DNA of 64,000 nt from Roseateles toxinivorans (GTDB lineage: Bacteria; Pseudomonadota; Gammaproteobacteria; Burkholderiales; Burkholderiaceae_C): the NCBI RefSeq assembly GCF_004362525.1, contig NZ_SNXS01000003.1, positions 434,001 to 498,000 on the forward strand, given 5' to 3'. Under the pieces are notes generated by a model. That model was not told where the DNA came from and searched no databases. It saw nothing but the letters and a program-made list of their open reading frames with translations. Below, in pieces: positions 1-64,000 of this stretch. Each line of letters begins with the position of its first letter. Position 1 is the first letter of the stretch. Both the position numbers and the translations under genes were made by a program.

Positions 1-1168
1 CCTGCAAGGTCTTGGCCAAATCGGCGGCGTCCATGTTCCTCACCGGGTAGGTGAAGTAGCCGGCCGTGCCGCGACCACTGGCAGGTTGATCAAGCTCTGT
101 GGCCCAGCGCAGGGCGTGGTTGAGCACCGCCTGGCTGGACGAGAACACGATGACCGAATTCAGCGCTCCAATCGGCAGCAGGATGATGGGCGCTTGAGCG
201 GCAGCGTTGGTGCTCACCGCGTAGCCCTGGGCCTGCAGAATATCGGACAGGCGTTTTGCGAGTTCATCGGCAGACCAGAACATCGGCGCTACGCGAGCGC
301 TGATACGGCCACGCATCTGCGGCTGGTCCAGCACCTGGATGGCCTCCAGCGCGGCGGCGATGTCATCGCTTTGTCCGGCCAGCAGCAGCGCTTGCCGAGT
401 CGGATCTTCCTGTACGTTGATGCGCTGGCCAAACAGCGTTTTCAACCAGTTGCTGACGTTGCTGGGAGATACGCTTTCCATCTCGACCATAAAGAACATC
501 GGGCGCAGCGATGCGGGCACATCGGGCAGGGTGCGGCCGCGCAGCAGCTCGGGTAGATAGCCACTTGCGCCCGTCGCCGGTGTGATGCGTACCAGGCCGC
601 CCTCGAACTCGGTGACAGCCAGGCCATAAGACTTCAGCACTGCCTTCGCCGTTTCGAACAGGGCCTGCGCCGATTGCGGCTTGCCGCTCTTGAGTGAGAC
701 CAATTCCTTGCGTTGCGCGATGCTCGGATCGACCGAGATGTTGCGCTTCAGAATGGTGGTGAAGACGGTGTCTATGAAGACCGGAAGCGGCAGCTGCTCA
801 AGCGAAACGGCGCTTTCCATCACCGGCTGACTCGTGCCTGAAACGGCAGGAGAAGGGCTCGTTGCCGTCCTTTGCGAAGGGGGTAGCGGCGTTTCGAACA
901 AGCGGCCGGGAGTGGTTGGCGCGGCGCTGCGCGCGGGCGCCGAAGACGCCACGTTTGGCGCAGGGGCTGAAGCGGGACCACCCGATGTGGTGGCTGCAGC
1001 AGCAGGATCGGTCGCCATGCCCTCCTTGGGCACCAGCTTGGCTGGCAGGCGGTCCGGCAGTATCGGCGCGGGCATGTTGGCGCAACCGGTCAGACATGCA
1101 ACCGCGAAGGCAATGCTGCGCATGGCAAGGCTGGAGGGGCCGTTGAATTCGGCTTTGGAAGATGTCAT
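1..1168 (-). CDS. gspD: T2SS secretin GspD, lipidated type (3' end cut by window edge)
   Basis: Outer-membrane secretin of the type II secretion system. About 389 codons of the periplasmic N-terminal part are present; the C-terminal pore lies outside. The ATG at 1168 overlaps the stop of the previous gene as ATGA. The first residues include a hydrophobic segment ending in the lipobox LTGC (Cys29 from this start, Cys14 from the in-frame ATG at 1123, which gives a more normal signal peptide). An Ala/Pro/Ser-rich linker follows, then secretin N-domain sequence with short motifs such as NVSNWLKTLFGQ and NSVIVFSS. Lipidated secretins that can dispense with a separate pilotin are known (XpsD, HxcQ). 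It is the last visible gene of the gsp cluster, as in the xps order. Identity is firm; the exact start is not. Confidence 0.88.
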   Translation of the reverse strand, partial: MTSSKAEFNGPSSLAMRSIAFAVACLTGCANMPAPILPDRLPAKLVPKEGMATDPAAAATTSGGPASAPAPNVASSAPARSAAPTTPGRLFETPLPPSQRTATSPSPAVSGTSQPVMESAVSLEQLPLPVFIDTVFTTILKRNISVDPSIAQRKELVSLKSGKPQSAQALFETAKAVLKSYGLAVTEFEGGLVRITPATGASGYLPELLRGRTLPDVPASLRPMFFMVEMESVSPSNVSNWLKTLFGQRINVQEDPTRQALLLAGQSDDIAAALEAIQVLDQPQMRGRISARVAPMFWSADELAKRLSDILQAQGYAVSTNAAAQAPIILLPIGALNSVIVFSSSQAVLNHALRWATELDQPASGRGTAGYFTYPVRNMDAADLAKTLQ

Positions 1169-1626
1169 GGCTCGGTCAGGTAGATCTTGCGGGTGGGGCC
1201 GCGTGGCCCTTGAATCTCTGCGTGGTCAGCCTTGATGGCCTTCACTCGGCTGCCGTCGGGGAGCTTTTCGCCTACGCCAACCTTGAGCGGCATTTGGTCG
1301 GCGGCGGTCATCAATAGATAGCGCTCGTTGCCGCGCACCACCAGGGCTGCGAAGCGCCAGACTATGGCATTGCCGCTGGTCGTGACGGCCGCCGCCGCAT
1401 TGAGAGGCACCGTTCGCGCGAGGCCGAAGGGGTCGCGGGAGGCGACGCGCTTGCTCATGTTTTCGTCATGCACGGCGGCGCTGCCGCGGGCCGGCGGCTC
1501 GAGCCTAGGTTGATTGAGCGGTGTGGCCGCTTGCACGCTCGCGGGTGGTCTTTGGACCCACCATCCGATGGTTCCAGCCAGTGCGCAGGCAATCAGTGCC
1601 ACGGCGGCTCGTATCCAGATGTTCAT
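1165..1626 (-). CDS. T2SS inner-membrane protein GspN/XpsN-like (GspC-type homology region)
   Basis: A 153-residue protein with a short cytoplasmic tip, one membrane anchor (about residues 5-23), a Pro-rich periplasmic linker, and a small beta-rich domain (about 88-150) resembling the HR domain of GspC and the PilP fold. In the family this domain contacts the secretin N0 domain and links the inner-membrane platform to GspD. No PDZ or coiled-coil domain follows, so it is shorter than classical GspC. It sits between gspM and gspD exactly where xpsN sits in Xanthomonas, with 4-bp overlaps on both sides, which supports translational coupling. Naming it N or C is a matter of convention; the role in the secretin-platform contact is inferred from topology and position. 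Confidence 0.7.
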   Translation of the reverse strand: MNIWIRAAVALIACALAGTIGWWVQRPPASVQAATPLNQPRLEPPARGSAAVHDENMSKRVASRDPFGLARTVPLNAAAAVTTSGNAIVWRFAALVVRGNERYLLMTAADQMPLKVGVGEKLPDGSRVKAIKADHAEIQGPRGPTRKIYLTEP

Positions 1627-2288
1627 GGGGCCAACGACCTCGCAGGAGGGGTGGAGTTGTTCGTGGCAAGCGCTGGCTCGACCAGCACCGGCATCGAGAC
1701 GCTCAGCTCAACGCGGCGGCTGCGACGCGACACCGTGATGCTGTCGACATTGGCCAGCTCGCCGCCATGTTCCAGCCCGAAAAGCACGGTCTCAAGCGTA
1801 CTTGGAGCCAGCTCAAAGCTCAGGCTTGCACGGAGACGAAGGGCTCGTTGCTGCATCGACTCGCGCAGTGATGCTGACGGGGGCGCGTCCCCTTGTGTCA
1901 CAGCAGGGGCGGCGGGCGGCTGAGGCGGTAGCAGATTGATGGTGAATCGAGTCAGCCCTGCCGCCCTGAGGGTTGCGGCCAGCCAGTCGCGCAAACGCGC
2001 CTGGGCTTGGGCCTCGCTAGGTGAATGCCATAGCTTGCTCTCCAGATCGGCACGCATTGTCTGCATGATCTGCGTCTGCTGCGCCCAGTCGACCTGGTCG
2101 GCCGACTGGCGCATGAGCTGCGCTCGGGCGCGCACTGACTTGAGCTCTTTGCTCAGTTCCTGGTGTGATTCCCAGGCCCTGAGCGAAAGCTCACCCGCGA
2201 CGGCCAGCAAGCCGACCAGCAACAGCCAAGTCAGTCGGCGATCGATCTTCAGTTTCTGAAAAAGAGGGAACCTCCGTACCAGGGTCAT
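1623..2288 (-). CDS. gspM: T2SS inner-membrane platform protein GspM-like
   Basis: A 221-residue bitopic protein: basic N terminus, one transmembrane helix (about 19-35), a charged helical stretch likely to form a coiled coil (about 36-75), and a periplasmic C-terminal domain interrupted by a Pro/Ala-rich insert (PPQPPAAP). This is the GspM/PilO layout; GspM pairs with GspL to hold the ATPase and pseudopilus assembly platform. The start overlaps the end of gspL by 4 bp and the end overlaps the gspN-like start by 4 bp. Sequence conservation in this family is low, so the call rests mainly on topology, size and position between gspL and the GspC/N-like gene. Confidence 0.75.
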   Translation of the reverse strand: MTLVRRFPLFQKLKIDRRLTWLLLVGLLAVAGELSLRAWESHQELSKELKSVRARAQLMRQSADQVDWAQQTQIMQTMRADLESKLWHSPSEAQAQARLRDWLAATLRAAGLTRFTINLLPPQPPAAPAVTQGDAPPSASLRESMQQRALRLRASLSFELAPSTLETVLFGLEHGGELANVDSITVSRRSRRVELSVSMPVLVEPALATNNSTPPARSLAP

Positions 2289-3424
2289 TGCCCGCTCCGG
2301 CTCGGTTGTTGCGCTACTCCTGCGAGCGAATCCACGCGCATGGTGAGCGCCAGGGTGTTCGCCGCCGCATCCTGCCCCACCTTCAACTCCGAGAGTCCCG
2401 GAGTGGCTTCTATCCGTCGGGTGATGTCCAGCATTGCGATATCGCCGTCAGGAATCTCCAGTGTGATCTTCAATTGTTGGTTGCGAAACTCCCAGTCCGA
2501 GAACAAGGCTGTAGGCGCTGCCTGAGGTGCTGTGCTCTGAGCGGGGGCTACCACGGCGTTTGCGCCGGGGGTGGGTGTGGGGGCGGGGCCGTTTGCCTGC
2601 GGCAGGCTTCCCGCTACCGACAGCACACCGCTGGCAAGGACGCGATCAAGCAGCTCTAGCTGCGAGAGCTGGGGGGCCAGGGCCTGTATGGCGTCCAGTT
2701 CACGGCGAGCCTTTTCAAAGGCCGCGCGGCTTTCCAACGATGCTTCGCGCTGTTTGCGCAGGTCGGCGAGCGCCTGTCGATCTAGCTCGAGTTGGGTTCG
2801 TGTTTGCAGATGGGCGCCCAGGGCTGCAAATAGAAGTGCGGCCAGCGCCAAGGTGCCAGCCTGCCAGCGCCAACCCTTCCATGGGTCGGACTTGGGCAGG
2901 TTGTCAGCCCGCATCCAGCCATTGACTGTCGTTGCCAGCATCAAAGGCTTTGCCGGGGCAGGGAGGGGATGCTGGTCCGGATCGGCCGCGCAGGCACGCA
3001 CAAATCGCTGCCACTCCTGGGGCGACGGGGGCTGGGCAAACCACTGGCTTGCCTGCAACTCGCCATTCAACCAGCTTTGTGCCTCCGCCCCGGATGCTCT
3101 GCTCAGAAGTCGAAAACCGCTTCCAGGCTGCTCAAGCAGGGGCTCGGGCCAATATGGGCCCGATGCGGGTTCCTGCCCTTCGATGGGGGCTGGCAGCTGC
3201 CATGACCACACGGCAATCTGGCCTGAGGTCTCGCGCCTGCAAACGAAGGCGAACTGGCCAGTCGGGTAGAACTGCAGCATCTGCAAGCGAAGTGCCGCCA
3301 GCAGTTTGCGTTTCGGCAGCTCTGGCATGCTCAACTTGACCAGACTGAGCTGCTCGCGAGCAACCGCCTTTGCCGCGCGGCGCGACTGCAGGGGAGCAAG
3401 AACTCTCGTTAGGGCTTCAATCAA
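2285..3424 (-). CDS. gspL: T2SS platform protein GspL-like
   Basis: A 379-residue protein with a cytoplasmic domain of about 185 residues, one transmembrane helix (about 189-206, rich in Ala/Leu), a charged coiled-coil segment (about 207-245) and a periplasmic ferredoxin-like domain. In T2SS, the cytoplasmic actin-like domain of GspL recruits the ATPase GspE and the periplasmic part pairs with GspM. A Pro/Thr/Ala-rich insert (about 275-300) separates coil and periplasmic domain. The gene overlaps gspK and gspM by 4 bp each. The cytoplasmic domain is divergent at sequence level, so the assignment uses topology and the K-L-M order. gspE, its expected partner, is not in the window. Confidence 0.78.
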   Translation of the reverse strand: MIEALTRVLAPLQSRRAAKAVAREQLSLVKLSMPELPKRKLLAALRLQMLQFYPTGQFAFVCRRETSGQIAVWSWQLPAPIEGQEPASGPYWPEPLLEQPGSGFRLLSRASGAEAQSWLNGELQASQWFAQPPSPQEWQRFVRACAADPDQHPLPAPAKPLMLATTVNGWMRADNLPKSDPWKGWRWQAGTLALAALLFAALGAHLQTRTQLELDRQALADLRKQREASLESRAAFEKARRELDAIQALAPQLSQLELLDRVLASGVLSVAGSLPQANGPAPTPTPGANAVVAPAQSTAPQAAPTALFSDWEFRNQQLKITLEIPDGDIAMLDITRRIEATPGLSELKVGQDAAANTLALTMRVDSLAGVAQQPSRSGQ

Positions 3425-4422
3425 GGCAAATTACCAAAAGGGGAATACAGTGGCGGAGGCTTGGCCGGAGCGTCTTCTGGCAAGAGCTCAACACTGCTGG
3501 GTGCAGGTAGCGCCGCTTCTCGGGCGAACCGATAACTATAGGCGATGTGCCAAGGAGCATGCGCGGTTTCGCCGGATGAGGTGATCGACAATCGCTGGCA
3601 CCAAGCAACGGTGGGCGGGCAGATCGTAAGCAACAGCGTGGGCGACGGAACGGAAATGAACCGGCTCTCGGCAAGGTAGCTGCCGCCAGCAATGATGGGG
3701 AGAGATTCTATCTTCAGCAGCGTCCCGGGCAGTCGCTGGGCGACCAGATCCTTGGCGGCCTGCAGGTCGAGTTGAGCGATGGCCGACAGCACCGGGGCCT
3801 GCACCGTATACCGATTCACCACCCGGCTGGGGCCCACATAGGCATACTCAAGCAGCGCGCTTCGCTGGGTCGAACTGAGTTCGTTCCAGGCTGGAAGCCG
3901 GGCCAGCTCCATGGGCGAAAGCAGCTTGGCGTTGCGTGGTTCGGGCAGTTTGGCGCTCAGATACTCCGGCGCTTCGGCGCCGTTGAGATGCTGCAAATGA
4001 TCTGCGTCGACATAGTCTGCCAATTGGTCCGTTAGGCGGTCCGTCAAGCTGGCATCTGAGACGCCGGAAGCCAACAGCAGACGGGCAAAATCATCGCGCG
4101 AGCTGTTTCTCAAATTGAAGAGTGCCCCAGCATCGTGGTAGCGGACGAACACGCCGTCGGCGGTTCGATAGAAGCGCCCATCCAGCCGGATGTTGCCCAA
4201 TGTGTCGCCGCGGCGGTACATGCTGCTGCTGATATAGATGGCATGCGCGACCGCGCGGTCGGTGGCGGTGCTGGCACGTTGCTCCTCGAGCGAGAGCGAC
4301 ACCAGTGAGCGCATTTCATCGCTGCGCTGCGAAATCAGTGCGACGCCGACCGCCACCAGAGCCAGCAAGACGACGGTGACGGGTAGCACAAAGCCACGTT
4401 GAGGCAGGCGAGGGCGGGGCAT
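3421..4422 (-). CDS. gspK: T2SS minor pseudopilin GspK
   Basis: A 333-residue minor pseudopilin, much larger than the other pseudopilins as expected for GspK, the tip protein of the pseudopilus complex with GspI and GspJ. I place the start at the ATG at 4422, 4 bp after the gspJ stop, giving MPRPRLPQRGFVLPV: a short basic leader, the prepilin peptidase site G/F, and a hydrophobic helix. Position +5 of the mature protein is not Glu, which is normal for GspK. The body has the helical insertion segment with YVDADHLQHLNGAE, typical of the region where GspK binds calcium. A longer reading up to 4521 would add a Pro-rich extension overlapping gspJ and is unlikely. Confidence 0.88.
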   Translation of the reverse strand: MPRPRLPQRGFVLPVTVVLLALVAVGVALISQRSDEMRSLVSLSLEEQRASTATDRAVAHAIYISSSMYRRGDTLGNIRLDGRFYRTADGVFVRYHDAGALFNLRNSSRDDFARLLLASGVSDASLTDRLTDQLADYVDADHLQHLNGAEAPEYLSAKLPEPRNAKLLSPMELARLPAWNELSSTQRSALLEYAYVGPSRVVNRYTVQAPVLSAIAQLDLQAAKDLVAQRLPGTLLKIESLPIIAGGSYLAESRFISVPSPTLLLTICPPTVAWCQRLSITSSGETAHAPWHIAYSYRFAREAALPAPSSVELLPEDAPAKPPPLYSPFGNLP

Positions 4423-4426
4423 AGGC

Positions 4427-5074
4427 TCAATTGCCTCCCAAGCTGATGATTGGGGGGGTGGGCTCGGGCATGTTCCAGGTGGAGGGTCTGGGGGCGGCCA
4501 GCAAGGTTTGCTGACGTTCATCCCCTTCGAACTGGATGCTCAATTGCACCAGCGCAGGCAGTTGCAATGCACCTGTGATGTTCGCCATGGGATCTTGCCG
4601 CAAGGGCGGCGGCCAAGTCTCATAACGATTGCCCGCATGGTCGTAGTAGGCCAGGCTGGCTCGCAAAAAGAGCCAGGGGTAGACAGTCGCGGCTTCGGCG
4701 GCGGGCCGTATGCTCAACTGCTTGAGCGCTCCTTTGGCCAGGATGCGCAGCTCCGTCGGCGTGGGGGCCGCCCCAACCCGTGGCGTCAGCGATGCGCTGG
4801 ACTCGGTGTCGAAGCCGTTGGCGTCGCCCCTGAATTTCAAACCGCCATTGAACGGCGGGTTGAGGCCCTCCGCCACCATGCGGCGGAAGACCTGACTGAG
4901 TTGCTGCTGGCGTTGCAATCGCTTTGCCGCGACATCCAGTTGGGACTGTGCGCGCATGGCCTGATACCAGCCGCTCATCAGCACCGAGAACAGCAGCGCA
5001 AAAATGGTGACGGTAACCAGGACCTCCAGCAACGAGAATCCACGGTTGCGCCTGAAGCGGGGGTCATCGCGCAT
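4427..5074 (-). CDS. gspJ: T2SS minor pseudopilin GspJ
   Basis: A 215-residue minor pseudopilin of the tip complex. The N terminus MRDDPRFRRNRGFSLLEV shows a basic leader, cleavage site G/F, Glu at mature position 5 and a hydrophobic helix (LVTVTIFALLFSVLMS). A further ATG at 5107 is in frame but would overlap gspI by 26 bp; the ATG at 5074 leaves a 7-bp gap and gives a leader of normal length. The rest is a beta-rich globular domain with segments such as LRILAKGALKQL. It lies between gspI and gspK, the conserved order. Export and processing would use the Sec/SRP route and the prepilin peptidase, which is not encoded in this window. Confidence 0.88.
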   Translation of the reverse strand: MRDDPRFRRNRGFSLLEVLVTVTIFALLFSVLMSGWYQAMRAQSQLDVAAKRLQRQQQLSQVFRRMVAEGLNPPFNGGLKFRGDANGFDTESSASLTPRVGAAPTPTELRILAKGALKQLSIRPAAEAATVYPWLFLRASLAYYDHAGNRYETWPPPLRQDPMANITGALQLPALVQLSIQFEGDERQQTLLAAPRPSTWNMPEPTPPIISLGGN

Positions 5075-5081
5075 GTCAGGG

Positions 5082-5531
5082 TTAGAGCCCAAAGCCCATC
5101 GGACCACCGGATCCGCGCGGCCTGACTTGAAGGAAGCCCGCAGCTTCGCGCTCGCTGGTCAGCACGACCTTGTTCGTGTCGTTTTCGGTCACGATGTAAC
5201 TGAGCTTGTAGAGCCCGACCTGGTAGGGGCTCAGGCCTTGCGGATGGCGAACATGATCGACCGGGCCGAGAATGGCGGTGGCCTTCCAGGCAAAGCGATG
5301 GGTCGGCGTGTCCAGGCGACCTTCGCTCGTGGCCGCAGGGTTGATGCTCGCAGCGTGCTCGGAGACATTGCGCTCCAGCTCGGCTTCTTGTTGCAGGACT
5401 TGCGCACGTGTGGCAATTTGCAGGGTCTGGCCCGCCCATACGAACAGCGCGGCACCAAAGCTGGACAGAATGACCAGGGCGACTATGACCTCCAGCAGCG
5501 AAATGCCGCGTTGATGAGCCCGGAGTGGCAT
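5082..5531 (-). CDS. gspI: T2SS minor pseudopilin GspI
   Basis: A 149-residue pseudopilin beginning MPLRAHQRGISLLEV: basic leader, prepilin peptidase site G/I, Glu at mature position 5, then the hydrophobic assembly helix VIVALVILSSFGAALFVW. GspI nucleates the GspI-J-K tip complex of the pseudopilus. The start at 5531 forms a TGATG stop-start junction with gspH, strongly favouring it over the longer open frame to 5693, which has no signal features. The C-terminal part is a small beta domain (TEN...VVLTSEREA). Downstream gspJ begins 7 bp after its stop. Confidence 0.88.
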   Translation of the reverse strand: MPLRAHQRGISLLEVIVALVILSSFGAALFVWAGQTLQIATRAQVLQQEAELERNVSEHAASINPAATSEGRLDTPTHRFAWKATAILGPVDHVRHPQGLSPYQVGLYKLSYIVTENDTNKVVLTSEREAAGFLQVRPRGSGGPMGFGL

Positions 5532-6001
5532 CAAAGATTGCCCTGCAAGGATGTAATGGTGAGTTCGCAGCTGATCCGTGCGAACTGAAGGCGCCAGCGC
5601 TGCCCGGCGATCGGCTCGGTCAGCACCAGGGAGCCTTCCTCGCAACTCCCCGAGCGGCCGAAGACAGGCGCTTTCTCGATCTCCAGCGACCACCTCGGAG
5701 GCAGATCCAGCGGTAGCTTGGCGTCCGCCAGCGCTGTTCGTGCCGTGGCGGTATCCAGCTTCAGCTCCGTGCCCAGAATGGCCAAGCGCACAGGAAGCAT
5801 TCTTGCGCTGGACACGATCTGGGCCAGGTCGGCGTCGGAGAAGGCGCTGTCAAGCCGGTTCGACAGCTGCGGCACGGCTACGGCGGCGACAAAGCCGAGA
5901 ATGCTGAGCGCAATCAAGGCCTCCATCAAGGTGAAGCCGCCCTGAGCCCGAAGCATGCCGAGCTTGGCTGGACTCAGCATGCGCTGCCTGTGCGCACGCA
6001 T
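5531..6001 (-). CDS. gspH: T2SS minor pseudopilin GspH
   Basis: A 156-residue pseudopilin. The hydrophobic assembly helix follows a GGFTLMEALIALS motif with cleavage after Gly and Glu at mature position 5. Three in-frame ATGs are possible (6001, 5980, 5956); I chose 6001, 8 bp after the gspG stop, but 5956 would give the shortest normal leader (MLRAQGG). The C-terminal domain has two cysteines (GSCEEGSL and ARISCELT) that could form a disulfide in the periplasm. GspH sits at the base of the tip complex in T2SS pseudopili. Order G-H-I-J-K is intact. Confidence 0.85.
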   Translation of the reverse strand: MRAHRQRMLSPAKLGMLRAQGGFTLMEALIALSILGFVAAVAVPQLSNRLDSAFSDADLAQIVSSARMLPVRLAILGTELKLDTATARTALADAKLPLDLPPRWSLEIEKAPVFGRSGSCEEGSLVLTEPIAGQRWRLQFARISCELTITSLQGNL

Positions 6002-6008
6002 GGCGTCC

Positions 6009-6470
6009 TCAACGAGGAGGCTGATCGGCGGCGGCTCCGCGCCCGATATCGGCGTCATTGCCCTCGCCGCCAGCCCTGCCATCGGCACCGAAGCTGTAGA
6101 TGCCAAAGGGGCGACCATCGTCGCCAGGGATCTGGTATTGATAGGGGTTGCCCCAGGGGTCCAGCGGCACGGCTTCGTCGAGATAGGGGCCCTTCCATCT
6201 TCCTCGCAACGTAGGCTCGGACGGCGGCGTAACGAGCAAGACCAGACCCTGTTCCGGTGTCGGGTAGCTGCCGATGTCGAGGCGCATGGATTCAATGGCG
6301 CCGCGCAGCAGCTTGATTTGAACCCCTGCGGTCTGAACTTTTGACGAGTCGACCTTGGCAAACAGGCGCGGGCCAACCAACCCCGCAACCAGGCCGATGA
6401 TGACCAGCACCACCAGCATTTCCAGCAGTGTGAAGCCCGAATGGGGGTGCCGCGATCTCATTTTGAACAT
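6009..6470 (-). CDS. gspG: T2SS major pseudopilin GspG
   Basis: A 153-residue major pseudopilin that polymerises into the pseudopilus. The leader MFKMRSRHPHSG is followed by FTLLEMLVVLVIIGLVAGLV, with Glu at mature position 5. Family signatures are clear: IGSYPTPEQGL, the DPWGNPYQY segment and GIYSFGADG followed by an acidic loop (GGEGNDADIG) that binds calcium in characterised GspG proteins. A short Ala/Pro-rich tail ends the protein. It is 3 bp downstream of gspF and 8 bp upstream of gspH. Confidence 0.95.
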   Translation of the reverse strand: MFKMRSRHPHSGFTLLEMLVVLVIIGLVAGLVGPRLFAKVDSSKVQTAGVQIKLLRGAIESMRLDIGSYPTPEQGLVLLVTPPSEPTLRGRWKGPYLDEAVPLDPWGNPYQYQIPGDDGRPFGIYSFGADGRAGGEGNDADIGRGAAADQPPR

Positions 6471-6472
6471 GC

Positions 6473-7696
6473 TCAGAACTTGACTTCAGATAGCGAGGTA
6501 AGGGCCAGCACGACGCCGACGATGACGAGCGCGATGATACCGCCAAGCACGATGATGGCCGCCGGCTCAATGAGGGCAACCAGCCGTCGTCGCTGGCGCC
6601 GGTTTTGCTCGAGCGCGTAGGAGGCTACATGGCTCATCATCTGACCCAGCTGCCCGGTGCGCTCGCCGACTCTGACCATGCTGAGGGCACTGGCGGGAAG
6701 GAGCCCCTGTTCGTTGAGCGAGTGGGAGAGCGACTCGCCGCGCCCGATGTCGCCCATCGTCGTGCGCAGCCGCGTGGCCACTTCCGGCAGCGAGACGGCG
6801 CCGGCGGTCAGATCGAGCGCCGTGAGGATGGGCACCCGGCTTTGCAACATCAGGGCCAGCATGCCCGTCCAGCGGGAAAGCTCCTGTTGTTGCAGCCAGG
6901 CCCCCAGCACCGGCAGCCTCGCCATGGCGCTGCGGATTCGTGCCGGGCCCAGCGCCTTCCTGACAAAGAGACCACCTATCAGCAGACCAACGGCCATGAA
7001 CATCAGCAGAACACCATGCCTGTTGACGAACTCGCCGGTGCTCAAGACAGCGCTGGACAGCCACGGCAGCTCAACCTTCTTGCCGGCCAGCAGGGTGGAA
7101 AACCGGGGCACGACAAACGAGAAGACGAACAACACGGCCGAAGCACCTGCGGTGACCAGTATCACCGGATAGATCAGGGCCTCGGAGGTCTCGGAGCGGA
7201 TCTGCTCATCGAACTCCAGCTGGTCCGCCGCTCGTCCCAATGCAGCCGCGAGGTCTCCAGTTGACTCTCCAGCAGTTACCAGTGCAATGACATAGGAGGG
7301 CAGGGGCAGCGCCTGATCGTTCGCGTTTGCCTGCAGCGCAAGCGAGAAGCGTTCACCCGACAGCACGGCGGTCAGCACCGCCGACAGGGAGGCCTCCAGC
7401 GGAATGCCCCTCCGACCATCGAGCAGCGTGCGCAATGATTCTTCCAAGGTCACACCGGCCTGCAGCAGCGACGCCAGCTCGCGGATGAGCAGCACGGTGG
7501 CGATCCGCGGCGATCCACCCTTGGGCCGTCGCAGCATGGACTTGGTGCGGGACGTCGGGGCCGCTGCCGCGCGCAAGGCCACGGCAGTCAGGCCTTTTGC
7601 ACTGAGTTGCTGGACCGCCTCGGACTCGGTTGCGGCCTCGATATGGCCGTTCAACTGCCGGCCGCTGATGTCCAGTACGGTGTAGTCAAAGTGCAT
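6473..7696 (-). CDS. gspF: T2SS inner-membrane platform protein GspF
   Basis: A 407-residue polytopic platform protein with the two repeated cytoplasmic GspF/PilC domains, each followed by membrane segments (first around 165-190, the last at the C terminus, IIVLGGIIALVIVGVVLALT). Typical motifs are ELASLLQAGVTLEESL and the second-domain GMLALMLQSRVPILTALDL. The start MHFDYTVLDISGRQ at 7696 matches the family; the open frame continues to 7738 without support. GspF couples the ATPase GspE to pseudopilus assembly. It is the first gsp gene here, 28 bp downstream of the polysaccharide methyltransferase gene and on the same strand, and no gspE precedes it. Confidence 0.93.
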   Translation of the reverse strand: MHFDYTVLDISGRQLNGHIEAATESEAVQQLSAKGLTAVALRAAAAPTSRTKSMLRRPKGGSPRIATVLLIRELASLLQAGVTLEESLRTLLDGRRGIPLEASLSAVLTAVLSGERFSLALQANANDQALPLPSYVIALVTAGESTGDLAAALGRAADQLEFDEQIRSETSEALIYPVILVTAGASAVLFVFSFVVPRFSTLLAGKKVELPWLSSAVLSTGEFVNRHGVLLMFMAVGLLIGGLFVRKALGPARIRSAMARLPVLGAWLQQQELSRWTGMLALMLQSRVPILTALDLTAGAVSLPEVATRLRTTMGDIGRGESLSHSLNEQGLLPASALSMVRVGERTGQLGQMMSHVASYALEQNRRQRRRLVALIEPAAIIVLGGIIALVIVGVVLALTSLSEVKF

Positions 7697-7724
7697 TTTG
7701 GATGGGTCGCGGCTGGTGAAGCAC

Positions 7725-8537
7725 TCACGCCCCGCCAACCGGCGCTGAACTGCCGCTCGGGGGCGCTGTCAGCGCCTTGGTCAGACGATCGCGACGCACA
7801 AAATGGCAATCGAAGTCGATCATCTCAGGGAAGTGCTCGTAGTCATGAGCCGGTATCGAAGACAGCACATAGCCGGCGGTATCCAGAAAGCGAAGAACTT
7901 CCATATAGCCGGGCTGATTCTCGTAGAGCGGGATCACATTCAGCTCAGACTGAAGCGCGCAGATCCTTGACATCGCAAGCTGAGTTCCTTTGAGCACCTC
8001 AAGCTCATAGCCTTGCACATCCAGTTTCAGATAGATGTTTCGACATTCGCGGGTGCGCGGATTGTCATTCAAGCAAGTGTCGAGCGTAGCGATCTCCACT
8101 TCGACGCGCTGTTCAACCTGGTTGAACTGCTTCATCGAGCTTTGGCTGTCTCGCTTGGGTTGCAGCAGGGAGCTCATGGGCGAGGTGTTCATGACATTGA
8201 ACTGTGCCTGTCCCGGGTTGGCCCCAAGAGCCTTGTTGACGACGATCCAGTTGGGGTCGGACGCGGTTCGCCGCTGCAGTTCGGCAGCCAGCCAGGGTAT
8301 CGGTTCAAACGTGATCATCAGCCCCTTGTAGCCGACGCGCTTGCGAATGAACTCGGCAAACTGCCCCGAATTGCCTCCAACGTCGATGACCAGGTCGACT
8401 TCCTGCCAACGGAACAGGCGGCGCAGATACCATGCTTGCTGGTAGCGCGCCAGCTGGTACCAACGTACGACACGATAGTCCAGCGCGCGGCGCAACCGGC
8501 GCCGCAAGCCGGCAATTAGGCGATTCATGGTGATCAT
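7725..8537 (-). CDS. FkbM-family SAM-dependent methyltransferase
   Basis: A 270-residue methyltransferase of the FkbM family. The SAM-binding motif I is visible as LVIDVGGNSGQFAEFIRK (about residues 48-65), followed by ITFEPIP (motif II acidic residue) and the family segment IYLKLDVQGYELEVLKG. Such enzymes O-methylate sugars in surface polysaccharides, so a role in decorating the repeat unit made by this locus is likely but inferred. Two ATGs, 8537 and 8528, are equally possible starts; neither has a clear Shine-Dalgarno sequence. The open frame extends to 8657 inside the previous glycosyltransferase gene, which I consider spurious. It is the last gene of the polysaccharide cluster before gspF. 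Confidence 0.85.
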   Translation of the reverse strand: MITMNRLIAGLRRRLRRALDYRVVRWYQLARYQQAWYLRRLFRWQEVDLVIDVGGNSGQFAEFIRKRVGYKGLMITFEPIPWLAAELQRRTASDPNWIVVNKALGANPGQAQFNVMNTSPMSSLLQPKRDSQSSMKQFNQVEQRVEVEIATLDTCLNDNPRTRECRNIYLKLDVQGYELEVLKGTQLAMSRICALQSELNVIPLYENQPGYMEVLRFLDTAGYVLSSIPAHDYEHFPEMIDFDCHFVRRDRLTKALTAPPSGSSAPVGGA

Positions 8538-8580
8538 GGGGCGTATTTTCGCGTGTTGCTCTGTGGGGCGCTGATCAGTA

Positions 8581-9642
8581 TCAACCCCGCAGGGCTGCAA
8601 TGTAGCTGGCGGCAATGCCATCGGCGGAATAGCGCGTTCGAAGGGCGTCGCGTGCAAGGCGGGTCGGCTGTGGGCCGTCCAGCAGGATGGTCAGGGACTG
8701 CTTGTCGGCGAAGTACTGCGCGCAATCGCCCGCGGTGTGGCGATTGAAGGTGACATCCAGGCAGAGTATGTCGCAGTCGTAGAAAAGCATCTCGACCAGC
8801 GACGGATTGGTTCCTCCAACGCTGTGGCCATGGAGATAGATGGCACAGCCTTCTCGGTGTTCTGCCAGTGTGGTCGCGTCGTAGATCGGGTCCAGCAGGT
8901 GCAGGCGCGGTTCATCGGAAAAGCGTGCCCGCAGTGCCCGGGCGTAGGCGCTATGGGACCAGTTGCCGATGATGGTGTAGCTCGACAGGCTGGAGCCCAG
9001 GAAGCCGGTGATCATCAGTTCGAGATTGTTCTCGGGCTCGATGCGGCATATCGTCAACGCGCTGCCGGCCACTGGGCGCGAACCGGGCAGACGCAGGACG
9101 TGATCGCCCGGGTAGGCGATGCAGCAGGACTTGCTGGCGGCGGCCGGGCGCAGGTACTTGCGCAAGCCTTCGCTGTCATAGATCACGACATGCGCGAAGG
9201 TCTGGGCCAGCGTGTCAAGCAACCAGAGCAGGGCCCGCTTTGCCGGTCCGAACTTGCTGCGACGCCATTCGATCCCGTCGATATTGACGATCAGGCGCTT
9301 GCCGGCAAGGGCGCACAACAGTCTGAAAAGTGGAAACCAGAGCCCGCCGGAGACACCGAGCAGTACCAGGTGCGTGCTGCGGCTGAATGTCCGAACAAAG
9401 GCAATGAGGTCGTGAATGATGGACCACCCGCCATTGGCCGGGGTGTCAATGAACAGGCGATGAACGCTCCGGAAGTCGGGCTCTCGGTCCGGATAGAGCC
9501 GGGCGTCGCATGTCACGGTGACCTGGTGCCCGTTCCCGGCGATCACCGGCGCGCAGTGCTCCAGGAACGACTCGAATCCGCCATAGCGGTTGGGGATGCC
9601 GGCAGTCCCGAGAAAGGCGATGCGCATGGCGGAGTTGCTCAT
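8581..9642 (-). CDS. Glycosyltransferase with DUF1972 domain (rhamnosyltransferase-like)
   Basis: A 353-residue cytoplasmic glycosyltransferase. The N-terminal half matches the DUF1972 signature, MRIAFLGTAGIPNRYGGFES, and the body has the two-lobed GT4/GT-B arrangement: NIDGIEWRRSKFG in the first lobe and an acceptor/donor lobe with VGGTNPSLVEMLFYDCDILC, the GT4-type E...E nucleotide-sugar motif region. Members of this group often transfer rhamnose or related sugars in exopolysaccharide and O-antigen synthesis; the sugar here cannot be told from sequence. It overlaps the upstream GT4 gene by 4 bp (ATGA). Confidence 0.85.
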   Translation of the reverse strand: MSNSAMRIAFLGTAGIPNRYGGFESFLEHCAPVIAGNGHQVTVTCDARLYPDREPDFRSVHRLFIDTPANGGWSIIHDLIAFVRTFSRSTHLVLLGVSGGLWFPLFRLLCALAGKRLIVNIDGIEWRRSKFGPAKRALLWLLDTLAQTFAHVVIYDSEGLRKYLRPAAASKSCCIAYPGDHVLRLPGSRPVAGSALTICRIEPENNLELMITGFLGSSLSSYTIIGNWSHSAYARALRARFSDEPRLHLLDPIYDATTLAEHREGCAIYLHGHSVGGTNPSLVEMLFYDCDILCLDVTFNRHTAGDCAQYFADKQSLTILLDGPQPTRLARDALRTRYSADGIAASYIAALRG

Positions 9643-10889
9643 GCGCGTGATCCTTGGTTGTGCTGCTCAATGGCCTTTGCATAGCCCGCCATCAGCAGCT
9701 GGTAGTGGTGCTCTGGGCCGTGGTGTGCGGCGATCATCTGCACGGCCCGTGCCGACAGCCGGGCACGCTCCTCGGGCGGCATGAGCGAGGCTGTATCCAG
9801 TGATCGAGCCAGGCTGGCCGGATCCGAGGGAGCAAACAGCAAGCCTGTTTCGCCGGGAATGACGAGTTCGGGGATGCCGCCGATGTCCGCGGCCAATACG
9901 GGTGTGCCAAGCGCAAAGCTTTCAAGGATTGCCATCGGGTTGTTTTCATACCATTCCGACGGCGCGATGGTGAACCAGGCTTGGCGGATCTGTGAGGCCA
10001 GTTCGGCGGCGCCGAGCTTGCCCAGGAAGCGGATGTTCGGGCAGTCGGCGTAGCGTGCGCGCAGTTCATCCCCTAGCGGCCCATCCCCGGCCAGCAACAG
10101 GGTCTCGGTCGGGCGCTGCGCAAAACTGTCGCACAGCAGCGATACGCCTTTCTCGCGCGACAGCCGGCCGCAATACAGGTAGCGGCGATCGGCCCCGGGC
10201 TGCTCGAAGTCGGATCGCTCCGGCTCGGCTGCGACGAAGTTGTAGAGCACCGAAGACTTGTCCGCGATGGCCGGCAGATACTGGATGTGCTTGTCACGGC
10301 AGAAGTGCGAGACCATCAGGAAATGGTCGACGTGCTCGAGATAGTTGAAGCGCCTGTCCCTGACGGAGCACTCCAGCGCGGACAGCATGCTGGCGGCAAG
10401 GCTGCCGCGGTTGCAACGGTTGAGCACCACATGCCGCAGCTGACCTCCGGCGCACTTTTCGCAAACGCCCTCGCGCTCGGTGAACAGTGTCGAGACCGGG
10501 CACAGCATGCGGTACTCATGCACGGTCATGACGCAAGGAACCCGGTGATGCCGCAGGCGCTGCAAGACCGAGGAACTGAGCTGACCGTAGAAGATGTGCA
10601 GATGGGCAACCTCGGGCCTGTGGGTCTCGACAATCTCGTCGATCATGGCCGCCGCCGCCGGCCGGTAGACGAAGTCGCGAATATTGCGCAGAGTCGCCAG
10701 CGGATTGCGCTCGATGTAGCCATTGCGCGGCAGGAGATGGCTTTGCTTGTCCTTGTCAAAAGGTTCGTCGCCGCAGGCCAGGGTCGCGACCTGGTGGCCC
10801 TTGCTGCGCAGCAGTCGGGTGGTGAGCTGATAGACGCGGTCAGATCCGCCGCCTATCGCCTCGAAGTTGTTGAGCTGAAGCACTCGCAT
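9639..10889 (-). CDS. Family 4 glycosyltransferase
   Basis: A 416-residue GT-B fold glycosyltransferase. The N-terminal lobe starts with MRVLQLNNFEAIGGGSDRVY, the Gly-rich loop typical of GT4. A cysteine-bearing insert (VCEKCAGGQLRHVVLNRC, about residues 135-155) is found in a subset of this family. The C-terminal lobe holds YCGRLSREKGVSLL and the donor-binding SEWYENNPMAILESFALGTP with the EX7E-type glutamates, then DIGGIPELV. It presumably adds one sugar of the repeat unit to the lipid carrier on the cytoplasmic face. A 57-bp gap separates it from the upstream gene, the largest gap inside the run 7.7-17.0 kb. Confidence 0.88.
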   Translation of the reverse strand: MRVLQLNNFEAIGGGSDRVYQLTTRLLRSKGHQVATLACGDEPFDKDKQSHLLPRNGYIERNPLATLRNIRDFVYRPAAAAMIDEIVETHRPEVAHLHIFYGQLSSSVLQRLRHHRVPCVMTVHEYRMLCPVSTLFTEREGVCEKCAGGQLRHVVLNRCNRGSLAASMLSALECSVRDRRFNYLEHVDHFLMVSHFCRDKHIQYLPAIADKSSVLYNFVAAEPERSDFEQPGADRRYLYCGRLSREKGVSLLCDSFAQRPTETLLLAGDGPLGDELRARYADCPNIRFLGKLGAAELASQIRQAWFTIAPSEWYENNPMAILESFALGTPVLAADIGGIPELVIPGETGLLFAPSDPASLARSLDTASLMPPEERARLSARAVQMIAAHHGPEHHYQLLMAGYAKAIEQHNQGSRA

Positions 10890-10946
10890 GTCAGGGGCCT
10901 GGGTTTGCCGAAACGACGGTGAGTCGCGATGCGGCCGTTCCGTGGG

Positions 10947-12200
10947 TCAAAGTAGGGGAGCGTAGAGCTCGGAAATGGCGGACGCATTCTGCTTCCAGCT
11001 GAATTGGGCGGCTCGCGGCGCTGCGTCTTTGGCCAGTCGCGTCAGAACTTCGGGCCGGCTGCATAGCTCGTCAAGTATCCGTGTGATGTCTTGGCGCATG
11101 GTGTTCGGGTCGGATACCCGAACCTTGATACCGCAGGCCTCGGTGACGATTCCCGAATAGCCATGGTGATCGAGGCACAGCACCGGCAAGCCGTTCCCCA
11201 AGGCTTCGAAAACAACATTGGTGGTCAGATCCGAGATGCTCAGCAGCACGAACAGATCAGAGTTGTGAAAGTGAGTCAGCGTTTCTTCATGCGGACGCCA
11301 GCCAAGGAAGTCGGCGCGGACGCCCAACTGCCTGGCATGCGCCTCGAATCGCGCGCGTGAGTCGCCATCGCCCACAACGGTGAGGCGCAGTCTGGATGCA
11401 TGCCGAGGGACGGCCGCGATTGCGTCCAGCAACATGTTCAGGGGCTTGCGGTCTATCAGCGCGCCGACCCAGAGCAGGCGAAGCGCCTCGCCGGTGCCGC
11501 GCCGAATGGGGGGATCCCTCGGCTCTGCCGGAGCGTCGTGGCTGCCGGTCTCCGGTATCCAGAGGCAACGCCCGCCCCAGCGGCGCTGAAAACGTGCCCC
11601 GATGTCCGCCGTGGCGGCGATGAAGGCGCCGCCGGGCCGCTGAGTCGCCTTGTAGGCAAGCCGAACGCGTGGACTCAGATGGAACTGTAGCCAGGTGATG
11701 ACGGCCCGCAGGGTCTGAAACAACTTGGTCTTCGCGGGCAGTTCGGCGTAAAGCCTCCAGGGCGTGTAGACCAGACCGCCAACCGGACCCCAGATGAAAG
11801 GCAGGCCTAGCATCCACAGGAAGCCGGGCTCACGAAACCCGACAATATTGAGGTGGTGCACCGCCGCTATCTCGTGCTGCGACACCAGACGCTTCGCAAG
11901 CTGGTACACACGCCACTGATAGGCGATATAGGTCAGGTAGTAGAAGAGCCGCAGGTCGTTCTTTCGGCCATCCGTGCTTGTGCCATGCCTGACGAAGTAG
12001 GCCAGCACATTGCAGCCGTCGGCTTTCAACTGCTCTATGCCGGCCTCGATGCTTGCACGGTACTCATTGTCCTGGGTGACGAGGATGATGTTGTGCACCC
12101 TGGCCAGTTGCGACACAAGATTCCACCCGACGGCATGTTCGCTGCCCATGCCGGGTGCGCAATGGTGGGCCGAGATGAGAACGTATTTTCTGGAGGTCAT
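10947..12200 (-). CDS. Family 4 glycosyltransferase
   Basis: A 417-residue GT4-type enzyme. N-terminal VLISAHHCAPGMGSEHAVGW is characteristic of a subgroup that includes surface-polysaccharide transferases. The middle contains FIWGPVGGLVYTP, and the C-terminal donor lobe shows LLWVGALIDRKPLNMLL, DFLGWRPHEETL and SDLTTNVVFEALGNGLPVL with the catalytic-lobe glutamate, then DHHGYSGIV. The start ATG at 12200 is preceded by a good Shine-Dalgarno (GACCTCCA on the plus strand side reads as a purine-rich AGG site on minus). It follows the polymerase gene by one base. Substrate sugar not inferable. Confidence 0.87.
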   Translation of the reverse strand: MTSRKYVLISAHHCAPGMGSEHAVGWNLVSQLARVHNIILVTQDNEYRASIEAGIEQLKADGCNVLAYFVRHGTSTDGRKNDLRLFYYLTYIAYQWRVYQLAKRLVSQHEIAAVHHLNIVGFREPGFLWMLGLPFIWGPVGGLVYTPWRLYAELPAKTKLFQTLRAVITWLQFHLSPRVRLAYKATQRPGGAFIAATADIGARFQRRWGGRCLWIPETGSHDAPAEPRDPPIRRGTGEALRLLWVGALIDRKPLNMLLDAIAAVPRHASRLRLTVVGDGDSRARFEAHARQLGVRADFLGWRPHEETLTHFHNSDLFVLLSISDLTTNVVFEALGNGLPVLCLDHHGYSGIVTEACGIKVRVSDPNTMRQDITRILDELCSRPEVLTRLAKDAAPRAAQFSWKQNASAISELYAPLL

Positions 12201-12201
12201 G

Positions 12202-13533
12202 CTATCGCTGGGGCGCGGTCAATCCGGCAGGGCGGGGGCGCCCCCCCGAGCTTCGTGGCCGAGCCAGCTCGACGGCCAACGGCAGCAGGCCGATCAGCAG
12301 TGCCGTGGTGAACGAGCGCACGGCGAGAATTTGATTCAACCAGCCGGCGAGAAAGATGACCAAGGCGATCATCATGAGCAGGGAGCGAGTTTGCCGGCTC
12401 GTCGATGGTCCTTGGAAGTAGGCGACAAACAGCTTCGATGACTTGAAAAGGTAGTAGGCGACCGCAGGCAGGCCGATGGCGAGAACCATGGCGACCCAGA
12501 ACACGTCGTTGATCACCGAGGCGACGTCGTCATAGGTGAACACCAGCGGTACCTCGGGCAGGCTCTTGAGCAGAGCGTCCACCACCGTGAAGTCTGCGCC
12601 CGTGCCCGTGAACAGGGTCATGGGGTTGATTTGTGCGATCGCGGGAAGGCTGATGAAGATCAGCCCAAGGCGGCTGAACATCATGTTTTCGATTTTCGCC
12701 GTCACCAGCTCGGTCACCAACTCGGCATTGGCGAACAACAGGGCGGCGCCGGTGGCAGCACACAAGACGAGCAGCGCGCGTCTTCCCCTCGGCTTGATCA
12801 GCCGGATATAGAGATAGAGCGCGTAGAGGGTGAAGCAGACGGCTGCTGCCACACTGCCTGTGGCGTAGGTGAAGTAGCCCAGCACGACAGTCAGCACCAG
12901 CGATGGTGCGCGTTGACGGCGCCAGTGCTCGGCGGTCAATGCCATATAGGCGGCCACCAGGAAGTAGGCCAGATCGATGGAGTTGGCGAATGTGCCCGAG
13001 ACATCGCCATCCTCGAGCGCAGCGGCGGCCGACTGCGTTTCGACAAAGACTGCGACGAAGTCGGCGCCCGCCAATGGGTCCAGCAGTTGCAGGGTTGCCA
13101 CCGCCAGTTGTGCCGTCACGAGCAGCAGCAGGTCACGGTTGAGCGTGCGCCGCAGCTTTGCGGGGCTGGGTGTCCTCCGGGATGGGGTATGGGCATACAC
13201 ATAGAGTGCCATCAGCGTCAGCACGGGCCGCACGAGTACGCCCATGTACTTTGCCCCATCCAGCAAGTCGCCACCCTTGCCGACGGTGATGGCCAGTCCG
13301 TAGGCGGCGAAGATGAGCAGGCACAGCGCTGTCGAACGCACGACCTGGCGCTCTTGAAAGCCCCTCAAATTCTTGCTGTTATGAAGTACGTAGACGCCGG
13401 TGATCAGCATCATCGCCGCATCTGCACCCAGCAGCAGCGCGGGGACTGCCTTGAGCAATCCGAAGGTGGGGTGCGCGAGGAAACCCCACAGCACGGTCCA
13501 GTACAGATAGGCGCGCAAGAAGCCAAGCATCAT
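12202..13533 (-). CDS. O-antigen/EPS polymerase-like polytopic membrane protein (Wzy-like)
   Basis: A 443-residue protein with roughly 10-12 hydrophobic helices spread over its length and a longer hydrophilic loop (about 275-330, with TLFTGTGADFTVVDALLKSL) in the second half. That topology and its place beside a Wzx flippase, a chain-length regulator and glycosyltransferases make it the candidate Wzy polymerase, which joins undecaprenyl-linked repeat units at the periplasmic face. Wzy proteins share little sequence, so this is a topology and context call; an O-antigen ligase is the main alternative. The two initial codons are both ATG; the start overlaps the upstream glycosyltransferase by 4 bp. 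Confidence 0.72.
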   Translation of the reverse strand: MMLGFLRAYLYWTVLWGFLAHPTFGLLKAVPALLLGADAAMMLITGVYVLHNSKNLRGFQERQVVRSTALCLLIFAAYGLAITVGKGGDLLDGAKYMGVLVRPVLTLMALYVYAHTPSRRTPSPAKLRRTLNRDLLLLVTAQLAVATLQLLDPLAGADFVAVFVETQSAAAALEDGDVSGTFANSIDLAYFLVAAYMALTAEHWRRQRAPSLVLTVVLGYFTYATGSVAAAVCFTLYALYLYIRLIKPRGRRALLVLCAATGAALLFANAELVTELVTAKIENMMFSRLGLIFISLPAIAQINPMTLFTGTGADFTVVDALLKSLPEVPLVFTYDDVASVINDVFWVAMVLAIGLPAVAYYLFKSSKLFVAYFQGPSTSRQTRSLLMMIALVIFLAGWLNQILAVRSFTTALLIGLLPLAVELARPRSSGGRPRPAGLTAPQR

Positions 13534-14555
13534 CCGGCTCCGATGACTTGGGCGACTCGCCCGGCATTGACTTCGTCATCCATGAACTGCTCAAAGATCG
13601 CGAGATAGTCTCGATAGACCGCCGGGCTGTTTGGCGAACTGGCGCTCAGTTCACAGATTCTGTTGGCGATGTCCGCGTGGGCATCGGGGCCCGCCACAAC
13701 GACCTTGTACGCTGTGTTGCTCAGCATGCTGACCAAGGCCGGGGTCGCGGTGGTGACGACCGGAATGACGCCCGCTGCCATATAGGTGCTGAGCTTGGTC
13801 GGCGTGCTGACCCTGTTGATGCTCATCTCGGCCCGCAGTATGAAGCCGAAGCTGAAGCGGCGCAGCTCCTGCACCAGATCGGCCGGCGACACGCTCATGA
13901 TTTGCACGCCCGTCAGTCCGGCATCGTCGCAAAGTGACTGAGCTCTCTCGATCTCACGGGTGAACAGGGTCAGCCTGGCGTCCGGGCGCAGCTTCAACAC
14001 CTGCTTGTACGTCTGCAAGACGTCGATAACGCACTGCCATGGATACAGTGACCCCGCGTAAACCAGGTCAAGACGCCCGTAGCGATCGGTGCCGACGAAA
14101 GCCGGTGCATCGATCGATGCGTTGTAGCAAGGCATGACGATTGAACGGCTGGACGGGGTGCTTCGATCGCCCAGGAAGTCGCGCATCTCCTCGGAAACAA
14201 ACAGCTTGAGCCATGCGTGCTTGAGGAGATATCGCTCCATGCACGACCAGAGCAAGAAGCGGAGATAGCCTTTCACGCCACCGTGCAGATAACGCCGCTC
14301 GACCGCTTCGATGCCCTGGAACCAATGAATGATCCTTGCACCGTGATGCCCCAGCACGATCCTGGCCGCAGCCAGGCAGCTGATGGTGACCACATGGCTG
14401 GCTTGGCGGGCCGTCTTCAGGGAGTCGGTATTCCCCAGGTCGTGCAAACCAGCCTTGACCAGAGCATGACGAATGACCTCCACATAGCGGAAGGTCGCGT
14501 CATTGATCTCGTGTGGCCTGCAGTAGATGCAGAAGGACTGCTTACTGGCTGCCAT
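13530..14555 (-). CDS. Glycosyltransferase (GT4-like, divergent)
   Basis: A 341-residue protein. I place the start at ATG 14555 ([16 protein letters not shown]), which overlaps the flippase gene by 14 bp; the longer frame to 14645 lies wholly in the flippase gene and lacks support. The sequence has a GT-B character: IIHWFQGIEAVERRYL in the N-terminal lobe, then VYAGSLYPWQCVIDVL, LTLFTREIERAQSL and the donor-lobe stretch FGFILRAEMSINRVSTPTKLS followed by YMAAGVIPVV. The phrase pattern resembles GT4 enzymes that read reserve sequence in polysaccharide clusters, but it is divergent. Cytosolic; substrate unknown. Confidence 0.72.
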   Translation of the reverse strand: MAASKQSFCIYCRPHEINDATFRYVEVIRHALVKAGLHDLGNTDSLKTARQASHVVTISCLAAARIVLGHHGARIIHWFQGIEAVERRYLHGGVKGYLRFLLWSCMERYLLKHAWLKLFVSEEMRDFLGDRSTPSSRSIVMPCYNASIDAPAFVGTDRYGRLDLVYAGSLYPWQCVIDVLQTYKQVLKLRPDARLTLFTREIERAQSLCDDAGLTGVQIMSVSPADLVQELRRFSFGFILRAEMSINRVSTPTKLSTYMAAGVIPVVTTATPALVSMLSNTAYKVVVAGPDAHADIANRICELSASSPNSPAVYRDYLAIFEQFMDDEVNAGRVAQVIGAG

Positions 14556-15876
14556 CGTGGCTCCTGTGGGTGGCAAGAAGGTACAGCGCGAGCCCCAAGC
14601 TTGCCGCATACGCCAGCATGAGGCCCCAGCCGACGGCAATGGCACCGCCGGGCATCAATAGGGCGAGACCCAGATAGGTCACCGTCCAGAGTGCGTTGAT
14701 CGTCAGACCCAGCGCCATTTTCTCGCTGCTGACGAGATAGTTGGAGATGGCGATTGACGTGCTCGCCAGTATTCCGGCCGCGACGAAGCAGTAGACGACG
14801 TGCATGGACGAGGCGTCGGAAAACCGATAGAGGCTGGAAATCGGGCCGCTGAGCAACCACAGGACCAAGGGCGCCGGGCAGGTCAGCAAGAAGGTCAGCA
14901 GTGCCTGGCGCCGCGTATGCGCCTTGTTGTCAGCGCTGTCGCTGGTGCTGTACTTTCTTATGGTCCACGGCAGGATGATCTTGTTGAGCACCGTTGGCAG
15001 GAACACGACCATATTGAAGAACTGCATGGCGACGGTCAGTATGGCCACATCGCTGTAGCGGGCGGCCTTGTTGACGGCAATCAGGTTCGCACACCAGTGC
15101 GCCACGGGCACCATGCTGGCAGCCAGCGTCGCGGGAACGACAAAGCTTTTGAAGGCCTTGGAGCTCAGACTGTCCCGCAACTCCTGCCAGGTCGGTCGTG
15201 GCTGCACCGTCGAGATGGTCACGCGACAAGCCAGCTGGGAGCATCCGCACTGAAACACCGAGCCCAGCAAGAAGCCCACAAGATAGCCCAGTGGACCAAA
15301 AGCCAGAGCGCCGGCCAACTGCATGCCGACCAGGATCAGGGTGCCCAGTACGGTGACCAGCGACAGGGCACCGATATGCTGGTGCCCGATCAACTTGTTT
15401 TTGGCCAGTGCGTCCGCCGTGATGAAGGGCAGCGCGAGGGCGGCCAGTGCGAATCCACCCGGGCCGAGATCGCGCTGCACCCAATAGCCGTACAGGATCA
15501 GCAGGGCGGCAATGCATGCCGCAATCAGTTGTCCGCACAGCGATGCGGCCGTCACTTCGGCAGCGCTCGTTCGCTCCGTTTCCGGATGGTGCGTCACCAT
15601 CGATATGGAGCGAATGATGTAGAGGGCCAGGCCGGCGGTCGCAAATGAGCTGAGCGCGGATGCCGCCGTACTGATGAAGGCCACGCGACCAAATGTCTCG
15701 GTGCCAAGGCTGCGCACCAGCAGGGCCGTGGCGATGACGGTGGACAGATTGCTCGCCACCGAGCTGCCGACCGTGAGTGCCATCCCCCACAGTCGCGCGC
15801 GCCGGCCGCCCGGCTGACCTGTCGGCGCAGGAGCGGTGGGCGATCTCACGTCGGCATGGTTGCTTGCGCGGGTCAA
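14542..15876 (-). CDS. Polysaccharide repeat-unit flippase (Wzx-like)
   Basis: A 444-residue polytopic membrane protein with about 12 hydrophobic helices and the N-terminal pattern [31 protein letters not shown] (shown here only as the family hallmark region, residues about 37-67), typical of the MATE-related polysaccharide transport family. It is expected to flip undecaprenyl-diphosphate-linked repeat units to the periplasm. The TTG at 15876 forms a TTGA overlap with the wecB stop and is the likely coupled start; alternatives are GTG 15849 or ATG 15783. The neighbours (polymerase, glycosyltransferases, chain-length protein) fit a Wzx/Wzy pathway. Confidence 0.85.
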
Positions 15877-17006
15877 GATTGCATCAGCCGATTGACTATG
15901 CGTTCAGACGCGTGCCCATCGCCAAAGGGATTGTGCGCACGTGCCATGCGTGCATAGGCTTGCGCATCGTCCAGCAGCAGATGGACGGCCGCTTCGATGG
16001 CTGCGGGATCGGTGCCGACCAGCCTGGCCGTGCCGGCCTCGATCGCTTCGGGGCGTTCGGTCGTGTTGCGCATCACCAGCACGGGCTTGCCCAGGGCGGG
16101 CGCCTCTTCCTGAATGCCGCCGGAGTCGGTCAACACCAGTTTGGCCTTGCCGAGTAAATGCAGGAAGGGCAGGTACTCCATGGGAGGGACAAGCACAACA
16201 TTGGGAATGCCCCCCAACATCTGATTGACGGGTTGCTGCACCTTGGGATTCAGATGTACCGGATAGACGATTTGAACGTCGGCCCGCTTGGCGATGACCT
16301 GGATGGCCTGGCAGATGCCGACAAAGCCCTCGCCGAAGTTCTCGCGACGGTGCCCGGTCACCAGGATCAGCTGTCGATTGGGGTCAACGAATGCGAGTTG
16401 CTCGTCCAGCGAGGCAGCCAGCGTCGGGGTTTGTGCAATGCGCTGAGCACCGATTTGCAGCGCATCGACCACGGTATTGCCCGTGACCTGAATGGACCGA
16501 TCGGCTACCCCCTCGCGCAGCAGGTTTGCACGCGCACCTTCGGTTGGCGCGAAGTGCAGGCTTGCGATCGCGCCAGTCAGCTTGCGGTTCAGCTCTTCGG
16601 GCCATGGCGAGTAGATGTCGCCGGTGCGCAGCCCCGCCTCGATATGCGCTACAGGGATGCGGGCATAAAAGGCCGCCAGGCTGGCTGCCATGGTGGTGGT
16701 GGTGTCGCCATGGACCAGCACCAGATCGGGCTTGGCCACTTCCATCACGTCCTTGCAGGCGCTCAGTACGTCACAGGTCAATGACGTCAGCGTCTGCCCG
16801 GTTTTCATCAGGTCGAGATCGAAATCGGCAGTGATCTGGAACAGGCCCATGACCTGGTCCAGCATCTGCCTGTGTTGACCCGTGATGCAGACCTTGACTT
16901 CGAGGCCGACCTCCTGTTTGGCTCGGAGAATGACCGGCGCCATCTTGATAGCCTCGGGCCTGGTTCCGAAAACGAACAGAATCTTTCTTGCACGAGCGCT
17001 TGTCAT
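15873..17006 (-). CDS. wecB: UDP-N-acetylglucosamine 2-epimerase, non-hydrolysing
   Basis: A 377-residue enzyme interconverting UDP-GlcNAc and UDP-ManNAc, a precursor step for ManNAc-type sugars. Family motifs run through the length: [16 protein letters not shown] at the N terminus, [38 protein letters not shown], and the C-terminal [19 protein letters not shown] with [14 protein letters not shown]. Length and motifs match bacterial WecB/MnaA. No wecC (UDP-ManNAc dehydrogenase) is nearby, so the product may be used as ManNAc or oxidised by an enzyme elsewhere. The stop overlaps the flippase start. A 108-bp gap to the upstream chain-length gene holds nothing I recognise. Confidence 0.95.
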
Positions 17007-17114
17007 TGTCGGGTCATGATGGCGGGCTGAGCCGCCACTGCGATGCCTGTTTCTTTGCTGGTAGGAAAGGGAGTTTCATGCCCTGCGGCGCTTCGTCACT
17101 GCGGGCGCCACGCA

Positions 17115-18293
17115 TCAGCCCTTGAAGGCACCGAGGAACTCGCGCCAGCGCTGCGCGCTGACAGGATCCTGATGGCCGCGCCTCAAGCTGTCGATCAAGA
17201 GCAGGCCGCCACAGATGAGCAGGAAGCCCAGCGCACCGAATGCCAGGCCCAGGCGGACCCGGCGCGGCTTGGAGCGTCGGTCAGGAGGTGCGGCCGCGTC
17301 AACCACTTGAATCAGTGCACCTTCCCGACTTTCGTCGAGCTTGGCGAGCTCGAACTGGCGGGAGAACAAGTCGAACAGGGCCTCTTGGTACTTGAAGTCA
17401 CGGTACTTGCCGATGTAGCCGCTCTCGGCCTCGGAGTTGGCCGGCCGCCGGCTCGCCAGGCTGTCAAGCTGTCGCTGAAGCCCGGCAATGTTCGACAGGG
17501 CCTGTTTGATCTCGACGGCCTCGTCACTGAGGTAGCTGCGCAGGGTCTGCAGCTTGACTTCGGCCGCAGTGTGTTCAGCTTTGAGCTTGGCGTACGTCTC
17601 TGCGGCTGCCTTGGGCTCGGCTGTCAGCGTTTCCGCGCTGAAGCCGCTGCTCTGCAGGGCCTGCTGAGCGCCTGTCAGCTTGACACGAGTCTCGGCGAGT
17701 TGCTGCTCAAAGAAGGCGCGTCGCTGCTGCGCTTCGGTCAGCGCCAGTTCCGCGGTCAAGCGGCGCAATTCCTCAACATAGCTGTTGGCAATGTCCGCTG
17801 CCCGCTGGGGGGACTCGTCGTCGACGGCAATCGAGATCAAGCCATCCTTCTTGCCCAGGCTGAAGCGAACATTCTCGGCCAGCTCCTGTCGGGCCGATGA
17901 ACGCAATTTGGCTTGATAAACCTCCTGCAGCTTGAACTTGTCGATGATGCGGTCACCTACATTGACACTTTGCAGCAGCGAAACATACTGCTCCGCCGGA
18001 CTCTTGATGCCCGCAGCGGCGCCGGCGAGCCCGGCCAAGGGGCCGAGGGTAGCCAGTGCTGAAGAGGTCAGGCTTTGCTGCTGCTGCGGTGGCAGGAAGG
18101 TCGTTGATGCCGTGTAGGTTGGCGGCAGCAGATAGCTGACGCCGATCGCTGCCGCGCCGGCGCCAACGGTCAGCGCGACGATGAGGCGCCAGCGCCTCGC
18201 CAGCACGGTTGCCTGCTCGATCAGTGTCGGGCCATCCTCGTCTGCGCTCGGCTGGAAGTCGGATGAGGTTTGCTCGAAAGTGTGGTGTGCCAC
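17115..18293 (-). CDS. Polysaccharide chain-length determinant / co-polymerase (Wzz-like, no kinase domain)
   Basis: A 392-residue inner-membrane protein of the PCP type: N-terminal transmembrane helix (about 38-58) followed by the Wzz motif PPTYTASTTFLPP, a long periplasmic helical domain with heptad-like Ala/Glu/Leu repeats (about 150-310), and a second transmembrane helix near the C terminus (about 345-365). It ends soon after the second helix, so there is no Walker-type tyrosine kinase domain as in Wzc. It would set polymer length with Wzy and dock to the Wza-like exporter encoded just upstream. Gap to that gene is 30 bp, consistent with one transcript. Confidence 0.88.
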   Translation of the reverse strand: MAHHTFEQTSSDFQPSADEDGPTLIEQATVLARRWRLIVALTVGAGAAAIGVSYLLPPTYTASTTFLPPQQQQSLTSSALATLGPLAGLAGAAAGIKSPAEQYVSLLQSVNVGDRIIDKFKLQEVYQAKLRSSARQELAENVRFSLGKKDGLISIAVDDESPQRAADIANSYVEELRRLTAELALTEAQQRRAFFEQQLAETRVKLTGAQQALQSSGFSAETLTAEPKAAAETYAKLKAEHTAAEVKLQTLRSYLSDEAVEIKQALSNIAGLQRQLDSLASRRPANSEAESGYIGKYRDFKYQEALFDLFSRQFELAKLDESREGALIQVVDAAAPPDRRSKPRRVRLGLAFGALGFLLICGGLLLIDSLRRGHQDPVSAQRWREFLGAFKG

Positions 18294-18323
18294 GAACAGT
18301 GTTGCTCCGGTGATCGGTATCGA

Positions 18324-20354
18324 TCAGTTCTTGATGGTCTTCAGCGCCGCGGCGCCGATGCCAAACTGATACAGAATCTGTGTCCACTCCTTGGCTTCTT
18401 GAACGAAGGAGGTCTTGTTGAGTTCTTCAGGCACAAAGATCGTGTCTCCCGGCTCGGCGGGAATGGCCTCCAGCTTGTCGCCTCCGGCCAGTATCCAGCC
18501 GCTCGACCGCTGTCGGGCACTCACGACGCTGCCGTTGGCGCGCAACACGAAGATGCTGTTGGTGTCTGCGCCTCGGGTGGGGCCGCCGGCCAACCTGAGA
18601 AACTCGTTGACCGAGCCGCCCGTGGCGAACAGGTAGCTGCCTCCGTTGAACACGCTGCCGAATACGCCCACCGTGGTAGGACGCGGAGGAATGAGCAGGC
18701 GATCCCCGTCCTCCAGCGCAAGCTCCGGCAGGGTCGATGCGTTGGGGGTCAGCTGCAGCACGATGCGCCCGGTCGGTCGGACCGCCCGCAGGCGCTCGAT
18801 CAGCTTTGTGGACCCTTGGGACCGCGTTGCCTGGGCCGTGGCCTCATCAGCGCTCAATGCTCGCTGTGTGGTTGTGCTGCGGGTGAACTCGGTTTCGAGA
18901 TCTCGGAGCGCGCGCTCGTAATTGTCCTGCTGGCTCAGCCGGACGCTCTCGCGATTGAACTCGGTGCCGAAGATGTAGGCGCCCGGTGTCAGCCCGCCTG
19001 CGGCTCGGATGGCATCGGCCAGCGTGCTGTTGGCCGGCATGATGAATTCCCCGGGCCGCAGCACCTCCCCCTCTACTCTGACGCGCTTGTTCTGCTTGTG
19101 CTGGGGCAGCGTCATTTCGACGGCGCTGTAGGCGCGATACAGATCGCCGCTGCGGGGCTGCAGTGTGCCGCTTGCCGGCAGGTTGAGGTCGCTGATGCGC
19201 AGATCGTTGCGGGCATCCAATCGTTCGACCGTGACACGCGATCGATCTGCCACGGCGGTGAAGCCGCCGGCCATGGCCAGCAAATCGTCAACAGTCTCGT
19301 TGGGGCGCAGCTCAAAGATGGCCGGCGTGTTGACGCTGCCGATCAGGGCCACCTGCGGACCGACCGATCCGATGTGTATTACATCCTCGCTCTGCAAGGA
19401 CTTGTCTGCCGTCTTGTCGCCCTTGAGCAAGAGCGCATAGAAGTCAAAATTCGAGACCAGCTTTCCTGACCGGCGCAGCTCGATATTGCGGAAGCTGCCC
19501 GCCACCGATGGGCCTCCTGCCTGCATCAAGGCATTGACCAGCGTTGAGAGGCTGCTGACGGTGTACGCCCCCGGACGCTTGGTGGCCCCCGTCACATAGA
19601 CGCGGATGCTGCGCAGGCGACCGAGTGAAGCGCTCAGCTTGTAGTTCTTGAAAACATGGGAGACCCGCTGATCGATGGCCGAACCAAGTTCGCCATAGCG
19701 CAGTCCTGCCACCATCACCGGGCCGATGCGCGGCAGGCTTATCCGGCCGCTGCGATCCACTGTCAGCTTCAGATCGGCTTCCACCGATCCCCATAGGGTC
19801 ACCAGGACTTCGTCGCCGATACCGATGACATAGTCTTGTGGAATCTGGTTGCCGCTTTCCTGGGTCAGCATGGGGGTGGCGGCCTGGAGCAACTCGGCGC
19901 CGAAGCGACGGATGATGGGCGCTCCGGTTTCCGGCTCACCGGCTGCGCGTTGGGCGTAGCGCTCGAACTCGCTGGACAGGTATGAGCCGACGGGTGAGCG
20001 ATCACGCGGGAGAACGGTTTCGCGCTCGGTCTCCGACCTGCGCCGCTCGTCACGCTGGTTGTCCTCGGTAACGTTCCGGCGAGCCGGACGCTGCGTTGTC
20101 GGGCGTTCGGTGTTGTCTTCGTTGCCGCGGGTTTCCGTGTTGCTGGTGCCGAGGCGCACCGGCCCCAAGCCATCACTCTGGCTGTTCTGTGCCAATGACC
20201 ATGATGGCGCCAGAATTTGCCCGGCAATGAGCGCTGCAGCAAGAACTGGTCGCGCTTTCCAGGGGTCCGTTGCGGGACTTGGTGTGGCTGCAGGGGCCGC
20301 CGACTCAGCGCCTGTGCCAAGCCTCAAAAAACGCCAAAACTCGCAGAGCCTCAT
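18324..20354 (-). CDS. Polysaccharide export outer-membrane protein (Wza-like, SLBB domains)
   Basis: A 676-residue exporter, larger than Wza of E. coli. An N-terminal hydrophobic segment (about 36-56, ending SWSLAQ) is a probable signal peptide without a lipobox cysteine. A low-complexity Arg/Thr/Glu-rich region (about 60-125) precedes the polysaccharide-export domain (YVIGIGDEVLVTLWGSVEAD, DRSGRISLPRIGPV) and then at least three SLBB-type beta-grasp repeats (IRVYVTGATKRPGAYTV; VALIGSVNTPAIFELRP; VRVEGEVLRPGEFIMP; VGVFGSVFNGGSYLF). Hydrophilic C terminus with no obvious beta-barrel. It is the first gene of the minus-strand polysaccharide operon; a TAGAAT -10-like hexamer lies at 20414-20419 on the minus strand. 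Confidence 0.9.
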   Translation of the reverse strand: MRLCEFWRFLRLGTGAESAAPAATPSPATDPWKARPVLAAALIAGQILAPSWSLAQNSQSDGLGPVRLGTSNTETRGNEDNTERPTTQRPARRNVTEDNQRDERRRSETERETVLPRDRSPVGSYLSSEFERYAQRAAGEPETGAPIIRRFGAELLQAATPMLTQESGNQIPQDYVIGIGDEVLVTLWGSVEADLKLTVDRSGRISLPRIGPVMVAGLRYGELGSAIDQRVSHVFKNYKLSASLGRLRSIRVYVTGATKRPGAYTVSSLSTLVNALMQAGGPSVAGSFRNIELRRSGKLVSNFDFYALLLKGDKTADKSLQSEDVIHIGSVGPQVALIGSVNTPAIFELRPNETVDDLLAMAGGFTAVADRSRVTVERLDARNDLRISDLNLPASGTLQPRSGDLYRAYSAVEMTLPQHKQNKRVRVEGEVLRPGEFIMPANSTLADAIRAAGGLTPGAYIFGTEFNRESVRLSQQDNYERALRDLETEFTRSTTTQRALSADEATAQATRSQGSTKLIERLRAVRPTGRIVLQLTPNASTLPELALEDGDRLLIPPRPTTVGVFGSVFNGGSYLFATGGSVNEFLRLAGGPTRGADTNSIFVLRANGSVVSARQRSSGWILAGGDKLEAIPAEPGDTIFVPEELNKTSFVQEAKEWTQILYQFGIGAAALKTIKN

Positions 20355-20413
20355 GGATTCTCGCTATGAATATCTATGTGAGCCCGCCAGCGGCGAGCTT
20401 TCAAACCGACCGC

Positions 20414-20419
20414 ATTCTA
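20414..20419 (-). promoter_or_regulatory. Candidate -10 element for the polysaccharide operon
   Basis: On the minus strand the hexamer reads TAGAAT, one mismatch from the sigma-70 -10 consensus, about 60 bp before the ATG of the Wza-like gene at 20354. No convincing -35 hexamer is present at 16-18 bp, so activation by a regulator is possible. The 125-bp region also contains the start-proximal element of the divergent gene. Confidence 0.3.
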
Positions 20420-20466
20420 GCGGCCGCCCGCCGTCTCGCTCGGTAAGTCGTCAACGGCTCGGCGGC

Positions 20467-20472
20467 TACACT
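20467..20472 (+). promoter_or_regulatory. Candidate -10 element, start-proximal
   Basis: TACACT ends 7 bases before the ATG at 20480, placing the predicted transcription start at or next to the start codon. The -35 region is weak. The same geometry recurs before rhlE and the yceD homologue. Confidence 0.35.
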
Positions 20473-20479
20473 ACCGGGC

Positions 20480-21625
20480 ATGCCTCACTTGCTCGTCCCG
20501 TTCTTTGTCGCCGTCTTGGTTACCCTGTTCGTCATTCGTTCGGCTCGCTCGCATGGGCAGCTCACCGGGGATATCGATCTGTCGGGACCGCAGAAATTTC
20601 ATGCCCGACCCGTGCCGCGCATTGGCGGGGTCGGCCTGTTCCTCGGGCTGCTGGCCGGTGCAGCCTTTGTTTGGTTCCAGGGCAGGGGGGATGCTCAGCT
20701 GGGATTCTTGCTGCTGGCCTGCGGCGTGCCAGCGTTCGCAGCGGGGCTTGCCGAGGATTTGACCAAGCGGGTTTCGCCGCTCAAACGCCTCTTCGCCACC
20801 GGTGTGTCGGCGGCCCTGGCGGCCGTCTTGCTGGGCGGTCAAATAGTCCGGACCGATATCCCCGGGCTGGACTGGTTGGTGGGCACAACGGCCGGCGCAT
20901 TGGTGGTCACGGTTTTTGTCGTGGCCGGGGTCGCCAACGCGGTCAACATCATTGACGGGTTCAATGGGCTGTCGTCGATGTGCGTTGTGCTGATGCTGCT
21001 CGTCATCGCCTATGTGGCCAATCAGGTGGGCGACAGCACCTTGGCGCTGTGGGCCCTGGCCGGGGTGGGCGCCGTTCTGGGGTTCTTCGTCTGGAACTTC
21101 CCGGCGGGCCTGATATTCCTTGGCGACGGTGGGGCCTACTTTCTAGGCTTTTATGTGGCGGAGTTGTCGATCCTGCTTGTGGCCCGGCATAGCGAGGTCT
21201 CGCCACTGTTTGCTCTCATGGTCTGCATCTATCCCGTGTTCGAGACCGTCTTCTCGATCTACCGACGACGTTTCCTCCGCGCTTCACCACCCGGACTCCC
21301 GGATGGTATTCATCTGCATTCACTGGTCTACCGTCGCGTCATGCGGTGGGCCGTCGGGGTTTCCGATGTGCGGATGATCACCCGCAGGAATTCGATGACG
21401 GCTCCGTACTTGTGGATGCTCTGCACCACGTCGCTCGTGCCTGCTCTGCTGTTCTGGGATTCGACCCCGATGCTTGCCGCCTGTATTGTGCTGTTTGGTG
21501 TTTCCTATGTGGCAATCTACTGGCGTATTGTCAGATTCAGAACGCCGAAGTGGTTGGTGTTTCGCGGCAGCTCAAGCGCTGCGCCTGTGGGTGACAGTGA
21601 CCTGGTGCGCACCGACAAATCCTAG
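20480..21625 (+). CDS. WecA/MraY-family undecaprenyl-phosphate sugar-1-phosphate transferase
   Basis: A 381-residue polytopic enzyme with about 11 hydrophobic helices. It carries the MraY/WecA signatures: PVPRIGGVGLFLGLL near the N terminus, the acidic AEDLTK motif, NAVNIIDGFNGLS, IFLGDGGAYFLGF, and the cytoplasmic HLHSLVYRR loop of the HxH type. It should move a sugar-1-phosphate (probably GlcNAc-1-P or a derivative) onto undecaprenyl phosphate, starting the repeat unit finished by the divergent cluster. A C-terminal hydrophilic tail is present. The ATG lies only 7 bases after a TACACT hexamer (20467-20472), so the transcript may be leaderless. Confidence 0.88.
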   Translation: MPHLLVPFFVAVLVTLFVIRSARSHGQLTGDIDLSGPQKFHARPVPRIGGVGLFLGLLAGAAFVWFQGRGDAQLGFLLLACGVPAFAAGLAEDLTKRVSPLKRLFATGVSAALAAVLLGGQIVRTDIPGLDWLVGTTAGALVVTVFVVAGVANAVNIIDGFNGLSSMCVVLMLLVIAYVANQVGDSTLALWALAGVGAVLGFFVWNFPAGLIFLGDGGAYFLGFYVAELSILLVARHSEVSPLFALMVCIYPVFETVFSIYRRRFLRASPPGLPDGIHLHSLVYRRVMRWAVGVSDVRMITRRNSMTAPYLWMLCTTSLVPALLFWDSTPMLAACIVLFGVSYVAIYWRIVRFRTPKWLVFRGSSSAAPVGDSDLVRTDKS

Positions 21626-21643
21626 GTGCTTGGGCAAATAGCG

Positions 21644-21649
21644 GATAAT
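21644..21649 (+). promoter_or_regulatory. Candidate -10 element of rhlE, start-proximal
   Basis: GATAAT (one mismatch from consensus) ends 8 bases before the rhlE ATG. Poor -35. Implies a leader of zero to two nucleotides if used. Confidence 0.35.
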
Positions 21650-21657
21650 CGAGGACT

Positions 21658-23142
21658 ATGACCGAACAAACAGTCCCTGAAGTTTTCGCCACACGTTTTG
21701 ACTCGCTCGCGCTGGACGCGAAGCTTTTGCGGGCTGTGATCGACTCCGGCTACACGGAGATGACCCCCATCCAGGCCAAGGCGATCCCCCTTGTTCTGGA
21801 CGGCCGTGACGTGATGGGCGCCGCCCAGACAGGCACCGGCAAGACCGCCGCCTTCTCGTTGCCGCTGCTGCAGCGCATGCTCAAGCATGAGAACGCCAGC
21901 ACCTCGCCGGCACGGCATCCGGTGCGTGCGCTGGTACTGGCGCCGACGCGTGAACTCGCCGATCAGGTGGCCAACAACGTCAAGGCCTATTCCAAACACA
22001 CGCAGTTGCGCGCCACCGTGGTGTTTGGCGGCATCGACATGAAGCCGCAGACGGCGCAGCTGAAGGCCGGCGTCGAGGTCTTGATCGCCACGCCAGGCCG
22101 CCTGCTGGACCATATCGAAGCGAAGAACTGTTCGCTGGGTCAGGTGGAATACGTGGTGCTGGACGAGGCTGACCGGATGCTCGACATCGGCTTCCTGCCG
22201 GACCTGCAGCGCATCCTCAGCTATCTGCCCAAGGCCCGCCAGACGCTGCTGTTCTCGGCCACCTTCTCGCCCGAGATCAAGCGTCTGGCCGAGAGCTATC
22301 TGCAAAACCCCATTCTGGTCGAGGTGGCACGCCCGAACGCCACGGCGACCAATGTCGAGCAGCGTTTCTACAGCGTGGCGACCGACGACAAGCGCGGCGC
22401 CGTGCTGAAGCTGATCAAGGACCGTGCGCTGACCCAGGCCATCGTGTTCGTCAACTCCAAGCTCGGTTGCGCCCGCCTGGCCCGCTCGTTCGAGCGCGAC
22501 GGCCTGCGCACCAATGCGCTGCATGGCGACAAGTCGCAGGACGAACGCCTGAAGGCGCTGGAAGCCTTCAAGCGCGGCGAGGTGGACGTGCTGGTCTGCA
22601 CCGACGTGGCCGCCCGCGGCCTGGACATTGCCGATCTGCCGGCCGTGTTCAACTTCGACGTGCCCTTCAATGCCGAAGACTATGTGCACCGCATCGGCCG
22701 CACCGGCCGTGCCGGCGCCTCCGGCCTGGCCGTGACCCTGGTGACCCGTGACGACCAGCGCCTGGTGGCCGATATCGAGAAGCTGATCAAGAAGAAGATC
22801 GAACTCGAGGCGATCGAGCTGGACGATCAGCGCCCGGCACGTCCGCCGCGTCGCAGCCACGAAGAATCGTCCGATGCCCCGCGCAGCGAGCCCCGTGAAG
22901 TGCGCGAACGCAGTGCGCCGGCACGCTCCAGCTACAGCGCACCGCGCGCGGCGCCGCGCAGTAGCGACCCCTTCTTCGACAAGCCCTACGAGCCCAGCAG
23001 CGCCTCCAGCGATGCACCGGCCTGGGAGTCGGCCGCCAATGCGCCGTCTGCGGGCAAGGCCATTTCGGCCAATATCAAGCCGAAGAAGAAGGTCGCCGCC
23101 CTGTTCGGCGCCAAGGTCGCTGAGACCGCGGCCTCATCCTGA
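21658..23142 (+). CDS. rhlE: DEAD-box ATP-dependent RNA helicase RhlE-like
   Basis: A 494-residue RNA helicase used in RNA remodelling, ribosome assembly and RNA decay. Conserved motifs are complete: AAQTGTGKTAAF (motif I), APTRELADQ (Ia), ATPGRLLDH (Ib), VLDEADRMLD (II), FSATFS (III), VFVNSKL (IV), CTDVAARGLDIADLP (V) and HRIGRTGRAG (VI). The C-terminal tail (about 380-494) is basic, Arg/Pro/Ser-rich and ends with KPKKKVAALFGAKV, as in betaproteobacterial RhlE proteins. A GATAAT hexamer ends 8 bp before the ATG; a GAGGA sequence lies directly before it but is very close. The stop codon falls in a 10-bp tandem repeat. Confidence 0.93.
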   Translation: MTEQTVPEVFATRFDSLALDAKLLRAVIDSGYTEMTPIQAKAIPLVLDGRDVMGAAQTGTGKTAAFSLPLLQRMLKHENASTSPARHPVRALVLAPTRELADQVANNVKAYSKHTQLRATVVFGGIDMKPQTAQLKAGVEVLIATPGRLLDHIEAKNCSLGQVEYVVLDEADRMLDIGFLPDLQRILSYLPKARQTLLFSATFSPEIKRLAESYLQNPILVEVARPNATATNVEQRFYSVATDDKRGAVLKLIKDRALTQAIVFVNSKLGCARLARSFERDGLRTNALHGDKSQDERLKALEAFKRGEVDVLVCTDVAARGLDIADLPAVFNFDVPFNAEDYVHRIGRTGRAGASGLAVTLVTRDDQRLVADIEKLIKKKIELEAIELDDQRPARPPRRSHEESSDAPRSEPREVRERSAPARSSYSAPRAAPRSSDPFFDKPYEPSSASSDAPAWESAANAPSAGKAISANIKPKKKVAALFGAKVAETAASS

Positions 23143-23180
23143 TTTGTTCTGATTTGTTCTGATTTGTCCTGATTTGTCCT
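23141..23180. repeat. Tandem 10-bp repeat, four units
   Basis: Four consecutive 10-mers, GATTTGTTCT twice then GATTTGTCCT twice, with a degenerate fifth copy (GAATCGTGCT). The array starts inside the rhlE stop codon and fills the space before the convergent methyltransferase gene, which ends at 23194. It is AT-richer than its surroundings and is a candidate variable-number tandem repeat. Confidence 0.9.
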
Positions 23181-23193
23181 GAATCGTGCTGGC

Positions 23194-23958
23194 CTAGCCG
23201 GCCAGCAGCGCAAACACCGCCGGCACCTTGTCCGGCATCGCCTTGGGCTTGGCCTTCCACTGTGCCACCGTGCTTGTGCGTGTCCAGCCGCCGGGCAGGG
23301 TCAGCCCGCAGCTGACCGACAACTGCGTCTGCGGCTGCAAGCCGGCCAGCAGACCATCGAGCAGGGCCTGGTTGCGGTAGGGCGTTTCAATCATCAGCTG
23401 GGTCTGGCCCAGCCGCCGCGACAGACCCTCCAGCTCGCGCAGCTTGGCCGTGCGTGCGGCCGCATCGACCGGCAGGTAGCCGACAAAGGCAAAGCTCTGG
23501 CCGTTCAGGCCGCTGGCGCCCAACGCCAGCAGCAGGGAGCTGGGCCCGCTCAGCGGCGCGACTTCGATGCCCTCCGCATGGGCGGCGGCCACCAGCAAGG
23601 CACCCGGATCGGCGATCGCGGGCAGGCCGGCCTCCGATATCAGGCCGATGTCATGCCCGGCACGTGCCGGCGCCAGCAGGGCCGGCCAGGGGCTGGTTGC
23701 CGTGTCCGGCTGAGCCCGGCCCTTGGGCGGGCGAGGCATCTCGACGATATTCAGGCTTTGCAGCGGCTGGACCAGCGGCTGTATGGCATCGATCCGCTTC
23801 AGGAAGGCCCGCGTGGTCTTGGCGTTCTCGGCCACCCAGTAAGTCAGCCTGGCGGCGGTGCGTATCACCTCCAGCGGCAGCACCTCCTGCAGGTCCACCG
23901 CAGCGCCGTCCACGCCAAAGTCCAGCGTGTTGGGGATCAGTATCAGTTTGCCGCTCAT
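23194..23958 (-). CDS. SAM-dependent methyltransferase, RsmI/tetrapyrrole-methylase fold
   Basis: A 254-residue protein of the tetrapyrrole methylase superfamily related to RsmI (16S rRNA C1402 ribose methyltransferase). Visible are LILIPNTLDFG at the N terminus, WVAENAKTTRAFLKR, DIGLISEAGLPAIADPGALLVAAAH (SAM-binding region) and APLSGPSSLLLALGASGLNGQSFAFVGYLP. This second, shorter RsmI paralogue next to maf is common in Betaproteobacteria; its RNA or protein target is not established to my knowledge. It overlaps maf by 4 bp (ATGA), so the two are translationally coupled. Confidence 0.82.
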   Translation of the reverse strand: MSGKLILIPNTLDFGVDGAAVDLQEVLPLEVIRTAARLTYWVAENAKTTRAFLKRIDAIQPLVQPLQSLNIVEMPRPPKGRAQPDTATSPWPALLAPARAGHDIGLISEAGLPAIADPGALLVAAAHAEGIEVAPLSGPSSLLLALGASGLNGQSFAFVGYLPVDAAARTAKLRELEGLSRRLGQTQLMIETPYRNQALLDGLLAGLQPQTQLSVSCGLTLPGGWTRTSTVAQWKAKPKAMPDKVPAVFALLAG

Positions 23959-24545
23959 GACAAGGGATCCAGGCCGGCGGCTCGCAGCATGCTGCAGACG
24001 CGTATCAGCGGCAGGCCCACCAGGGCCGTCGGGTCGTCCGACTCCATTGCGCTGACCAGGGCAATGCCCAGCGCCTCGGACTTGGCGCTGCCGGCGCAGT
24101 CGTACGGCTCCTCGGCGCGCAGATAGGCCTCGATCTCGGCATCGCTCAGGTCACGAAAGCGCACCGTCACCGGGGCCAGGTCTTGCGCCTCGAATCCCGT
24201 CGCCTGGCAGACCACGGCCACGGCAGTCTGGAACACCACCGCCTGGCCGCGCATCGCGCGCAGCTGCTCGACCGCGCGCTCATGGGTGCCGGGCTTGCCC
24301 AGGCTCTGGCCATTCAGGTCGGCGACCTGGTCGGAACCGATGACGATGGCCTGCGGATGCAGGGCCGCCACGGCGCGCGCCTTGGCCAGTGCGAGGCGGC
24401 GGGCCAGCACGACAGGCGCTTCACCGGGCAGAGGGGTTTCATCGACATCGGGTGCGGCCACGGTGAAGGGCAGGCGCAGGCGCTCCAGCAGTTCGCGCCG
24501 GTAGCGCGAGGTGGAGCCCAGAATGAGGGCGGGGCGGTTTTGCAT
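23955..24545 (-). CDS. maf: Maf-family nucleotide pyrophosphatase (YceF-like)
   Basis: A 196-residue Maf/YceF enzyme, which hydrolyses non-canonical or methylated nucleoside triphosphates such as m7GTP. Motifs: ILGSTSRYRRELLERL at the N terminus, DVDETPLPGE, VIGSDQVADLNG and, in the C-terminal half, AYLRAEEPYDCAGSAKSEALG with the conserved Glu/Asp/Lys set. Lengths agree with the family. It is divergent from the yceD homologue with 60 bp between, and followed by the RsmI-like methyltransferase. Confidence 0.92.
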   Translation of the reverse strand: MQNRPALILGSTSRYRRELLERLRLPFTVAAPDVDETPLPGEAPVVLARRLALAKARAVAALHPQAIVIGSDQVADLNGQSLGKPGTHERAVEQLRAMRGQAVVFQTAVAVVCQATGFEAQDLAPVTVRFRDLSDAEIEAYLRAEEPYDCAGSAKSEALGIALVSAMESDDPTALVGLPLIRVCSMLRAAGLDPLS

Positions 24546-24592
24546 GCTGGCATTGTCCCATCCGGGCGCGGCACCGCCCGTGGGCCAGCCTT

Positions 24593-24598
24593 TACACT
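24593..24598 (+). promoter_or_regulatory. Candidate -10 element of the yceD homologue, start-proximal
   Basis: TACACT ends 6 bases before the ATG at 24605, again predicting a leaderless or nearly leaderless transcript. The intergenic region shared with maf is only 60 bp and its -35 position is GC-rich and non-consensus. Confidence 0.35.
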
Positions 24599-24604
24599 CG
24601 ACCC

Positions 24605-25186
24605 ATGAGAGTTCGTGTATTTGATCCCCTGAAGCTGGACATGGAGCTGTTCGCCCGCGATGGCGCCGAGCTGTCTGGCACCTGGCCCGCTGCCTCCCTG
24701 GAGCGTCTGGCCGAAGATGCCGCGCCCGAAGCGCCCGCCAGCGGCTGGCCCGAGGTGACCTGGTCGGCGCGCGGCGAGGAGCGACAGCCCCGAGGCGGCG
24801 AGGCGCAGACCTGGCTGCATCTGCAGGCCGGCGCCACCGTGGCCCTGACCTGCCAGCGCTGCCTGCAGCCGGTGCGCGCGGCGCTGAAGCTGCAGCGCGA
24901 TTTCCGTTTCGTGCGCGACGAGCAGCTTGCCATCCAGCTCGATGCCGATGCCGAAGAGGATGTGCTGACTCTGCAACGCCATATGAGCCTGCTCGAGCTG
25001 GTGGAAGACGAACTGCTGCTGGCCCTGCCCATCGTGCCGCGCCACCAGACCTGCCCCAAGCCCCTGCCTATGCCGATCGACGACCTGGATATGCCGGCTC
25101 TTGAGGGCGAGCAGGACGGCGAGAAGGAGCGCAAAAATCCCTTCGCGGCGCTGGCGGCGCTGAAGAAGACGGAGCCCAATGATTGA
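24605..25186 (+). CDS. yceD: DUF177 protein (YceD-like), 23S rRNA accumulation factor family
   Basis: A 193-residue DUF177/YceD protein. The region AGATVALTCQRCLQPVRAAL (about residues 77-96) shows the conserved CQRC segment of this family, followed by an acidic central stretch (LDADAEEDVL) and the conserved LVEDELLLALPIVPRH. YceD homologues are linked to 23S rRNA accumulation and almost always precede rpmF; here rpmF lies 190 bp downstream. Cytoplasmic. The start is fixed by the family N terminus (LDPLKLDMELFARDG-like) and the ATG at 24605. Confidence 0.87.
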   Translation: MRVRVFDPLKLDMELFARDGAELSGTWPAASLERLAEDAAPEAPASGWPEVTWSARGEERQPRGGEAQTWLHLQAGATVALTCQRCLQPVRAALKLQRDFRFVRDEQLAIQLDADAEEDVLTLQRHMSLLELVEDELLLALPIVPRHQTCPKPLPMPIDDLDMPALEGEQDGEKERKNPFAALAALKKTEPND

Positions 25187-25376
25187 GGTCCGGCACGGCC
25201 ATCTGGCCATGTTGGCCGTATCGTGCTAGAATCTTTGGCTTTCCCCGGTGCGAAGAACTCGCAGGCATGTTGCCGCGAGCGGGCCCGGGAGTCGGAAGGC
25301 AGGCGGCTTGTGGGCCGAACAGACCAAGCCGGTCTGTTTCCAGAGCCACCCCCGCCGCATTGTTAGGAGAATCCCC

Positions 25377-25559
25377 ATGGCCGTTCAGCAAAACAAGAAG
25401 TCGCCTTCCAAGCGTGGTATGCACCGTTCGCACAATGCCCTGGTCACCCCGGGCACCGCGATCGAGCCGACCACCGGCGAGCAGCATCTGCGTCACCACA
25501 TCAGCCCCAACGGTTTCTACCGTGGGCGCAAGGTCCTGAAGACCAAGGCCGACGCCTGA
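25377..25559 (+). CDS. rpmF: 50S ribosomal protein L32
   Basis: A 60-residue ribosomal protein starting [19 protein letters not shown], the L32 signature. The C-terminal half ([20 protein letters not shown]) matches the proteobacterial form without the four zinc-binding cysteines. ATG 25377 has a strong Shine-Dalgarno (TAGGAGA, 25364-25370). The open frame extends 43 codons upstream without support. A rho-independent terminator at 25637-25669 follows. The 190-bp upstream region contains a TAGAAT hexamer at about 25225-25230 that may drive a separate transcript with a leader of about 140 nt. Confidence 0.97.
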
Positions 25560-25636
25560 GTTGAAACTCAGCACGGGCGGTGGGTGCCAGGCACTCATCA
25601 CTCGTCGGACATGTCCTCGTTGACCGCTTAAGATCA

Positions 25637-25669
25637 CCCGGCCTGCAATCCCCGCAGCGCCGGGTTTTT
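25637..25669 (+). terminator. Rho-independent terminator after rpmF
   Basis: CCCGGC (25637) pairs with GCCGGG (25659-25664), extended by CTGC/GCAG with a one-base bulge and a 7-nt loop, then five T residues. It separates rpmF from the plsX-led operon. Confidence 0.8.
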
Positions 25670-25785
25670 GCGTTGGCGCGCCGGGTTTGAGGTGGCGCAG
25701 GGTCGCCCCGCTTGCTCTATGCTCGGCGCTCGCGTACCTTCTGCGTCCCACGCAGCGCCTTGCCGAGTTTCATTTTTCCCCGCGG

Positions 25786-26892
25786 ATGCCTATCTCCTCT
25801 TCTACGTCCCCCGCTGTGATCCGTCTGGCCATTGACTGCATGGGCGGCGACCACGGCCCGTCGGTGACCCTGCCTGCCACGCAGGCCTTTCTGGCCGCAC
25901 ACCCCGAAGCCGAGGTGGTGCTGGTCGGTCTGCCCGAAGCGCTGCAAGCCGCGGCCCAGTGGCCGCGCTGCCATCTGCTGGCCGCGTCCGAGGTCGTCAG
26001 CATGGACGATTCGGTCGAGGTGGCGCTGCGCCGCAAGAAGGATTCGTCGATGCGCGTGGCGATCGCGCAGGTCAAGCAGGGCGCCGATGTCGTGGTTCAG
26101 GCCCATGCCTGCGTGTCGGCTGGCAACACCGGTGCGCTGATGGCCGTGGCCCGCTATGTGCTGAAGACGCTGGAGGGCATCGACCGCCCGGCGATTGCCG
26201 CGGTGCTGCCGAATCAGCTGAATGGCTTCACCACGGTGCTCGACCTGGGCGCCAATGTCGATTGCACGGCCGAACACCTGCTGCAGTTCGCGGTCATGGG
26301 CAGCGCCCTGGTTGCCGCCGTCGATGGCAAGGAGAACCCCAGCGTGGGCCTCCTGAACATCGGCGAGGAGGCGATCAAGGGCAGCGAGACGATCAAGCGC
26401 GCCGGCGAGTTGCTGCGCGCAGCGGACGCCGCCGGCCACATGAACTTCTACGGCAATGTCGAAGGCAATGACATCTTCAAGGGAACGACCGATCTGGTCG
26501 TCTGCGATGGCTTTGTCGGCAATGTCGCGCTGAAGACGGCCGAGGGGGTGGCCGCGATGGTCTACAACATCATCAAGGAAGAGTTCACCCGCAATGCCTT
26601 CACCCGCCTGGCGGCAGTGGCGGCGATGCCGATGCTCAAGCGCTTCAAGGCCCGGGTGGACCACCGTCGCTACAGCGGCGGCGCGCTCTTGGGTCTGCGC
26701 GGGCTGGTGTTCAAGGCCCATGGCTCGTCGGACGCCTTCGCCTTCGAGCAGGCCCTGAACCGCGCTTATGATGCCGCCCGCAACCATCTGCTGGAGCGGG
26801 TACACGACCGCATTCTTTCCACGCTCTCATCAATGCCCGCCAGCGCGGCCGACGAGACGCCACAGACCGTCAAGGTCGCCACCGCCGCATGA
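25786..26892 (+). CDS. plsX: Phosphate acyltransferase PlsX
   Basis: A 368-residue enzyme that makes acyl-phosphate from acyl-ACP, the first step of the PlsX/PlsY route to phospholipids. The N terminus holds [14 protein letters not shown] and, further on, [37 protein letters not shown], and [25 protein letters not shown], all PlsX hallmarks. The start is ATG 25786 ([11 protein letters not shown]); the frame upstream to 25687 is not supported. Its stop overlaps fabH by 4 bp, and it leads the fatty-acid operon. Confidence 0.96.
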
Positions 26893-27878
26893 CTACCTCA
26901 TCCCCCCGCTACGCTCGCATCACCGGCACCGGCAGCTACCTCCCGCCCAAGCGCCTCAGCAACGCCCAGCTGGCCGAGGAACTGGCCAAGAGCGGGGTGG
27001 AGACTTCCGATGAATGGATCGTCGAGCGCACCGGCATCCGTGCCCGGCATTTCGCCGATAGCGATGTCGCCTCCAGCGATCTGGCCCTGCATGCCTCGCG
27101 CGCCGCACTTGAGGCCGCCGGCATCGATGCCACGCAGATCGATCTGATCATCGTCGCCACCTCGACACCCGACATGGTGTTCCCATCGACCGCCTGCCTG
27201 TTGCAGCACAAGCTCGGCGCGCCGGGCGGTGCGGCCTTCGACGTGCAGGCCGTCTGCTCGGGCTTCGTCTATGCGCTGACGATTGCCGATTCGATGATAC
27301 GCACCGGCGCCGCCAGCAAGGCCCTGGTGATAGGCGCCGAGACCTTCTCGCGTATTCTCGATTTCAAGGACCGCACCACCTGCGTGCTGTTTGGCGATGG
27401 TGCCGGCGCCGTGGTGCTGGAAGCCAGCGACACGCCGGGCATCCTGGCCTGCGAGCTGCATGCCGATGGCCGCCATGCCGACATCCTGTGCGTGCCGGGC
27501 AATGTGTCGGGCGGCCAGATCCTCGGCGATCCGCTGCTGAAGATGGACGGCCAAGCGGTGTTCAAGCTGGCCGTCGGCGTGCTCGAAAGCGTGGCCCGCT
27601 CGGTGCTGGCGAAGGCCGGCAAGACCGACGCCGATATCGACTGGCTGATCCCGCACCAGGCCAATATCCGCATCATGCAGAGCACGGCCCGCAAGCTGAA
27701 GCTGTCTATGGACAAGGTCGTTGTCACCGTGGCCGAGCATGGCAACACCTCGGCCGCCTCGATCCCGCTGGCGCTGGACCACGCGGTCAAGACCGGCCAG
27801 ATCAAGAAGGGCGACACCTTGATGCTGGAGGGCGTCGGTGGTGGTTTCACCTGGGGCGCTGTTTTGGTCGACTACTGA
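26889..27878 (+). CDS. fabH: Beta-ketoacyl-ACP synthase III
   Basis: A 329-residue condensing enzyme that joins acetyl-CoA and malonyl-ACP to start fatty-acid synthesis. The catalytic triad is visible: Cys123 in [12 protein letters not shown], His in [11 protein letters not shown] and Asn in [14 protein letters not shown]. The N terminus [15 protein letters not shown] and the C-terminal [13 protein letters not shown] complete the family pattern. ATGA overlap with plsX; fabD begins 10 bp downstream. Confidence 0.97.
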
Positions 27879-27888
27879 GAAATTTGAT

Positions 27889-28827
27889 ATGAGTTCGTTT
27901 GCATTCGTATTCCCCGGCCAGGGTTCGCAAGCCGTTGGCATGCTGGACGCCTGGGGCGACCATCCGGCCGTGCGCAGCACCCTGGATGAAGCCTCGACCG
28001 CACTGGGCGAGGACATGACCCGCCTGATCCACGAAGGTCCCAAGGACCAGCTGGACCTGACCACCAACACCCAGCCGGTGATGTTGACCGCCGGCATCGC
28101 CTGCTACCGCGCCTGGATCCAGGAAACGGGCCTGGCGCCCGCTGCAGCCGCCGGCCACTCGCTGGGCGAGTACACGGCCCTGGTGGCCGCCGGTGCGCTG
28201 AGCCTGGCCGATGCGCTGCCGCTGGTGCGCTTCCGCGCCCGGGCGATGCAGGAGGCGGTGCCCGTCGGCGTGGGCGCGATGGCCGCCATCCTGGGCCTGG
28301 AGGCGCAGGCCGTGCGCGAAGTCTGCTTGCAGGCTGCCGCTGCTAGCGGTGAAGCGGTCGAGGCGGTCAACTTCAATGATCCGAAGCAGACCGTCATCGC
28401 CGGCACCAAGGCTGGCGTCGAGAAGGCCTGCGAGCTGCTGAAGGCGGCCGGTGCCAAGCGCACCCTGCCGCTGCCGGTGTCGGCGCCTTTCCACTCCAGC
28501 CTGATGCGCCCGGCGGCCGAGGCGCTGAAGGACAAGCTGCTGACGACGAACTTTGCCGCTATGCAGTTCCCCGTCGTCAACAACATCGACGTGGCCGTGG
28601 CTGCCGATGCCGATGGCCTGCGCGATGCGCTGTACCGCCAGGCCTTCGGTCCGGTGCGCTGGGTCGAGGTGGTGCAGGCGCTGAAAGCCCGTGGCCTCAC
28701 ACATGTGATTGAATGCGGCCCTGGCAAGGTGCTGGCCGGCATGGTCAAGCGCATAGATAGCGAGCTGCAAAGCGCCACCCTGCTGGATCCGGCCTCGCTG
28801 GCCGAAGTGAAGACCCTGCTGGCCTGA
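27889..28827 (+). CDS. fabD: Malonyl-CoA:ACP transacylase
   Basis: A 312-residue transacylase that loads malonate onto ACP. Start MSSFAFVFPGQGSQ at 27889, the family N terminus; the catalytic Ser91 lies in AGHSLGEYTALVA and the catalytic His in VSAPFHSSLM. TLPLPVSAPF and VIECGPGKVLAGMVKRI are further signatures. No recognisable strong Shine-Dalgarno, but the fabH stop is only 10 bp away, so coupling is likely. fabG follows after 11 bp. Confidence 0.97.
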   Translation: MSSFAFVFPGQGSQAVGMLDAWGDHPAVRSTLDEASTALGEDMTRLIHEGPKDQLDLTTNTQPVMLTAGIACYRAWIQETGLAPAAAAGHSLGEYTALVAAGALSLADALPLVRFRARAMQEAVPVGVGAMAAILGLEAQAVREVCLQAAAASGEAVEAVNFNDPKQTVIAGTKAGVEKACELLKAAGAKRTLPLPVSAPFHSSLMRPAAEALKDKLLTTNFAAMQFPVVNNIDVAVAADADGLRDALYRQAFGPVRWVEVVQALKARGLTHVIECGPGKVLAGMVKRIDSELQSATLLDPASLAEVKTLLA

Positions 28828-28838
28828 ACACGAAGACT

Positions 28839-29585
28839 ATGAGCGAATCACAATTCAAGGGCCAGGTGGCCCTGGTCACCGGCGCGAGCCGCGGCATCGG
28901 CCGCGCGATCGCGCTGGGCCTGGCCCAGGCCGGCCTGACCGTCATCGGCACGGCCACCTCGGAAGCGGGCGCTGCCGGCATCACCGAGGCGCTGTCACCG
29001 CTGGGCGGCCGCGGCGTGGTGCTGAACGTCAATGACGTGGCGGCCATCGACGCCGTGCTGGACGACATCACCAAGACCCATGGCGGCCTGCATGTGCTGG
29101 TCAACAATGCCGGCATCACGCGCGACACCCTGTCGATGCGCATGAAGGACGATGACTGGGACGCCGTGCTCGACACCAATCTGAAGGCCGTGTTCCGCAT
29201 GAGCCGCGCCGTGATACGCCCGATGATGAAGCAGCGCTACGGCCGCATCATCAGCATCACCTCGGTGGTGGGTGCCTCTGGCAATGCCGGTCAGGCCAAT
29301 TACGCTGCGGCCAAGGCCGGTGTGGCGGGCATGACGCGCTCGCTGGCCCGCGAGCTGGGCAGCCGCGGCATCACCGTCAATTGCGTGGCCCCGGGCTTCA
29401 TCGCCACCGACATGACCGACGTCCTGCCCGAGGCGCAGAAAGCGGCGCTGCTCGCACAGATTCCGGTCGGCCGCCTGGGCCAGCCACGAGAAATCGCCGA
29501 TGCCGTGGTGTTTCTGGCATCGCCCCAGGCCGCCTACATTACCGGCACCGAATTGCATGTCAATGGAGGCATGTTCATGAATTGA
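28839..29585 (+). CDS. fabG: 3-oxoacyl-ACP reductase
   Basis: A 248-residue short-chain dehydrogenase reducing 3-oxoacyl-ACP with NADPH. Motifs: TGASRGIGRAIALGLA (cofactor), VLVNNAGITRDTLSMRM, catalytic Ser in ITSVVGASGNAGQANY with the YAAAK tyrosine-lysine pair, and VNCVAPGFIATDMT. Length and C terminus (ITGTELHVNGGMFMN) are typical. Operon member; acpP follows after a 161-bp gap that probably holds its own promoter. Confidence 0.97.
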   Translation: MSESQFKGQVALVTGASRGIGRAIALGLAQAGLTVIGTATSEAGAAGITEALSPLGGRGVVLNVNDVAAIDAVLDDITKTHGGLHVLVNNAGITRDTLSMRMKDDDWDAVLDTNLKAVFRMSRAVIRPMMKQRYGRIISITSVVGASGNAGQANYAAAKAGVAGMTRSLARELGSRGITVNCVAPGFIATDMTDVLPEAQKAALLAQIPVGRLGQPREIADAVVFLASPQAAYITGTELHVNGGMFMN

Positions 29586-29728
29586 GGAGAGGGCATTTCG
29601 CCTTCGCCCGCCGGTCCCGCCCAACCGGTAGGCCTGAGGGGCGGTACCCCTGACCCGGACCCCTGCGCTGCGGGTGTCCTAGGGGTGTCACTCTACAGGC
29701 CTTAGAATCCTGGGCTGTACCTAGCTAA

Positions 29729-29986
<258 letters not shown>

Positions 29987-30033
29987 GCGCTGATTTTTCA
30001 GCGCCCGTGTCAATCTACTGATCCCCTTACCGC

Positions 30034-31278
30034 ATGACCCGTCGTCGCGTTGTCGTTACAGGACTTGGTCTCATCAGCCCCGTGGGTAACACGGTGGCCG
30101 AGGGCTGGGCCAACATCCTTGCCGGCCAGTCCGGCATCGATCGCATCACCAAGTTCGATGCATCGGCCTTCTCCTGTCACTTCGCGGGCGAGGTCAAGGG
30201 CTTCAAGATCGAGGATTACATCCCCGCCAAGGAAGCCCGCCACATGGACACCTTCATCCATTACGGATTGGCGGCGTCCATGCAGGCCGTCCAGGACGCT
30301 GGACTGCCGACTGGCGACCAGCTCAGCGAAGAACAGGCTGAGCGCATCGGTTGCATGATCGGTTCGGGCATCGGTGGCTTGCCACTGATCGAGGAGACCC
30401 ATGGTGAACTGGTTGCCCGCGGCCCACGCCGCGTGTCGCCGTTCTTCGTGCCGGCCTCCATCATCAATATGATTTCCGGCCATGTGTCCATCAAGTATGG
30501 ATTCCAGGGCCCGAATCTGGCCATCGTCACTGCCTGCACCACGGGCCTGCACTGCATCGGTGAAGCCGCTCGTCTGATCGAGTACGGCGATGTCGACGTG
30601 ATGGTGGCCGGTGGCTCCGAGGCGACCGTGTCGCCGCTGGGCCTGGGTGGTTTTGCCTCGGCTCGCGCCCTGTCAACGCGCAACGACGATCCCAAGACGG
30701 CTTCGCGCCCCTGGGACAAGGACCGCGACGGCTTTGTGCTCGGCGAGGGTTCCGGCGTGCTGGTGCTCGAAGAGTACGAACACGCCAAGAAGCGCGGCGC
30801 CAAGATCTATGCCGAGCTGATCGGCTTCGGCATGGGCGCCGATGCGTATCACATGACCGCCCCCAATGTGGACGGTCCCAAGCGTTCGATGAAGGCTGCC
30901 CTGCGCAATGCCGGCATCAACGCCGACCAGGTGCAATACATGAACGCCCACGGCACCTCGACGCCGCTGGGTGATGTGAACGAGAGCAATGCGATCAAGC
31001 TGGCTTTTGGCGACCATGCCAAGAGCCTGGTGGTCAGCTCGACCAAGTCGATGACCGGGCACCTGCTCGGTGGCGCGGGAGGCATCGAATCGGTGTTCAC
31101 CGTGCTGGCCGTGCGCGACCAGATCGCGCCGCCCACGATCAATATCTTCAACCAGGACCCCGAATGCGACCTGGACTACTGCGCCAATACGGCGCGGGAG
31201 ATGAAGATCGAGATCGCCGCAAAGAACAACTTCGGTTTCGGCGGCACCAACGGCACGCTGCTGTTCAAGCGCGTCTGA
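30034..31278 (+). CDS. fabF: Beta-ketoacyl-ACP synthase II
   Basis: A 414-residue condensing enzyme for chain elongation and temperature control of unsaturated fatty acids. [19 protein letters not shown] opens the protein; the active-site cysteine lies in [14 protein letters not shown], the two histidines in [14 protein letters not shown] and [14 protein letters not shown], and the C terminus [16 protein letters not shown] is typical. Here the residue after the catalytic Cys is Thr-Thr-Gly where CATG or CATS is more usual; this is a modest variation. Follows acpP by 47 bp. Confidence 0.97.
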
Positions 31279-31305
31279 AGCCTTCCTCCTCACCCTGGGC
31301 AGGCC

Positions 31306-31785
31306 ATGCGCCACCCGCCGGCGTTTCAAGTTGAAGTGGCCTCAGGCCGGGCCTGGTGCCTGGCCTGGGCGCTGCTGGTGATGCTCGCCTCGGCCAGTGT
31401 GCTGGCCTGGCTGCAGCAATGGATGAACCTGCCGCTCGTGATCTTGCTGCTCGCCTTCCTGCCGGGCCTTCTGGCCGGATGGCGCTTGCAGCGCCAGCCT
31501 TTGCAAAGCCTGCGCTGGGACGGTCAGACCTGGCTGCTGGGGCAGGCCGCCAGCCGTGGCGGCGAAACCCGCCAGGGCAGCTTGCGACCGATGCTCGATC
31601 TGGGTGGCTGGTTGCTGCTGCGCTTTGCCGATCGCCCCGAGCGCCGCTTCGGTCAAGGCCGCAGCTACCTGGCCTTGTCTCGCGCCGATATGCCCCAGCA
31701 ATGGCCGCTGTTGCGCCTCACGCTATATTCGGCGGCAGGTCCTTCCGAGCCGGCCCGTCACCCAGAGTCTCCCCCCATCCGATGA
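31306..31785 (+). CDS. Small membrane protein between fabF and rpoE (YgfX/CptA-like topology)
   Basis: A 159-residue protein of unassigned function. Two adjacent hydrophobic helices (about 18-35 and 41-57) with a tight turn, then a basic/aromatic cytoplasmic domain: LRWDGQTWLLG and a beta-like segment ending SRADMPQQWPLLRLTLYS. This two-helix hairpin plus tryptophan-rich domain resembles YgfX/CptA proteins, which act on bacterial cytoskeletal proteins or flavinylation partners, but I see no diagnostic motif and only propose the resemblance. The stop overlaps the rpoE start (ATGA), so it is cotranslated with the sigma factor and may take part in the same envelope-stress response. Confidence 0.7.
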   Translation: MRHPPAFQVEVASGRAWCLAWALLVMLASASVLAWLQQWMNLPLVILLLAFLPGLLAGWRLQRQPLQSLRWDGQTWLLGQAASRGGETRQGSLRPMLDLGGWLLLRFADRPERRFGQGRSYLALSRADMPQQWPLLRLTLYSAAGPSEPARHPESPPIR

Positions 31786-32390
31786 GCACCGAAGATTCCG
31801 ATGCCCTGCTGGTCGAGCGCGTGCAGCGCGGCGACGTCAAGGCATTCGAGATGCTGGTCGTCAAGTACCAGCGCCGCGTCGAGAGGCTGATCGGCCGCAT
31901 GGTGCGCGATGTCGACCTGGTGCAGGACATCGCCCAGGAAACCTTTCTGCGCGCCTACCGCGCGATGCCCAAGTTCCGCGGCGACAGTGCCTTCTACACC
32001 TGGCTGTACCGCATTGCGGTGAACACGGCCAAGAAGTTCCTGCTCGAGCTCAAGCGCGACCCCACCGTCTCCGAGTCTTCCCTTAGGTCAAAGGATGACG
32101 ACGACGAAACTTCCCGCACCGAGAATGAACTAAGCGATGCCTCCACGCCGGAAGCCGAGCTGGCCAGCAAGGAAATTGCTACAGCAGTGAACGCGGCGGT
32201 GGAGGCTTTGTCCGAGGATTTGAGGCAGGCCATCGTGCTGCGCGAGATCGAAGGTCTGAGTTACGAAGAGATTGCCGAAGCGATGAATTGCCCGATAGGG
32301 ACCGTCCGGTCGCGTATTTTCCGCGCGCGTGAAGCGATTGCTGCACGGCTGCGGCCCTTGCTCGACACGCGAGACGGCGCACGCTGGTGA
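31782..32390 (+). CDS. rpoE: Extracytoplasmic-function sigma factor RpoE (AlgU-like)
   Basis: A 202-residue ECF sigma factor. Region 2 is ALLVERVQRGDVKAFEMLV...LVQDIAQETFLRAYRAM and region 4 has LSYEEIAEAMNCPIGTVRSRI; an acidic, Ser-rich linker (SKDDDDETSRTENELSD) of about 30 residues joins them. It should recognise GAACTT-type -35 promoters and drive envelope-stress genes. ATG 31782 overlaps the preceding small membrane-protein gene. rseA, rseB and mucD follow, giving the complete sigma-E control module. Confidence 0.96.
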   Translation: MSTEDSDALLVERVQRGDVKAFEMLVVKYQRRVERLIGRMVRDVDLVQDIAQETFLRAYRAMPKFRGDSAFYTWLYRIAVNTAKKFLLELKRDPTVSESSLRSKDDDDETSRTENELSDASTPEAELASKEIATAVNAAVEALSEDLRQAIVLREIEGLSYEEIAEAMNCPIGTVRSRIFRAREAIAARLRPLLDTRDGARW

Positions 32391-32399
32391 GGCCCTGCC

Positions 32400-33092
32400 A
32401 TGAATAGTCTGGAGTCAAGCATGTCACCCCAAGAATCTCCCTCCCCGAAGGCGCAGGGTCTGTCGGCCTTGATGGATGGGCAGGCCAGCGCGGCCGAGGT
32501 CAAGGCCTTGTGCGAGGCCTGGGGACAGGACGAGGGGCTGCAGCAGGACTGGCAGCTCTACCACCTGATCGGCGACACCCTGCGCTCCGATGAGCTGGCT
32601 CAGCAGCCGGGGCACGATGCCCGCTTCCTGAGCCGTCTCAGCGCCCAACTGGCGCTGGAGCCGGTGGTGCTGGCGCCGCAGGCCGCGGCGGCGCCGGCGG
32701 CCGCCGTCCAGGTCCGCAAACGCGCCCGCTGGGCTGCGCCGATGACCGTGGCCGCCGGCTTCATGGTTGTAGCCGGCGCCCTCGTGGTGCTGCAGGGCAA
32801 GGGCATGTGGGAGCATGGCGCCGAAGCGACGCTGGCGCAGGCTGGCAACCCCGGGGGCAGGGCCATTGCCGCCTCCTCGCTGGCCGCCACGCCGCAGCCG
32901 GATGTGGGCTTCGTCGCCGTGGGCGGGCCGGTCAACGCCTTGGTGCAGAGCTATCCGGCCAACCAGCAATTGGTGCGCGATGCACGGCTGGACCGCTATC
33001 TCCAGGCGCACAAGGAAATCGGTGCAGGCACGGCGCTGGGCGTGTCTACCGGCTACCTGCGCAACGCCAGCTACGATACGCCGCAACCCTGA
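32400..33092 (+). CDS. rseA: Anti-sigma-E factor RseA (MucA-like)
   Basis: A 230-residue single-pass membrane protein. The cytoplasmic N-terminal domain (about 18-100, QGLSALMDGQASAAEVKALC ... DWQLYHLIGDTLRSDEL) matches the RseA N-terminal sigma-binding domain; a Pro/Ala linker leads to a transmembrane helix (about 112-131, MTVAAGFMVVAGALVVL) and a periplasmic tail to be cut by site-1 proteolysis. Alternative start ATG 32421 removes 7 residues. Located 9 bp after rpoE as in classic modules. Release of RpoE after proteolysis is the family mechanism. Confidence 0.92.
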   Translation: MNSLESSMSPQESPSPKAQGLSALMDGQASAAEVKALCEAWGQDEGLQQDWQLYHLIGDTLRSDELAQQPGHDARFLSRLSAQLALEPVVLAPQAAAAPAAAVQVRKRARWAAPMTVAAGFMVVAGALVVLQGKGMWEHGAEATLAQAGNPGGRAIAASSLAATPQPDVGFVAVGGPVNALVQSYPANQQLVRDARLDRYLQAHKEIGAGTALGVSTGYLRNASYDTPQP

Positions 33093-33112
33093 GCCCAAGC
33101 CTGAACCTCTAC

Positions 33113-34129
33113 ATGCGCTTTTCCGCGATCGCCTCTGTTGCGCTGTGCCTGGCTCTTGGGGCTTGCAGTTCGCAGGCTCAGACGGCTGCACCGCCGACCA
33201 AGCCTGCCGCCGGAGCTGAACTCGATGCCGGCTCGGTGCGGGCCTGGCTGTCGCGCATCCATGAGGCGGCCGGCCGGCGCGACTTCTCCGGCACCCTGGT
33301 GGTCAGCGCCGGGGGCGGCGTGCACAGCGCCCGCATCGTTCATGTCTGCAACGGTGCGGAACGCTATGAGCGTATCGACGCGCTCGATGGCCAGCCGCGC
33401 CAGATCTACCGCCAGAGCCGCGTCGTCCACACCTTCTGGCCCGACAGCCGTACCGTGCTGATCGAGCAGCGCGGCGCGCTGTCCGACTTCCCGGCCCTGC
33501 TGCACGGAGGCGTCGACCGCATTGCCGAGTTCTACGAGCTGCGCAAGCTGGGCGTCGATCGCGTTGCCGGCCATGAGGCCGATGTGCTGCTGCTGCTGCC
33601 GCGCGATGGGGCCCGTTTTGCCCATCGACTGTGGGCCGAGCGCAAGACCGGCCTCTTGCTGCGCGCCGAGGTGCTGGGCGAACGCGGGGAGGTGCTGGAG
33701 TCCTCGGCCTTCTCCGAGCTGGTGATGGGCAGCAAGCTCAGCGCCGAGAGCCTGATGCAAGGCATGCCCAAGCTGGACGGGTTGCGCGTGATCCGCAAGG
33801 TCAGCACGCCCGTCAAGCTGGAGTCTGAAGGCTGGACCCTGCGCGAGTTGGTACCAGGCTTTCAGCAGGTCAGCTGCGTCAAGCGACCCATGCCCGGCGA
33901 AGAGGCTGGCGCTGATGCACTGCAGCTGGTGTTCTCCGACGGCATGACCTATGTGTCGCTGTTCATTGAGCCTTTCGTCGCCGCCAAGCACCAGAAAGCG
34001 CTGCAGACGGCCATGGGCGCGACTCAGACGCTGATGCGCCGTCAGGGCGACTGGTGGATCACCGTCATGGGCGACGTGCCCATGCCGACGCTGCAAAGCT
34101 TCTACTCGGCATTGGAGCGCAAGCGCTAG
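33113..34129 (+). CDS. rseB: Sigma-E regulatory protein RseB (MucB-like), probable lipoprotein
   Basis: A 338-residue periplasmic regulator that binds RseA and senses mislocalised lipids or lipoproteins. The start ATG 33113 gives a signal peptide ending in a lipobox-like LGAC (Cys18), so it may be lipid-anchored, unlike the soluble E. coli RseB. The body has the LolA-like fold region (RRDFSGTLVVSAGGGVHSAR, RYERIDALDGQPRQIYR) and the small C-terminal domain with QQVSCVKRPM and VFSDGMTYVSLFIEPF. An upstream in-frame extension to 32807 is not supported. Sits between rseA and mucD. Confidence 0.9.
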   Translation: MRFSAIASVALCLALGACSSQAQTAAPPTKPAAGAELDAGSVRAWLSRIHEAAGRRDFSGTLVVSAGGGVHSARIVHVCNGAERYERIDALDGQPRQIYRQSRVVHTFWPDSRTVLIEQRGALSDFPALLHGGVDRIAEFYELRKLGVDRVAGHEADVLLLLPRDGARFAHRLWAERKTGLLLRAEVLGERGEVLESSAFSELVMGSKLSAESLMQGMPKLDGLRVIRKVSTPVKLESEGWTLRELVPGFQQVSCVKRPMPGEEAGADALQLVFSDGMTYVSLFIEPFVAAKHQKALQTAMGATQTLMRRQGDWWITVMGDVPMPTLQSFYSALERKR

Positions 34130-34186
34130 CCCCGATTTCCCACCCTCTGTCTTTTCTTCAAGCGAATGAACTCTTCGAGGTTGACG

Positions 34187-35641
34187 ATGAACGCTATACC
34201 CGCAACGGATCTGCGCCGCTGGGTGCTGACCCTGTCCACCGGCCTGCTGCTGGGCACCGCCCTGGTGTTGACACCTGGCACCGGCCACGCCCAGGGCAAG
34301 GAGCTGCCCGACTTCACCGAGCTGGTGGAGCGCTCCGGCCCGGCGGTGGTCAACATCCGCACCGTGGAACGCGTGCGCGCCAATGCGCGCGGCCTGCCCG
34401 AGATGGATGAGCAGATGCAGGAGTTCTTCCGCCGCTTCGGCATTCCGGTGCCGAATCAGCGCCGCGGCCAGCCGCGCAATGACGAAGACCTGCCGCAGCG
34501 CCGCGGCGTTGGCTCGGGCTTCATCATCAGCGCCGACGGCTTTGTGATGACCAATGCCCATGTGGTGGACGGCGCCGACGAAGTCATCGTCACGATGACC
34601 GACAAGCGCGAGTTCAAGGCCAAGCTGATCGGCGCCGATGCGCGCACCGATGTGGCGGTGGTCAAGATCGAGGGCGCCGGCCTGCCGCTGGTGAAGATAG
34701 GCGACGCCAACCGGCTCAAGGTCGGCGAATGGGTGATCGCCATAGGCTCGCCCTTCAACCTCGACAACACAGTGACCGCCGGCATCGTCAGCGCCAAGGC
34801 GCGCGACACCGGCGAGCTGCTGCCCTTCATTCAGACCGACGTGGCCATCAACCCCGGTAACTCGGGCGGTCCGCTGATCAATATGCGTGGCGAGGTGGTG
34901 GGCATCAACTCGCAGATCTACAGCCAGTCGGGTGGCTATATGGGCATCTCGTTCGCGATCCCTATCGACGAGGCGATGCGCGTGGCCGATTCGCTGCGCA
35001 GCAATGGCCGCGTCGTGCGCGGCCGCATCGGCGTGGGCATCGGTGACGTCAGCAAGGAAGTGGCCGAGGCCATAGGTCTGGGCAAGCCCACCGGTGCAGC
35101 GGTCAGCACCGTCGAGGCCGGCAGCCCGGCCGACAAGGGCGGCGTCGAGGGCGGCGACATCATCACCAAGGTGGATGGCAAGACGATTGAGAAGTCGGGC
35201 GATCTGCGCCGCCTGATCAGCGGCATCAAGCCCGGCACGAAAACCACCCTGCAGGTGTTCCGCCGTGGCGCCTACAAGGAGCTGAGCGTCACCGTGGCCG
35301 AGATGGAGGCCGAGCAGCGCCCGCGCCGCCAGGCCGAAGGCGACAACAAGGCGACGCCTGCCCAGCCCAGCGTACTGGGCTTGACCGTGGCTGACCTGAC
35401 GGATGCCCAACGCAAGGACCTGAAGCTCAAGATCGGTGTGCGCGTCGAGAGCGTTGAAGGCGCTGCCGCGCGTGCCGGCCTGCGCGAGGGCGACATCATC
35501 CTGGCCGTGGACAACACCGAGATTGCCAATGCCAAGCAGTTCGGCGCCGTGGTCACCAAGCTCGAAAAGGCCAAGGTCGTGACGATGCAGGTGCGGCGCG
35601 AGAACGCGGTCAGCTTTGTGCTGGTGAAGCCGGCCAAATAG
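34187..35641 (+). CDS. mucD: Periplasmic Do-like serine protease MucD/DegP
   Basis: A 484-residue trypsin-like periplasmic protease with two PDZ domains. The signal peptide covers about residues 1-36 (cut after GHAQ). Catalytic triad: His125 (TNAHVV), Asp155 (DARTDVAVV), Ser226 (GNSGGPL). PDZ1 spans about 265-355 (RGRIGVGIGDVSKEV, GAAVSTVEAGSPADKGGVEGGDII) and PDZ2 about 385-480 (GVRVESVEGAAARAGLREGDIIL). The ATG at 34187 has a GAGG Shine-Dalgarno 6 bp upstream and is preferred to ATG 34166. It degrades misfolded envelope proteins and modulates the sigma-E pathway. Terminator follows at 35648. Confidence 0.94.
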   Translation: MNAIPATDLRRWVLTLSTGLLLGTALVLTPGTGHAQGKELPDFTELVERSGPAVVNIRTVERVRANARGLPEMDEQMQEFFRRFGIPVPNQRRGQPRNDEDLPQRRGVGSGFIISADGFVMTNAHVVDGADEVIVTMTDKREFKAKLIGADARTDVAVVKIEGAGLPLVKIGDANRLKVGEWVIAIGSPFNLDNTVTAGIVSAKARDTGELLPFIQTDVAINPGNSGGPLINMRGEVVGINSQIYSQSGGYMGISFAIPIDEAMRVADSLRSNGRVVRGRIGVGIGDVSKEVAEAIGLGKPTGAAVSTVEAGSPADKGGVEGGDIITKVDGKTIEKSGDLRRLISGIKPGTKTTLQVFRRGAYKELSVTVAEMEAEQRPRRQAEGDNKATPAQPSVLGLTVADLTDAQRKDLKLKIGVRVESVEGAAARAGLREGDIILAVDNTEIANAKQFGAVVTKLEKAKVVTMQVRRENAVSFVLVKPAK

Positions 35642-35647
35642 GCGGCT

Positions 35648-35699
35648 CCGGCGGCGCCGGTCGGGTTGAAGCTCAACCTACTGCGCCGCCGGGTCTTTT
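35648..35699 (+). terminator. Terminator after mucD
   Basis: CCGGCGGCGC (35648-35657) pairs perfectly with GCGCCGCCGG (35683-35692). The loop holds a second small hairpin, GGTTGA/TCAACC. The tail is GTCTTTTC, a short U tract, so termination strength is moderate. Confidence 0.7.
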
Positions 35700-35904
35700 C
35701 ACGATGCGAATTCTCGCTAGTATATTTACGACCGCGTGACGCTGGCCATGTTGACAACTTGAGCACGGAAGTGGTCGGTGATCACTCACATAGGGAGGGC
35801 CAGCGGCGGGATTGAACTGCTTCTCGGATAGAATGCGGGCCGCCAAGCCCGACTTTTGACGCCTGCACGGTCGGATGCCCCTGGCGCCCCAGGCTATCCC
35901 CAAG

Positions 35905-35939
35905 TCATCCACAACGACATGTTGATAACTTGTGAATAA
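35905..35939 (+). promoter_or_regulatory. Cluster of three DnaA-box-like 9-mers
   Basis: Within 35 bp are TCATCCACA (35905-35913), TGTTGATAA (35920-35928) and TGTGAATAA (35931-35939). Compared with the consensus TTATCCACA or its complement TGTGGATAA, each has one mismatch. DnaA binding is a possibility; an origin is unlikely because dnaA, dnaN, gidA or parAB are absent nearby. Confidence 0.4.
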
Positions 35940-36009
35940 CTTTGGTGTTGGTGGGCTGCAACGTCGGGTTTTCCGGCCTCGCCACGGTTTTCAGACTGGC
36001 GGTTTTGGC

Positions 36010-36015
36010 TACAAT
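36010..36015 (+). promoter_or_regulatory. -10 element of candidate small RNA
   Basis: TACAAT, one mismatch from TATAAT, with TTTTCA 16 bp upstream (35988-35993) matching 4 of 6 positions of the -35 consensus. Predicted start about 36021-36023. Confidence 0.45.
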
Positions 36016-36021
36016 GAAGGC

Positions 36022-36085
36022 CCAACAAGCAGTTGCCAAAAGTTTTGTTGGAAGGCGCGTCACCGATTCGACGTGCCTTTTTTTT
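36022..36085 (+). ncRNA. Candidate small RNA upstream of lepA (about 64 nt)
   Basis: A compact unit: the TACAAT promoter, then a 5' stem CCAACAA (36022-36028) with TTGTTGG (36045-36051) around a 16-nt loop, then a rho-independent terminator (36054-36085). The two hairpins together fill nearly the whole predicted transcript, as in short bacterial sRNAs; the loop GCAGTTGCCAAAAGTT is A/U-rich and could pair with targets. It could alternatively be an attenuated leader of lepA. I know of no described homologue, and cannot search for one here. Confidence 0.45.
36054..36085 (+). terminator. Rho-independent terminator 105 bp before lepA
   Basis: GGCGCGTC (36054-36061) pairs with GACGTGCC (36070-36077), 8 pairs with one G-U, an 8-nt loop and eight consecutive T residues. 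A textbook terminator on the lepA strand. Confidence 0.88.
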
Positions 36086-36094
36086 ACCCTCAGC

Positions 36095-36159
36095 ATGACC
36101 CTTCGGGTCATCACATCGCTCAGCGATTGAGAGCTTGCGCTGCAACGGCTACGCCGTTG
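36095..36159 (+). repeat. Three consecutive perfect hairpins ahead of lepA
   Basis: ATGACCC TTC GGGTCAT (36095-36111), ATCGC TCA GCGAT (36115-36127) and CAACGGC TAC GCCGTTG (36143-36159). Each has a 3-nt loop and perfectly matched arms. They lie between the terminator and the lepA start and would fold in the lepA mRNA leader. Confidence 0.85.
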
Positions 36160-36190
36160 TGTCTCCCGACTCGGCGCAAAAAAGATCAGC

Positions 36191-37998
<1,808 letters not shown>

Positions 37999-37999
<1 letters not shown>

Positions 38000-38973
38000 T
38001 GAGTGCAATCACCGGAATTTTTTACGCGGGGCTGATCGCCTATCTGGGCGGCTGGTATATGGGATCCTGGAGCGGCAATTTCTCGCTGCTGCTGTTTGTG
38101 ATGACGGTGGTCACGCTGGGTTACTGGCTGGCCGAGCGCTTCTACTTCCTGCCGGCTCGAGTGGCTGGTGCGGCCAGGCTCGAGGCCCAGGACGCTGCGC
38201 GCCGTGAAGAGCTCAAGCGCCAGGGCATCGTCCGCGTCGATGGCGATGTGGCCGGTGCGCGCGACGAGATCCTGCGTCAACCCTGGTGGCTGGACTGGAC
38301 GGCCGGCCTGTTCCCGGTGATCCTGGCCGTGTTCCTGCTCCGTTCCTTCCTGTTCGAGCCCTTCAAGATTCCGTCCGGCTCGATGGTGCCCACCTTGCTG
38401 GTCGGCGACCTGATCCTCGTGAACAAATTCCACTACGGCGTGCGTCTGCCGGTGATCAACAAGAAGATCATCGCCAACAACGACGTGCAGCGTGGCGACG
38501 TGATGGTGTTCCGCTACCCGGAGGACCCCAGCATCGACTTCATCAAGCGCGTGGCCGCCATCCCTGGTGACGAGATCCGCTACACCAATCAGCGCCTCTA
38601 CATCAATGGCGTGGCGACCGAAGTCCAACCCAAGGGCGACTTCTATGACGAAAGCGGCATGCGCTACAAGCCCTGGTTCAGCGAGAAGCTGGGCAAGGTC
38701 GAGCACGAGATCCTGGTGGACCCGAAGCGTCAGTCGATGTATCACCCTGACCGCAAGGACGGGCCGTTCCCGTTCCAGGACCAATGTCAGTACACCGCCG
38801 AGGGTGTGACCTGCAAGGTGCCGGCCGGCCACTACTTCATGCTTGGCGACAACCGTGACGATTCGCGCGATTCCCGCTACTGGGGCTTTGTGCCGGACGA
38901 GAATATCGTCGGCCGGGCCTTCTTTGTGTGGATGAATTTCGGTAATCTCAAGCGTATCGGCGCGTTCCATTGA
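37999..38973 (+). CDS. lepB: Signal peptidase I
   Basis: A 324-residue inner-membrane protease that removes Sec and Tat signal peptides. Two N-terminal hydrophobic segments (about 5-22 and 29-46) are followed by a third helix (about 103-118) leading straight into the catalytic domain. The Ser-Lys dyad is Ser128 (PSGSMVPTL) and Lys183 (FIKRVAAIPGD); the family box GDNRDDSRDSRYWGFV is present near the C terminus. Translationally coupled to lepA, as in E. coli. Confidence 0.97.
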
Positions 38974-39014
38974 GCGCGTCCGGCGGTGGGCAATCCTCAA
39001 AGGTGCAGATCTTG

Positions 39015-39365
39015 ATGCGGCAACAACAACGTGGCGTGACGATGCTGGGCCTGGTCTTCTGGGCCATCCTGATCGGCTTTGCGGGTCTGATCACGATCAA
39101 GGTCCTGCCTACCTTGAACGAGTACTACACGATACGCAGCGCGATCAACAAGATTGCCAAGTCCAATCCGCCGACGGTGGCGGCGGTGCGCGGCGAGTTC
39201 GAGCGCCAGCAGGAGATCGAATATTCGATCAGCAGCATCAGCGCTAAAGATCTAGACGTCACCAAGGAGGGTGACAAGGTCGTGATCAGCTTTGCCTACG
39301 ATAAAGAAATTGCCCTGATGGGCCCGGTTTTTCTCTTGATCAAGTACGAAGGGCGGTCCGAATAG
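39015..39365 (+). CDS. DUF4845 small membrane-anchored protein
   Basis: A 116-residue protein with a basic N terminus (MRQQQRGVTMLGL), one hydrophobic helix (about 8-28) and a small periplasmic domain with EYYTIRSAINKIAKSNPPTV. It matches the DUF4845 proteins that lie between lepB and rnc in many Beta- and Gammaproteobacteria; function unknown. The N terminus looks like a pseudopilin leader (RGVTMLGL) but lacks Glu at +5. The TTG at 38970 overlapping the lepB stop would add 15 residues; I prefer ATG 39015 because it gives a normal membrane-anchor N terminus. Confidence 0.85.
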   Translation: MRQQQRGVTMLGLVFWAILIGFAGLITIKVLPTLNEYYTIRSAINKIAKSNPPTVAAVRGEFERQQEIEYSISSISAKDLDVTKEGDKVVISFAYDKEIALMGPVFLLIKYEGRSE

Positions 39366-39432
39366 TGCCGGTGTGGGTGGGCGCAGCAGCGCCTTGCCTG
39401 CTTGAACACTGTTGCGTACCAACAGATATTGC

Positions 39433-40137
39433 ATGAGTCAGATGCTTGAAACTCTGCAAGACCGGCTGGGCTATCGCTTCAAGGAGCCGGCTCTTCTGAA
39501 ACGCGCGCTGACGCACCGCAGCTTTGGCGCGGATCACAACGAGCGGCTTGAATTCCTCGGTGACACGGTGCTGAGTCTGGCCGTGTCCAGTCTGCTGTAC
39601 GAACGCTTCCAGGGCTCCGACGAGGGTGATCTGACCCGCGTGCGCGCCCACCTGGTGCGCGAGGACAGTCTGCACCGCCTGGCCTTGGGACTGGGCCTGC
39701 CGCAGGTGCTCAAGCTCAGCGAAGGCGAGGCCCGTGGCGGCGGCGCCCAGCGCCCCTCCATACTGGCCGATGCCTTGGAGGCGCTGATCGGTGCCGCCTT
39801 TGTCGAGGGCGGCTATGAGGCGGCCCAGGGCGTGGTCCAGCGTCTGTTTGCCGATGTCATTGCCAACACCGGCATGGATAACTGGGCCAAGGATCCGAAG
39901 ACGGAGTTGCAGGAATGGCTGCAAGCGCGCCGCCTGCCCGTGCCCGACTACCGCATCATCGAGACCCGTGGCCAGGCCCATGCCCAGACCTTCGCGGTCG
40001 AATGCGTGGTGCCGGCCCTGGCCGTCACCCAAAGCGGCGAAGGCCGTTCGCGCCGTGCTGCCGAGCAAGACGCTGCCAAGCGTGTGCTGGACGAACTGAA
40101 ATCCCGTGACCGGCCTGGCAGCGGCCTGCGCGACTGA
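39433..40137 (+). CDS. rnc: Ribonuclease III
   Basis: A 234-residue double-strand-specific RNase for rRNA and mRNA processing. The catalytic motif [14 protein letters not shown] and the second-site [16 protein letters not shown] are complete; a double-stranded-RNA-binding domain follows (about 155-225, [20 protein letters not shown] ... [19 protein letters not shown]). Start ATG 39433 ([16 protein letters not shown]); the upstream TTG at 39412 would add seven residues without support. Standard position before era. Confidence 0.96.
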
Positions 40138-40162
40138 AAGAACCGGTCACAAGCCGCACCCT

Positions 40163-41149
40163 ATGAATAACACCCCCGAATCTCCGCCCGAATTGCCCTC
40201 CGAAGCCCCCGATGACGAGGCCGCCGAGGTGCAGGGCGGTGCCGGCGAGCCCCCCGAGTACGACAGCAAGGGCCGCCGCTGCGGCCTGCTGGCCATTGTC
40301 GGCCGGCCCAATGTCGGCAAGTCCACCTTGCTGAACGCGCTGGTCGGCCAGAAGGTCAGCATCACCTCGCGCAAGGCGCAGACCACGCGCCACCGCATCA
40401 CCGGCGTGCGCACCGTCGAGGACTCGCAGTTCGTGTTCGTCGACACGCCCGGCTTCCAGACCAAGCATGGCACGGCGCTGAACCGCAATCTGAACCGCAC
40501 CGTGCTGTCCTCGCTGTCCGATGTGGACGTGGTGCTGTTCATGGTCGAGGCCTGCCGCTTCAACACCGACGATGCGAAGGTGTTGAGCCTGCTGCCCGAG
40601 CACAAGCCGGTCATCCTGATCGCCAACAAGCTCGACGCGGTGAACCGCCGCGCCGACATGGTGCCCTGGCTGAAGGCGATGCAGGAGCGCCGCAATTTCA
40701 GCGAATTCGTGCCGCTGTCGGCGCAGAAGCCCAGCGATGTCGAGCGCCTGTTCGCCATCCTCAAGCCCTATCTGCCCGAGCAGGACTGGTTCTACGAGGA
40801 AGACGCGCTGACCGATCGCAGCGACCGTTTCCTGGCCAGCGAAATCATCCGCGAGAAGCTGTTCCGCCTGACCGGCGACGAGCTGCCCTACAACTGCACC
40901 GTGGTGATAGACAAGTTCGAGGAGGAGGGCCATCTGAAGCGCATCGCCGCCTCCATCGTCGTCGAACGCGATGCCCACAAGGGCATGATCATCGGCGGCG
41001 GTGGCGAGCGCCTGAAGCGCATCGGCTCCGAGGCGCGCCAGGAACTGGAAACGCTGATGGACTCCAAGGTCTATCTGGAGCTGTGGGTCAAGGTCCGTTC
41101 CGGCTGGGCTGACAGCGAGGAACATCTGCGGTCCTACGGTTACGAGTGA
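40163..41149 (+). CDS. era: GTPase Era
   Basis: A 328-residue GTPase that binds 16S rRNA and helps 30S maturation. N-terminal G domain: [38 protein letters not shown]-terminal KH domain with [19 protein letters not shown]. The first 35 residues are a Pro/Glu-rich extension ([20 protein letters not shown]), common in Burkholderiales Era. Start ATG 40163; the upstream frame to 40106 lies inside rnc. Its stop overlaps the GTG start of recO. Confidence 0.96.
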
Positions 41150-41952
41150 ACGCGTCCCGCGTTTCCGTCAGAGCACCGCGGGCCCATGCCACGCAGCCCG
41201 CGTTCGTGCTGCACCACTACGACTGGAGCGAGACCAGTCTGATACTCGACCTGTTCACCCGCGAACTCGGTCGCGTGGCCGTGGTCGCCAAGGGCGCCAA
41301 GCGTCCTTACTCGCAGCTGCGCGCTGTGTTGCTGCCCTTTCAGCGCATCAATGTCAGCCTGTCCAAGGGCAGCAAGACGGAGGAGGGCGCGGCCGAGATC
41401 TTGACCCTGCGCAGCGCCGAATGGGGCGGTGGGGCCACCCTGCCAGGTGGCGCGGCCATCTTCTCCGGCTACTACCTGAACGAATTGCTGCTCAAGCTGC
41501 TGGCCCGGCAAGACCCGCACCCGCTGCTGTTCGACGCCTATGCCCAGGCCCTGCCGCAGCTGCATGCCGAAGACGACGCCAGCAGCCAGGCCGGCCTGCG
41601 TGCCTTCGAGTTGATGCTGCTGCGCGAGATCGGCCTGCTGCCCGACCTGAGCCTGGCCACAACCACCCAGCAGGCGCTGCGTCCGGAGCGTGACTACGCG
41701 CTGTCGCCGCAGTCCGGCGTGATCGCGCCTGCCGGTGATGAGGCCCGGCTCAGCGGCGCCACGCTGATCCATCTGCAGGCGGCGCTGGAGCATGGCAGCC
41801 ATGCCGCGCTGCTGCAGGCCTGCGGCACGGCCTTGCCGGCACTGCGTGCGGCATTGCGCGGCCTGCTTCACTATCATCTGGGCCATGCGCCTTTGCGCAC
41901 CCGGCAGGTGATGCTGGACCTACAAAAACTTCTGGATACCAAAACGCCATGA
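41146..41952 (+). CDS. recO: DNA repair protein RecO
   Basis: A 268-residue RecO protein, which with RecR loads RecA on SSB-coated DNA. OB-fold N terminus ([40 protein letters not shown]) followed by the helical C-terminal domain ([21 protein letters not shown]). The GTG start at 41146 overlaps the era stop (GTGA). Ends with pdxJ overlap (ATGA). Confidence 0.94.
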
Positions 41953-42737
41953 ATCCACTTGTCGCCCCCGAAGCCGGCCCGCACGGCCAGCGCACCGCGC
42001 TGTCGGTCAACGTCAACAAGGTCGCTCTGCTGCGCAACACCCGGCACCTCGGCATCCCCAGCGTCGCCAAGGCTGCCCAGCTGTGCCTGGAGGCCGGCGC
42101 GCAGGGCATCACCGTGCATCCGCGGCCCGACGAGCGCCACATCCGCGCCCATGATGTGCGCGAGCTGGCCGACCTGCTCAAGGCCTGGCCCCAGGCCGAA
42201 TACAACATCGAGGGCAATCCAACGCAGAACCTGATGGACTTCGTGCGCGAGATCCGCCCGCACCAGGTGACCTTCGTGCCCGATGCCGAGGACCAGTTCA
42301 CCTCCGACCACGGCTGGAACCTTCCCGCCGACATGGCGAGGCTGAAGCCGCTGATCGCGGAGTGCAAGTCGCTTGGTGTGCGCGTCAGCCTTTTCATGGA
42401 TCCGCTGCCGGCGGCCATGCCCCTGGTCGCCGAGCTGGGCGCCGACCGCATCGAGCTGTACACCGAGACCTATGCCAGCGCCTTCGGCACAGAGCGTGAA
42501 GACGTTGTGCTGGCCGGCTTCACGGCCACCGCGCGCGCGGCGCTGGCCTTGGGTCTGGGCATCAACGCCGGCCACGACCTGAACCGCGACAACCTGACGC
42601 GCTTTCTGCGCGAGGTACCGGGCGTGCTGGAGGTCTCGATCGGCCATGCGCTGATAGCTGACGCGCTGGAGCTGGGTTATGCCGAAACGGTGCGTGACTA
42701 CCAGCGCTGCATCCAGCGGGCCTTTTCAGCGCAATGA
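41949..42737 (+). CDS. pdxJ: Pyridoxine 5'-phosphate synthase PdxJ
   Basis: A 262-residue TIM-barrel enzyme that condenses 1-deoxyxylulose-5-phosphate with 3-amino-1-hydroxyacetone phosphate to make pyridoxine 5'-phosphate. [17 protein letters not shown] near the N terminus, [19 protein letters not shown] and [12 protein letters not shown] are PdxJ signatures. Classic recO-pdxJ-acpS order with 4-bp overlaps on both sides. Confidence 0.97.
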
Positions 42738-43126
42738 TTTACGGAATAGGCACCGACATCTGCGATCTTCGCCGCCTGCGCGCAACCTTGGATCGCCGTG
42801 GCGAGCGCTTCGCCGAGAAGGTGCTAGGCCCGCATGAGCTGGCCGTGTTCCGCGTCCGCCGCGCCCGCGTCGAGGCGCGGGGCCTGAGCTTTCTGGGTAC
42901 CCGCTTCGCGGCCAAGGAGGCCTTTTCGAAGGCCATAGGCCTGGGCATGCGCATGCCCATGACCTGGCGGGCTTGCGAGATCGTCAACGCCGCCAGCGGC
43001 AAGCCCGAGATACTCCTGCATGGCGAGCTGGCCGAATGGTTCGCCGCCAAGGGCCTGCGTGCCCATGTCACCGTCACCGACGAAACCGAATATGCCGCCG
43101 CCTTCGTGGTGGTGGAAACCATTTGA
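42734..43126 (+). CDS. acpS: Holo-[acyl-carrier-protein] synthase
   Basis: A 130-residue phosphopantetheinyl transferase that activates Acp[16 protein letters not shown] and the metal/CoA-binding [16 protein letters not shown] are diagnostic. Length and the C-terminal [12 protein letters not shown] are typical. Overlaps pdxJ by 4 bp; nagZ starts 14 bp downstream. Confidence 0.96.
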
Positions 43127-43140
43127 GAAGAGACGAACCC

Positions 43141-44196
43141 ATGACCGAGCTGCAACACGCCCCCGTGATCCTGGACATCGCCGGCCTGGCCTTGACCGAT
43201 GACGACCGCCGTCGTCTCCAGCATCCGCTGACCGGCGGCATGATTCTGTTCGGCCGCAACTGGCAGAGCCGGGCCCAGCTGACCGAGTTGACCGCCGAGA
43301 TCAAGGCCCTGAGGCCCGATCTGCTGATCACCGTCGACCACGAGGGTGGCCGCGTGCAGCGCTTCCGCAGCGATGGCTTCACCCACCTGCCCGCGATGCG
43401 TGATCTCGGCGACCTCTGGATGCAGGACGCGATGCGTGCCACCAACGCCGCCACGGCCGCCGGTTATGTGCTGGGTGCCGAGCTGCGTGCCTGTGGCGTC
43501 GATCTGAGCTTCACGCCGGTGGTCGATCTTGATCATGGCCGCAGCGAGGTCGTCGGCAATCGGGCCTTCCACCGCGACCCGCGCGTCGTCTCGATGCTGG
43601 CCAAGAGCCTGATGCATGGCCTGCTGCAGTCGGGCATGGCCAATTGCGGGAAGCACTTCCCGGCGCACGGCTATGCCCAGGCGGACTCGCATGTGGCTGC
43701 GGCCGTGGACAAGCGCTCGCTGAAAGCCATCCTGGCCGAAGACGCCAAGCCCTACGACTGGCTGTCCACGTCGCTGACCTGCGTGATGCCGGCCCACGTG
43801 ACCTATCCCAAGGTCGATGCCTTGCCGGCCGGCTTCTCGGCCCGCTGGCTGAAGGACATCCTGCGTGGCCAGCTGGGCTTCAACGGCGCCATCTGCTGCG
43901 ACGACCTGAGCATGGAGGGCGCACGCCTTGCGGGCAGCCCGACCGAGGGCGCCATCACCGCGCTGAATGCCGGCTGCGATCTGGTGCTGCTGTGCAATCA
44001 GTCGAAGATCGATGGTGGCAAGCCGGTCGATGCCTTGCTGGACGGCCTGGCCAAGGCACTGAAAGCCGGCCGCTGGCAGGCCGAGCCCGACAGCGAGGCC
44101 CGCCGCCTGGACCTGCTGCCGCAGACCGCGCCGCTGACCTGGGACGAACTGATGCATCAGCCGGTGTATCAGCACGCGCTGGAGCGCCTTCCCTGA
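43141..44196 (+). CDS. nagZ: Beta-N-acetylhexosaminidase NagZ (glycoside hydrolase family 3)
   Basis: A 351-residue cytoplasmic enzyme of peptidoglycan recycling that removes GlcNAc from anhydromuropeptides. LTGGMILFGRNWQSRAQL, VDHEGGRVQRFR, the Asp/His loop GKHFPAHGYAQADSH with the acid/base His, and the nucleophile segment ICCDDLSMEGA (Asp) are visible. The alanine in FPAHG replaces the common FPGHG glycine. Start ATG 43141 follows a purine-rich AGAAGAG; the upstream frame lies in acpS. Bidirectional terminator after the gene. Confidence 0.95.
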   Translation: MTELQHAPVILDIAGLALTDDDRRRLQHPLTGGMILFGRNWQSRAQLTELTAEIKALRPDLLITVDHEGGRVQRFRSDGFTHLPAMRDLGDLWMQDAMRATNAATAAGYVLGAELRACGVDLSFTPVVDLDHGRSEVVGNRAFHRDPRVVSMLAKSLMHGLLQSGMANCGKHFPAHGYAQADSHVAAAVDKRSLKAILAEDAKPYDWLSTSLTCVMPAHVTYPKVDALPAGFSARWLKDILRGQLGFNGAICCDDLSMEGARLAGSPTEGAITALNAGCDLVLLCNQSKIDGGKPVDALLDGLAKALKAGRWQAEPDSEARRLDLLPQTAPLTWDELMHQPVYQHALERLP

Positions 44197-44216
44197 GCCG
44201 CGCTGACGGCGCGACG

Positions 44217-44249
44217 AAAAAAAGCCGCCTGCATGCAGGCGGCTTTTTT
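44217..44249. terminator. Bidirectional terminator between nagZ and rne
   Basis: A perfect 20-bp palindrome (GCCGCCTGCA and its complement, 44224-44243) with A-tract on one side and T-tract on the other, so it can terminate nagZ on the plus strand and rne on the minus strand. Confidence 0.93.
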
Positions 44250-44281
44250 GTGGGTCAACGGGCTCAGTGCCCGTCACGCCA

Positions 44282-47200
44282 TCAGCGTTGCTCGAACGGC
44301 AAGGTGATCTGCGCCAGATCCTTGCGCGTCTCGACCAGCACCAGCGGGCCCTGGTCGATCTGCTCGACCGGCTTGGGTTCGCGGGGCACATGCACGGGCT
44401 TGGGCTCGGCGGCCATCGCCTCCTGCACGGCGCGGATCTTGTCGGCGTCGGAGTTGACCCACTGCAGGCCGGCATTGGCCGCCACCGCGTTCAGATCCTC
44501 GATCGGCAGGGCGAAGGCTTCGACCACGACCGGTGCGGCGACCGGTGCGGCGACAGTAGCAGGGGCGGGAGCCGCTACCGGAGCCGGGGCCGGTGCTGCC
44601 ACCGGCTCGGCCACCGCTTCCACGGGAGCAGCTTCAGGCGCGGCAGCCACTGGTGCCACAAAGGCCGAAGCCTCGATCGGGCGGGCAACCATCACTTCGA
44701 TTGCGGCAGGTTCGTCAACAGCGGGAGCGATGGCTTCGGCCGGCGCCTCGGCAACACCTTCCGCAACGGCTTCGCCGGCGACGTTCTCTTCGCCTTCGCC
44801 GCGTTCGCGACGGGGGCCACGATCACGACCACGGCCACGATTGCGACGGCCTTCGCGGGCCTGGCCTTCACCTTCTGCGGCGCCTTCGCTGCCTTCGGCG
44901 GCGACGGCATCCTGCGCTTCGGCGTTGGCCGGTTCGGCGGCAACTGCGCCATCACCCAGCAGCGCGCCGTCGGCATCGGTGCCGGTGCCTTCGGTGCGGG
45001 TATCGTCACGGTCGCGGCCACCACGGCGGCGGCGGCGGCGGCCGCCTTGGCGTTCGCCTTGGTCTTCACCTGCTTCGGCGCCTTCGGCGGCCGGGGCGGT
45101 GTCGGCAAAGGCGGGTTGTGCACCGGCGTCGGCGCTCAATTCGGCCACGGCCTCGGCACTGCGTTCTTCATTGCGCGGGCCGCGCTCGGCACGGTCACCA
45201 CGGCCACGGCCACCGCGCTCACCACGTTCGGCGCGCGGTGCTCGTGCCTCTTCAGCGCCGGCAACTGCCACACCGGCAGCCACGGCAGCGCCTGCCGCGA
45301 CATCCAGGCCTTCGGTGCGCTCGGTCCGCTCACCACGTTCGCGACGCGGACGGCCACCGCCTTCGCGGTTCTCAGGACGGGCATCACGCTCGCCACGGCC
45401 ACCACGGCCGCCTTCACGTTGACCATCGCGCTGACCGTCACGGCCTGCGGACTCGGCACGTGTGCCTTCCGGCTTGGCTTCGCGGTTGCCGTCACGGCCA
45501 CCATCGCGTCCGCCGTCGCGACCACCACGGCCGCCTCGGCCGCCACGATCGTTGCGGTCACCACGGCCGCGCTGGCCGTCACGGCCTTCGCGGGCCGGCT
45601 TGGCTTCGGGGTTGGCCACAACGGGCTTGACGGGGGCCGGTGCCGGAGCGGCAGTCTCGCCACCGCCGAACAGGCTCTTGATCCAGCCGAAGAAACCACC
45701 GCCCGCGGCAGCGGGTGCGGCCACCGGTGCGGGAGCAGCCACCGGTGCTGCGACCGGGGCGGGCGCGGGAGCGGGCTTGGGCACGGCAACAGGTGCGGGC
45801 GTCTCGGGCAGGATGCCCTTGATGACCGGCTCCTGCTTGGCCTTTGCCTTTTCGCGGCGGGTGATGCCCACCTCGTCTTCCGGCTCTTCGATCATCGTGT
45901 AGCTGGCCTGCAGATTCTCCAGACGCGGGTCATCGTGGCGCAGGCGTTCCAGCTTGTAGTTCGGGGTGTCGAGGTGCTTGTTGGGCACCAGCAGCACGGT
46001 GATGCGCTGCTTCAACTCGATCTTGGTGATTTCGGTGCGCTTCTCGTTCAGCAGGAACGAGGTCACTTCCACCGGCACCTGCACATGCACGGCGGCGGTG
46101 TTGTCCTTCATCGACTCTTCCTGGACCATGCGCAGGATCTGCAGCGCGCTGGACTCGGTGTCGCGGATATGGCCGGTGCCGTTGCAGCGCGGGCAGGTGA
46201 TGTGGCTGCCCTCAGACAGCGCCGGGCGCAGGCGCTGGCGGCTCAGTTCGAGCAGGCCGAACTTGCTGATCGAGCTGAACTGCACGCGGGCACGGTCGGA
46301 GCGCAGCGCGTCGCGCAGGCGCTGTTCGACCTCGCGGCGGTTCTTGCTCTCTTCCATGTCGATGAAGTCGACGACGATCAGGCCACCCAGGTCGCGCAAG
46401 CGCATCTGGCGCGCGATTTCGTCGGCGGCTTCCAGGTTGGTGCGGGTGGCGGTTTCCTCGATGTCACCGCCGCGCGTGGCGCGGGCCGAGTTGACGTCGA
46501 CCGAGACCAGGGCCTCGGTGTGGTCGATGACGATGGCGCCGCCCGACGGCAGGTTCACCGTGCGCGAGAACGCGGTCTCGATCTGGTGCTCGATCTGGAA
46601 GCGGCTGAACAGCGGCGCATCGTCACGGTAGCGCTTCACGCGATTGGCCGTTTCGGGCATCACGTGGTTCATGAACTGCTGGGCCTGCTCGAAGATATCG
46701 TCCGTATCGATCAGGATTTCGCCGATGTCGGCGGTGAAGTAGTCGCGAATGGCGCGAATCACCAGCGACGATTCCTGATAGATCAGGAAGGCGCCCTTGC
46801 TGCCCTTGGACGCGCCGTCGATGGCGGTCCACAGCTTCAGCATGTAGTTCAGGTCCCACTGCAGTTCGGGAGCCGAGCGGCCGATGCCGGCGGTGCGGGC
46901 GATCAGGCTCATGCCCTTGGGATATTCGAGCTGGTCGAGGTTCTCTTTCAGCTCTTCACGGTCTTCGCCCTCGATGCGGCGCGAAACGCCACCGCCGCGG
47001 GGGTTGTTGGGCATCAAGACCAGATAGCGGCCGGCCAGCGAAACAAAGGTGGTCAGCGCCGCGCCCTTGTTGCCGCGCTCTTCTTTTTCGACCTGGACCA
47101 GCAACTCCTGGCCTTCCTTGATCGCGTCCTGGATGCGGGCGGTGCGCACATCCGTGCCTTCGCGGAAGAACTGGCGCGAGATTTCCTTGAAGGGCAGGAA

Positions 47201-47398
47201 ACCGTGGCGGTCTTCGCCGTAGTCGACGAAACAGGCTTCGAGCGAGGGCTCGACGCGGGTCACGACGGCCTTGTAGATATTGCCCTTGCGCTGTTCGCGG
47301 CCCTCGATCTCGGTCTCGAAGTCCACCAGTTTCTGGCCATCGACGATGGCCAGGCGACGCTCTTCAGCCTGCGTCGCATTGATCAGCATGCGTTTCAT
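44282..47398 (-). CDS. rne: Ribonuclease E
   Basis: A 1038-residue endoribonuclease, core of the degradosome. [17 protein letters not shown] starts the S1/RNase H-like catalytic part; the S1 domain spans roughly 36-120, catalytic aspartates lie in [10 protein letters not shown] and LIVVDFIDM, and the zinc-link is [10 protein letters not shown]. After about residue 530 the protein becomes disordered: Ala/Pro-Val repeats, a block of Arg/Gly/Asp-rich motifs ([15 protein letters not shown]) likely to bind RNA, then acidic and alanine-rich tail. Start ATG 47398 with AGGAGAG Shine-Dalgarno. Minus strand, with a long leader upstream. Confidence 0.95.
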
Positions 47399-48042
47399 GT
47401 TCACTCTCCTCTGTGCGCGCCCGGCCTGTTCGACAGGACCTGGGTCGCGCATACATCACCGCCGCCTGCGGTCCGAGAACCGTGGGCGACTCACCGATGC
47501 ACGAGAAACGTGGAGGAACCGAGTAAGGAATCGCCCTGGACTGCGCGGTTGATCGTTTAGCCGATCAAGAGGAGCAGCGTTGGCGCATGCGTGGCAGTGA
47601 AACATCAGCGCTTGTGGCCCCATCCCTTGGTGCGAGCGACGGGCGCCACGCGGCCCAGGCCTGATCCATGGCGCGGCCGGCGCCGGCATTTAGCCGGGGC
47701 AGCAAACACTTGGAGGGCATGGGGGAGGGATTGAAGGGGAACATCCGCTGATCACTGAACGCGGGCATGAGATCTGCAAACTGTAATTGCGCGCCTCATG
47801 CCTATATAAACCTTTGTCTTTCCCTGTCCTGATAGGACGGCGGGTTGGCTCGTTCTACGTTTGCTCTGCCACGTGCTGCCGCTGGCCGCGCTGTCACTTG
47901 GGGACAGCGCCCGCCCACGGCAGGGCGCGTTGCATCACCGATTTTTGACCCGTCTTGTCTTGTTCAAACCCTACGGGCCGCCACTTGCACCGCTCTTGCC
48001 CAGTTAAACTCAGGCAAATCAAATACTTACGGCGCAAACGTG
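47399..48042. other. rne leader and rne-rluC divergent intergenic region
   Basis: About 640 bp with no convincing gene. In E. coli rne is autoregulated through hairpins in a long 5' UTR; here a perfect 7-bp inverted repeat (TTGATCG/CGATCAA, 47549-47568, loop TTTAGC) lies in the predicted leader, 150 bp before the start. A TATATA sequence at 47803-47808 is the most AT-rich patch and may carry a -10 for rne. Open frames covering this region (including a TTG-initiated extension of rluC from 47845) have no supporting features. Confidence 0.7.
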
Positions 48043-49197
48043 GTGCAAAGCATTATAGGGCGGAAAGCAGCGGGTTCGGCCAAGGCGGCGAAGCCACGCG
48101 GCGCAAGCCCGCGCCGAACCGGCAAAAAGGTGGCCTTAGGCATTCGTGTGCCGGTGAGCCCGCCCAAGCACACAGTGGCAAAAACGATAGCGCAGCGGCC
48201 AGCTGAACCGGCAAAAGCGAGTGCTGTGCCGGCGGTGAAGCGCGTCACCATCGACGATGGCTCGGCCGGCCAGCGCCTGGACAACTTCCTCTTGCGCGAA
48301 CTCAAGGGCGTGCCCAAGACGCACGTCTACCGGCTGATCCGTGCCGGCGAGGTGCGTGTCAACAAGGGCCGGGCCCATGCCGACACGCGGCTGGAACTGG
48401 GCGACGAGGTGCGCATTCCGCCGGTGCGCCTGCCCGAGCGGGTGGAGAACGGCGCACCCGCAGCGCCACCGCGCGAGTTTCCCATCGTGTTCGAAGACGA
48501 GCATTTGATCGCCATCAACAAACCGGCCGGTGTGGCCGTGCACGGCGGCAGCGGCGTCAGCTTCGGCGTGATCGAGCAGCTGCGCCAAGCCCGGCCGACG
48601 GCCAAATTCCTGGAATTGGTGCATCGGCTGGACCGCGAAACCTCGGGCCTGCTGTTGATCGCCAAGAAGCGCAGTGCGCTGACCGGCCTGCAGACCCAGT
48701 TCCGCGAGCGCGAGACCGGCAAGACCTATGCCGCCCTGGTGGTCGGTGCCTGGGACGCGTCGAACAAGGTCATCGACGTGCCGCTGCACAAGTTTCTCGA
48801 CGCCGATGGCGAGCGCCGGGTGCGCGCGGTGACCTCATCCCATGATGTCAATGCCGAGGACGCCCGCCGTTCGATCTCGCTGGTCCGGCTGGCCAGGGCC
48901 TTCGACGGCTTCAGCTTGCTGGACGTGACGATCAAGACCGGCCGCACGCACCAGATCCGCGTGCATTTGCAACATGCCGGCCACCCGATTGTTGGTGACA
49001 CCAAGTACGGCATCTTCGAGCTCAACCATGCCTTGGCCCGGGGCGAGCGCCTCGGTGGTCACAAATTCGAGCGCATGTTCCTGCATGCCCGGCGGCTGAA
49101 GTTCAACCACCCCGCCACGGGCGAGGAGATTGAACTCGTCGCACCATTGCCTCCCGAATGCGAAGCCTTGCTCGCTGTGTTGAAAGTAACTGCGTGA
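48043..49197 (+). CDS. rluC: Ribosomal large-subunit pseudouridine synthase RluC-like
   Basis: A 384-residue pseudouridine synthase for 23S rRNA (positions 955, 2504, 2580 in the E. coli enzyme). S4-like RNA-binding domain begins about residue 70 (GQRLDNFLLRELKGVPKTHVYR); catalytic aspartate in HRLDRETSGLLLIAK; ITGRTHQIR-type segment as KTGRTHQIRVHLQHAGHP. The first ~65 residues are a basic, disordered tail (KPRGASPRRTGKK). The true start is uncertain: GTG 48043 or 48040, no good Shine-Dalgarno, or a TTG at 47845. Divergent from rne, as in E. coli. Confidence 0.85.
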   Translation: MQSIIGRKAAGSAKAAKPRGASPRRTGKKVALGIRVPVSPPKHTVAKTIAQRPAEPAKASAVPAVKRVTIDDGSAGQRLDNFLLRELKGVPKTHVYRLIRAGEVRVNKGRAHADTRLELGDEVRIPPVRLPERVENGAPAAPPREFPIVFEDEHLIAINKPAGVAVHGGSGVSFGVIEQLRQARPTAKFLELVHRLDRETSGLLLIAKKRSALTGLQTQFRERETGKTYAALVVGAWDASNKVIDVPLHKFLDADGERRVRAVTSSHDVNAEDARRSISLVRLARAFDGFSLLDVTIKTGRTHQIRVHLQHAGHPIVGDTKYGIFELNHALARGERLGGHKFERMFLHARRLKFNHPATGEEIELVAPLPPECEALLAVLKVTA

Positions 49198-49856
49198 ACC
49201 GACCCCGCCAATTTGATCTGATCGTCTTCGACTGGGATGGCACTCTGTATGACTCGACGGCGCTGATCACCCGTGCCATCCAGTCTGCCTGCGCCGACGT
49301 CGGCACCACCGTGCCCAGCGACCAGGCGGCCAGCTATGTGATAGGCCTGGGCCTGCAGGACGCGCTGCGCCATGCCGCGCCCGATCTGCCGGCCGACAAA
49401 TACCCCGAGCTGGGCCTGCGCTTTCGCCATCACTACTTCGAGAGCAAGCACGAGCTGGTGCTGTTCGAGGGAGTGTTGGCGATGCTGGACAGCCTGAAGG
49501 CCCGCCACCACTGGCTGGCCGTGGCCACCGGCAAGAACCGCAGGGGCCTGGACGAGGCGCTGGACAGCGCCCAGCTCAAGGGCATGTTCGACAGCAGCCG
49601 CACCGCCGACGAGACCGCCTCCAAGCCGAATCCGCAGATGCTGCTGGAGCTGATGCGCGAGCTGGGCACGGAGCCCGAGCGCACGTTGATGATTGGCGAC
49701 ACCACGCACGATCTGCAGCTGGCCGTCAACGCCGGCACGGCCTGCCTGGGTGTCAGCTACGGCGCGCACGAGCACGACAGCTTCCATACCTTTGCGCCGG
49801 TCCACGTGGCGCATAGCGTGGCCGAGCTGCATCAATGGCTGGACTCCTATGCATGA
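49194..49856 (+). CDS. HAD-superfamily phosphatase (phosphoglycolate phosphatase-like)
   Basis: A 220-residue HAD hydrolase. Nucleophile motif FDWDGTLYDST, motif II/III with GKNRRGLDE and KPNPQML, and motif IV IGDTTHDLQLAVNAG are intact; helical cap between motifs I and II. Resembles Gph-like phosphatases; the actual substrate is not inferable. GTG start at 49194 overlaps the rluC stop (GTGA), and the stop overlaps the Rieske gene start, so the four genes 48.0-51.3 kb look like one operon. Confidence 0.88.
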   Translation: MNRPRQFDLIVFDWDGTLYDSTALITRAIQSACADVGTTVPSDQAASYVIGLGLQDALRHAAPDLPADKYPELGLRFRHHYFESKHELVLFEGVLAMLDSLKARHHWLAVATGKNRRGLDEALDSAQLKGMFDSSRTADETASKPNPQMLLELMRELGTEPERTLMIGDTTHDLQLAVNAGTACLGVSYGAHEHDSFHTFAPVHVAHSVAELHQWLDSYA

Positions 49857-50259
49857 AGCACCCACAGGCGAGCCGCTGCTGTTGTGCCGCTCCGACGAGT
49901 TGGCCGAGCGGGGCACGGCCGTCGTCTTCGATGTGTTGCAATGGGGTGAGGCGGTGCGCGCATTCGTGCTGCGCTTCGATGGCGAAGTGTTCGCCTACCT
50001 GAATCGCTGCGTCCATGTGCCCACCGAGATGGACTGGCAGCCCGGCGAATTTCTAGACAGCTCCAAGGAATACATCATGTGTTCCATCCACGGCGCGGCC
50101 TATGAGCCGCGCACCGGGCAGATCGTGTCCGGCCCCTGCTCACGCGGCAGGCTGACGCGCATCCAGGTGCAGGAGCGCGAGGGCCAGGTCTACTGGTTCC
50201 CGAACCGGGACACCAAGCCCGTTCAGGCCCTACCCTCCGATATTGAAGGCAAAGCATGA
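49849..50259 (+). CDS. Rieske [2Fe-2S] protein
   Basis: A 136-residue cytoplasmic Rieske protein. The cluster ligands are Cys54 and His56 (NRCVHVP) and Cys78 and His81 (MCSIHGAAY), the CxH...CxxH pattern. No oxygenase catalytic domain and no transmembrane anchor, so it is a stand-alone ferredoxin-type electron carrier or sensor. Start ATG 49849 lies inside the end of the HAD gene; the stop overlaps the S49 protease gene by 4 bp. Conserved company of Rieske, HAD and S49 genes after rluC is common in Burkholderiales; the shared role is unknown. Confidence 0.85.
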   Translation: MHEAPTGEPLLLCRSDELAERGTAVVFDVLQWGEAVRAFVLRFDGEVFAYLNRCVHVPTEMDWQPGEFLDSSKEYIMCSIHGAAYEPRTGQIVSGPCSRGRLTRIQVQEREGQVYWFPNRDTKPVQALPSDIEGKA

Positions 50260-51326
50260 CTCCGAATGACGATCTGCCCGGCGCGGTGCCCGATCCGGGC
50301 CCGGCCACACTGAATGTGGACAACACCCCCGCGCCGCCCGGCACGCCTCCGGTGGCCGCGGCTGCCCCCGCGCCCAGCGCCGCCGCCTCGGCCACCCACT
50401 CGGTGGTCGGCCTGGAGCCGGTGCTGGAGCAGTTTGCGCGCGAGTACCTGCGTGACCGCCGCAGCGACCGCCGCTGGCGCAGCTTCTTCCGGCTGATCTG
50501 GCTGGGCATCATTGCCTTGTTCGCCTGGTTCCTGTTCCTGCAGCGCCATCACACGCCATCGCCCAGCGGTCCGCACACGGCCCTGGTCGAGGTGCGCGGT
50601 GAGATCGCCGTGGACACCGAGGCCAGCGCCGAGAACCTGCTGGCAGCCTTGCGGCCGGCCTTCGAGGACCATGGCGCCCAGGCCGTGGTGCTGCGCATGA
50701 ACTCGCCCGGCGGCAGCCCGGTGCAGTCGGGCATCGTCTATGACGAGATCCGCCGGCTCAAGGCCCTGTACAAGAAGCCGGTCTATGCCGTGGTCGAGGA
50801 AATGTGCGCCTCGGGCTGCTATTACATGGCCGCCGCGGCCGACGAGATCTATGTGGACAAGGCCTCGGTGGTCGGCTCCATCGGCGTGCTGATGGATGGC
50901 TTCGGCTTCACCGGCGTGATGGAGAAGTATGGCGTCGAGCGCCGCCTGCTCACCGCCGGTGAGAACAAGGGCATGCTGGATCCGTTCTCGCCGGTCAGCG
51001 AGAAGCAGCGCGGCTTTGCCCAGGCGATGCTGGACCAGATCCACCGCCAGTTCATCAAGGCCGTGAAAGACGGCCGCGGCAAGCGCCTGAAGGAAACGCC
51101 GGAGACCTTCTCCGGCCTGTTCTGGAACGGCGAGGAGTCGATCAAGCTGGGCCTGGCCGACAAGATCGGCAGCCTGGACTTCGTCGCCCGCGAGGTCGTC
51201 AAGGCCGAGGACGTGATCGACTACACGCCCAAGGACAATGTCGCCGAGCGCCTGGCCAAGCGCTTTGGCGCCGCCATCGGCGAGGGCTCGGTGCGGGCCA
51301 TGCGGGGCGTGATCAATCTGCGCTGA
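50256..51326 (+). CDS. S49-family membrane protease (SppA/SohB-like)
   Basis: A 356-residue signal-peptide-peptidase-like serine protease. Pro/Ala-rich cytoplasmic N terminus (about 1-60), one transmembrane helix (about 78-95), then the ClpP-like domain. The Ser-Lys dyad is Ser186 (MCASGCYYMAA) and Lys238 (AGENKGMLDPF). Single SppA domain, half the length of E. coli SppA, closer to SohB. Probably clears cleaved signal peptides or acts in envelope quality control. Starts with ATGA overlap. Terminator follows at 51348-51380. Confidence 0.9.
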   Translation: MTPNDDLPGAVPDPGPATLNVDNTPAPPGTPPVAAAAPAPSAAASATHSVVGLEPVLEQFAREYLRDRRSDRRWRSFFRLIWLGIIALFAWFLFLQRHHTPSPSGPHTALVEVRGEIAVDTEASAENLLAALRPAFEDHGAQAVVLRMNSPGGSPVQSGIVYDEIRRLKALYKKPVYAVVEEMCASGCYYMAAAADEIYVDKASVVGSIGVLMDGFGFTGVMEKYGVERRLLTAGENKGMLDPFSPVSEKQRGFAQAMLDQIHRQFIKAVKDGRGKRLKETPETFSGLFWNGEESIKLGLADKIGSLDFVAREVVKAEDVIDYTPKDNVAERLAKRFGAAIGEGSVRAMRGVINLR

Positions 51327-51347
51327 TGACCCCGCGGCAATGAAAAT

Positions 51348-51380
51348 AGAGCCGGAGCCCTTGCGGGTTCCGGCTCTTTG
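51348..51380 (+). terminator. Rho-independent terminator after the S49 protease
   Basis: AGAGCCGGA/TCCGGCTCT arms (51348-51356 and 51369-51377) extended by CCC/GGG with one mismatch, followed by a short T run (CTTTG). Plus strand; the next gene is convergent. Confidence 0.75.
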
Positions 51381-51427
51381 CGTTGTGGGGCTTGTACCAC
51401 CCCATCCCCGAGCGACGTCTTCTTGTT

Positions 51428-52450
51428 TTACTGGGCCTTGCGGCGGCGCGAGACCAGGGCCACGGTCAGCAGACCGGCCATCATCAGCGCATAGGTTTCG
51501 GGCTCCGGCACGGGCGTGGTCGGCACGAAGGGCTCGTAGCCCAGCTCCAGCTTGCCGTTCGGCCCTGCGCTCAGCGAGTTGGCGATCAGGGTGCCTTCCA
51601 GGTGGCCGCTGCCGATGACATTGGCGTTCACCGCCAGCACGCTGCCGTTGAGGAAGGTGCTGACATTGACGCTGGTGGCATTGCTCAGGTTGTAGATCAC
51701 GCGGTCGCGGTGCGAGGCCAGACCGTCGCTGGAATTGGCCTGGTCGCCACCCAGATTGCCGGAGAACACGACGTTGGTCAGCGAGCTGTTGATCACCACA
51801 TGGGCGCCGGCCTTGACGTTGTTCAAGGTGATATTGCTCAGCGCGGTGTTGCCCAGATTGAAGATCTGCACGTCGGAGCTGCCGTCACCGGTCAAGGTCA
51901 CGCCGCCGGCGCTGGCGGACCAGCTGCCGATCTGTGCCTGGCCCGCCAGCGTGCTGGACAGGCCGCTGAGTTGCGTCTTAGCGCCAGCGAAGTCCAGGTA
52001 GCTGGCGTTCTGCGTGGCCGTGCCGTACTGCCAGCTGACCGCGGTCAGGCTGGTGCCGTAGACGATGTCACCGGCCTTCAGCTGGCTGGGCACCCAGGGA
52101 GCGGTGCTCGGGCCGATCGAGGCATTGGTGTTGGTGTTGTAGGTCGGGCCGTTGTAGATCGAGCCGGCAACGCCCCATTGACCGGTCAGCGAGACGCTGC
52201 CGCCCACAACCAGCGACGGAGCCGTCGAGCCGAAGGCATTGCGGTAGCCGACATCGAAGCCGGAGGTCAGGTTGCCACCGACGGCCAGGCGGCCTTCGAC
52301 GTCGGAGGCGGCGTTCACATTGCCGAAGAAAAAGCCGCTGTAACCGGCGGCCGGGCCGAGGTCGATCAGGGGCAGGGCCTGGGCGGCGCCGCAAGCGGCG
52401 GCCAGCAGGCTCAAGGCGGCGAAACGATTCAGACTCTTCTTGATATTCAT
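51428..52450 (-). CDS. Choice-of-anchor-A family protein with PEP-CTERM sorting signal
   Basis: A 340-residue exported protein. Signal peptide about 1-26 (AAACGAAQA). The body is a choice-of-anchor-A domain (beta-helical, repeated GN/NG turns such as FGNVNAASDVEGRLAVGGN and NGSVLAVNANVIGSG). The C terminus carries the PEP-CTERM signal: VPEPETYALMMAGLLTVALV followed by the basic cluster SRRRKAQ. Such proteins are processed by exosortase/EpsH systems and linked to exopolysaccharide production. No exosortase gene is in this window. Codon bias matches neighbours, so transfer is not obvious. Confidence 0.93.
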   Translation of the reverse strand: MNIKKSLNRFAALSLLAAACGAAQALPLIDLGPAAGYSGFFFGNVNAASDVEGRLAVGGNLTSGFDVGYRNAFGSTAPSLVVGGSVSLTGQWGVAGSIYNGPTYNTNTNASIGPSTAPWVPSQLKAGDIVYGTSLTAVSWQYGTATQNASYLDFAGAKTQLSGLSSTLAGQAQIGSWSASAGGVTLTGDGSSDVQIFNLGNTALSNITLNNVKAGAHVVINSSLTNVVFSGNLGGDQANSSDGLASHRDRVIYNLSNATSVNVSTFLNGSVLAVNANVIGSGHLEGTLIANSLSAGPNGKLELGYEPFVPTTPVPEPETYALMMAGLLTVALVSRRRKAQ

Positions 52451-52501
52451 GGTGAATCTCCCTAGTGGCTTTCAGTGGTTGGCCGTGTTGAGCCGGCCAG
52501 G

Positions 52502-52522
52502 TGGTTTGCAATTGGTTTGCAA
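52502..52522. repeat. Direct repeat TGGTTTGCAA x2 with 11-bp period
   Basis: TGGTTTGCAA occurs at 52502-52511 and 52513-52522, 52-72 bp before the PEP-CTERM gene start. The spacing of one helical turn fits two adjacent protein half-sites. Confidence 0.8.
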
Positions 52523-52555
52523 CCGGAGCGGATTCTAGGGAGGCGGGTCGCGCTG

Positions 52556-52580
52556 TGATCCCCCTGGCTAAGGGGGATCA
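52556..52580. repeat. Perfect 9-bp inverted repeat upstream of the PEP-CTERM gene
   Basis: TGATCCCCC (52556-52564) and GGGGGATCA (52572-52580) around a 7-nt loop. Could be an operator for a dimeric regulator, or a transcribed hairpin; there is no T tract. Confidence 0.85.
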
Positions 52581-52714
52581 CCTGGGGCGATGTGCGTTTC
52601 TTCACGTGCTGAGAATTGGTATCTCAGTGGTTTTGTTCAGTGATCGCGTTTTCAGCAGATCAAGCCCGCAAACCTTGCCCTCACGGCGGGGTTTGGGGGC
52701 CAAGGAGACGACCT

Positions 52715-53260
52715 TTAGTGATTACACCCCGGGCCGTGCACATGACCCGCGTGTCCATGGTCATGGTCGTGATGATCATGATCGTGGTTGTGTTCCATGA
52801 CCTCGGGCAGCTGGCTCAGCAGCGCCGGCGGATCGAAGGGCGCGACCTCGGGGGCCAGCACGAAGTGCTGGCGTTCCAGCCACTGGGCCAGCTGTGGGTC
52901 GCCGGGCAGGCGCAGATGGTCGTCATGGGCTTCCATATGCACATGCATCTCGCCCAGCTGATGGGCCAGGCGCAGCAGGTCGCCCGGCTTGCCGTGCTCG
53001 GCATTGGCACGCACCAGCAGCAGGTGCTCGGGGGCGGCCTCGACGCGCAGCAGCGAGCCGTCCTCGGCCACCAGCACATCGCCGCCGCGCAGCGTGCTGC
53101 CCTTGGGCAGGCGCAGGCCCAGCTCCAGGCCCTCGCCGTTGCTCAGATTGGCCTCATGGTGCTGACGGTGGGCAAAGGGCAGGGCCAGCACGCCGGCGCG
53201 CTTGAGCAGCACCGGGGCCAGGCCTTCGCCCTGGGGCAGGAGTTTTTGGATGATCAGCAT
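52715..53260 (-). CDS. ureE: Urease accessory metallochaperone UreE
   Basis: A 181-residue nickel chaperone for urease maturation. N-terminal UreE domain (MLIIQKLLPQGEG, LRLPKGSTLRGGDVLVAEDGSLLRV), C-terminal domain with LLRLAHQLGEMHVHMEAHDDHLRL, and a strongly His-rich tail (HNHDHDHHDHDHGHAGHVHG) that binds nickel. Start ATG 53260 (MLIIQ) by family; ATG 53275 also possible. No ureABC, ureDFG genes are adjacent; it stands between a PEP-CTERM gene and an unrelated divergent gene. Confidence 0.9.
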   Translation of the reverse strand: MLIIQKLLPQGEGLAPVLLKRAGVLALPFAHRQHHEANLSNGEGLELGLRLPKGSTLRGGDVLVAEDGSLLRVEAAPEHLLLVRANAEHGKPGDLLRLAHQLGEMHVHMEAHDDHLRLPGDPQLAQWLERQHFVLAPEVAPFDPPALLSQLPEVMEHNHDHDHHDHDHGHAGHVHGPGCNH

Positions 53261-53372
53261 GGGTGAGACCGGCATGAAGTGGGGTGTGGGGCAGGACTGT
53301 ACGGCAAGTGGCCCGGTGGCGGTGGTGACGGCGACAATGCCCGGACCACAGGCTGATCCCGCAGGCAACTCG

Positions 53373-53876
53373 ATGAAACTGGCAGTTGACGTTCACTACG
53401 ACGCCGAAGGCGCCCATGCCGCCGCCGTGGCCTTCGAGGACTGGGGCGCCGCGGAAGCCCTCCGCGCCTACACCTCCCGCATCAGCCATGTCGAGAAGGC
53501 GCCGCGCGGCGAGCTGGATCTGCGCGAGCTGCCATGCCTGCTGCAACTGCTGCGCGAACATGCGCTGGACCCCGAGGTCATCGTCATCGACGGCTTCGTC
53601 CACCTCGACGCGCAGGAGACCCCGGGCCTGGGCCAGCACCTGTTCCATGCCCTTGGCGGCCGCGTTGCCATCATCGGCATCTCCAAGACGGCGATGGCCG
53701 AGACTCCAGCGCAGTTCGAGGTGGTCAGGGAAGAAGAAACCCGCCCGCTGATCGTGACCTGCGCCGGCATCGACCTCGGCGCGGCCAAGGCCCGGCTGCG
53801 CACCATGCATGGCAGGAAACGTGTGCCGACGCTGCTGAAGCTGGTGGCGAGGTTGGCTAAGGGGGCAGGGGGGTAG
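53373..53876 (+). CDS. Endonuclease V-like protein (short)
   Basis: A 167-residue protein resembling endonuclease V (deoxyinosine 3'-endonuclease, nfi), shorter than the usual 210-230 residues. The three metal-binding carboxylates are retained: Asp6 (AVDVHY), Glu52 (LRELPCLL) and Asp73 (VIDGFVHLD), plus GISKTAMAE and the C-terminal IDLGAAKARLRTMHGRKRVPT helix. The segment following the usual YVSPGH region is shortened. It may act in inosine repair or on RNA. Start ATG 53373 (MKLAVDVHY) from the family. Its end overlaps the remnant described next. Confidence 0.8.
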   Translation: MKLAVDVHYDAEGAHAAAVAFEDWGAAEALRAYTSRISHVEKAPRGELDLRELPCLLQLLREHALDPEVIVIDGFVHLDAQETPGLGQHLFHALGGRVAIIGISKTAMAETPAQFEVVREEETRPLIVTCAGIDLGAAKARLRTMHGRKRVPTLLKLVARLAKGAGG

Positions 53877-54103
53877 TGGTGTGCTCGGGCACGACGTTGG
53901 ACGGTGACCAGCGGTGCTCCAGTACCTCGGCGAAGCCCCGGGCATGCAGGGCAAGCGACAGGTCAAGGCGGTCGGCTATGCGAAGGGGGGCGCTTCCGGC
54001 GCGCGCCTTTGGCCGCAGCCTCCCTCAGTCGACTGATCAGCAGTGCCGCGTTAGCCGGGCCTGCTTCGACGCTGGCCACGACCAGCGACGGTGTCGGCGA
54101 CAT
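53857..54103 (-). pseudogene. Possible frameshifted short gene of unknown function
   Basis: On the minus strand an ATG at 54103 opens a frame that reads like coding sequence (VVASVEAGPANAALLISRLREAAAKG) and then stops; one base off, from about a run of six C residues near 53990, reading continues with RIADRLDLSLALHARGFAEV and ends at 53857. A single-base indel in the homopolymer would join the two into one protein of about 80 residues. I cannot name a family. It may equally be chance open reading in GC-rich DNA. Confidence 0.3.
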
Positions 54104-54129
54104 CAACCCCGGTGACCACCGCGTGCGGG

Positions 54130-54327
54130 CTATTTGGTCAGTATCAGCTTGCCCAGCTGGGTGAGCCTCAGGCGGTAGGTGCAGCCCTGGTGGTCGATCT
54201 GCGCCTCACGGGCGCCGCCGAGCAGGATTTCGCTGGTCCAGCGGGCAGGCGGCGGGTTAGTCTCGACGTGACGGGGCGCCTGGGGCTGGCCCGTTGCGGC
54301 ATCTGGGCAATGAGAAGAGGTGTCCAT
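54130..54327 (-). CDS. hemP: Hemin uptake protein HemP
   Basis: A 65-residue protein with the HemP domain at the C terminus: WTSEILLGGAREAQIDHQG followed by TYRLRLTQLGKLILTK. HemP is iron-regulated and promotes haemin-uptake gene expression in several proteobacteria (e.g. HmuP). Start ATG 54327 follows a Fur-box-like palindrome by 11 bp. No hmu transport genes follow, so it stands alone. It is divergent from the bacterioferritin gene, across 138 bp. Confidence 0.85.
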   Translation of the reverse strand: MDTSSHCPDAATGQPQAPRHVETNPPPARWTSEILLGGAREAQIDHQGCTYRLRLTQLGKLILTK

Positions 54328-54338
54328 GCCCGCATAAT

Positions 54339-54359
54339 AAATGCGAATTAGTCGCATTT
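54339..54359. promoter_or_regulatory. Fur-box-like palindrome between hemP and bfr
   Basis: AAATGCGA-ATTAG-TCGCATTT: perfect 8-bp arms around 5 bp, resembling betaproteobacterial Fur boxes that use GCGAAT/ATTCGC half-sites. Sits directly before hemP and in the shared divergent region with bfr, so it could control both. Confidence 0.65.
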
Positions 54360-54465
54360 GCAATCTTGTTTTTTTTGGGGCGCTCTGCTAGTGCTTCTCA
54401 CTCATCGCTGACAGCGCGCGCCCAGGCGTTCAGAATCGTCGAATTGATTTTCTCAGGAGCAAGCA

Positions 54466-54942
54466 ATGAAGGGCGATGCCAAGGTCTTGGAGTACTTGAA
54501 TCTCCAGCTGAAGAACGAGCTGACCGCGATCAACCAGTACTTTCTGCACTACCGCATGCTGGACAACTGGGGCTTCAAGCGCCTGGCCAAGCATGAGTAC
54601 CAGGAGTCGATCGAGGAAATGAAGCATGCCGACAAGCTGATGACACGCATCCTGATGCTGGACGGCCTGCCGAACCTGCAAGACCTGGGCAAGCTGATGA
54701 TTGGCGAGAGCGCCGTCGAGGTGCTGCACTGCGATCTGAAGCTGGAGTTGGGCACGCAGCCGCTGCTGCGGGACGCCATCGCTCACTGCGAAAGCGTGCG
54801 CGACTATGTGTCACGTGACCTGTTCGTCGAGATCCTGGACGACACCGAGGAACACGCCGACCACCTGGAAACCGAGATCGAGCTGGTGGCCAAGCTGGGC
54901 GAGCAGAACTGGATGCAGAGCCAGGTGCACGAGGCTTCATAA
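54466..54942 (+). CDS. bfr: Bacterioferritin
   Basis: A 158-residue haem-containing iron-storage protein forming a 24-mer. Met52 (EEMKHAD), the axial haem ligand, is present; ferroxidase ligands Glu18, Glu51, His54, Glu94 and His130 can be placed by simple alignment. The position of E. coli Glu127 appears to be Thr127 in ILDDTEEH, with Glu128 adjacent; whether this changes the site is unclear. AGGAG Shine-Dalgarno at the right distance. Followed by bfd, its iron-release partner. Confidence 0.95.
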
Positions 54943-54960
54943 GCGCTCGGACAGAGGCAA

Positions 54961-54980
54961 AACCCCTGAACCCTGGGGTT
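54961..54980 (+). terminator. Weak hairpin after bfr
   Basis: AACCCC/GGGGTT arms (6 bp, loop TGAACCCT) followed by GTTCTCT. A T-poor tail, so a weak terminator or mRNA-stabilising hairpin between bfr and bfd. Confidence 0.4.
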
Positions 54981-54993
54981 GTTCTCTGTAAAC

Positions 54994-55014
54994 AATTGAG
55001 AAGCGTTCGCATTT
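54994..55014. promoter_or_regulatory. Second Fur-box-like site, upstream of bfd
   Basis: Contains TGAGAAGCGTTCGCATT, resembling the TGAGAATGATTCGCATT form of betaproteobacterial Fur sites, and shares TCGCATTT with the hemP/bfr site. Located 43 bp before the bfd ATG at 55057. Confidence 0.55.
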
Positions 55015-55056
55015 CGATTAGAGTGCTGGCATCCGCTGAACGTGTTGCCTCACACC

Positions 55057-55284
55057 ATGATCGTCTGCCTTTGCCACCGAGTTTCCGACCGCGACATCAA
55101 GCGCGCGGTCGCCAATGGCGTGCACTGCTTCGAGCAGATGCAGGACGACTGCCATGTGGCCAGCGCCTGCGGGGCCTGCCATGACTGCGCCCGCGAGGTC
55201 TTCGATGAGGCCCTGTCGGGTCAGGCCTGCTCCACCGGCCACGGTGCCGGCCGCGTGATCAATATCCACGCCGTCACTGCCTGA
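55057..55284 (+). CDS. bfd: Bacterioferritin-associated ferredoxin
   Basis: A 75-residue [2Fe-2S] protein with cluster cysteines Cys4, Cys6 (VCLCHRVSD) and Cys38, Cys41 (CGACHDC). It reduces and mobilises iron stored in bacterioferritin. ATG 55057 gives the family N terminus MIVCLCHR. Extra cysteines (24, 32, 44, 62) are not part of the canonical cluster. The preceding Fur-like site suggests expression in iron limitation. Confidence 0.93.
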   Translation: MIVCLCHRVSDRDIKRAVANGVHCFEQMQDDCHVASACGACHDCAREVFDEALSGQACSTGHGAGRVINIHAVTA

Positions 55285-55677
55285 GTTCAACAGGAAAAAG
55301 GGCAGGTCCTGCGGGAGCAGGACCTGCCGAACGCGCTGGCGGACGCCACCCGAGACATTGCGGCTCGATCTGAGCCAAACGTGGGGCCGTGGCGTGGAGC
55401 CTTCTCTGGCGCGGACAACGCGGGCCCCGGCGAGCTGTCAGCAGCACGCGGCCCCGGCGATGTGGTGGACGAACCGGCGAACTACCGAGCTCGGTTCATG
55501 CCCTGCATCTTGCCGCTTCAGTTGCGGCTTGAAGGGCCGAAGAGCCCCCACAAGCCCCCGTCATTTGTCTGGGGCTGGATTTGCCCGTATTTCATCGCAG
55601 TGACCGGTCGGGCCGGCGTCATGATGTTTCGGCAACCAGGCCCATCCCGGCTTCACATCAAATAGAGCAAGAGACAT
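55285..55677. other. Intergenic region bfd to chemoreceptor
   Basis: About 390 bp. Directly after bfd lies a perfect 11-bp inverted repeat (GGCAGGTCCTG 55301-55311, CAGGACCTGCC 55318-55328, loop CGGGAG) without a T tract, probably a transcript-end or stability hairpin. The rest is GC-rich with no recognised promoter or riboswitch; the only sign of a promoter is weak AT-rich sequence near 55560-55600. Confidence 0.6.
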
Positions 55678-57099
55678 ATGCAACCCGATACCTCGGCCGG
55701 CACCACCATTTCCCTGTCGCGCACCGCAGACCTTGTCCTGATGCTGGCCTTGATGGTGGGCGCCTTGCTGGCGCTGGCCATTGGCCAGCAGTTCGATCAG
55801 CTGGGCCTGGCCTTTACCGGCTCGCTGCTGCTGCTGGGCATCGCGGCTGCCGTCTTCTTCATGGCCAGGGGTACAACGGCGTCGCGTCTGGTGCTGGCGG
55901 CGGCGGCGATGATGATGGTGGCGCTGCAGATCCAGCTGGCGCGGGGCATGCTCGAGTTTCACTTCGGCGTCTTCGTCACCCTGGCCCTGTTGCTGATCTA
56001 CCGTGACTGGCGGCCCATCGTCGTGGCGGCGGGGGTGATTGCGGTCCACCACCTGGGCTTTGACCGGCTGCAGGCCGGAGGCGCCGGCATTTACTGCCTG
56101 ACCGAGCCCGACTTCGGCCGCGTCATGATCCATGCCGGCTATGTGGTGGTGCAGACCGGCTTCGAAATCTATATGGCCCTGCGCCTGCGCGAGGCCGCGC
56201 AGCAGGGCGACGAGCTCAGCCGGCTGGTGGACCACATCAATGCCCGCGACCAGATCGCGCTCGATGTGGGCCGCTTGGAGGCCGACACGCCCGGCGCGGC
56301 GGCCCTGAAGGCGGCGCTGATGCGTATCAACAATGCGCTGCAGCAGGTGCAGTCCACGGCCTCCAGCATTCAGGTCGCTTCGGGCGAGATTGCCTCCGGC
56401 AACCAGGACTTGAGCCAGCGCACCGAGCAGACCGCCAGCAGCCTGCAGCAGACCGCCTCCAGCATGGCCCAGCTGACCGGCACGGTGGCGCAGTCGGCGG
56501 ACTCGGCGGCCCAGGCCAATCAGCTGGCCGGTTCGGCCGCCGAGGTGGCCCGCCGCGGCGGCGCGGTGGTGGCCGAGGTGGTGACCACGATGGACGAGAT
56601 CAACACCAGCTCCAAGCGCATTGCCGACATCATCGGCACCATCGACGGCATCGCCTTCCAGACCAATATCCTGGCCCTGAACGCGGCCGTCGAGGCGGCG
56701 CGTGCCGGCGAGCAGGGCCGCGGTTTTGCCGTTGTGGCCTCCGAGGTGCGCAGCCTGGCCCAGCGTTCGGCACAGGCCGCGCGCGAGATCAAGACCCTGA
56801 TCAGCGCCTCGGTGGACCGGGTCGAGTCAGGTGCACGCCTGGTGCAGGACGCGGGCGCGACGATGAGCGAGATCGTGGCCTCGGTGCAGCGCGTGACCGA
56901 CATCATCGGCGAGATCAGCGCCGCCGCCAGCGAGCAACGCAGCGGCATCGGCACCGTCAACACGGCGGTCAACCAGCTCGATCATGCGACGCAGCAGAAC
57001 GCCGCCCTGGTCGAGGAATCGGCCGCCGCAGCCGAGTCGCTGAAGGCTCAGGCCCAGGCGCTCAGCGGCGTGGTCGGCACCTTCAGGCTGCAGCGCTGA
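55678..57099 (+). CDS. Methyl-accepting chemotaxis protein with polytopic membrane sensor
   Basis: A 473-residue chemoreceptor. Instead of a periplasmic ligand domain, the N-terminal ~175 residues form about six hydrophobic helices (approx. 17-36, 43-62, 69-87, 96-107, 113-128, 148-167) with conserved-looking histidines His95, His124-His125 and His152 and the motif YRDW (108-111). The cytoplasmic signalling part follows, with the hairpin tip [20 protein letters not shown] and a methylation helix region ([13 protein letters not shown]). It ends in a short tail without a CheR-binding pentapeptide. Ends overlap the convergent peptidase gene by 17 bp. Confidence 0.9.
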
Positions 57100-58321
57100 G
57101 CAGATCGAACAGCGTGCGCGCCACCACCTTGGTGGCGCCGCGGAGGTCGCTCAGCACGACATGCTCGTCGGCGCGCTTGGCATTGCTCTCCAGCACCGTG
57201 CGCGGCCCGGCGCCGTAGATCGCGGCCGGAATGCCCTGCTCGCCGTACAGCCGCACATCGGTGTACAGCGGCGTGCCCGAGGTCGGGATGGGCTCGCCGA
57301 ACACCGCCTCGCCGTGCTTTTGCAGCGCTTGCACCAGGGCCTTGTTGCCGGCCAGCGGCTTGAGCGCGCGGGCCAGCAGCAGGCGCTTGATGTCCACGGT
57401 GACGCCGGGGCAGGCGGCTACCGCATCGGCTATCACCTGGCGGATGCTGGCCTCGACGGCCACCGGATCCTCCTCGGGAATCATCCGCCTATCGAGCTTG
57501 AACACCACCTTGCCGGGCACGACATTGGTGTTGGTGCCGCCCTCGATGCGGCCGACGTTCAGGTAGGGGTGGGTGATGCCTTCAACGGCTGAGGTGACCT
57601 GTTTGTAGAGCTGGTTCTGCGCGTACAGCGCGTTCAGGATGGCCACCGCCGCCTGCAACGCATCGACGCCGGTATGCGGGATCGCGGCGTGGGCCATCTT
57701 GCCGTGCACCGTGACCTCCATCTGCAGGCAGCCGTTGTGGGCGGTCACCACCTGGTAGCTGAAGCCGGCGGCCAGCAGCAGATCGGGCTTGGTCAACTTT
57801 GCAGCCAGCAGCCGGCCGGGGCCCAGCTCGCCGCCAAATTCCTCGTCGTAGGTGAAGTGCAGCTCGACGCCACCCTTCAGCGGCAGGCCCAGCGACTCCA
57901 GCGCGCGCAGCGCAAAGGTGTAGCTGGCGAAATCGCTCTTGCTGACGGCCGAGGCGCGGCCGTAGAGCTTGCCATCGACCACCTCGCCGCTGTAGGGGCC
58001 GTGGCTCCAGCCCTCACCGGGAGGCACGACATCGCCATGCGCGTTCAGCGCGATCACCGGGCCGCCCTCGGCATAGCGGCGGCGCACGATCAGGTTGGTG
58101 ATGCTTTGCAGGCCGTAGGCCTGGACCTCGGCCGCGGGCACGGCATGCTTTTCAGCCGCCAGGCCCATGGCAGCCAGTAACTCGGCCGTGCGCTCGGCGT
58201 GGGGCGCGTTGTTGCCGGGCGGGGTGTCGGTGGGCACCTGGACCAGGGCCTGCAGATAGCGCACCTCCTCGTCGAAGTGGGCGTCTATCCAGGCGTCGAG
58301 TTGTTCGTGCGGTGTGCTCAT
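57083..58321 (-). CDS. M20-family amidohydrolase of the purine operon
   Basis: A 412-residue M20 peptidase-like protein related to ArgE/DapE. Metal-site residues: His95 and Asp97 (NAHGDVVP), Glu160-Glu161 (TYDEEFGG), C-terminal His in RADEHV. The canonical bridging Asp (GRGxxDxK) is replaced by Val126 in [10 protein letters not shown], with an Asp only at 130. Its position as last gene of the allantoin operon suggests a ureide- or carbamoyl-amide substrate; acetylornithine is less likely because no arg genes are near. The start ATG at 58321 overlaps the fusion gene stop (ATGA). Confidence 0.85.
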
Positions 58322-60075
58322 AGCGATTCCAGCAGGCCCTGAAAGGCCCGCACGCAGAGCTGGGCGTCGTCGTTGGTGATCGACTCCAGCGGGTTGTGGC
58401 TGATGCCCGAATTGGCGCCGCGCAGGAACAGCATGGCCTGCGGCATCGCCTCGTGCAGCTTCATCGCGTCGTGGCCGGCCCCCGAGGGCATGCGATGGAC
58501 CGGCAGGCCCAGGCCGGCGACGACGGCCTCCCAGCGCTGCTGCCAGGCCGGATCGCTGGGTGCGGCCGAGGCGCTCTCGGTCTGCGTCAAGGTCCAGTGC
58601 AGGCCGCGGCGTTCGCAGATCCGCCGCAGCTCGGCCTGCACATCGGCATCCAGTGCGTCGCGCGCTGCATTGGTGGTGGCGCGCAGGTCGAGGCTGAACA
58701 GGCAGCGGCCGGGGATCACATTGATCGAACCGGCCGGCACCTGCAGCATGCCCACCGTGCCGACGACGTTGGGTACCGAAGCGGCACGCTGCTCGACATA
58801 AAGAATCAGCTCGGCGACCGCGGCAGCTGCGTCACGGCGCCGGTCCATCGGCGTGGTGCCCGCATGCGAGGCCATACCGGTGACTTCGCACAGATAGCGC
58901 ACATTGCCATTGATCGAGGTGACGACGCCCAGCGGCAGATCCATCTCGTTGAGCACCGGCCCCTGCTCGATATGGACCTCGACGAAGCCCAGGTACTGCG
59001 CCGGATCGCGCTGCAGTGCGTTGATCGCCTCAAGTGTTGCCGGCAGGCCGGCCGCCAGCATCGCCTCGCGCATGCTGATGCCCTCGGCATCGCGCTCGTC
59101 CAGCCAGGCGGGCTTGAAGCGGCCGATCAGCGCGCCTGAGCCGAGAAAGGCGGCCTTGAAGCGCTGGCCTTCCTCCTCGGCAAAGCCGACGACCTCGAGG
59201 CCGAAGGGCAGGCGGCGCTGCTGACGGTGCAACTCGCGCACGCAGGCCATGGGCACCAGGATGCCCAGGCGCCCATCGTACTTGCCGCCGTTGCGCACGG
59301 TATCAAAATGCGAGCCGGTCAAGAGGCGCTTGTCGCCGGTGCCGTGATAGATGCCGACGACATTGCTCAACGCATCGATCCTGACCTCGTCGAAACCGCA
59401 CTCCAGCATCCACTGCCGCAGCTGCGCGGCGCAGGCGCGGTGTGCCTCGGTCAGGTAGGTGACGGTCAGCTGCCCCTGCTCCTTGAAGCCCGGGTCGCTG
59501 TGCACGGCCAGCGCCTCGGCCCAGTCCCAGACCTGATCGCCCAGGGCCGGCACCACGCCGAACTTGTCATTCAAACGAACTTCGGCGATGCGGTGGATAT
59601 TGCGCAGGCACTCGGCGCGCTCAAAGTCCGGGTGGCCGGCCAACCGCCGCGCAAAGGTGGCGATGATCTCGGCCCTGGGCAAGCCCTGGCCCCGCGGCCC
59701 GCGCACGGCGAGGATGAAGGGCCAGCCGAACTTGGCGTTGTAGTCGGCGTTGAGCTGCTGGATGCGCGCGAACTCCTCGTGTGTGCAATCGGTCAGGCCG
59801 GCCTTGCTCTGCTCGTTCGTCGATTCGGCGGTCAGGCTCTTGCTGACCATGGCCTTGCCGGCCAGCTCCGGGTGGGCGCGTATCAGGCCCAGCTGTTCGT
59901 CGGGTGCGGCCTCGCGCACCACACGGGCAAGCTGATGTTTCAGATGCGCCAGGCTCTGGAACGGGCGCGCAGCGGCGGCGCGTTCGGCGATCCAGGGCGA
60001 GTGTTCGTAGGTGCCGTCCAGCAGGGCGACGAAGTCCGCCGCGCTGGCGGCATTCAGGTGTTCCAGCGTCAACAT
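58318..60075 (-). CDS. UraD-allantoate amidohydrolase fusion protein
   Basis: A 585-residue two-domain enzyme. Domain 1 (about 1-172) is OHCU decarboxylase (UraD): His68 in RAHPELAGK and Glu88 in STNEQSKAGL are the catalytic residues of the family. Domain 2 (about 176-585) is M20-type allantoate amidohydrolase (AllC): His256/Asp258 (TGSHFDTV), Asp267, Glu300-302 (FAEEEGQRF), His in EVHIEQGP and SHNPLES. It converts 5-hydroxyisourate product OHCU to allantoin and later hydrolyses allantoate, i.e. two non-consecutive steps around PuuE. Start ATG 60075; a TTG one codon earlier is not needed. Confidence 0.93.
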   Translation of the reverse strand: MLTLEHLNAASAADFVALLDGTYEHSPWIAERAAAARPFQSLAHLKHQLARVVREAAPDEQLGLIRAHPELAGKAMVSKSLTAESTNEQSKAGLTDCTHEEFARIQQLNADYNAKFGWPFILAVRGPRGQGLPRAEIIATFARRLAGHPDFERAECLRNIHRIAEVRLNDKFGVVPALGDQVWDWAEALAVHSDPGFKEQGQLTVTYLTEAHRACAAQLRQWMLECGFDEVRIDALSNVVGIYHGTGDKRLLTGSHFDTVRNGGKYDGRLGILVPMACVRELHRQQRRLPFGLEVVGFAEEEGQRFKAAFLGSGALIGRFKPAWLDERDAEGISMREAMLAAGLPATLEAINALQRDPAQYLGFVEVHIEQGPVLNEMDLPLGVVTSINGNVRYLCEVTGMASHAGTTPMDRRRDAAAAVAELILYVEQRAASVPNVVGTVGMLQVPAGSINVIPGRCLFSLDLRATTNAARDALDADVQAELRRICERRGLHWTLTQTESASAAPSDPAWQQRWEAVVAGLGLPVHRMPSGAGHDAMKLHEAMPQAMLFLRGANSGISHNPLESITNDDAQLCVRAFQGLLESL

Positions 60076-60078
60076 CAA

Positions 60079-61038
60079 TCATGACTCCCAGATAAAAGCG
60101 GTGTTGGCGTCGAACGGTTGGGTGGCGCGCCAGTGGCGGGCGATGTCCACGCGGCGGCAGACCCAGACGCGGTCATGCTTCTCGACATGGTCCAGAAAGC
60201 GCTGCAACGCGCGCATGCGGCCGGGCCTGCCCAGCAGCCGGCAGTGCATGCCTATGCTCATCATCTTCGGCGCTTCGGCGCCTTCGGCATAGAGCACGTC
60301 GAAGCTGTCGCGCAGGTACTCGAAGAACTCGTCGCCATGGCTGAAACCCTGGGGCAGGGCGAAGCGCATATCGTTGCAGTCCAGCGTGTAGGGCACGACC
60401 AGGTGCGGGGCCAGATCGCCATCGCTCTTGCGCACATTCAGCCAGCACGGCAGGTCGTCGCCGTAGTAGTCGCTGTCGTATTCGAAACCGCCGTAGTCGG
60501 CGACCAGACGCCGGGTGTTGGGGCTGTCGCGGCCGGTGTACCAACCGGAGGGGCGCTCGCCGGTGAGGCGCTGGATGATGTCCATGCCGGTGTCCATGTG
60601 CTGGCGCTCCTCGGCCGGCGGCATGTTCTGGTAGTGGATCCAGCGCCAGCCGTGGCAGGCGATCTCGTGGTTCAACTCGACAAAGGCTTGCGTCAGCTCC
60701 GGGTGGCGTTCCAGCGCCATAGCCACGCCGAACACGGTCAGCGGCAGCGCGCGGCTTTCGAACTCGCGCAGCAGGCGCCAGACGCCGACGCGGGAGCCGT
60801 ATTCGTAGATGCCCTCCATGCTCAGATGCCGCGCGGCAAAGGCCGGCGGGTTGAACATCTCGGACAGGAACTGCTCGGAGCCAGCGTCGCCATGCAGCAC
60901 CGAGTTCTCGCCGCCTTCCTCGTAGTTCAGGACGAACTGCACGGCGATGCGGGCCTGGCCGGGCCATTGCGCATGGGGCGGCTTCTCACCGTAGCCGATC
61001 AGGTCGCGGGGATAGCGGGCGTTTTGTAGTTGGCTCAT
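60079..61038 (-). CDS. puuE: Allantoinase PuuE
   Basis: A 319-residue polysaccharide-deacetylase-fold allantoinase that opens allantoin to allantoate. Family segments: NYEEGGENSVLHGD, ARHLSMEGIYEYGSRVGVW, EIACHGWRWIHYQ and MMSIGMHCRLLGRPGRM. Unlike the metal-dependent amidohydrolase AllB. Stop is 3 bp from the start of the fusion gene; start ATG 61038 overlaps the regulator stop (ATGA). Cytoplasmic. Confidence 0.95.
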   Translation of the reverse strand: MSQLQNARYPRDLIGYGEKPPHAQWPGQARIAVQFVLNYEEGGENSVLHGDAGSEQFLSEMFNPPAFAARHLSMEGIYEYGSRVGVWRLLREFESRALPLTVFGVAMALERHPELTQAFVELNHEIACHGWRWIHYQNMPPAEERQHMDTGMDIIQRLTGERPSGWYTGRDSPNTRRLVADYGGFEYDSDYYGDDLPCWLNVRKSDGDLAPHLVVPYTLDCNDMRFALPQGFSHGDEFFEYLRDSFDVLYAEGAEAPKMMSIGMHCRLLGRPGRMRALQRFLDHVEKHDRVWVCRRVDIARHWRATQPFDANTAFIWES

Positions 61039-61709
61039 GCTTGCAACGCGCTGGCAAGGTCTTGCACGCGCGGGTTCAGTCTCAGATTGGCCTCGACGTT
61101 GCCGAGGTGGGCGTCCAGCAGCTTCAGGGCGGCGCTGGCGTCTCGGCGCTCCAGCGCGTCGACTATTGATTCATGCTCGGCCTGCGACTCGGCGGCCGAA
61201 TGGGCGCTCTGGTACATCAGCGCGATCAGCGAGCTGCGCGACAGCAGGTCGGTGAGGATCTGCGCCAGCACCTCGTTGCCCTGCAGCCGGGCCAGGATCA
61301 CATGGAAGTCGGCCAGCAGCCTTGTGCGCCCAGGCACATCGGTGCGGCCCACGGCCTCTCGCTCGGCCGCCAGATGGGTGCGCAGCTGAGCAATCTGCGG
61401 CTTGCTGATGGTCTGGGCCAACTGGGTGATCATCGCCGCCTCCAACATCTTGCGCACCTCGAACACCTGGCGCGCCTCATCGACGCTGGGCTGGGCGACG
61501 AAGGCGCCGCGGGCCGGCTCCAGTGTCACCAGGCGGTCGCGGCTGAGCTGGTTCAGCGCCTGGCGCACCAGGGTGCGGGAGACCTTGAAGATGTCGGCGA
61601 TCTGCTGCTCGGCCAGCTTGGTGCCGGGCATCAGCCGCCGCTCGACGATGGCCTGGGTGATGGACTCGGCGATGCGTTGCGTGGCCGATGGCGGTGTTTT
61701 GGCGGGCAT
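61035..61709 (-). CDS. GntR-family transcriptional regulator (FCD domain) of purine catabolism
   Basis: A 224-residue GntR regulator. Winged-helix DNA-binding domain about 10-75 (ESITQAIVERRLMPGTKLAEQQIADIFKVSRTLVRQAL) and a helical FCD effector domain. It leads the puuE-uraD/allC-M20 operon and is divergent from uraH-xdhC. A 14-bp palindrome (61719-61732) lies 10 bp upstream of its start, fitting the GTATAC-core sites bound by FCD-type GntR proteins. Likely a repressor relieved by a pathway metabolite; effector unknown. Start ATG 61709; the longer frame to 61823 is unsupported. Confidence 0.88.
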   Translation of the reverse strand: MPAKTPPSATQRIAESITQAIVERRLMPGTKLAEQQIADIFKVSRTLVRQALNQLSRDRLVTLEPARGAFVAQPSVDEARQVFEVRKMLEAAMITQLAQTISKPQIAQLRTHLAAEREAVGRTDVPGRTRLLADFHVILARLQGNEVLAQILTDLLSRSSLIALMYQSAHSAAESQAEHESIVDALERRDASAALKLLDAHLGNVEANLRLNPRVQDLASALQA

Positions 61710-61718
61710 TGTGTTCCG

Positions 61719-61732
61719 AAGTGTATACACTT
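61719..61732. promoter_or_regulatory. Palindromic operator between GntR gene and uraH
   Basis: AAGTGTATACACTT, a perfect 14-bp palindrome, in the 55-bp divergent gap. The GTATAC core is typical of FCD-type GntR operators, so it probably controls both arms of the locus. Confidence 0.75.
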
Positions 61733-61764
61733 TGCCTTCTCGACAGAAACACAGGATGAATGCG

Positions 61765-62118
61765 ATGGGCAAGCTCACCACCCATGTGCTGGACACCATG
61801 CACGGCAGCCCCGCCGCCGGCATGGCCGTGCGCCTGTATCGCCTGGACGGGCCGGCGGTGCAGCCGCTGAAATCGCTGCTGCTGAACGCCGATGGCCGGG
61901 CCGATGGCCCGTTGCTGGAGGGCGAGGCGCTGGAGGCCGGCCGCTACCGCCTGGTGTTCGGCGTGGCCGACTACTTCAGGGCCCGTGGCGTCGAACTGCC
62001 CGAGCCGGCCTTTCTGGACGAGGTGCCGCTGGACTTCGGCATTGCCGACGCCGATTCGCACTACCACGTGCCGCTGCTGGCCAGTCCCTGGAGCTACTCC
62101 ACCTACCGGGGCAGCTGA
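61765..62118 (+). CDS. uraH: 5-Hydroxyisourate hydrolase (transthyretin-like)
   Basis: A 117-residue HIU hydrolase (UraH/PucM) that opens 5-hydroxyisourate to OHCU, the step before UraD. MGKLTTHVLDTMHGSPA at the N terminus, and the C-terminal YHVPLLASPWSYSTYRGS with the YRGS ending are diagnostic. ATG 61765 is chosen with AGG at 61753-61755; ATG 61756 is too close to that site. The stop is followed immediately by the xdhC ATG (TGAATG). Confidence 0.95.
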   Translation: MGKLTTHVLDTMHGSPAAGMAVRLYRLDGPAVQPLKSLLLNADGRADGPLLEGEALEAGRYRLVFGVADYFRARGVELPEPAFLDEVPLDFGIADADSHYHVPLLASPWSYSTYRGS

Positions 62119-62922
62119 ATGAGGTCTTGGCGGGCGCTGGAGCAGGCGCTGGCACAGGGACCGGCTGTGCTCGTCAGCGTCGCCAGGGTCGAGGGCAGCG
62201 GGCCGCGCGAGGAGGGGGCCTGGATGGCGGTGACACCCGCGCGCGTCTTTGACACGTTGGGCGGGGGCCAGCTGGAGTTCGAGGCCATTGCCCAGGCCCG
62301 TGCCTGTCTGGCGGCCGGCTCGGTCACCGAGCCGCTGCGCCGCTACGCTTTAGGCCCCAGCCTGGGCCAGTGCTGCGGAGGCGTTGTCCATTTGCGCTAC
62401 GAGTGGCTGGGTGCGGAGCATATCGCCGGCCTGCGCGAGCGCCTGACCAATGAGCAGGGGCAGCTGTCGGTGGCCTTGTTCGGCGGCGGCCATGTCGGCC
62501 GGGCCATCGTCGAACTGCTCGGCCGCTTGCCCGCTCGGGTGCAGTGGGTGGACAGCCGCGACGAGATCTTTCCGCCCGGGCTGCCCGACAACGTCGTCGC
62601 CGAGCATTCCGACCCGGTGCAGGCCGCCGTGCAAGACCTGGCCCCGGGCGCCAAGGTGCTGATCATGAGCTTCAGCCATGCCGAAGACCTGGACATCGTC
62701 GCCGCCTGCCTGCATCGTCGGCGCGAGCGGGGCGATCTGCCCTTCATCGGCCTGATCGGCAGCAGGAGCAAGTGGGCGAGCTTTCGCCAGCGGCTGGACG
62801 CGCGCGGCTTCACGGCGGCCGAGTTGGCCGGGGTGACCTGCCCGATCGGTGTGCCGGGCATAGCCGGCAAGCAGCCCGAGGTGATTGCCGTGGCGGTGGT
62901 CGCCCAGCTCCTGCAGCGCTGA
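62119..62922 (+). CDS. xdhC: Xanthine dehydrogenase accessory protein XdhC
   Basis: A 267-residue MoCo-handling chaperone for xanthine dehydrogenase. The N-terminal domain holds ARVEGSGPREEGAWMAVT and the CCGG-containing GQCCGGVVHLRY; the C-terminal Rossmann-like part has LFGGGHVGRAIVELLG and FIGLIGSRSKWASFRQRL. xdhA and xdhB are not in this window. Binds molybdopterin and inserts the sulphurated cofactor in characterised homologues. Directly after uraH. Confidence 0.92.
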   Translation: MRSWRALEQALAQGPAVLVSVARVEGSGPREEGAWMAVTPARVFDTLGGGQLEFEAIAQARACLAAGSVTEPLRRYALGPSLGQCCGGVVHLRYEWLGAEHIAGLRERLTNEQGQLSVALFGGGHVGRAIVELLGRLPARVQWVDSRDEIFPPGLPDNVVAEHSDPVQAAVQDLAPGAKVLIMSFSHAEDLDIVAACLHRRRERGDLPFIGLIGSRSKWASFRQRLDARGFTAAELAGVTCPIGVPGIAGKQPEVIAVAVVAQLLQR

Positions 62923-62941
62923 ACCCTGCACCAAGTCAATC

Positions 62942-62961
62942 GGCATCAACGCGCTGATGCC
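62942..62961 (+). terminator. Hairpin after xdhC
   Basis: GGCATCA (62942-62948) and TGATGCC (62955-62961), 7-bp arms, loop ACGCGC, no T tract. Possibly a transcript-end hairpin in the 157-bp gap before the next gene. Confidence 0.35.
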
Positions 62962-63079
62962 TGACGGCTGCCACGTGCTTTGATGAATAGTCCGTTCGGA
63001 CTATGGCAAGCCCCAGGGCCGCGCGGACGCATTTCATCGAAGCACTCGATGATCCAAGCACCCAATGGGAGACATACAC

Positions 63080-64000
63080 ATGAAATCGACTTCTGCACTG
63101 TCCAGCTTGGCCGCCGCCCTGCTGCTGGCCGCCGCCCCCGTCAGCTCCGCGCTGGCCTGGAACACCCTGGACGGCAATGCGCCGCTGGTGATCGCCCACC
63201 GCGGCGCCTCCGGCTATCTGCCGGAGCACACACTGGAGGGTTACAAGCTGGCCATCCAGATGGGCGCCAACTACATCGAGCCCGACCTGGTGATGACCCG
63301 GGATGGCGTGCTGGTGGCTCGCCACGAGCCCATCATCGGCGACTCGACGAATGTCGCCAGCCTGGCCCAGTTTGCCGGCCGCAAGACCACCAAGACCATC
63401 GACGGCGTGACCTATGCCAACCAGTACTTCGTCGAAGACTTCACGCTGGCCGAGCTGAAGACGCTGGGCGCCAAGCAGACCCGAGCCGGCCGCCCGACCA
63501 CCTATGACGGCCAGTTCCAGGTGCCCACGCTGGACGAGGTGATCGCCCTGGCCAAGGCCCAGAGCATTGCCACCGGCCGCCAGATCGGCATCTATCCCGA
63601 GCTCAAGCACTCGACCTATATGCAGGGCGTGTCGCAAAGCCTGGGCTTCTCCAAGACCTATTTCGAGGACAAGCTGGTCTCCACGCTGCACGCGGCCTAC
63701 GGCAATACCGGCAATGCGCCGGTCTTCATCCAGAGCTTCGAGATCTCGAATCTGCAGTATCTGAACCAGCACACCGACATCAAGCTGGTGCAGTTGGTCG
63801 ATGCCGACGATGTCAATGCCGACGGTTCGATGTCCCTGGTGGCGCCCTATGACCGGCCCTATGACGTGGCGGTGAAGAACGGCAAGCTGACATTTGCCGA
63901 CATGGTCAGCGATGTGGGCATGTCCTTCGTCGCCACCTATGCCGACGGCATCGGTCCCTGGAAGCCCTATCTGCTGAAGACGGTGGCCGATGGCGTGGAC
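63080..64000 (+). CDS. glpQ: Periplasmic glycerophosphodiester phosphodiesterase (5' part; cut by right edge)
   Basis: First 307 codons of a GlpQ-type enzyme that splits glycerophosphodiesters into glycerol-3-phosphate and alcohol. Signal peptide about 1-25 (AAAPVSSALA). Catalytic residues: IAHRGASGYLPEHT, YIEPDLVMTRDG with the Glu-x-Asp pair, and HEPIIGDSTN. Then YANQYFVEDFTLAELKTLGAKQTR and the long substrate loop region GIYPELKHSTYMQG. GGGAGA Shine-Dalgarno about 6 bp before the ATG. Continues beyond the window. Confidence 0.95.
   Translation, partial: MKSTSALSSLAAALLLAAAPVSSALAWNTLDGNAPLVIAHRGASGYLPEHTLEGYKLAIQMGANYIEPDLVMTRDGVLVARHEPIIGDSTNVASLAQFAGRKTTKTIDGVTYANQYFVEDFTLAELKTLGAKQTRAGRPTTYDGQFQVPTLDEVIALAKAQSIATGRQIGIYPELKHSTYMQGVSQSLGFSKTYFEDKLVSTLHAAYGNTGNAPVFIQSFEISNLQYLNQHTDIKLVQLVDADDVNADGSMSLVAPYDRPYDVAVKNGKLTFADMVSDVGMSFVATYADGIGPWKPYLLKTVADGVD

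Follow-up and report, generated by a model that had tools for sequence, protein, structure and literature searches.

A conserved small RNA gene in the lepA leader, predicted to pair with the start of SWIB-domain mRNA

Immediately upstream of lepA, the window (the whole 64,000-nucleotide stretch of DNA analysed here) carries a predicted small RNA gene that is conserved, real and absent from Rfam 15. We consider its product to be probably a leader-derived sRNA that ends before lepA and pairs in trans with start codons, chiefly that of the mRNA for a SWIB-domain protein. In the proposed mechanism an RNA of ~65 nt would start at a promoter of its own within the lepA leader and stop at an intrinsic terminator short of lepA, with the loop of its 5′ hairpin displaying GCAGUUGCC(AU). 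The loop would pair over 10–11 nt with AUGGCAACUGC, comprising the start codon and codons 2–4 of the SWIB mRNA, and a few other mRNAs with the same beginning would be paired likewise. Since the start codon is a classical place for translational repression, we infer repression as the direction of the effect: pairing in the cell would block ribosome binding and lower the translation of nucleoid-type proteins. The features of the locus, in window coordinates, are as follows.

34166–35641, forward strand: upstream neighbouring gene (ORF of 491 aa), presumably a degP/mucD-like serine protease gene.
35988–36015, forward strand: putative sRNA promoter, with a −35-like TTTTCA at 35988–35993 and a −10 TACAAT at 36010–36015.
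36021–36085, forward strand: predicted small RNA gene of ~65 nt, from its fold, covariance model matches and covariation.
36022–36051, forward strand: 5′ hairpin, with stem CCAACAA/TTGTTGG and a 16-nt loop.
36029–36038, forward strand: loop seed GCAGUUGCCA, antisense to UGGCAACUGC at the start of the SWIB gene.
36052–36085, forward strand: intrinsic terminator, with a 10-bp stem, an 8-nt loop and T8.
36191–37999, forward strand: downstream gene (ORF of 602 aa; tblastn finds its orthologues downstream of the element), taken to be lepA (EF4), as in the preliminary description.

The near-consensus −10, the 7-bp stem and the T8 terminator of the preliminary description can all be read directly at 36010–36085, and form a compact unit (~65 nt, there given as ~64 nt) with 105 nt between T8 and the lepA ATG at 36191. 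The −10 matches five of six consensus positions and precedes the hairpin in 27 of 28 oriented relatives, while the −35 is weak; with a spacer of 16, both boxes together give a 9/12 match in the promoter scan, and we infer a 5′ end ~6–8 nt past the −10. The arms of the 5′ stem lie at 36022–36028 and 36045–36051 around the loop at 36029–36044, and those of the terminator are GGCGCGTC (36054–36061) and GACGTGCC (36070–36077), extended by A-T pairs and followed by T8 at 36078–36085. The RNA from 36021 to 36087 folds with −25.3 kcal/mol (z = −4.66), and none of 200 shuffles was equally stable; the terminator scan of the promoter tool did not list the element's hairpin, though folding shows it. The view that the unit has no obvious protein-coding function held up: an ATG frame over the −10, open in the window's clade, is broken by a stop in the other clade (by eye), and the same ATG lies upstream of the expected transcription start. 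A CsrA-type GGA motif between the hairpins was likewise set aside, as it is missing from the second clade (by eye).

No Rfam 15 family matches in the window at the gathering threshold, and at E ≤ 10 over 35640–36200 no match overlapped 36010–36085. BLASTN of a 116-nt query against 60 genomes gave matches at E 1.3e-5 or better in 28, the window's own included (loci L001–L028), with lepA downstream in all 28 and degP upstream in 27. A covariance model built from 13 sequences matched 133 of 150 family genomes at E ≤ 0.1 and 124 at E ≤ 2e-7, the latter spanning ~115 genera, and conservation over 124 genomes is far beyond chance; on inspection the weaker matches in G014 and G120 adjoin lepA, and G010 holds a degenerate copy. 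The family, taken from the names of matching members to be Comamonadaceae plus the Rubrivivax/Roseateles group, is a large one whose bacteria come from soil and water. Named genomes, scanned for the exact pattern, gave at least 119 stretches, the matches listed including Acidovorax, Variovorax, Comamonas, Delftia, Polaromonas, Rhodoferax, Limnohabitans, Rubrivivax, Roseateles, Ideonella and Aquabacterium. At strict-motif loci lepA starts 66–260 nt downstream on the same strand in 193 of 200, where some genomes are counted twice and the other seven loci lie near the end of the stored stretch.

Six second matches to the model (one each in G000, G001, G105 and G148, two in G101) were inspected and rejected as further copies, being mainly terminator and none beside lepA. 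When 300 genomes of the order were searched with stricter filters for occurrences outside the family, nine family genomes scored at least 71.8 bits and the others at most 35.9 among the matches listed; none of 21 outside-family matches inspected (L227–L247) lay beside a lepA start, L235 having a 36% partial match to an internal portion of LepA only. Plasmid records gave no match for 35640–36200. At one of the inspected loci, L241 (G278, from another family of the order), the loop-like GCAGTTGGCAATGATTGTTG stands directly 5′ of a terminator; no lepA was found in that locus.

Structural alignment of 100 matches (93 distinct sequences) was made through the model for both clades, because a joint MAFFT alignment mis-set the 3′ arm. 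Compensatory substitutions, on which the preliminary description had made its proposal depend, were sought in both stems and found: 97.8% of alignment cells pair, both sides change in 8 of 16 pairs and none of 500 shuffles reached any of five covariation measures, in an alignment whose fit to the model favours covariation and in which the 3′ arm of stem 1 is misplaced in a few rows. Cells changed on both sides belong mostly to two pairs, one in stem 2 and one in stem 1. For the loop the earlier label of A/U-rich is misleading, as there is more to it: it bears GCAGUUGCC in 97 of the 100 copies (the exceptions are L064, L067 and L075, and L272 beyond this set), followed by AU in 55 of the 97 and by AA in 34. 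The final T run is 6–8 long in 95 of 100 copies. A long U tail on an intrinsic terminator, a feature of Hfq-dependent trans-acting sRNAs, is present, and the U8 tail of the window's copy suggests that Hfq may help.

GCAGUUGCC followed by AU is exactly antisense to AUGGCAACUGC; in G000, the genome of the window, the match is 10 nt, not 11. A SWIB domain is found in 148 of 150 family genomes. The gene starts exactly with ATGGCAACTGC in 127 of the 142 whose starts were fetched (G010, G064, G081, G118, G134 and G137 were left out, and in G021, one of the 142, the contig stops before the SWIB start), the start being chosen by a script that preferred ATG then GC with a Shine-Dalgarno and did not require the full motif. 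Where the model finds the hairpin, 118 of 122 SWIB starts are exact, against 7 of 17 where it does not (Fisher 3e-8, in a table without G021, G127 and G129); one of the four misses in the hairpin group is G120, which has a changed loop, and G093 combines a model match with a SWIB target that is not exact. Within the hairpin genomes the wobble base of codon 2 is A in 119 of 122 and that of codon 3 is T in 120 of 122. The third base of codon 4, just outside the match, is G in 61, A in 55, T in 4 and C in 2, and the wobble of codon 7 is mixed, so that by this reading of the codons synonymous constraint stops at the boundary of the match. For comparison, 292 other ORFs drawn from the loci around lepA, many of them orthologous to one another, have Ala at codon 2 in 12 cases, 3 of them GCA, and Thr at codon 3 in 25 cases, none of them ACT, and inside these ORFs GCA accounts for 8.3% of Ala and ACT for 4.8% of Thr. 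The duplex between an 18-nt loop piece and the genome's own SWIB start, calculated for the cut-out loop with accessibility ignored, has −19.2 kcal/mol in G000 (10 bp), −20.5 kcal/mol in G009 (11 bp) and −20.4 kcal/mol in G005 (11 bp), and in each of the three genomes none of 500 shuffled targets (simple letter shuffles) was as strong.

The loop complement TGGCAACTGC, counted with the RNA's own site, occurs at 17 sites in G000 against 13 for the reversed control, the corresponding counts being 18/23 in G001, 13/5 in G009, 18/4 in G005, 51/21 in G020 and 20/12 in G116; it is not clearly over-represented in the window's genome and its congener, and is over-represented in the four others. All non-self sites were read in three genomes (16 in G000, 17 in G005 and 12 in G009), a real-looking start being defined as a Shine-Dalgarno plus exactly ATG GCA ACT GC; other ATG, GTG or TTG sites were not counted (e.g. 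L385, within another frame, and L560, without a Shine-Dalgarno). Real-looking starts of a SWIB gene and of a gene for an Ala/Lys/Pro-repeat protein were present in all three genomes, with further ones for a hemerythrin-domain protein in G000, an IclR regulator in G005 and a transporter-like protein (named by eye) in G009; in the window's genome UGGCAACUGC thus also opens the repeat gene and the hemerythrin-domain gene. Pfam recognised SWIB (PF02201) in L388, L358 and L369, hemerythrin in L391 and IclR in L363, and gave no match for the repeat protein of G000 (L390). The repeat gene, which is histone-H1-like, starts with ATGGCAACTGC in the three genomes read (G000:C3:273048 L390, G005 L559 and G009 L567). 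It is a candidate second conserved target, and it may share an inherited N-terminus with the SWIB gene.

The preliminary description had left the choice between a stand-alone sRNA and a terminated leader attenuating the lepA operon, and the sequence supports both halves: the sRNA in the conserved candidate trans target, the conserved wobble positions and the loss of the hairpin together with the match at the SWIB start, and the terminated leader in a promoter–terminator layout before lepA that occurs beyond the range of the hairpin. Among the 24 family genomes with no or weak model matches, 21 had a LepA match and 20 a readable leader; a terminator precedes lepA in 17 of these 20, with a −10 in 12 of the 17, a −10 being counted in this and all other sets when it matched at least five of six positions and lay 8–45 nt before the terminator. 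Across the order's families a terminator lies within 200 nt upstream of lepA in 17 of 30 genomes, 14 of the 17 with a −10, while 29 genomes of the class outside the order gave six lepA-leader terminators, two with a −10. Among other terminators, taken as controls, a −10 stood before 1 of 88 in the family loci and before 2 of 15 in those of the order. The lepA ATG touches T8 in G035 and lies within 7 nt of the terminator hairpin in G055, G058 and G266, and because this leaves no room for another promoter, lepA in these four genomes must be read through the terminator. Read-through and the wider layout together argue for a cis role, which, the layout being wider than the family, is likely as well.

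In other families (e.g. L293, L299 and L305) lepA begins 5–7 nt after the terminator hairpin with no visible Shine-Dalgarno between. An alternative pairing of the stem's CAAC with GUUG in the loop seems possible by eye; both are nearly invariant, and covariation is little informative there. In B. pertussis lepA is reported to be the first gene of an operon that also holds lep, rnc, era and recO (PMC8386462).

Both functions may belong to a single history, in which an order-wide attenuator of the lepA operon gained a seed in one family and came to repress chromatin-like proteins in trans (SWIB and the Ala/Lys/Pro-repeat protein); we put this forward tentatively, as somewhat less probable than its negation. 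A terminated leader acquiring a seed would be a likely route from attenuator to trans-acting RNA, and if the dual role is true, each terminated round of lepA transcription would lower the target genes, coupling translation-factor expression to nucleoid composition. We think it unlikely that the element is purely a cis attenuator that sets or regulates transcription of the lepA operon, with a loop to which a protein or a second RNA binds so that polymerase can pass. Its strict linkage to lepA, the −10 found 15–39 nt ahead of a terminator before lepA in 14 of 17 order and 12 of 17 family genomes against 1/88 and 2/15 in the controls, and the ATG placed right after the terminator in the four genomes above would all fit such a device, but it leaves the exact SWIB antisense, the wobble conservation and the co-loss unexplained, and no clear antiterminator fold was seen by eye.

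Losses of the loop and of the SWIB target were mapped on a LepA tree of 102 genomes, 101 of them with both traits, in which 9 of 99 inner branches are strongly supported. The target is kept in 79 and lost in 2 of the genomes with the loop (the two being G075 and G149), and kept in 9 and lost in 11 of those without it, the hairpin having been sought elsewhere in genomes lacking it at lepA by the covariance model only. A loss-only reconstruction has 12 losses of the loop and 10 of the target, and 8 of these 10 fall on loop-less branches that make up 19.8% of tree length (binomial 7e-5); three of the eight share one loop-less clade, and counting them once gives 6 of 8 (~1e-3). A sign test on well-supported independent pairs, of which there were only four, was not significant. 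Outside the family a SWIB match was found in 10 of 30 order genomes, with seven readable starts, one of which (G037, of another family) is ATGGCAACTGC without a hairpin. Because the target sequence occurs in G037 and in 7 of 17 hairpin-less family genomes, it may be older than the RNA or be kept for another cause.

It is nevertheless improbable, in our judgement, that loop and SWIB start are each conserved for a reason of their own (e.g. ribosome standby or the binding of a protein) and that their match is a coincidence. In favour of this explanation, protein constraint acts on MATAKKA-type starts, the same 11 nt stand without a hairpin in the one outgroup gene just mentioned, and in the 17 hairpin-less genomes GCA and ACT remain the most frequent codons (11/17 and 12/17); against it are an exact match of 10–11 nt placed at the start codon, a synonymous constraint that ends where the match ends, and the correlated losses. 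Least credible is an ordinary terminator of the degP operon behind a chance promoter-like sequence and with no sRNA function, for although a terminator is expected after degP and the hairpin is a normal intrinsic one, few terminators elsewhere have a strong −10 immediately in front of them, as the controls show, the 5′ hairpin and loop are conserved with covariation and not needed by a terminator, and the element stays with lepA at L009 and L063, where degP was not found within ~1.5 kb.

Several further features were seen in the neighbouring sequence. Three 9-mers in a row at 35905–35939, TCATCCACA and, on the minus strand, TTATCAACA and TTATTCACA, are DnaA-box-like and lie ~70–100 nt before the sRNA promoter, with similar letters upstream in L027 and L028. 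At 35721–35805 a −10-like TATATT is followed by a perfect 8-bp inverted repeat, CGCTGGCC/GGCCAGCG, around ~50 nt; this stretch, which comes right behind degP, may give a further structured transcript. The spacer at 36086–36190 holds the palindromes ATGACCC-TTC-GGGTCAT (36095–36111) and CAACGGC-TAC-GCCGTTG (36143–36159), and close relatives have related palindromes with differing letters; a repeat element between terminator and lepA was considered and rejected, there being one full copy in the window's genome.

If our reading is true, an sRNA family missing from Rfam would be present in most of the genomes sampled from a large bacterial family, with a specific and testable target. Bacterial SWIB proteins are not known to have a regulator or a clear role, and for that reason the RNA would give a handle on these proteins. 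Among the titles and abstract openings listed for freely licensed main texts, we found no sRNA before lepA or on a bacterial SWIB gene.

The rimP-leader and greA/rnk-leader attenuators resemble the element in that the gene they lead, for a translation or transcription factor, has a terminator hairpin ahead of it across many genera (PMC2965389, whose main text has no occurrence of lepA), while the lepA-leader RNA bears an extra seed hairpin with a predicted trans target. S17/S17S of Bordetella pertussis and the bdhR1 'toxic sRNA' (RF02278), both treated in PMC11722255, are likewise short sRNAs of Burkholderiales with a conserved single-stranded seed, repression near the ribosome-binding site and a conserved terminator as described there; RF02278 does not match the element even at E ≤ 10, and S17 lies between a glycosyltransferase gene and coq7, its short form being a processed RNA (PMC11722255). 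The nearest known kind is GraL of E. coli, a greA-leader sRNA with a reported trans action on nudE mRNA and a reported cis action on greA (PMC6829880). In both cases a short RNA with an intrinsic terminator belongs to a housekeeping gene's leader, a dual role being proposed here too, and a predicted promoter and intrinsic terminator of the RNA's own likewise lie between the upstream gene and the gene that is led. Here the led gene is lepA, the lineage is another and the predicted target is SWIB, and the lepA-leader RNA has a loop seed that is nearly invariant over ~115 genera.
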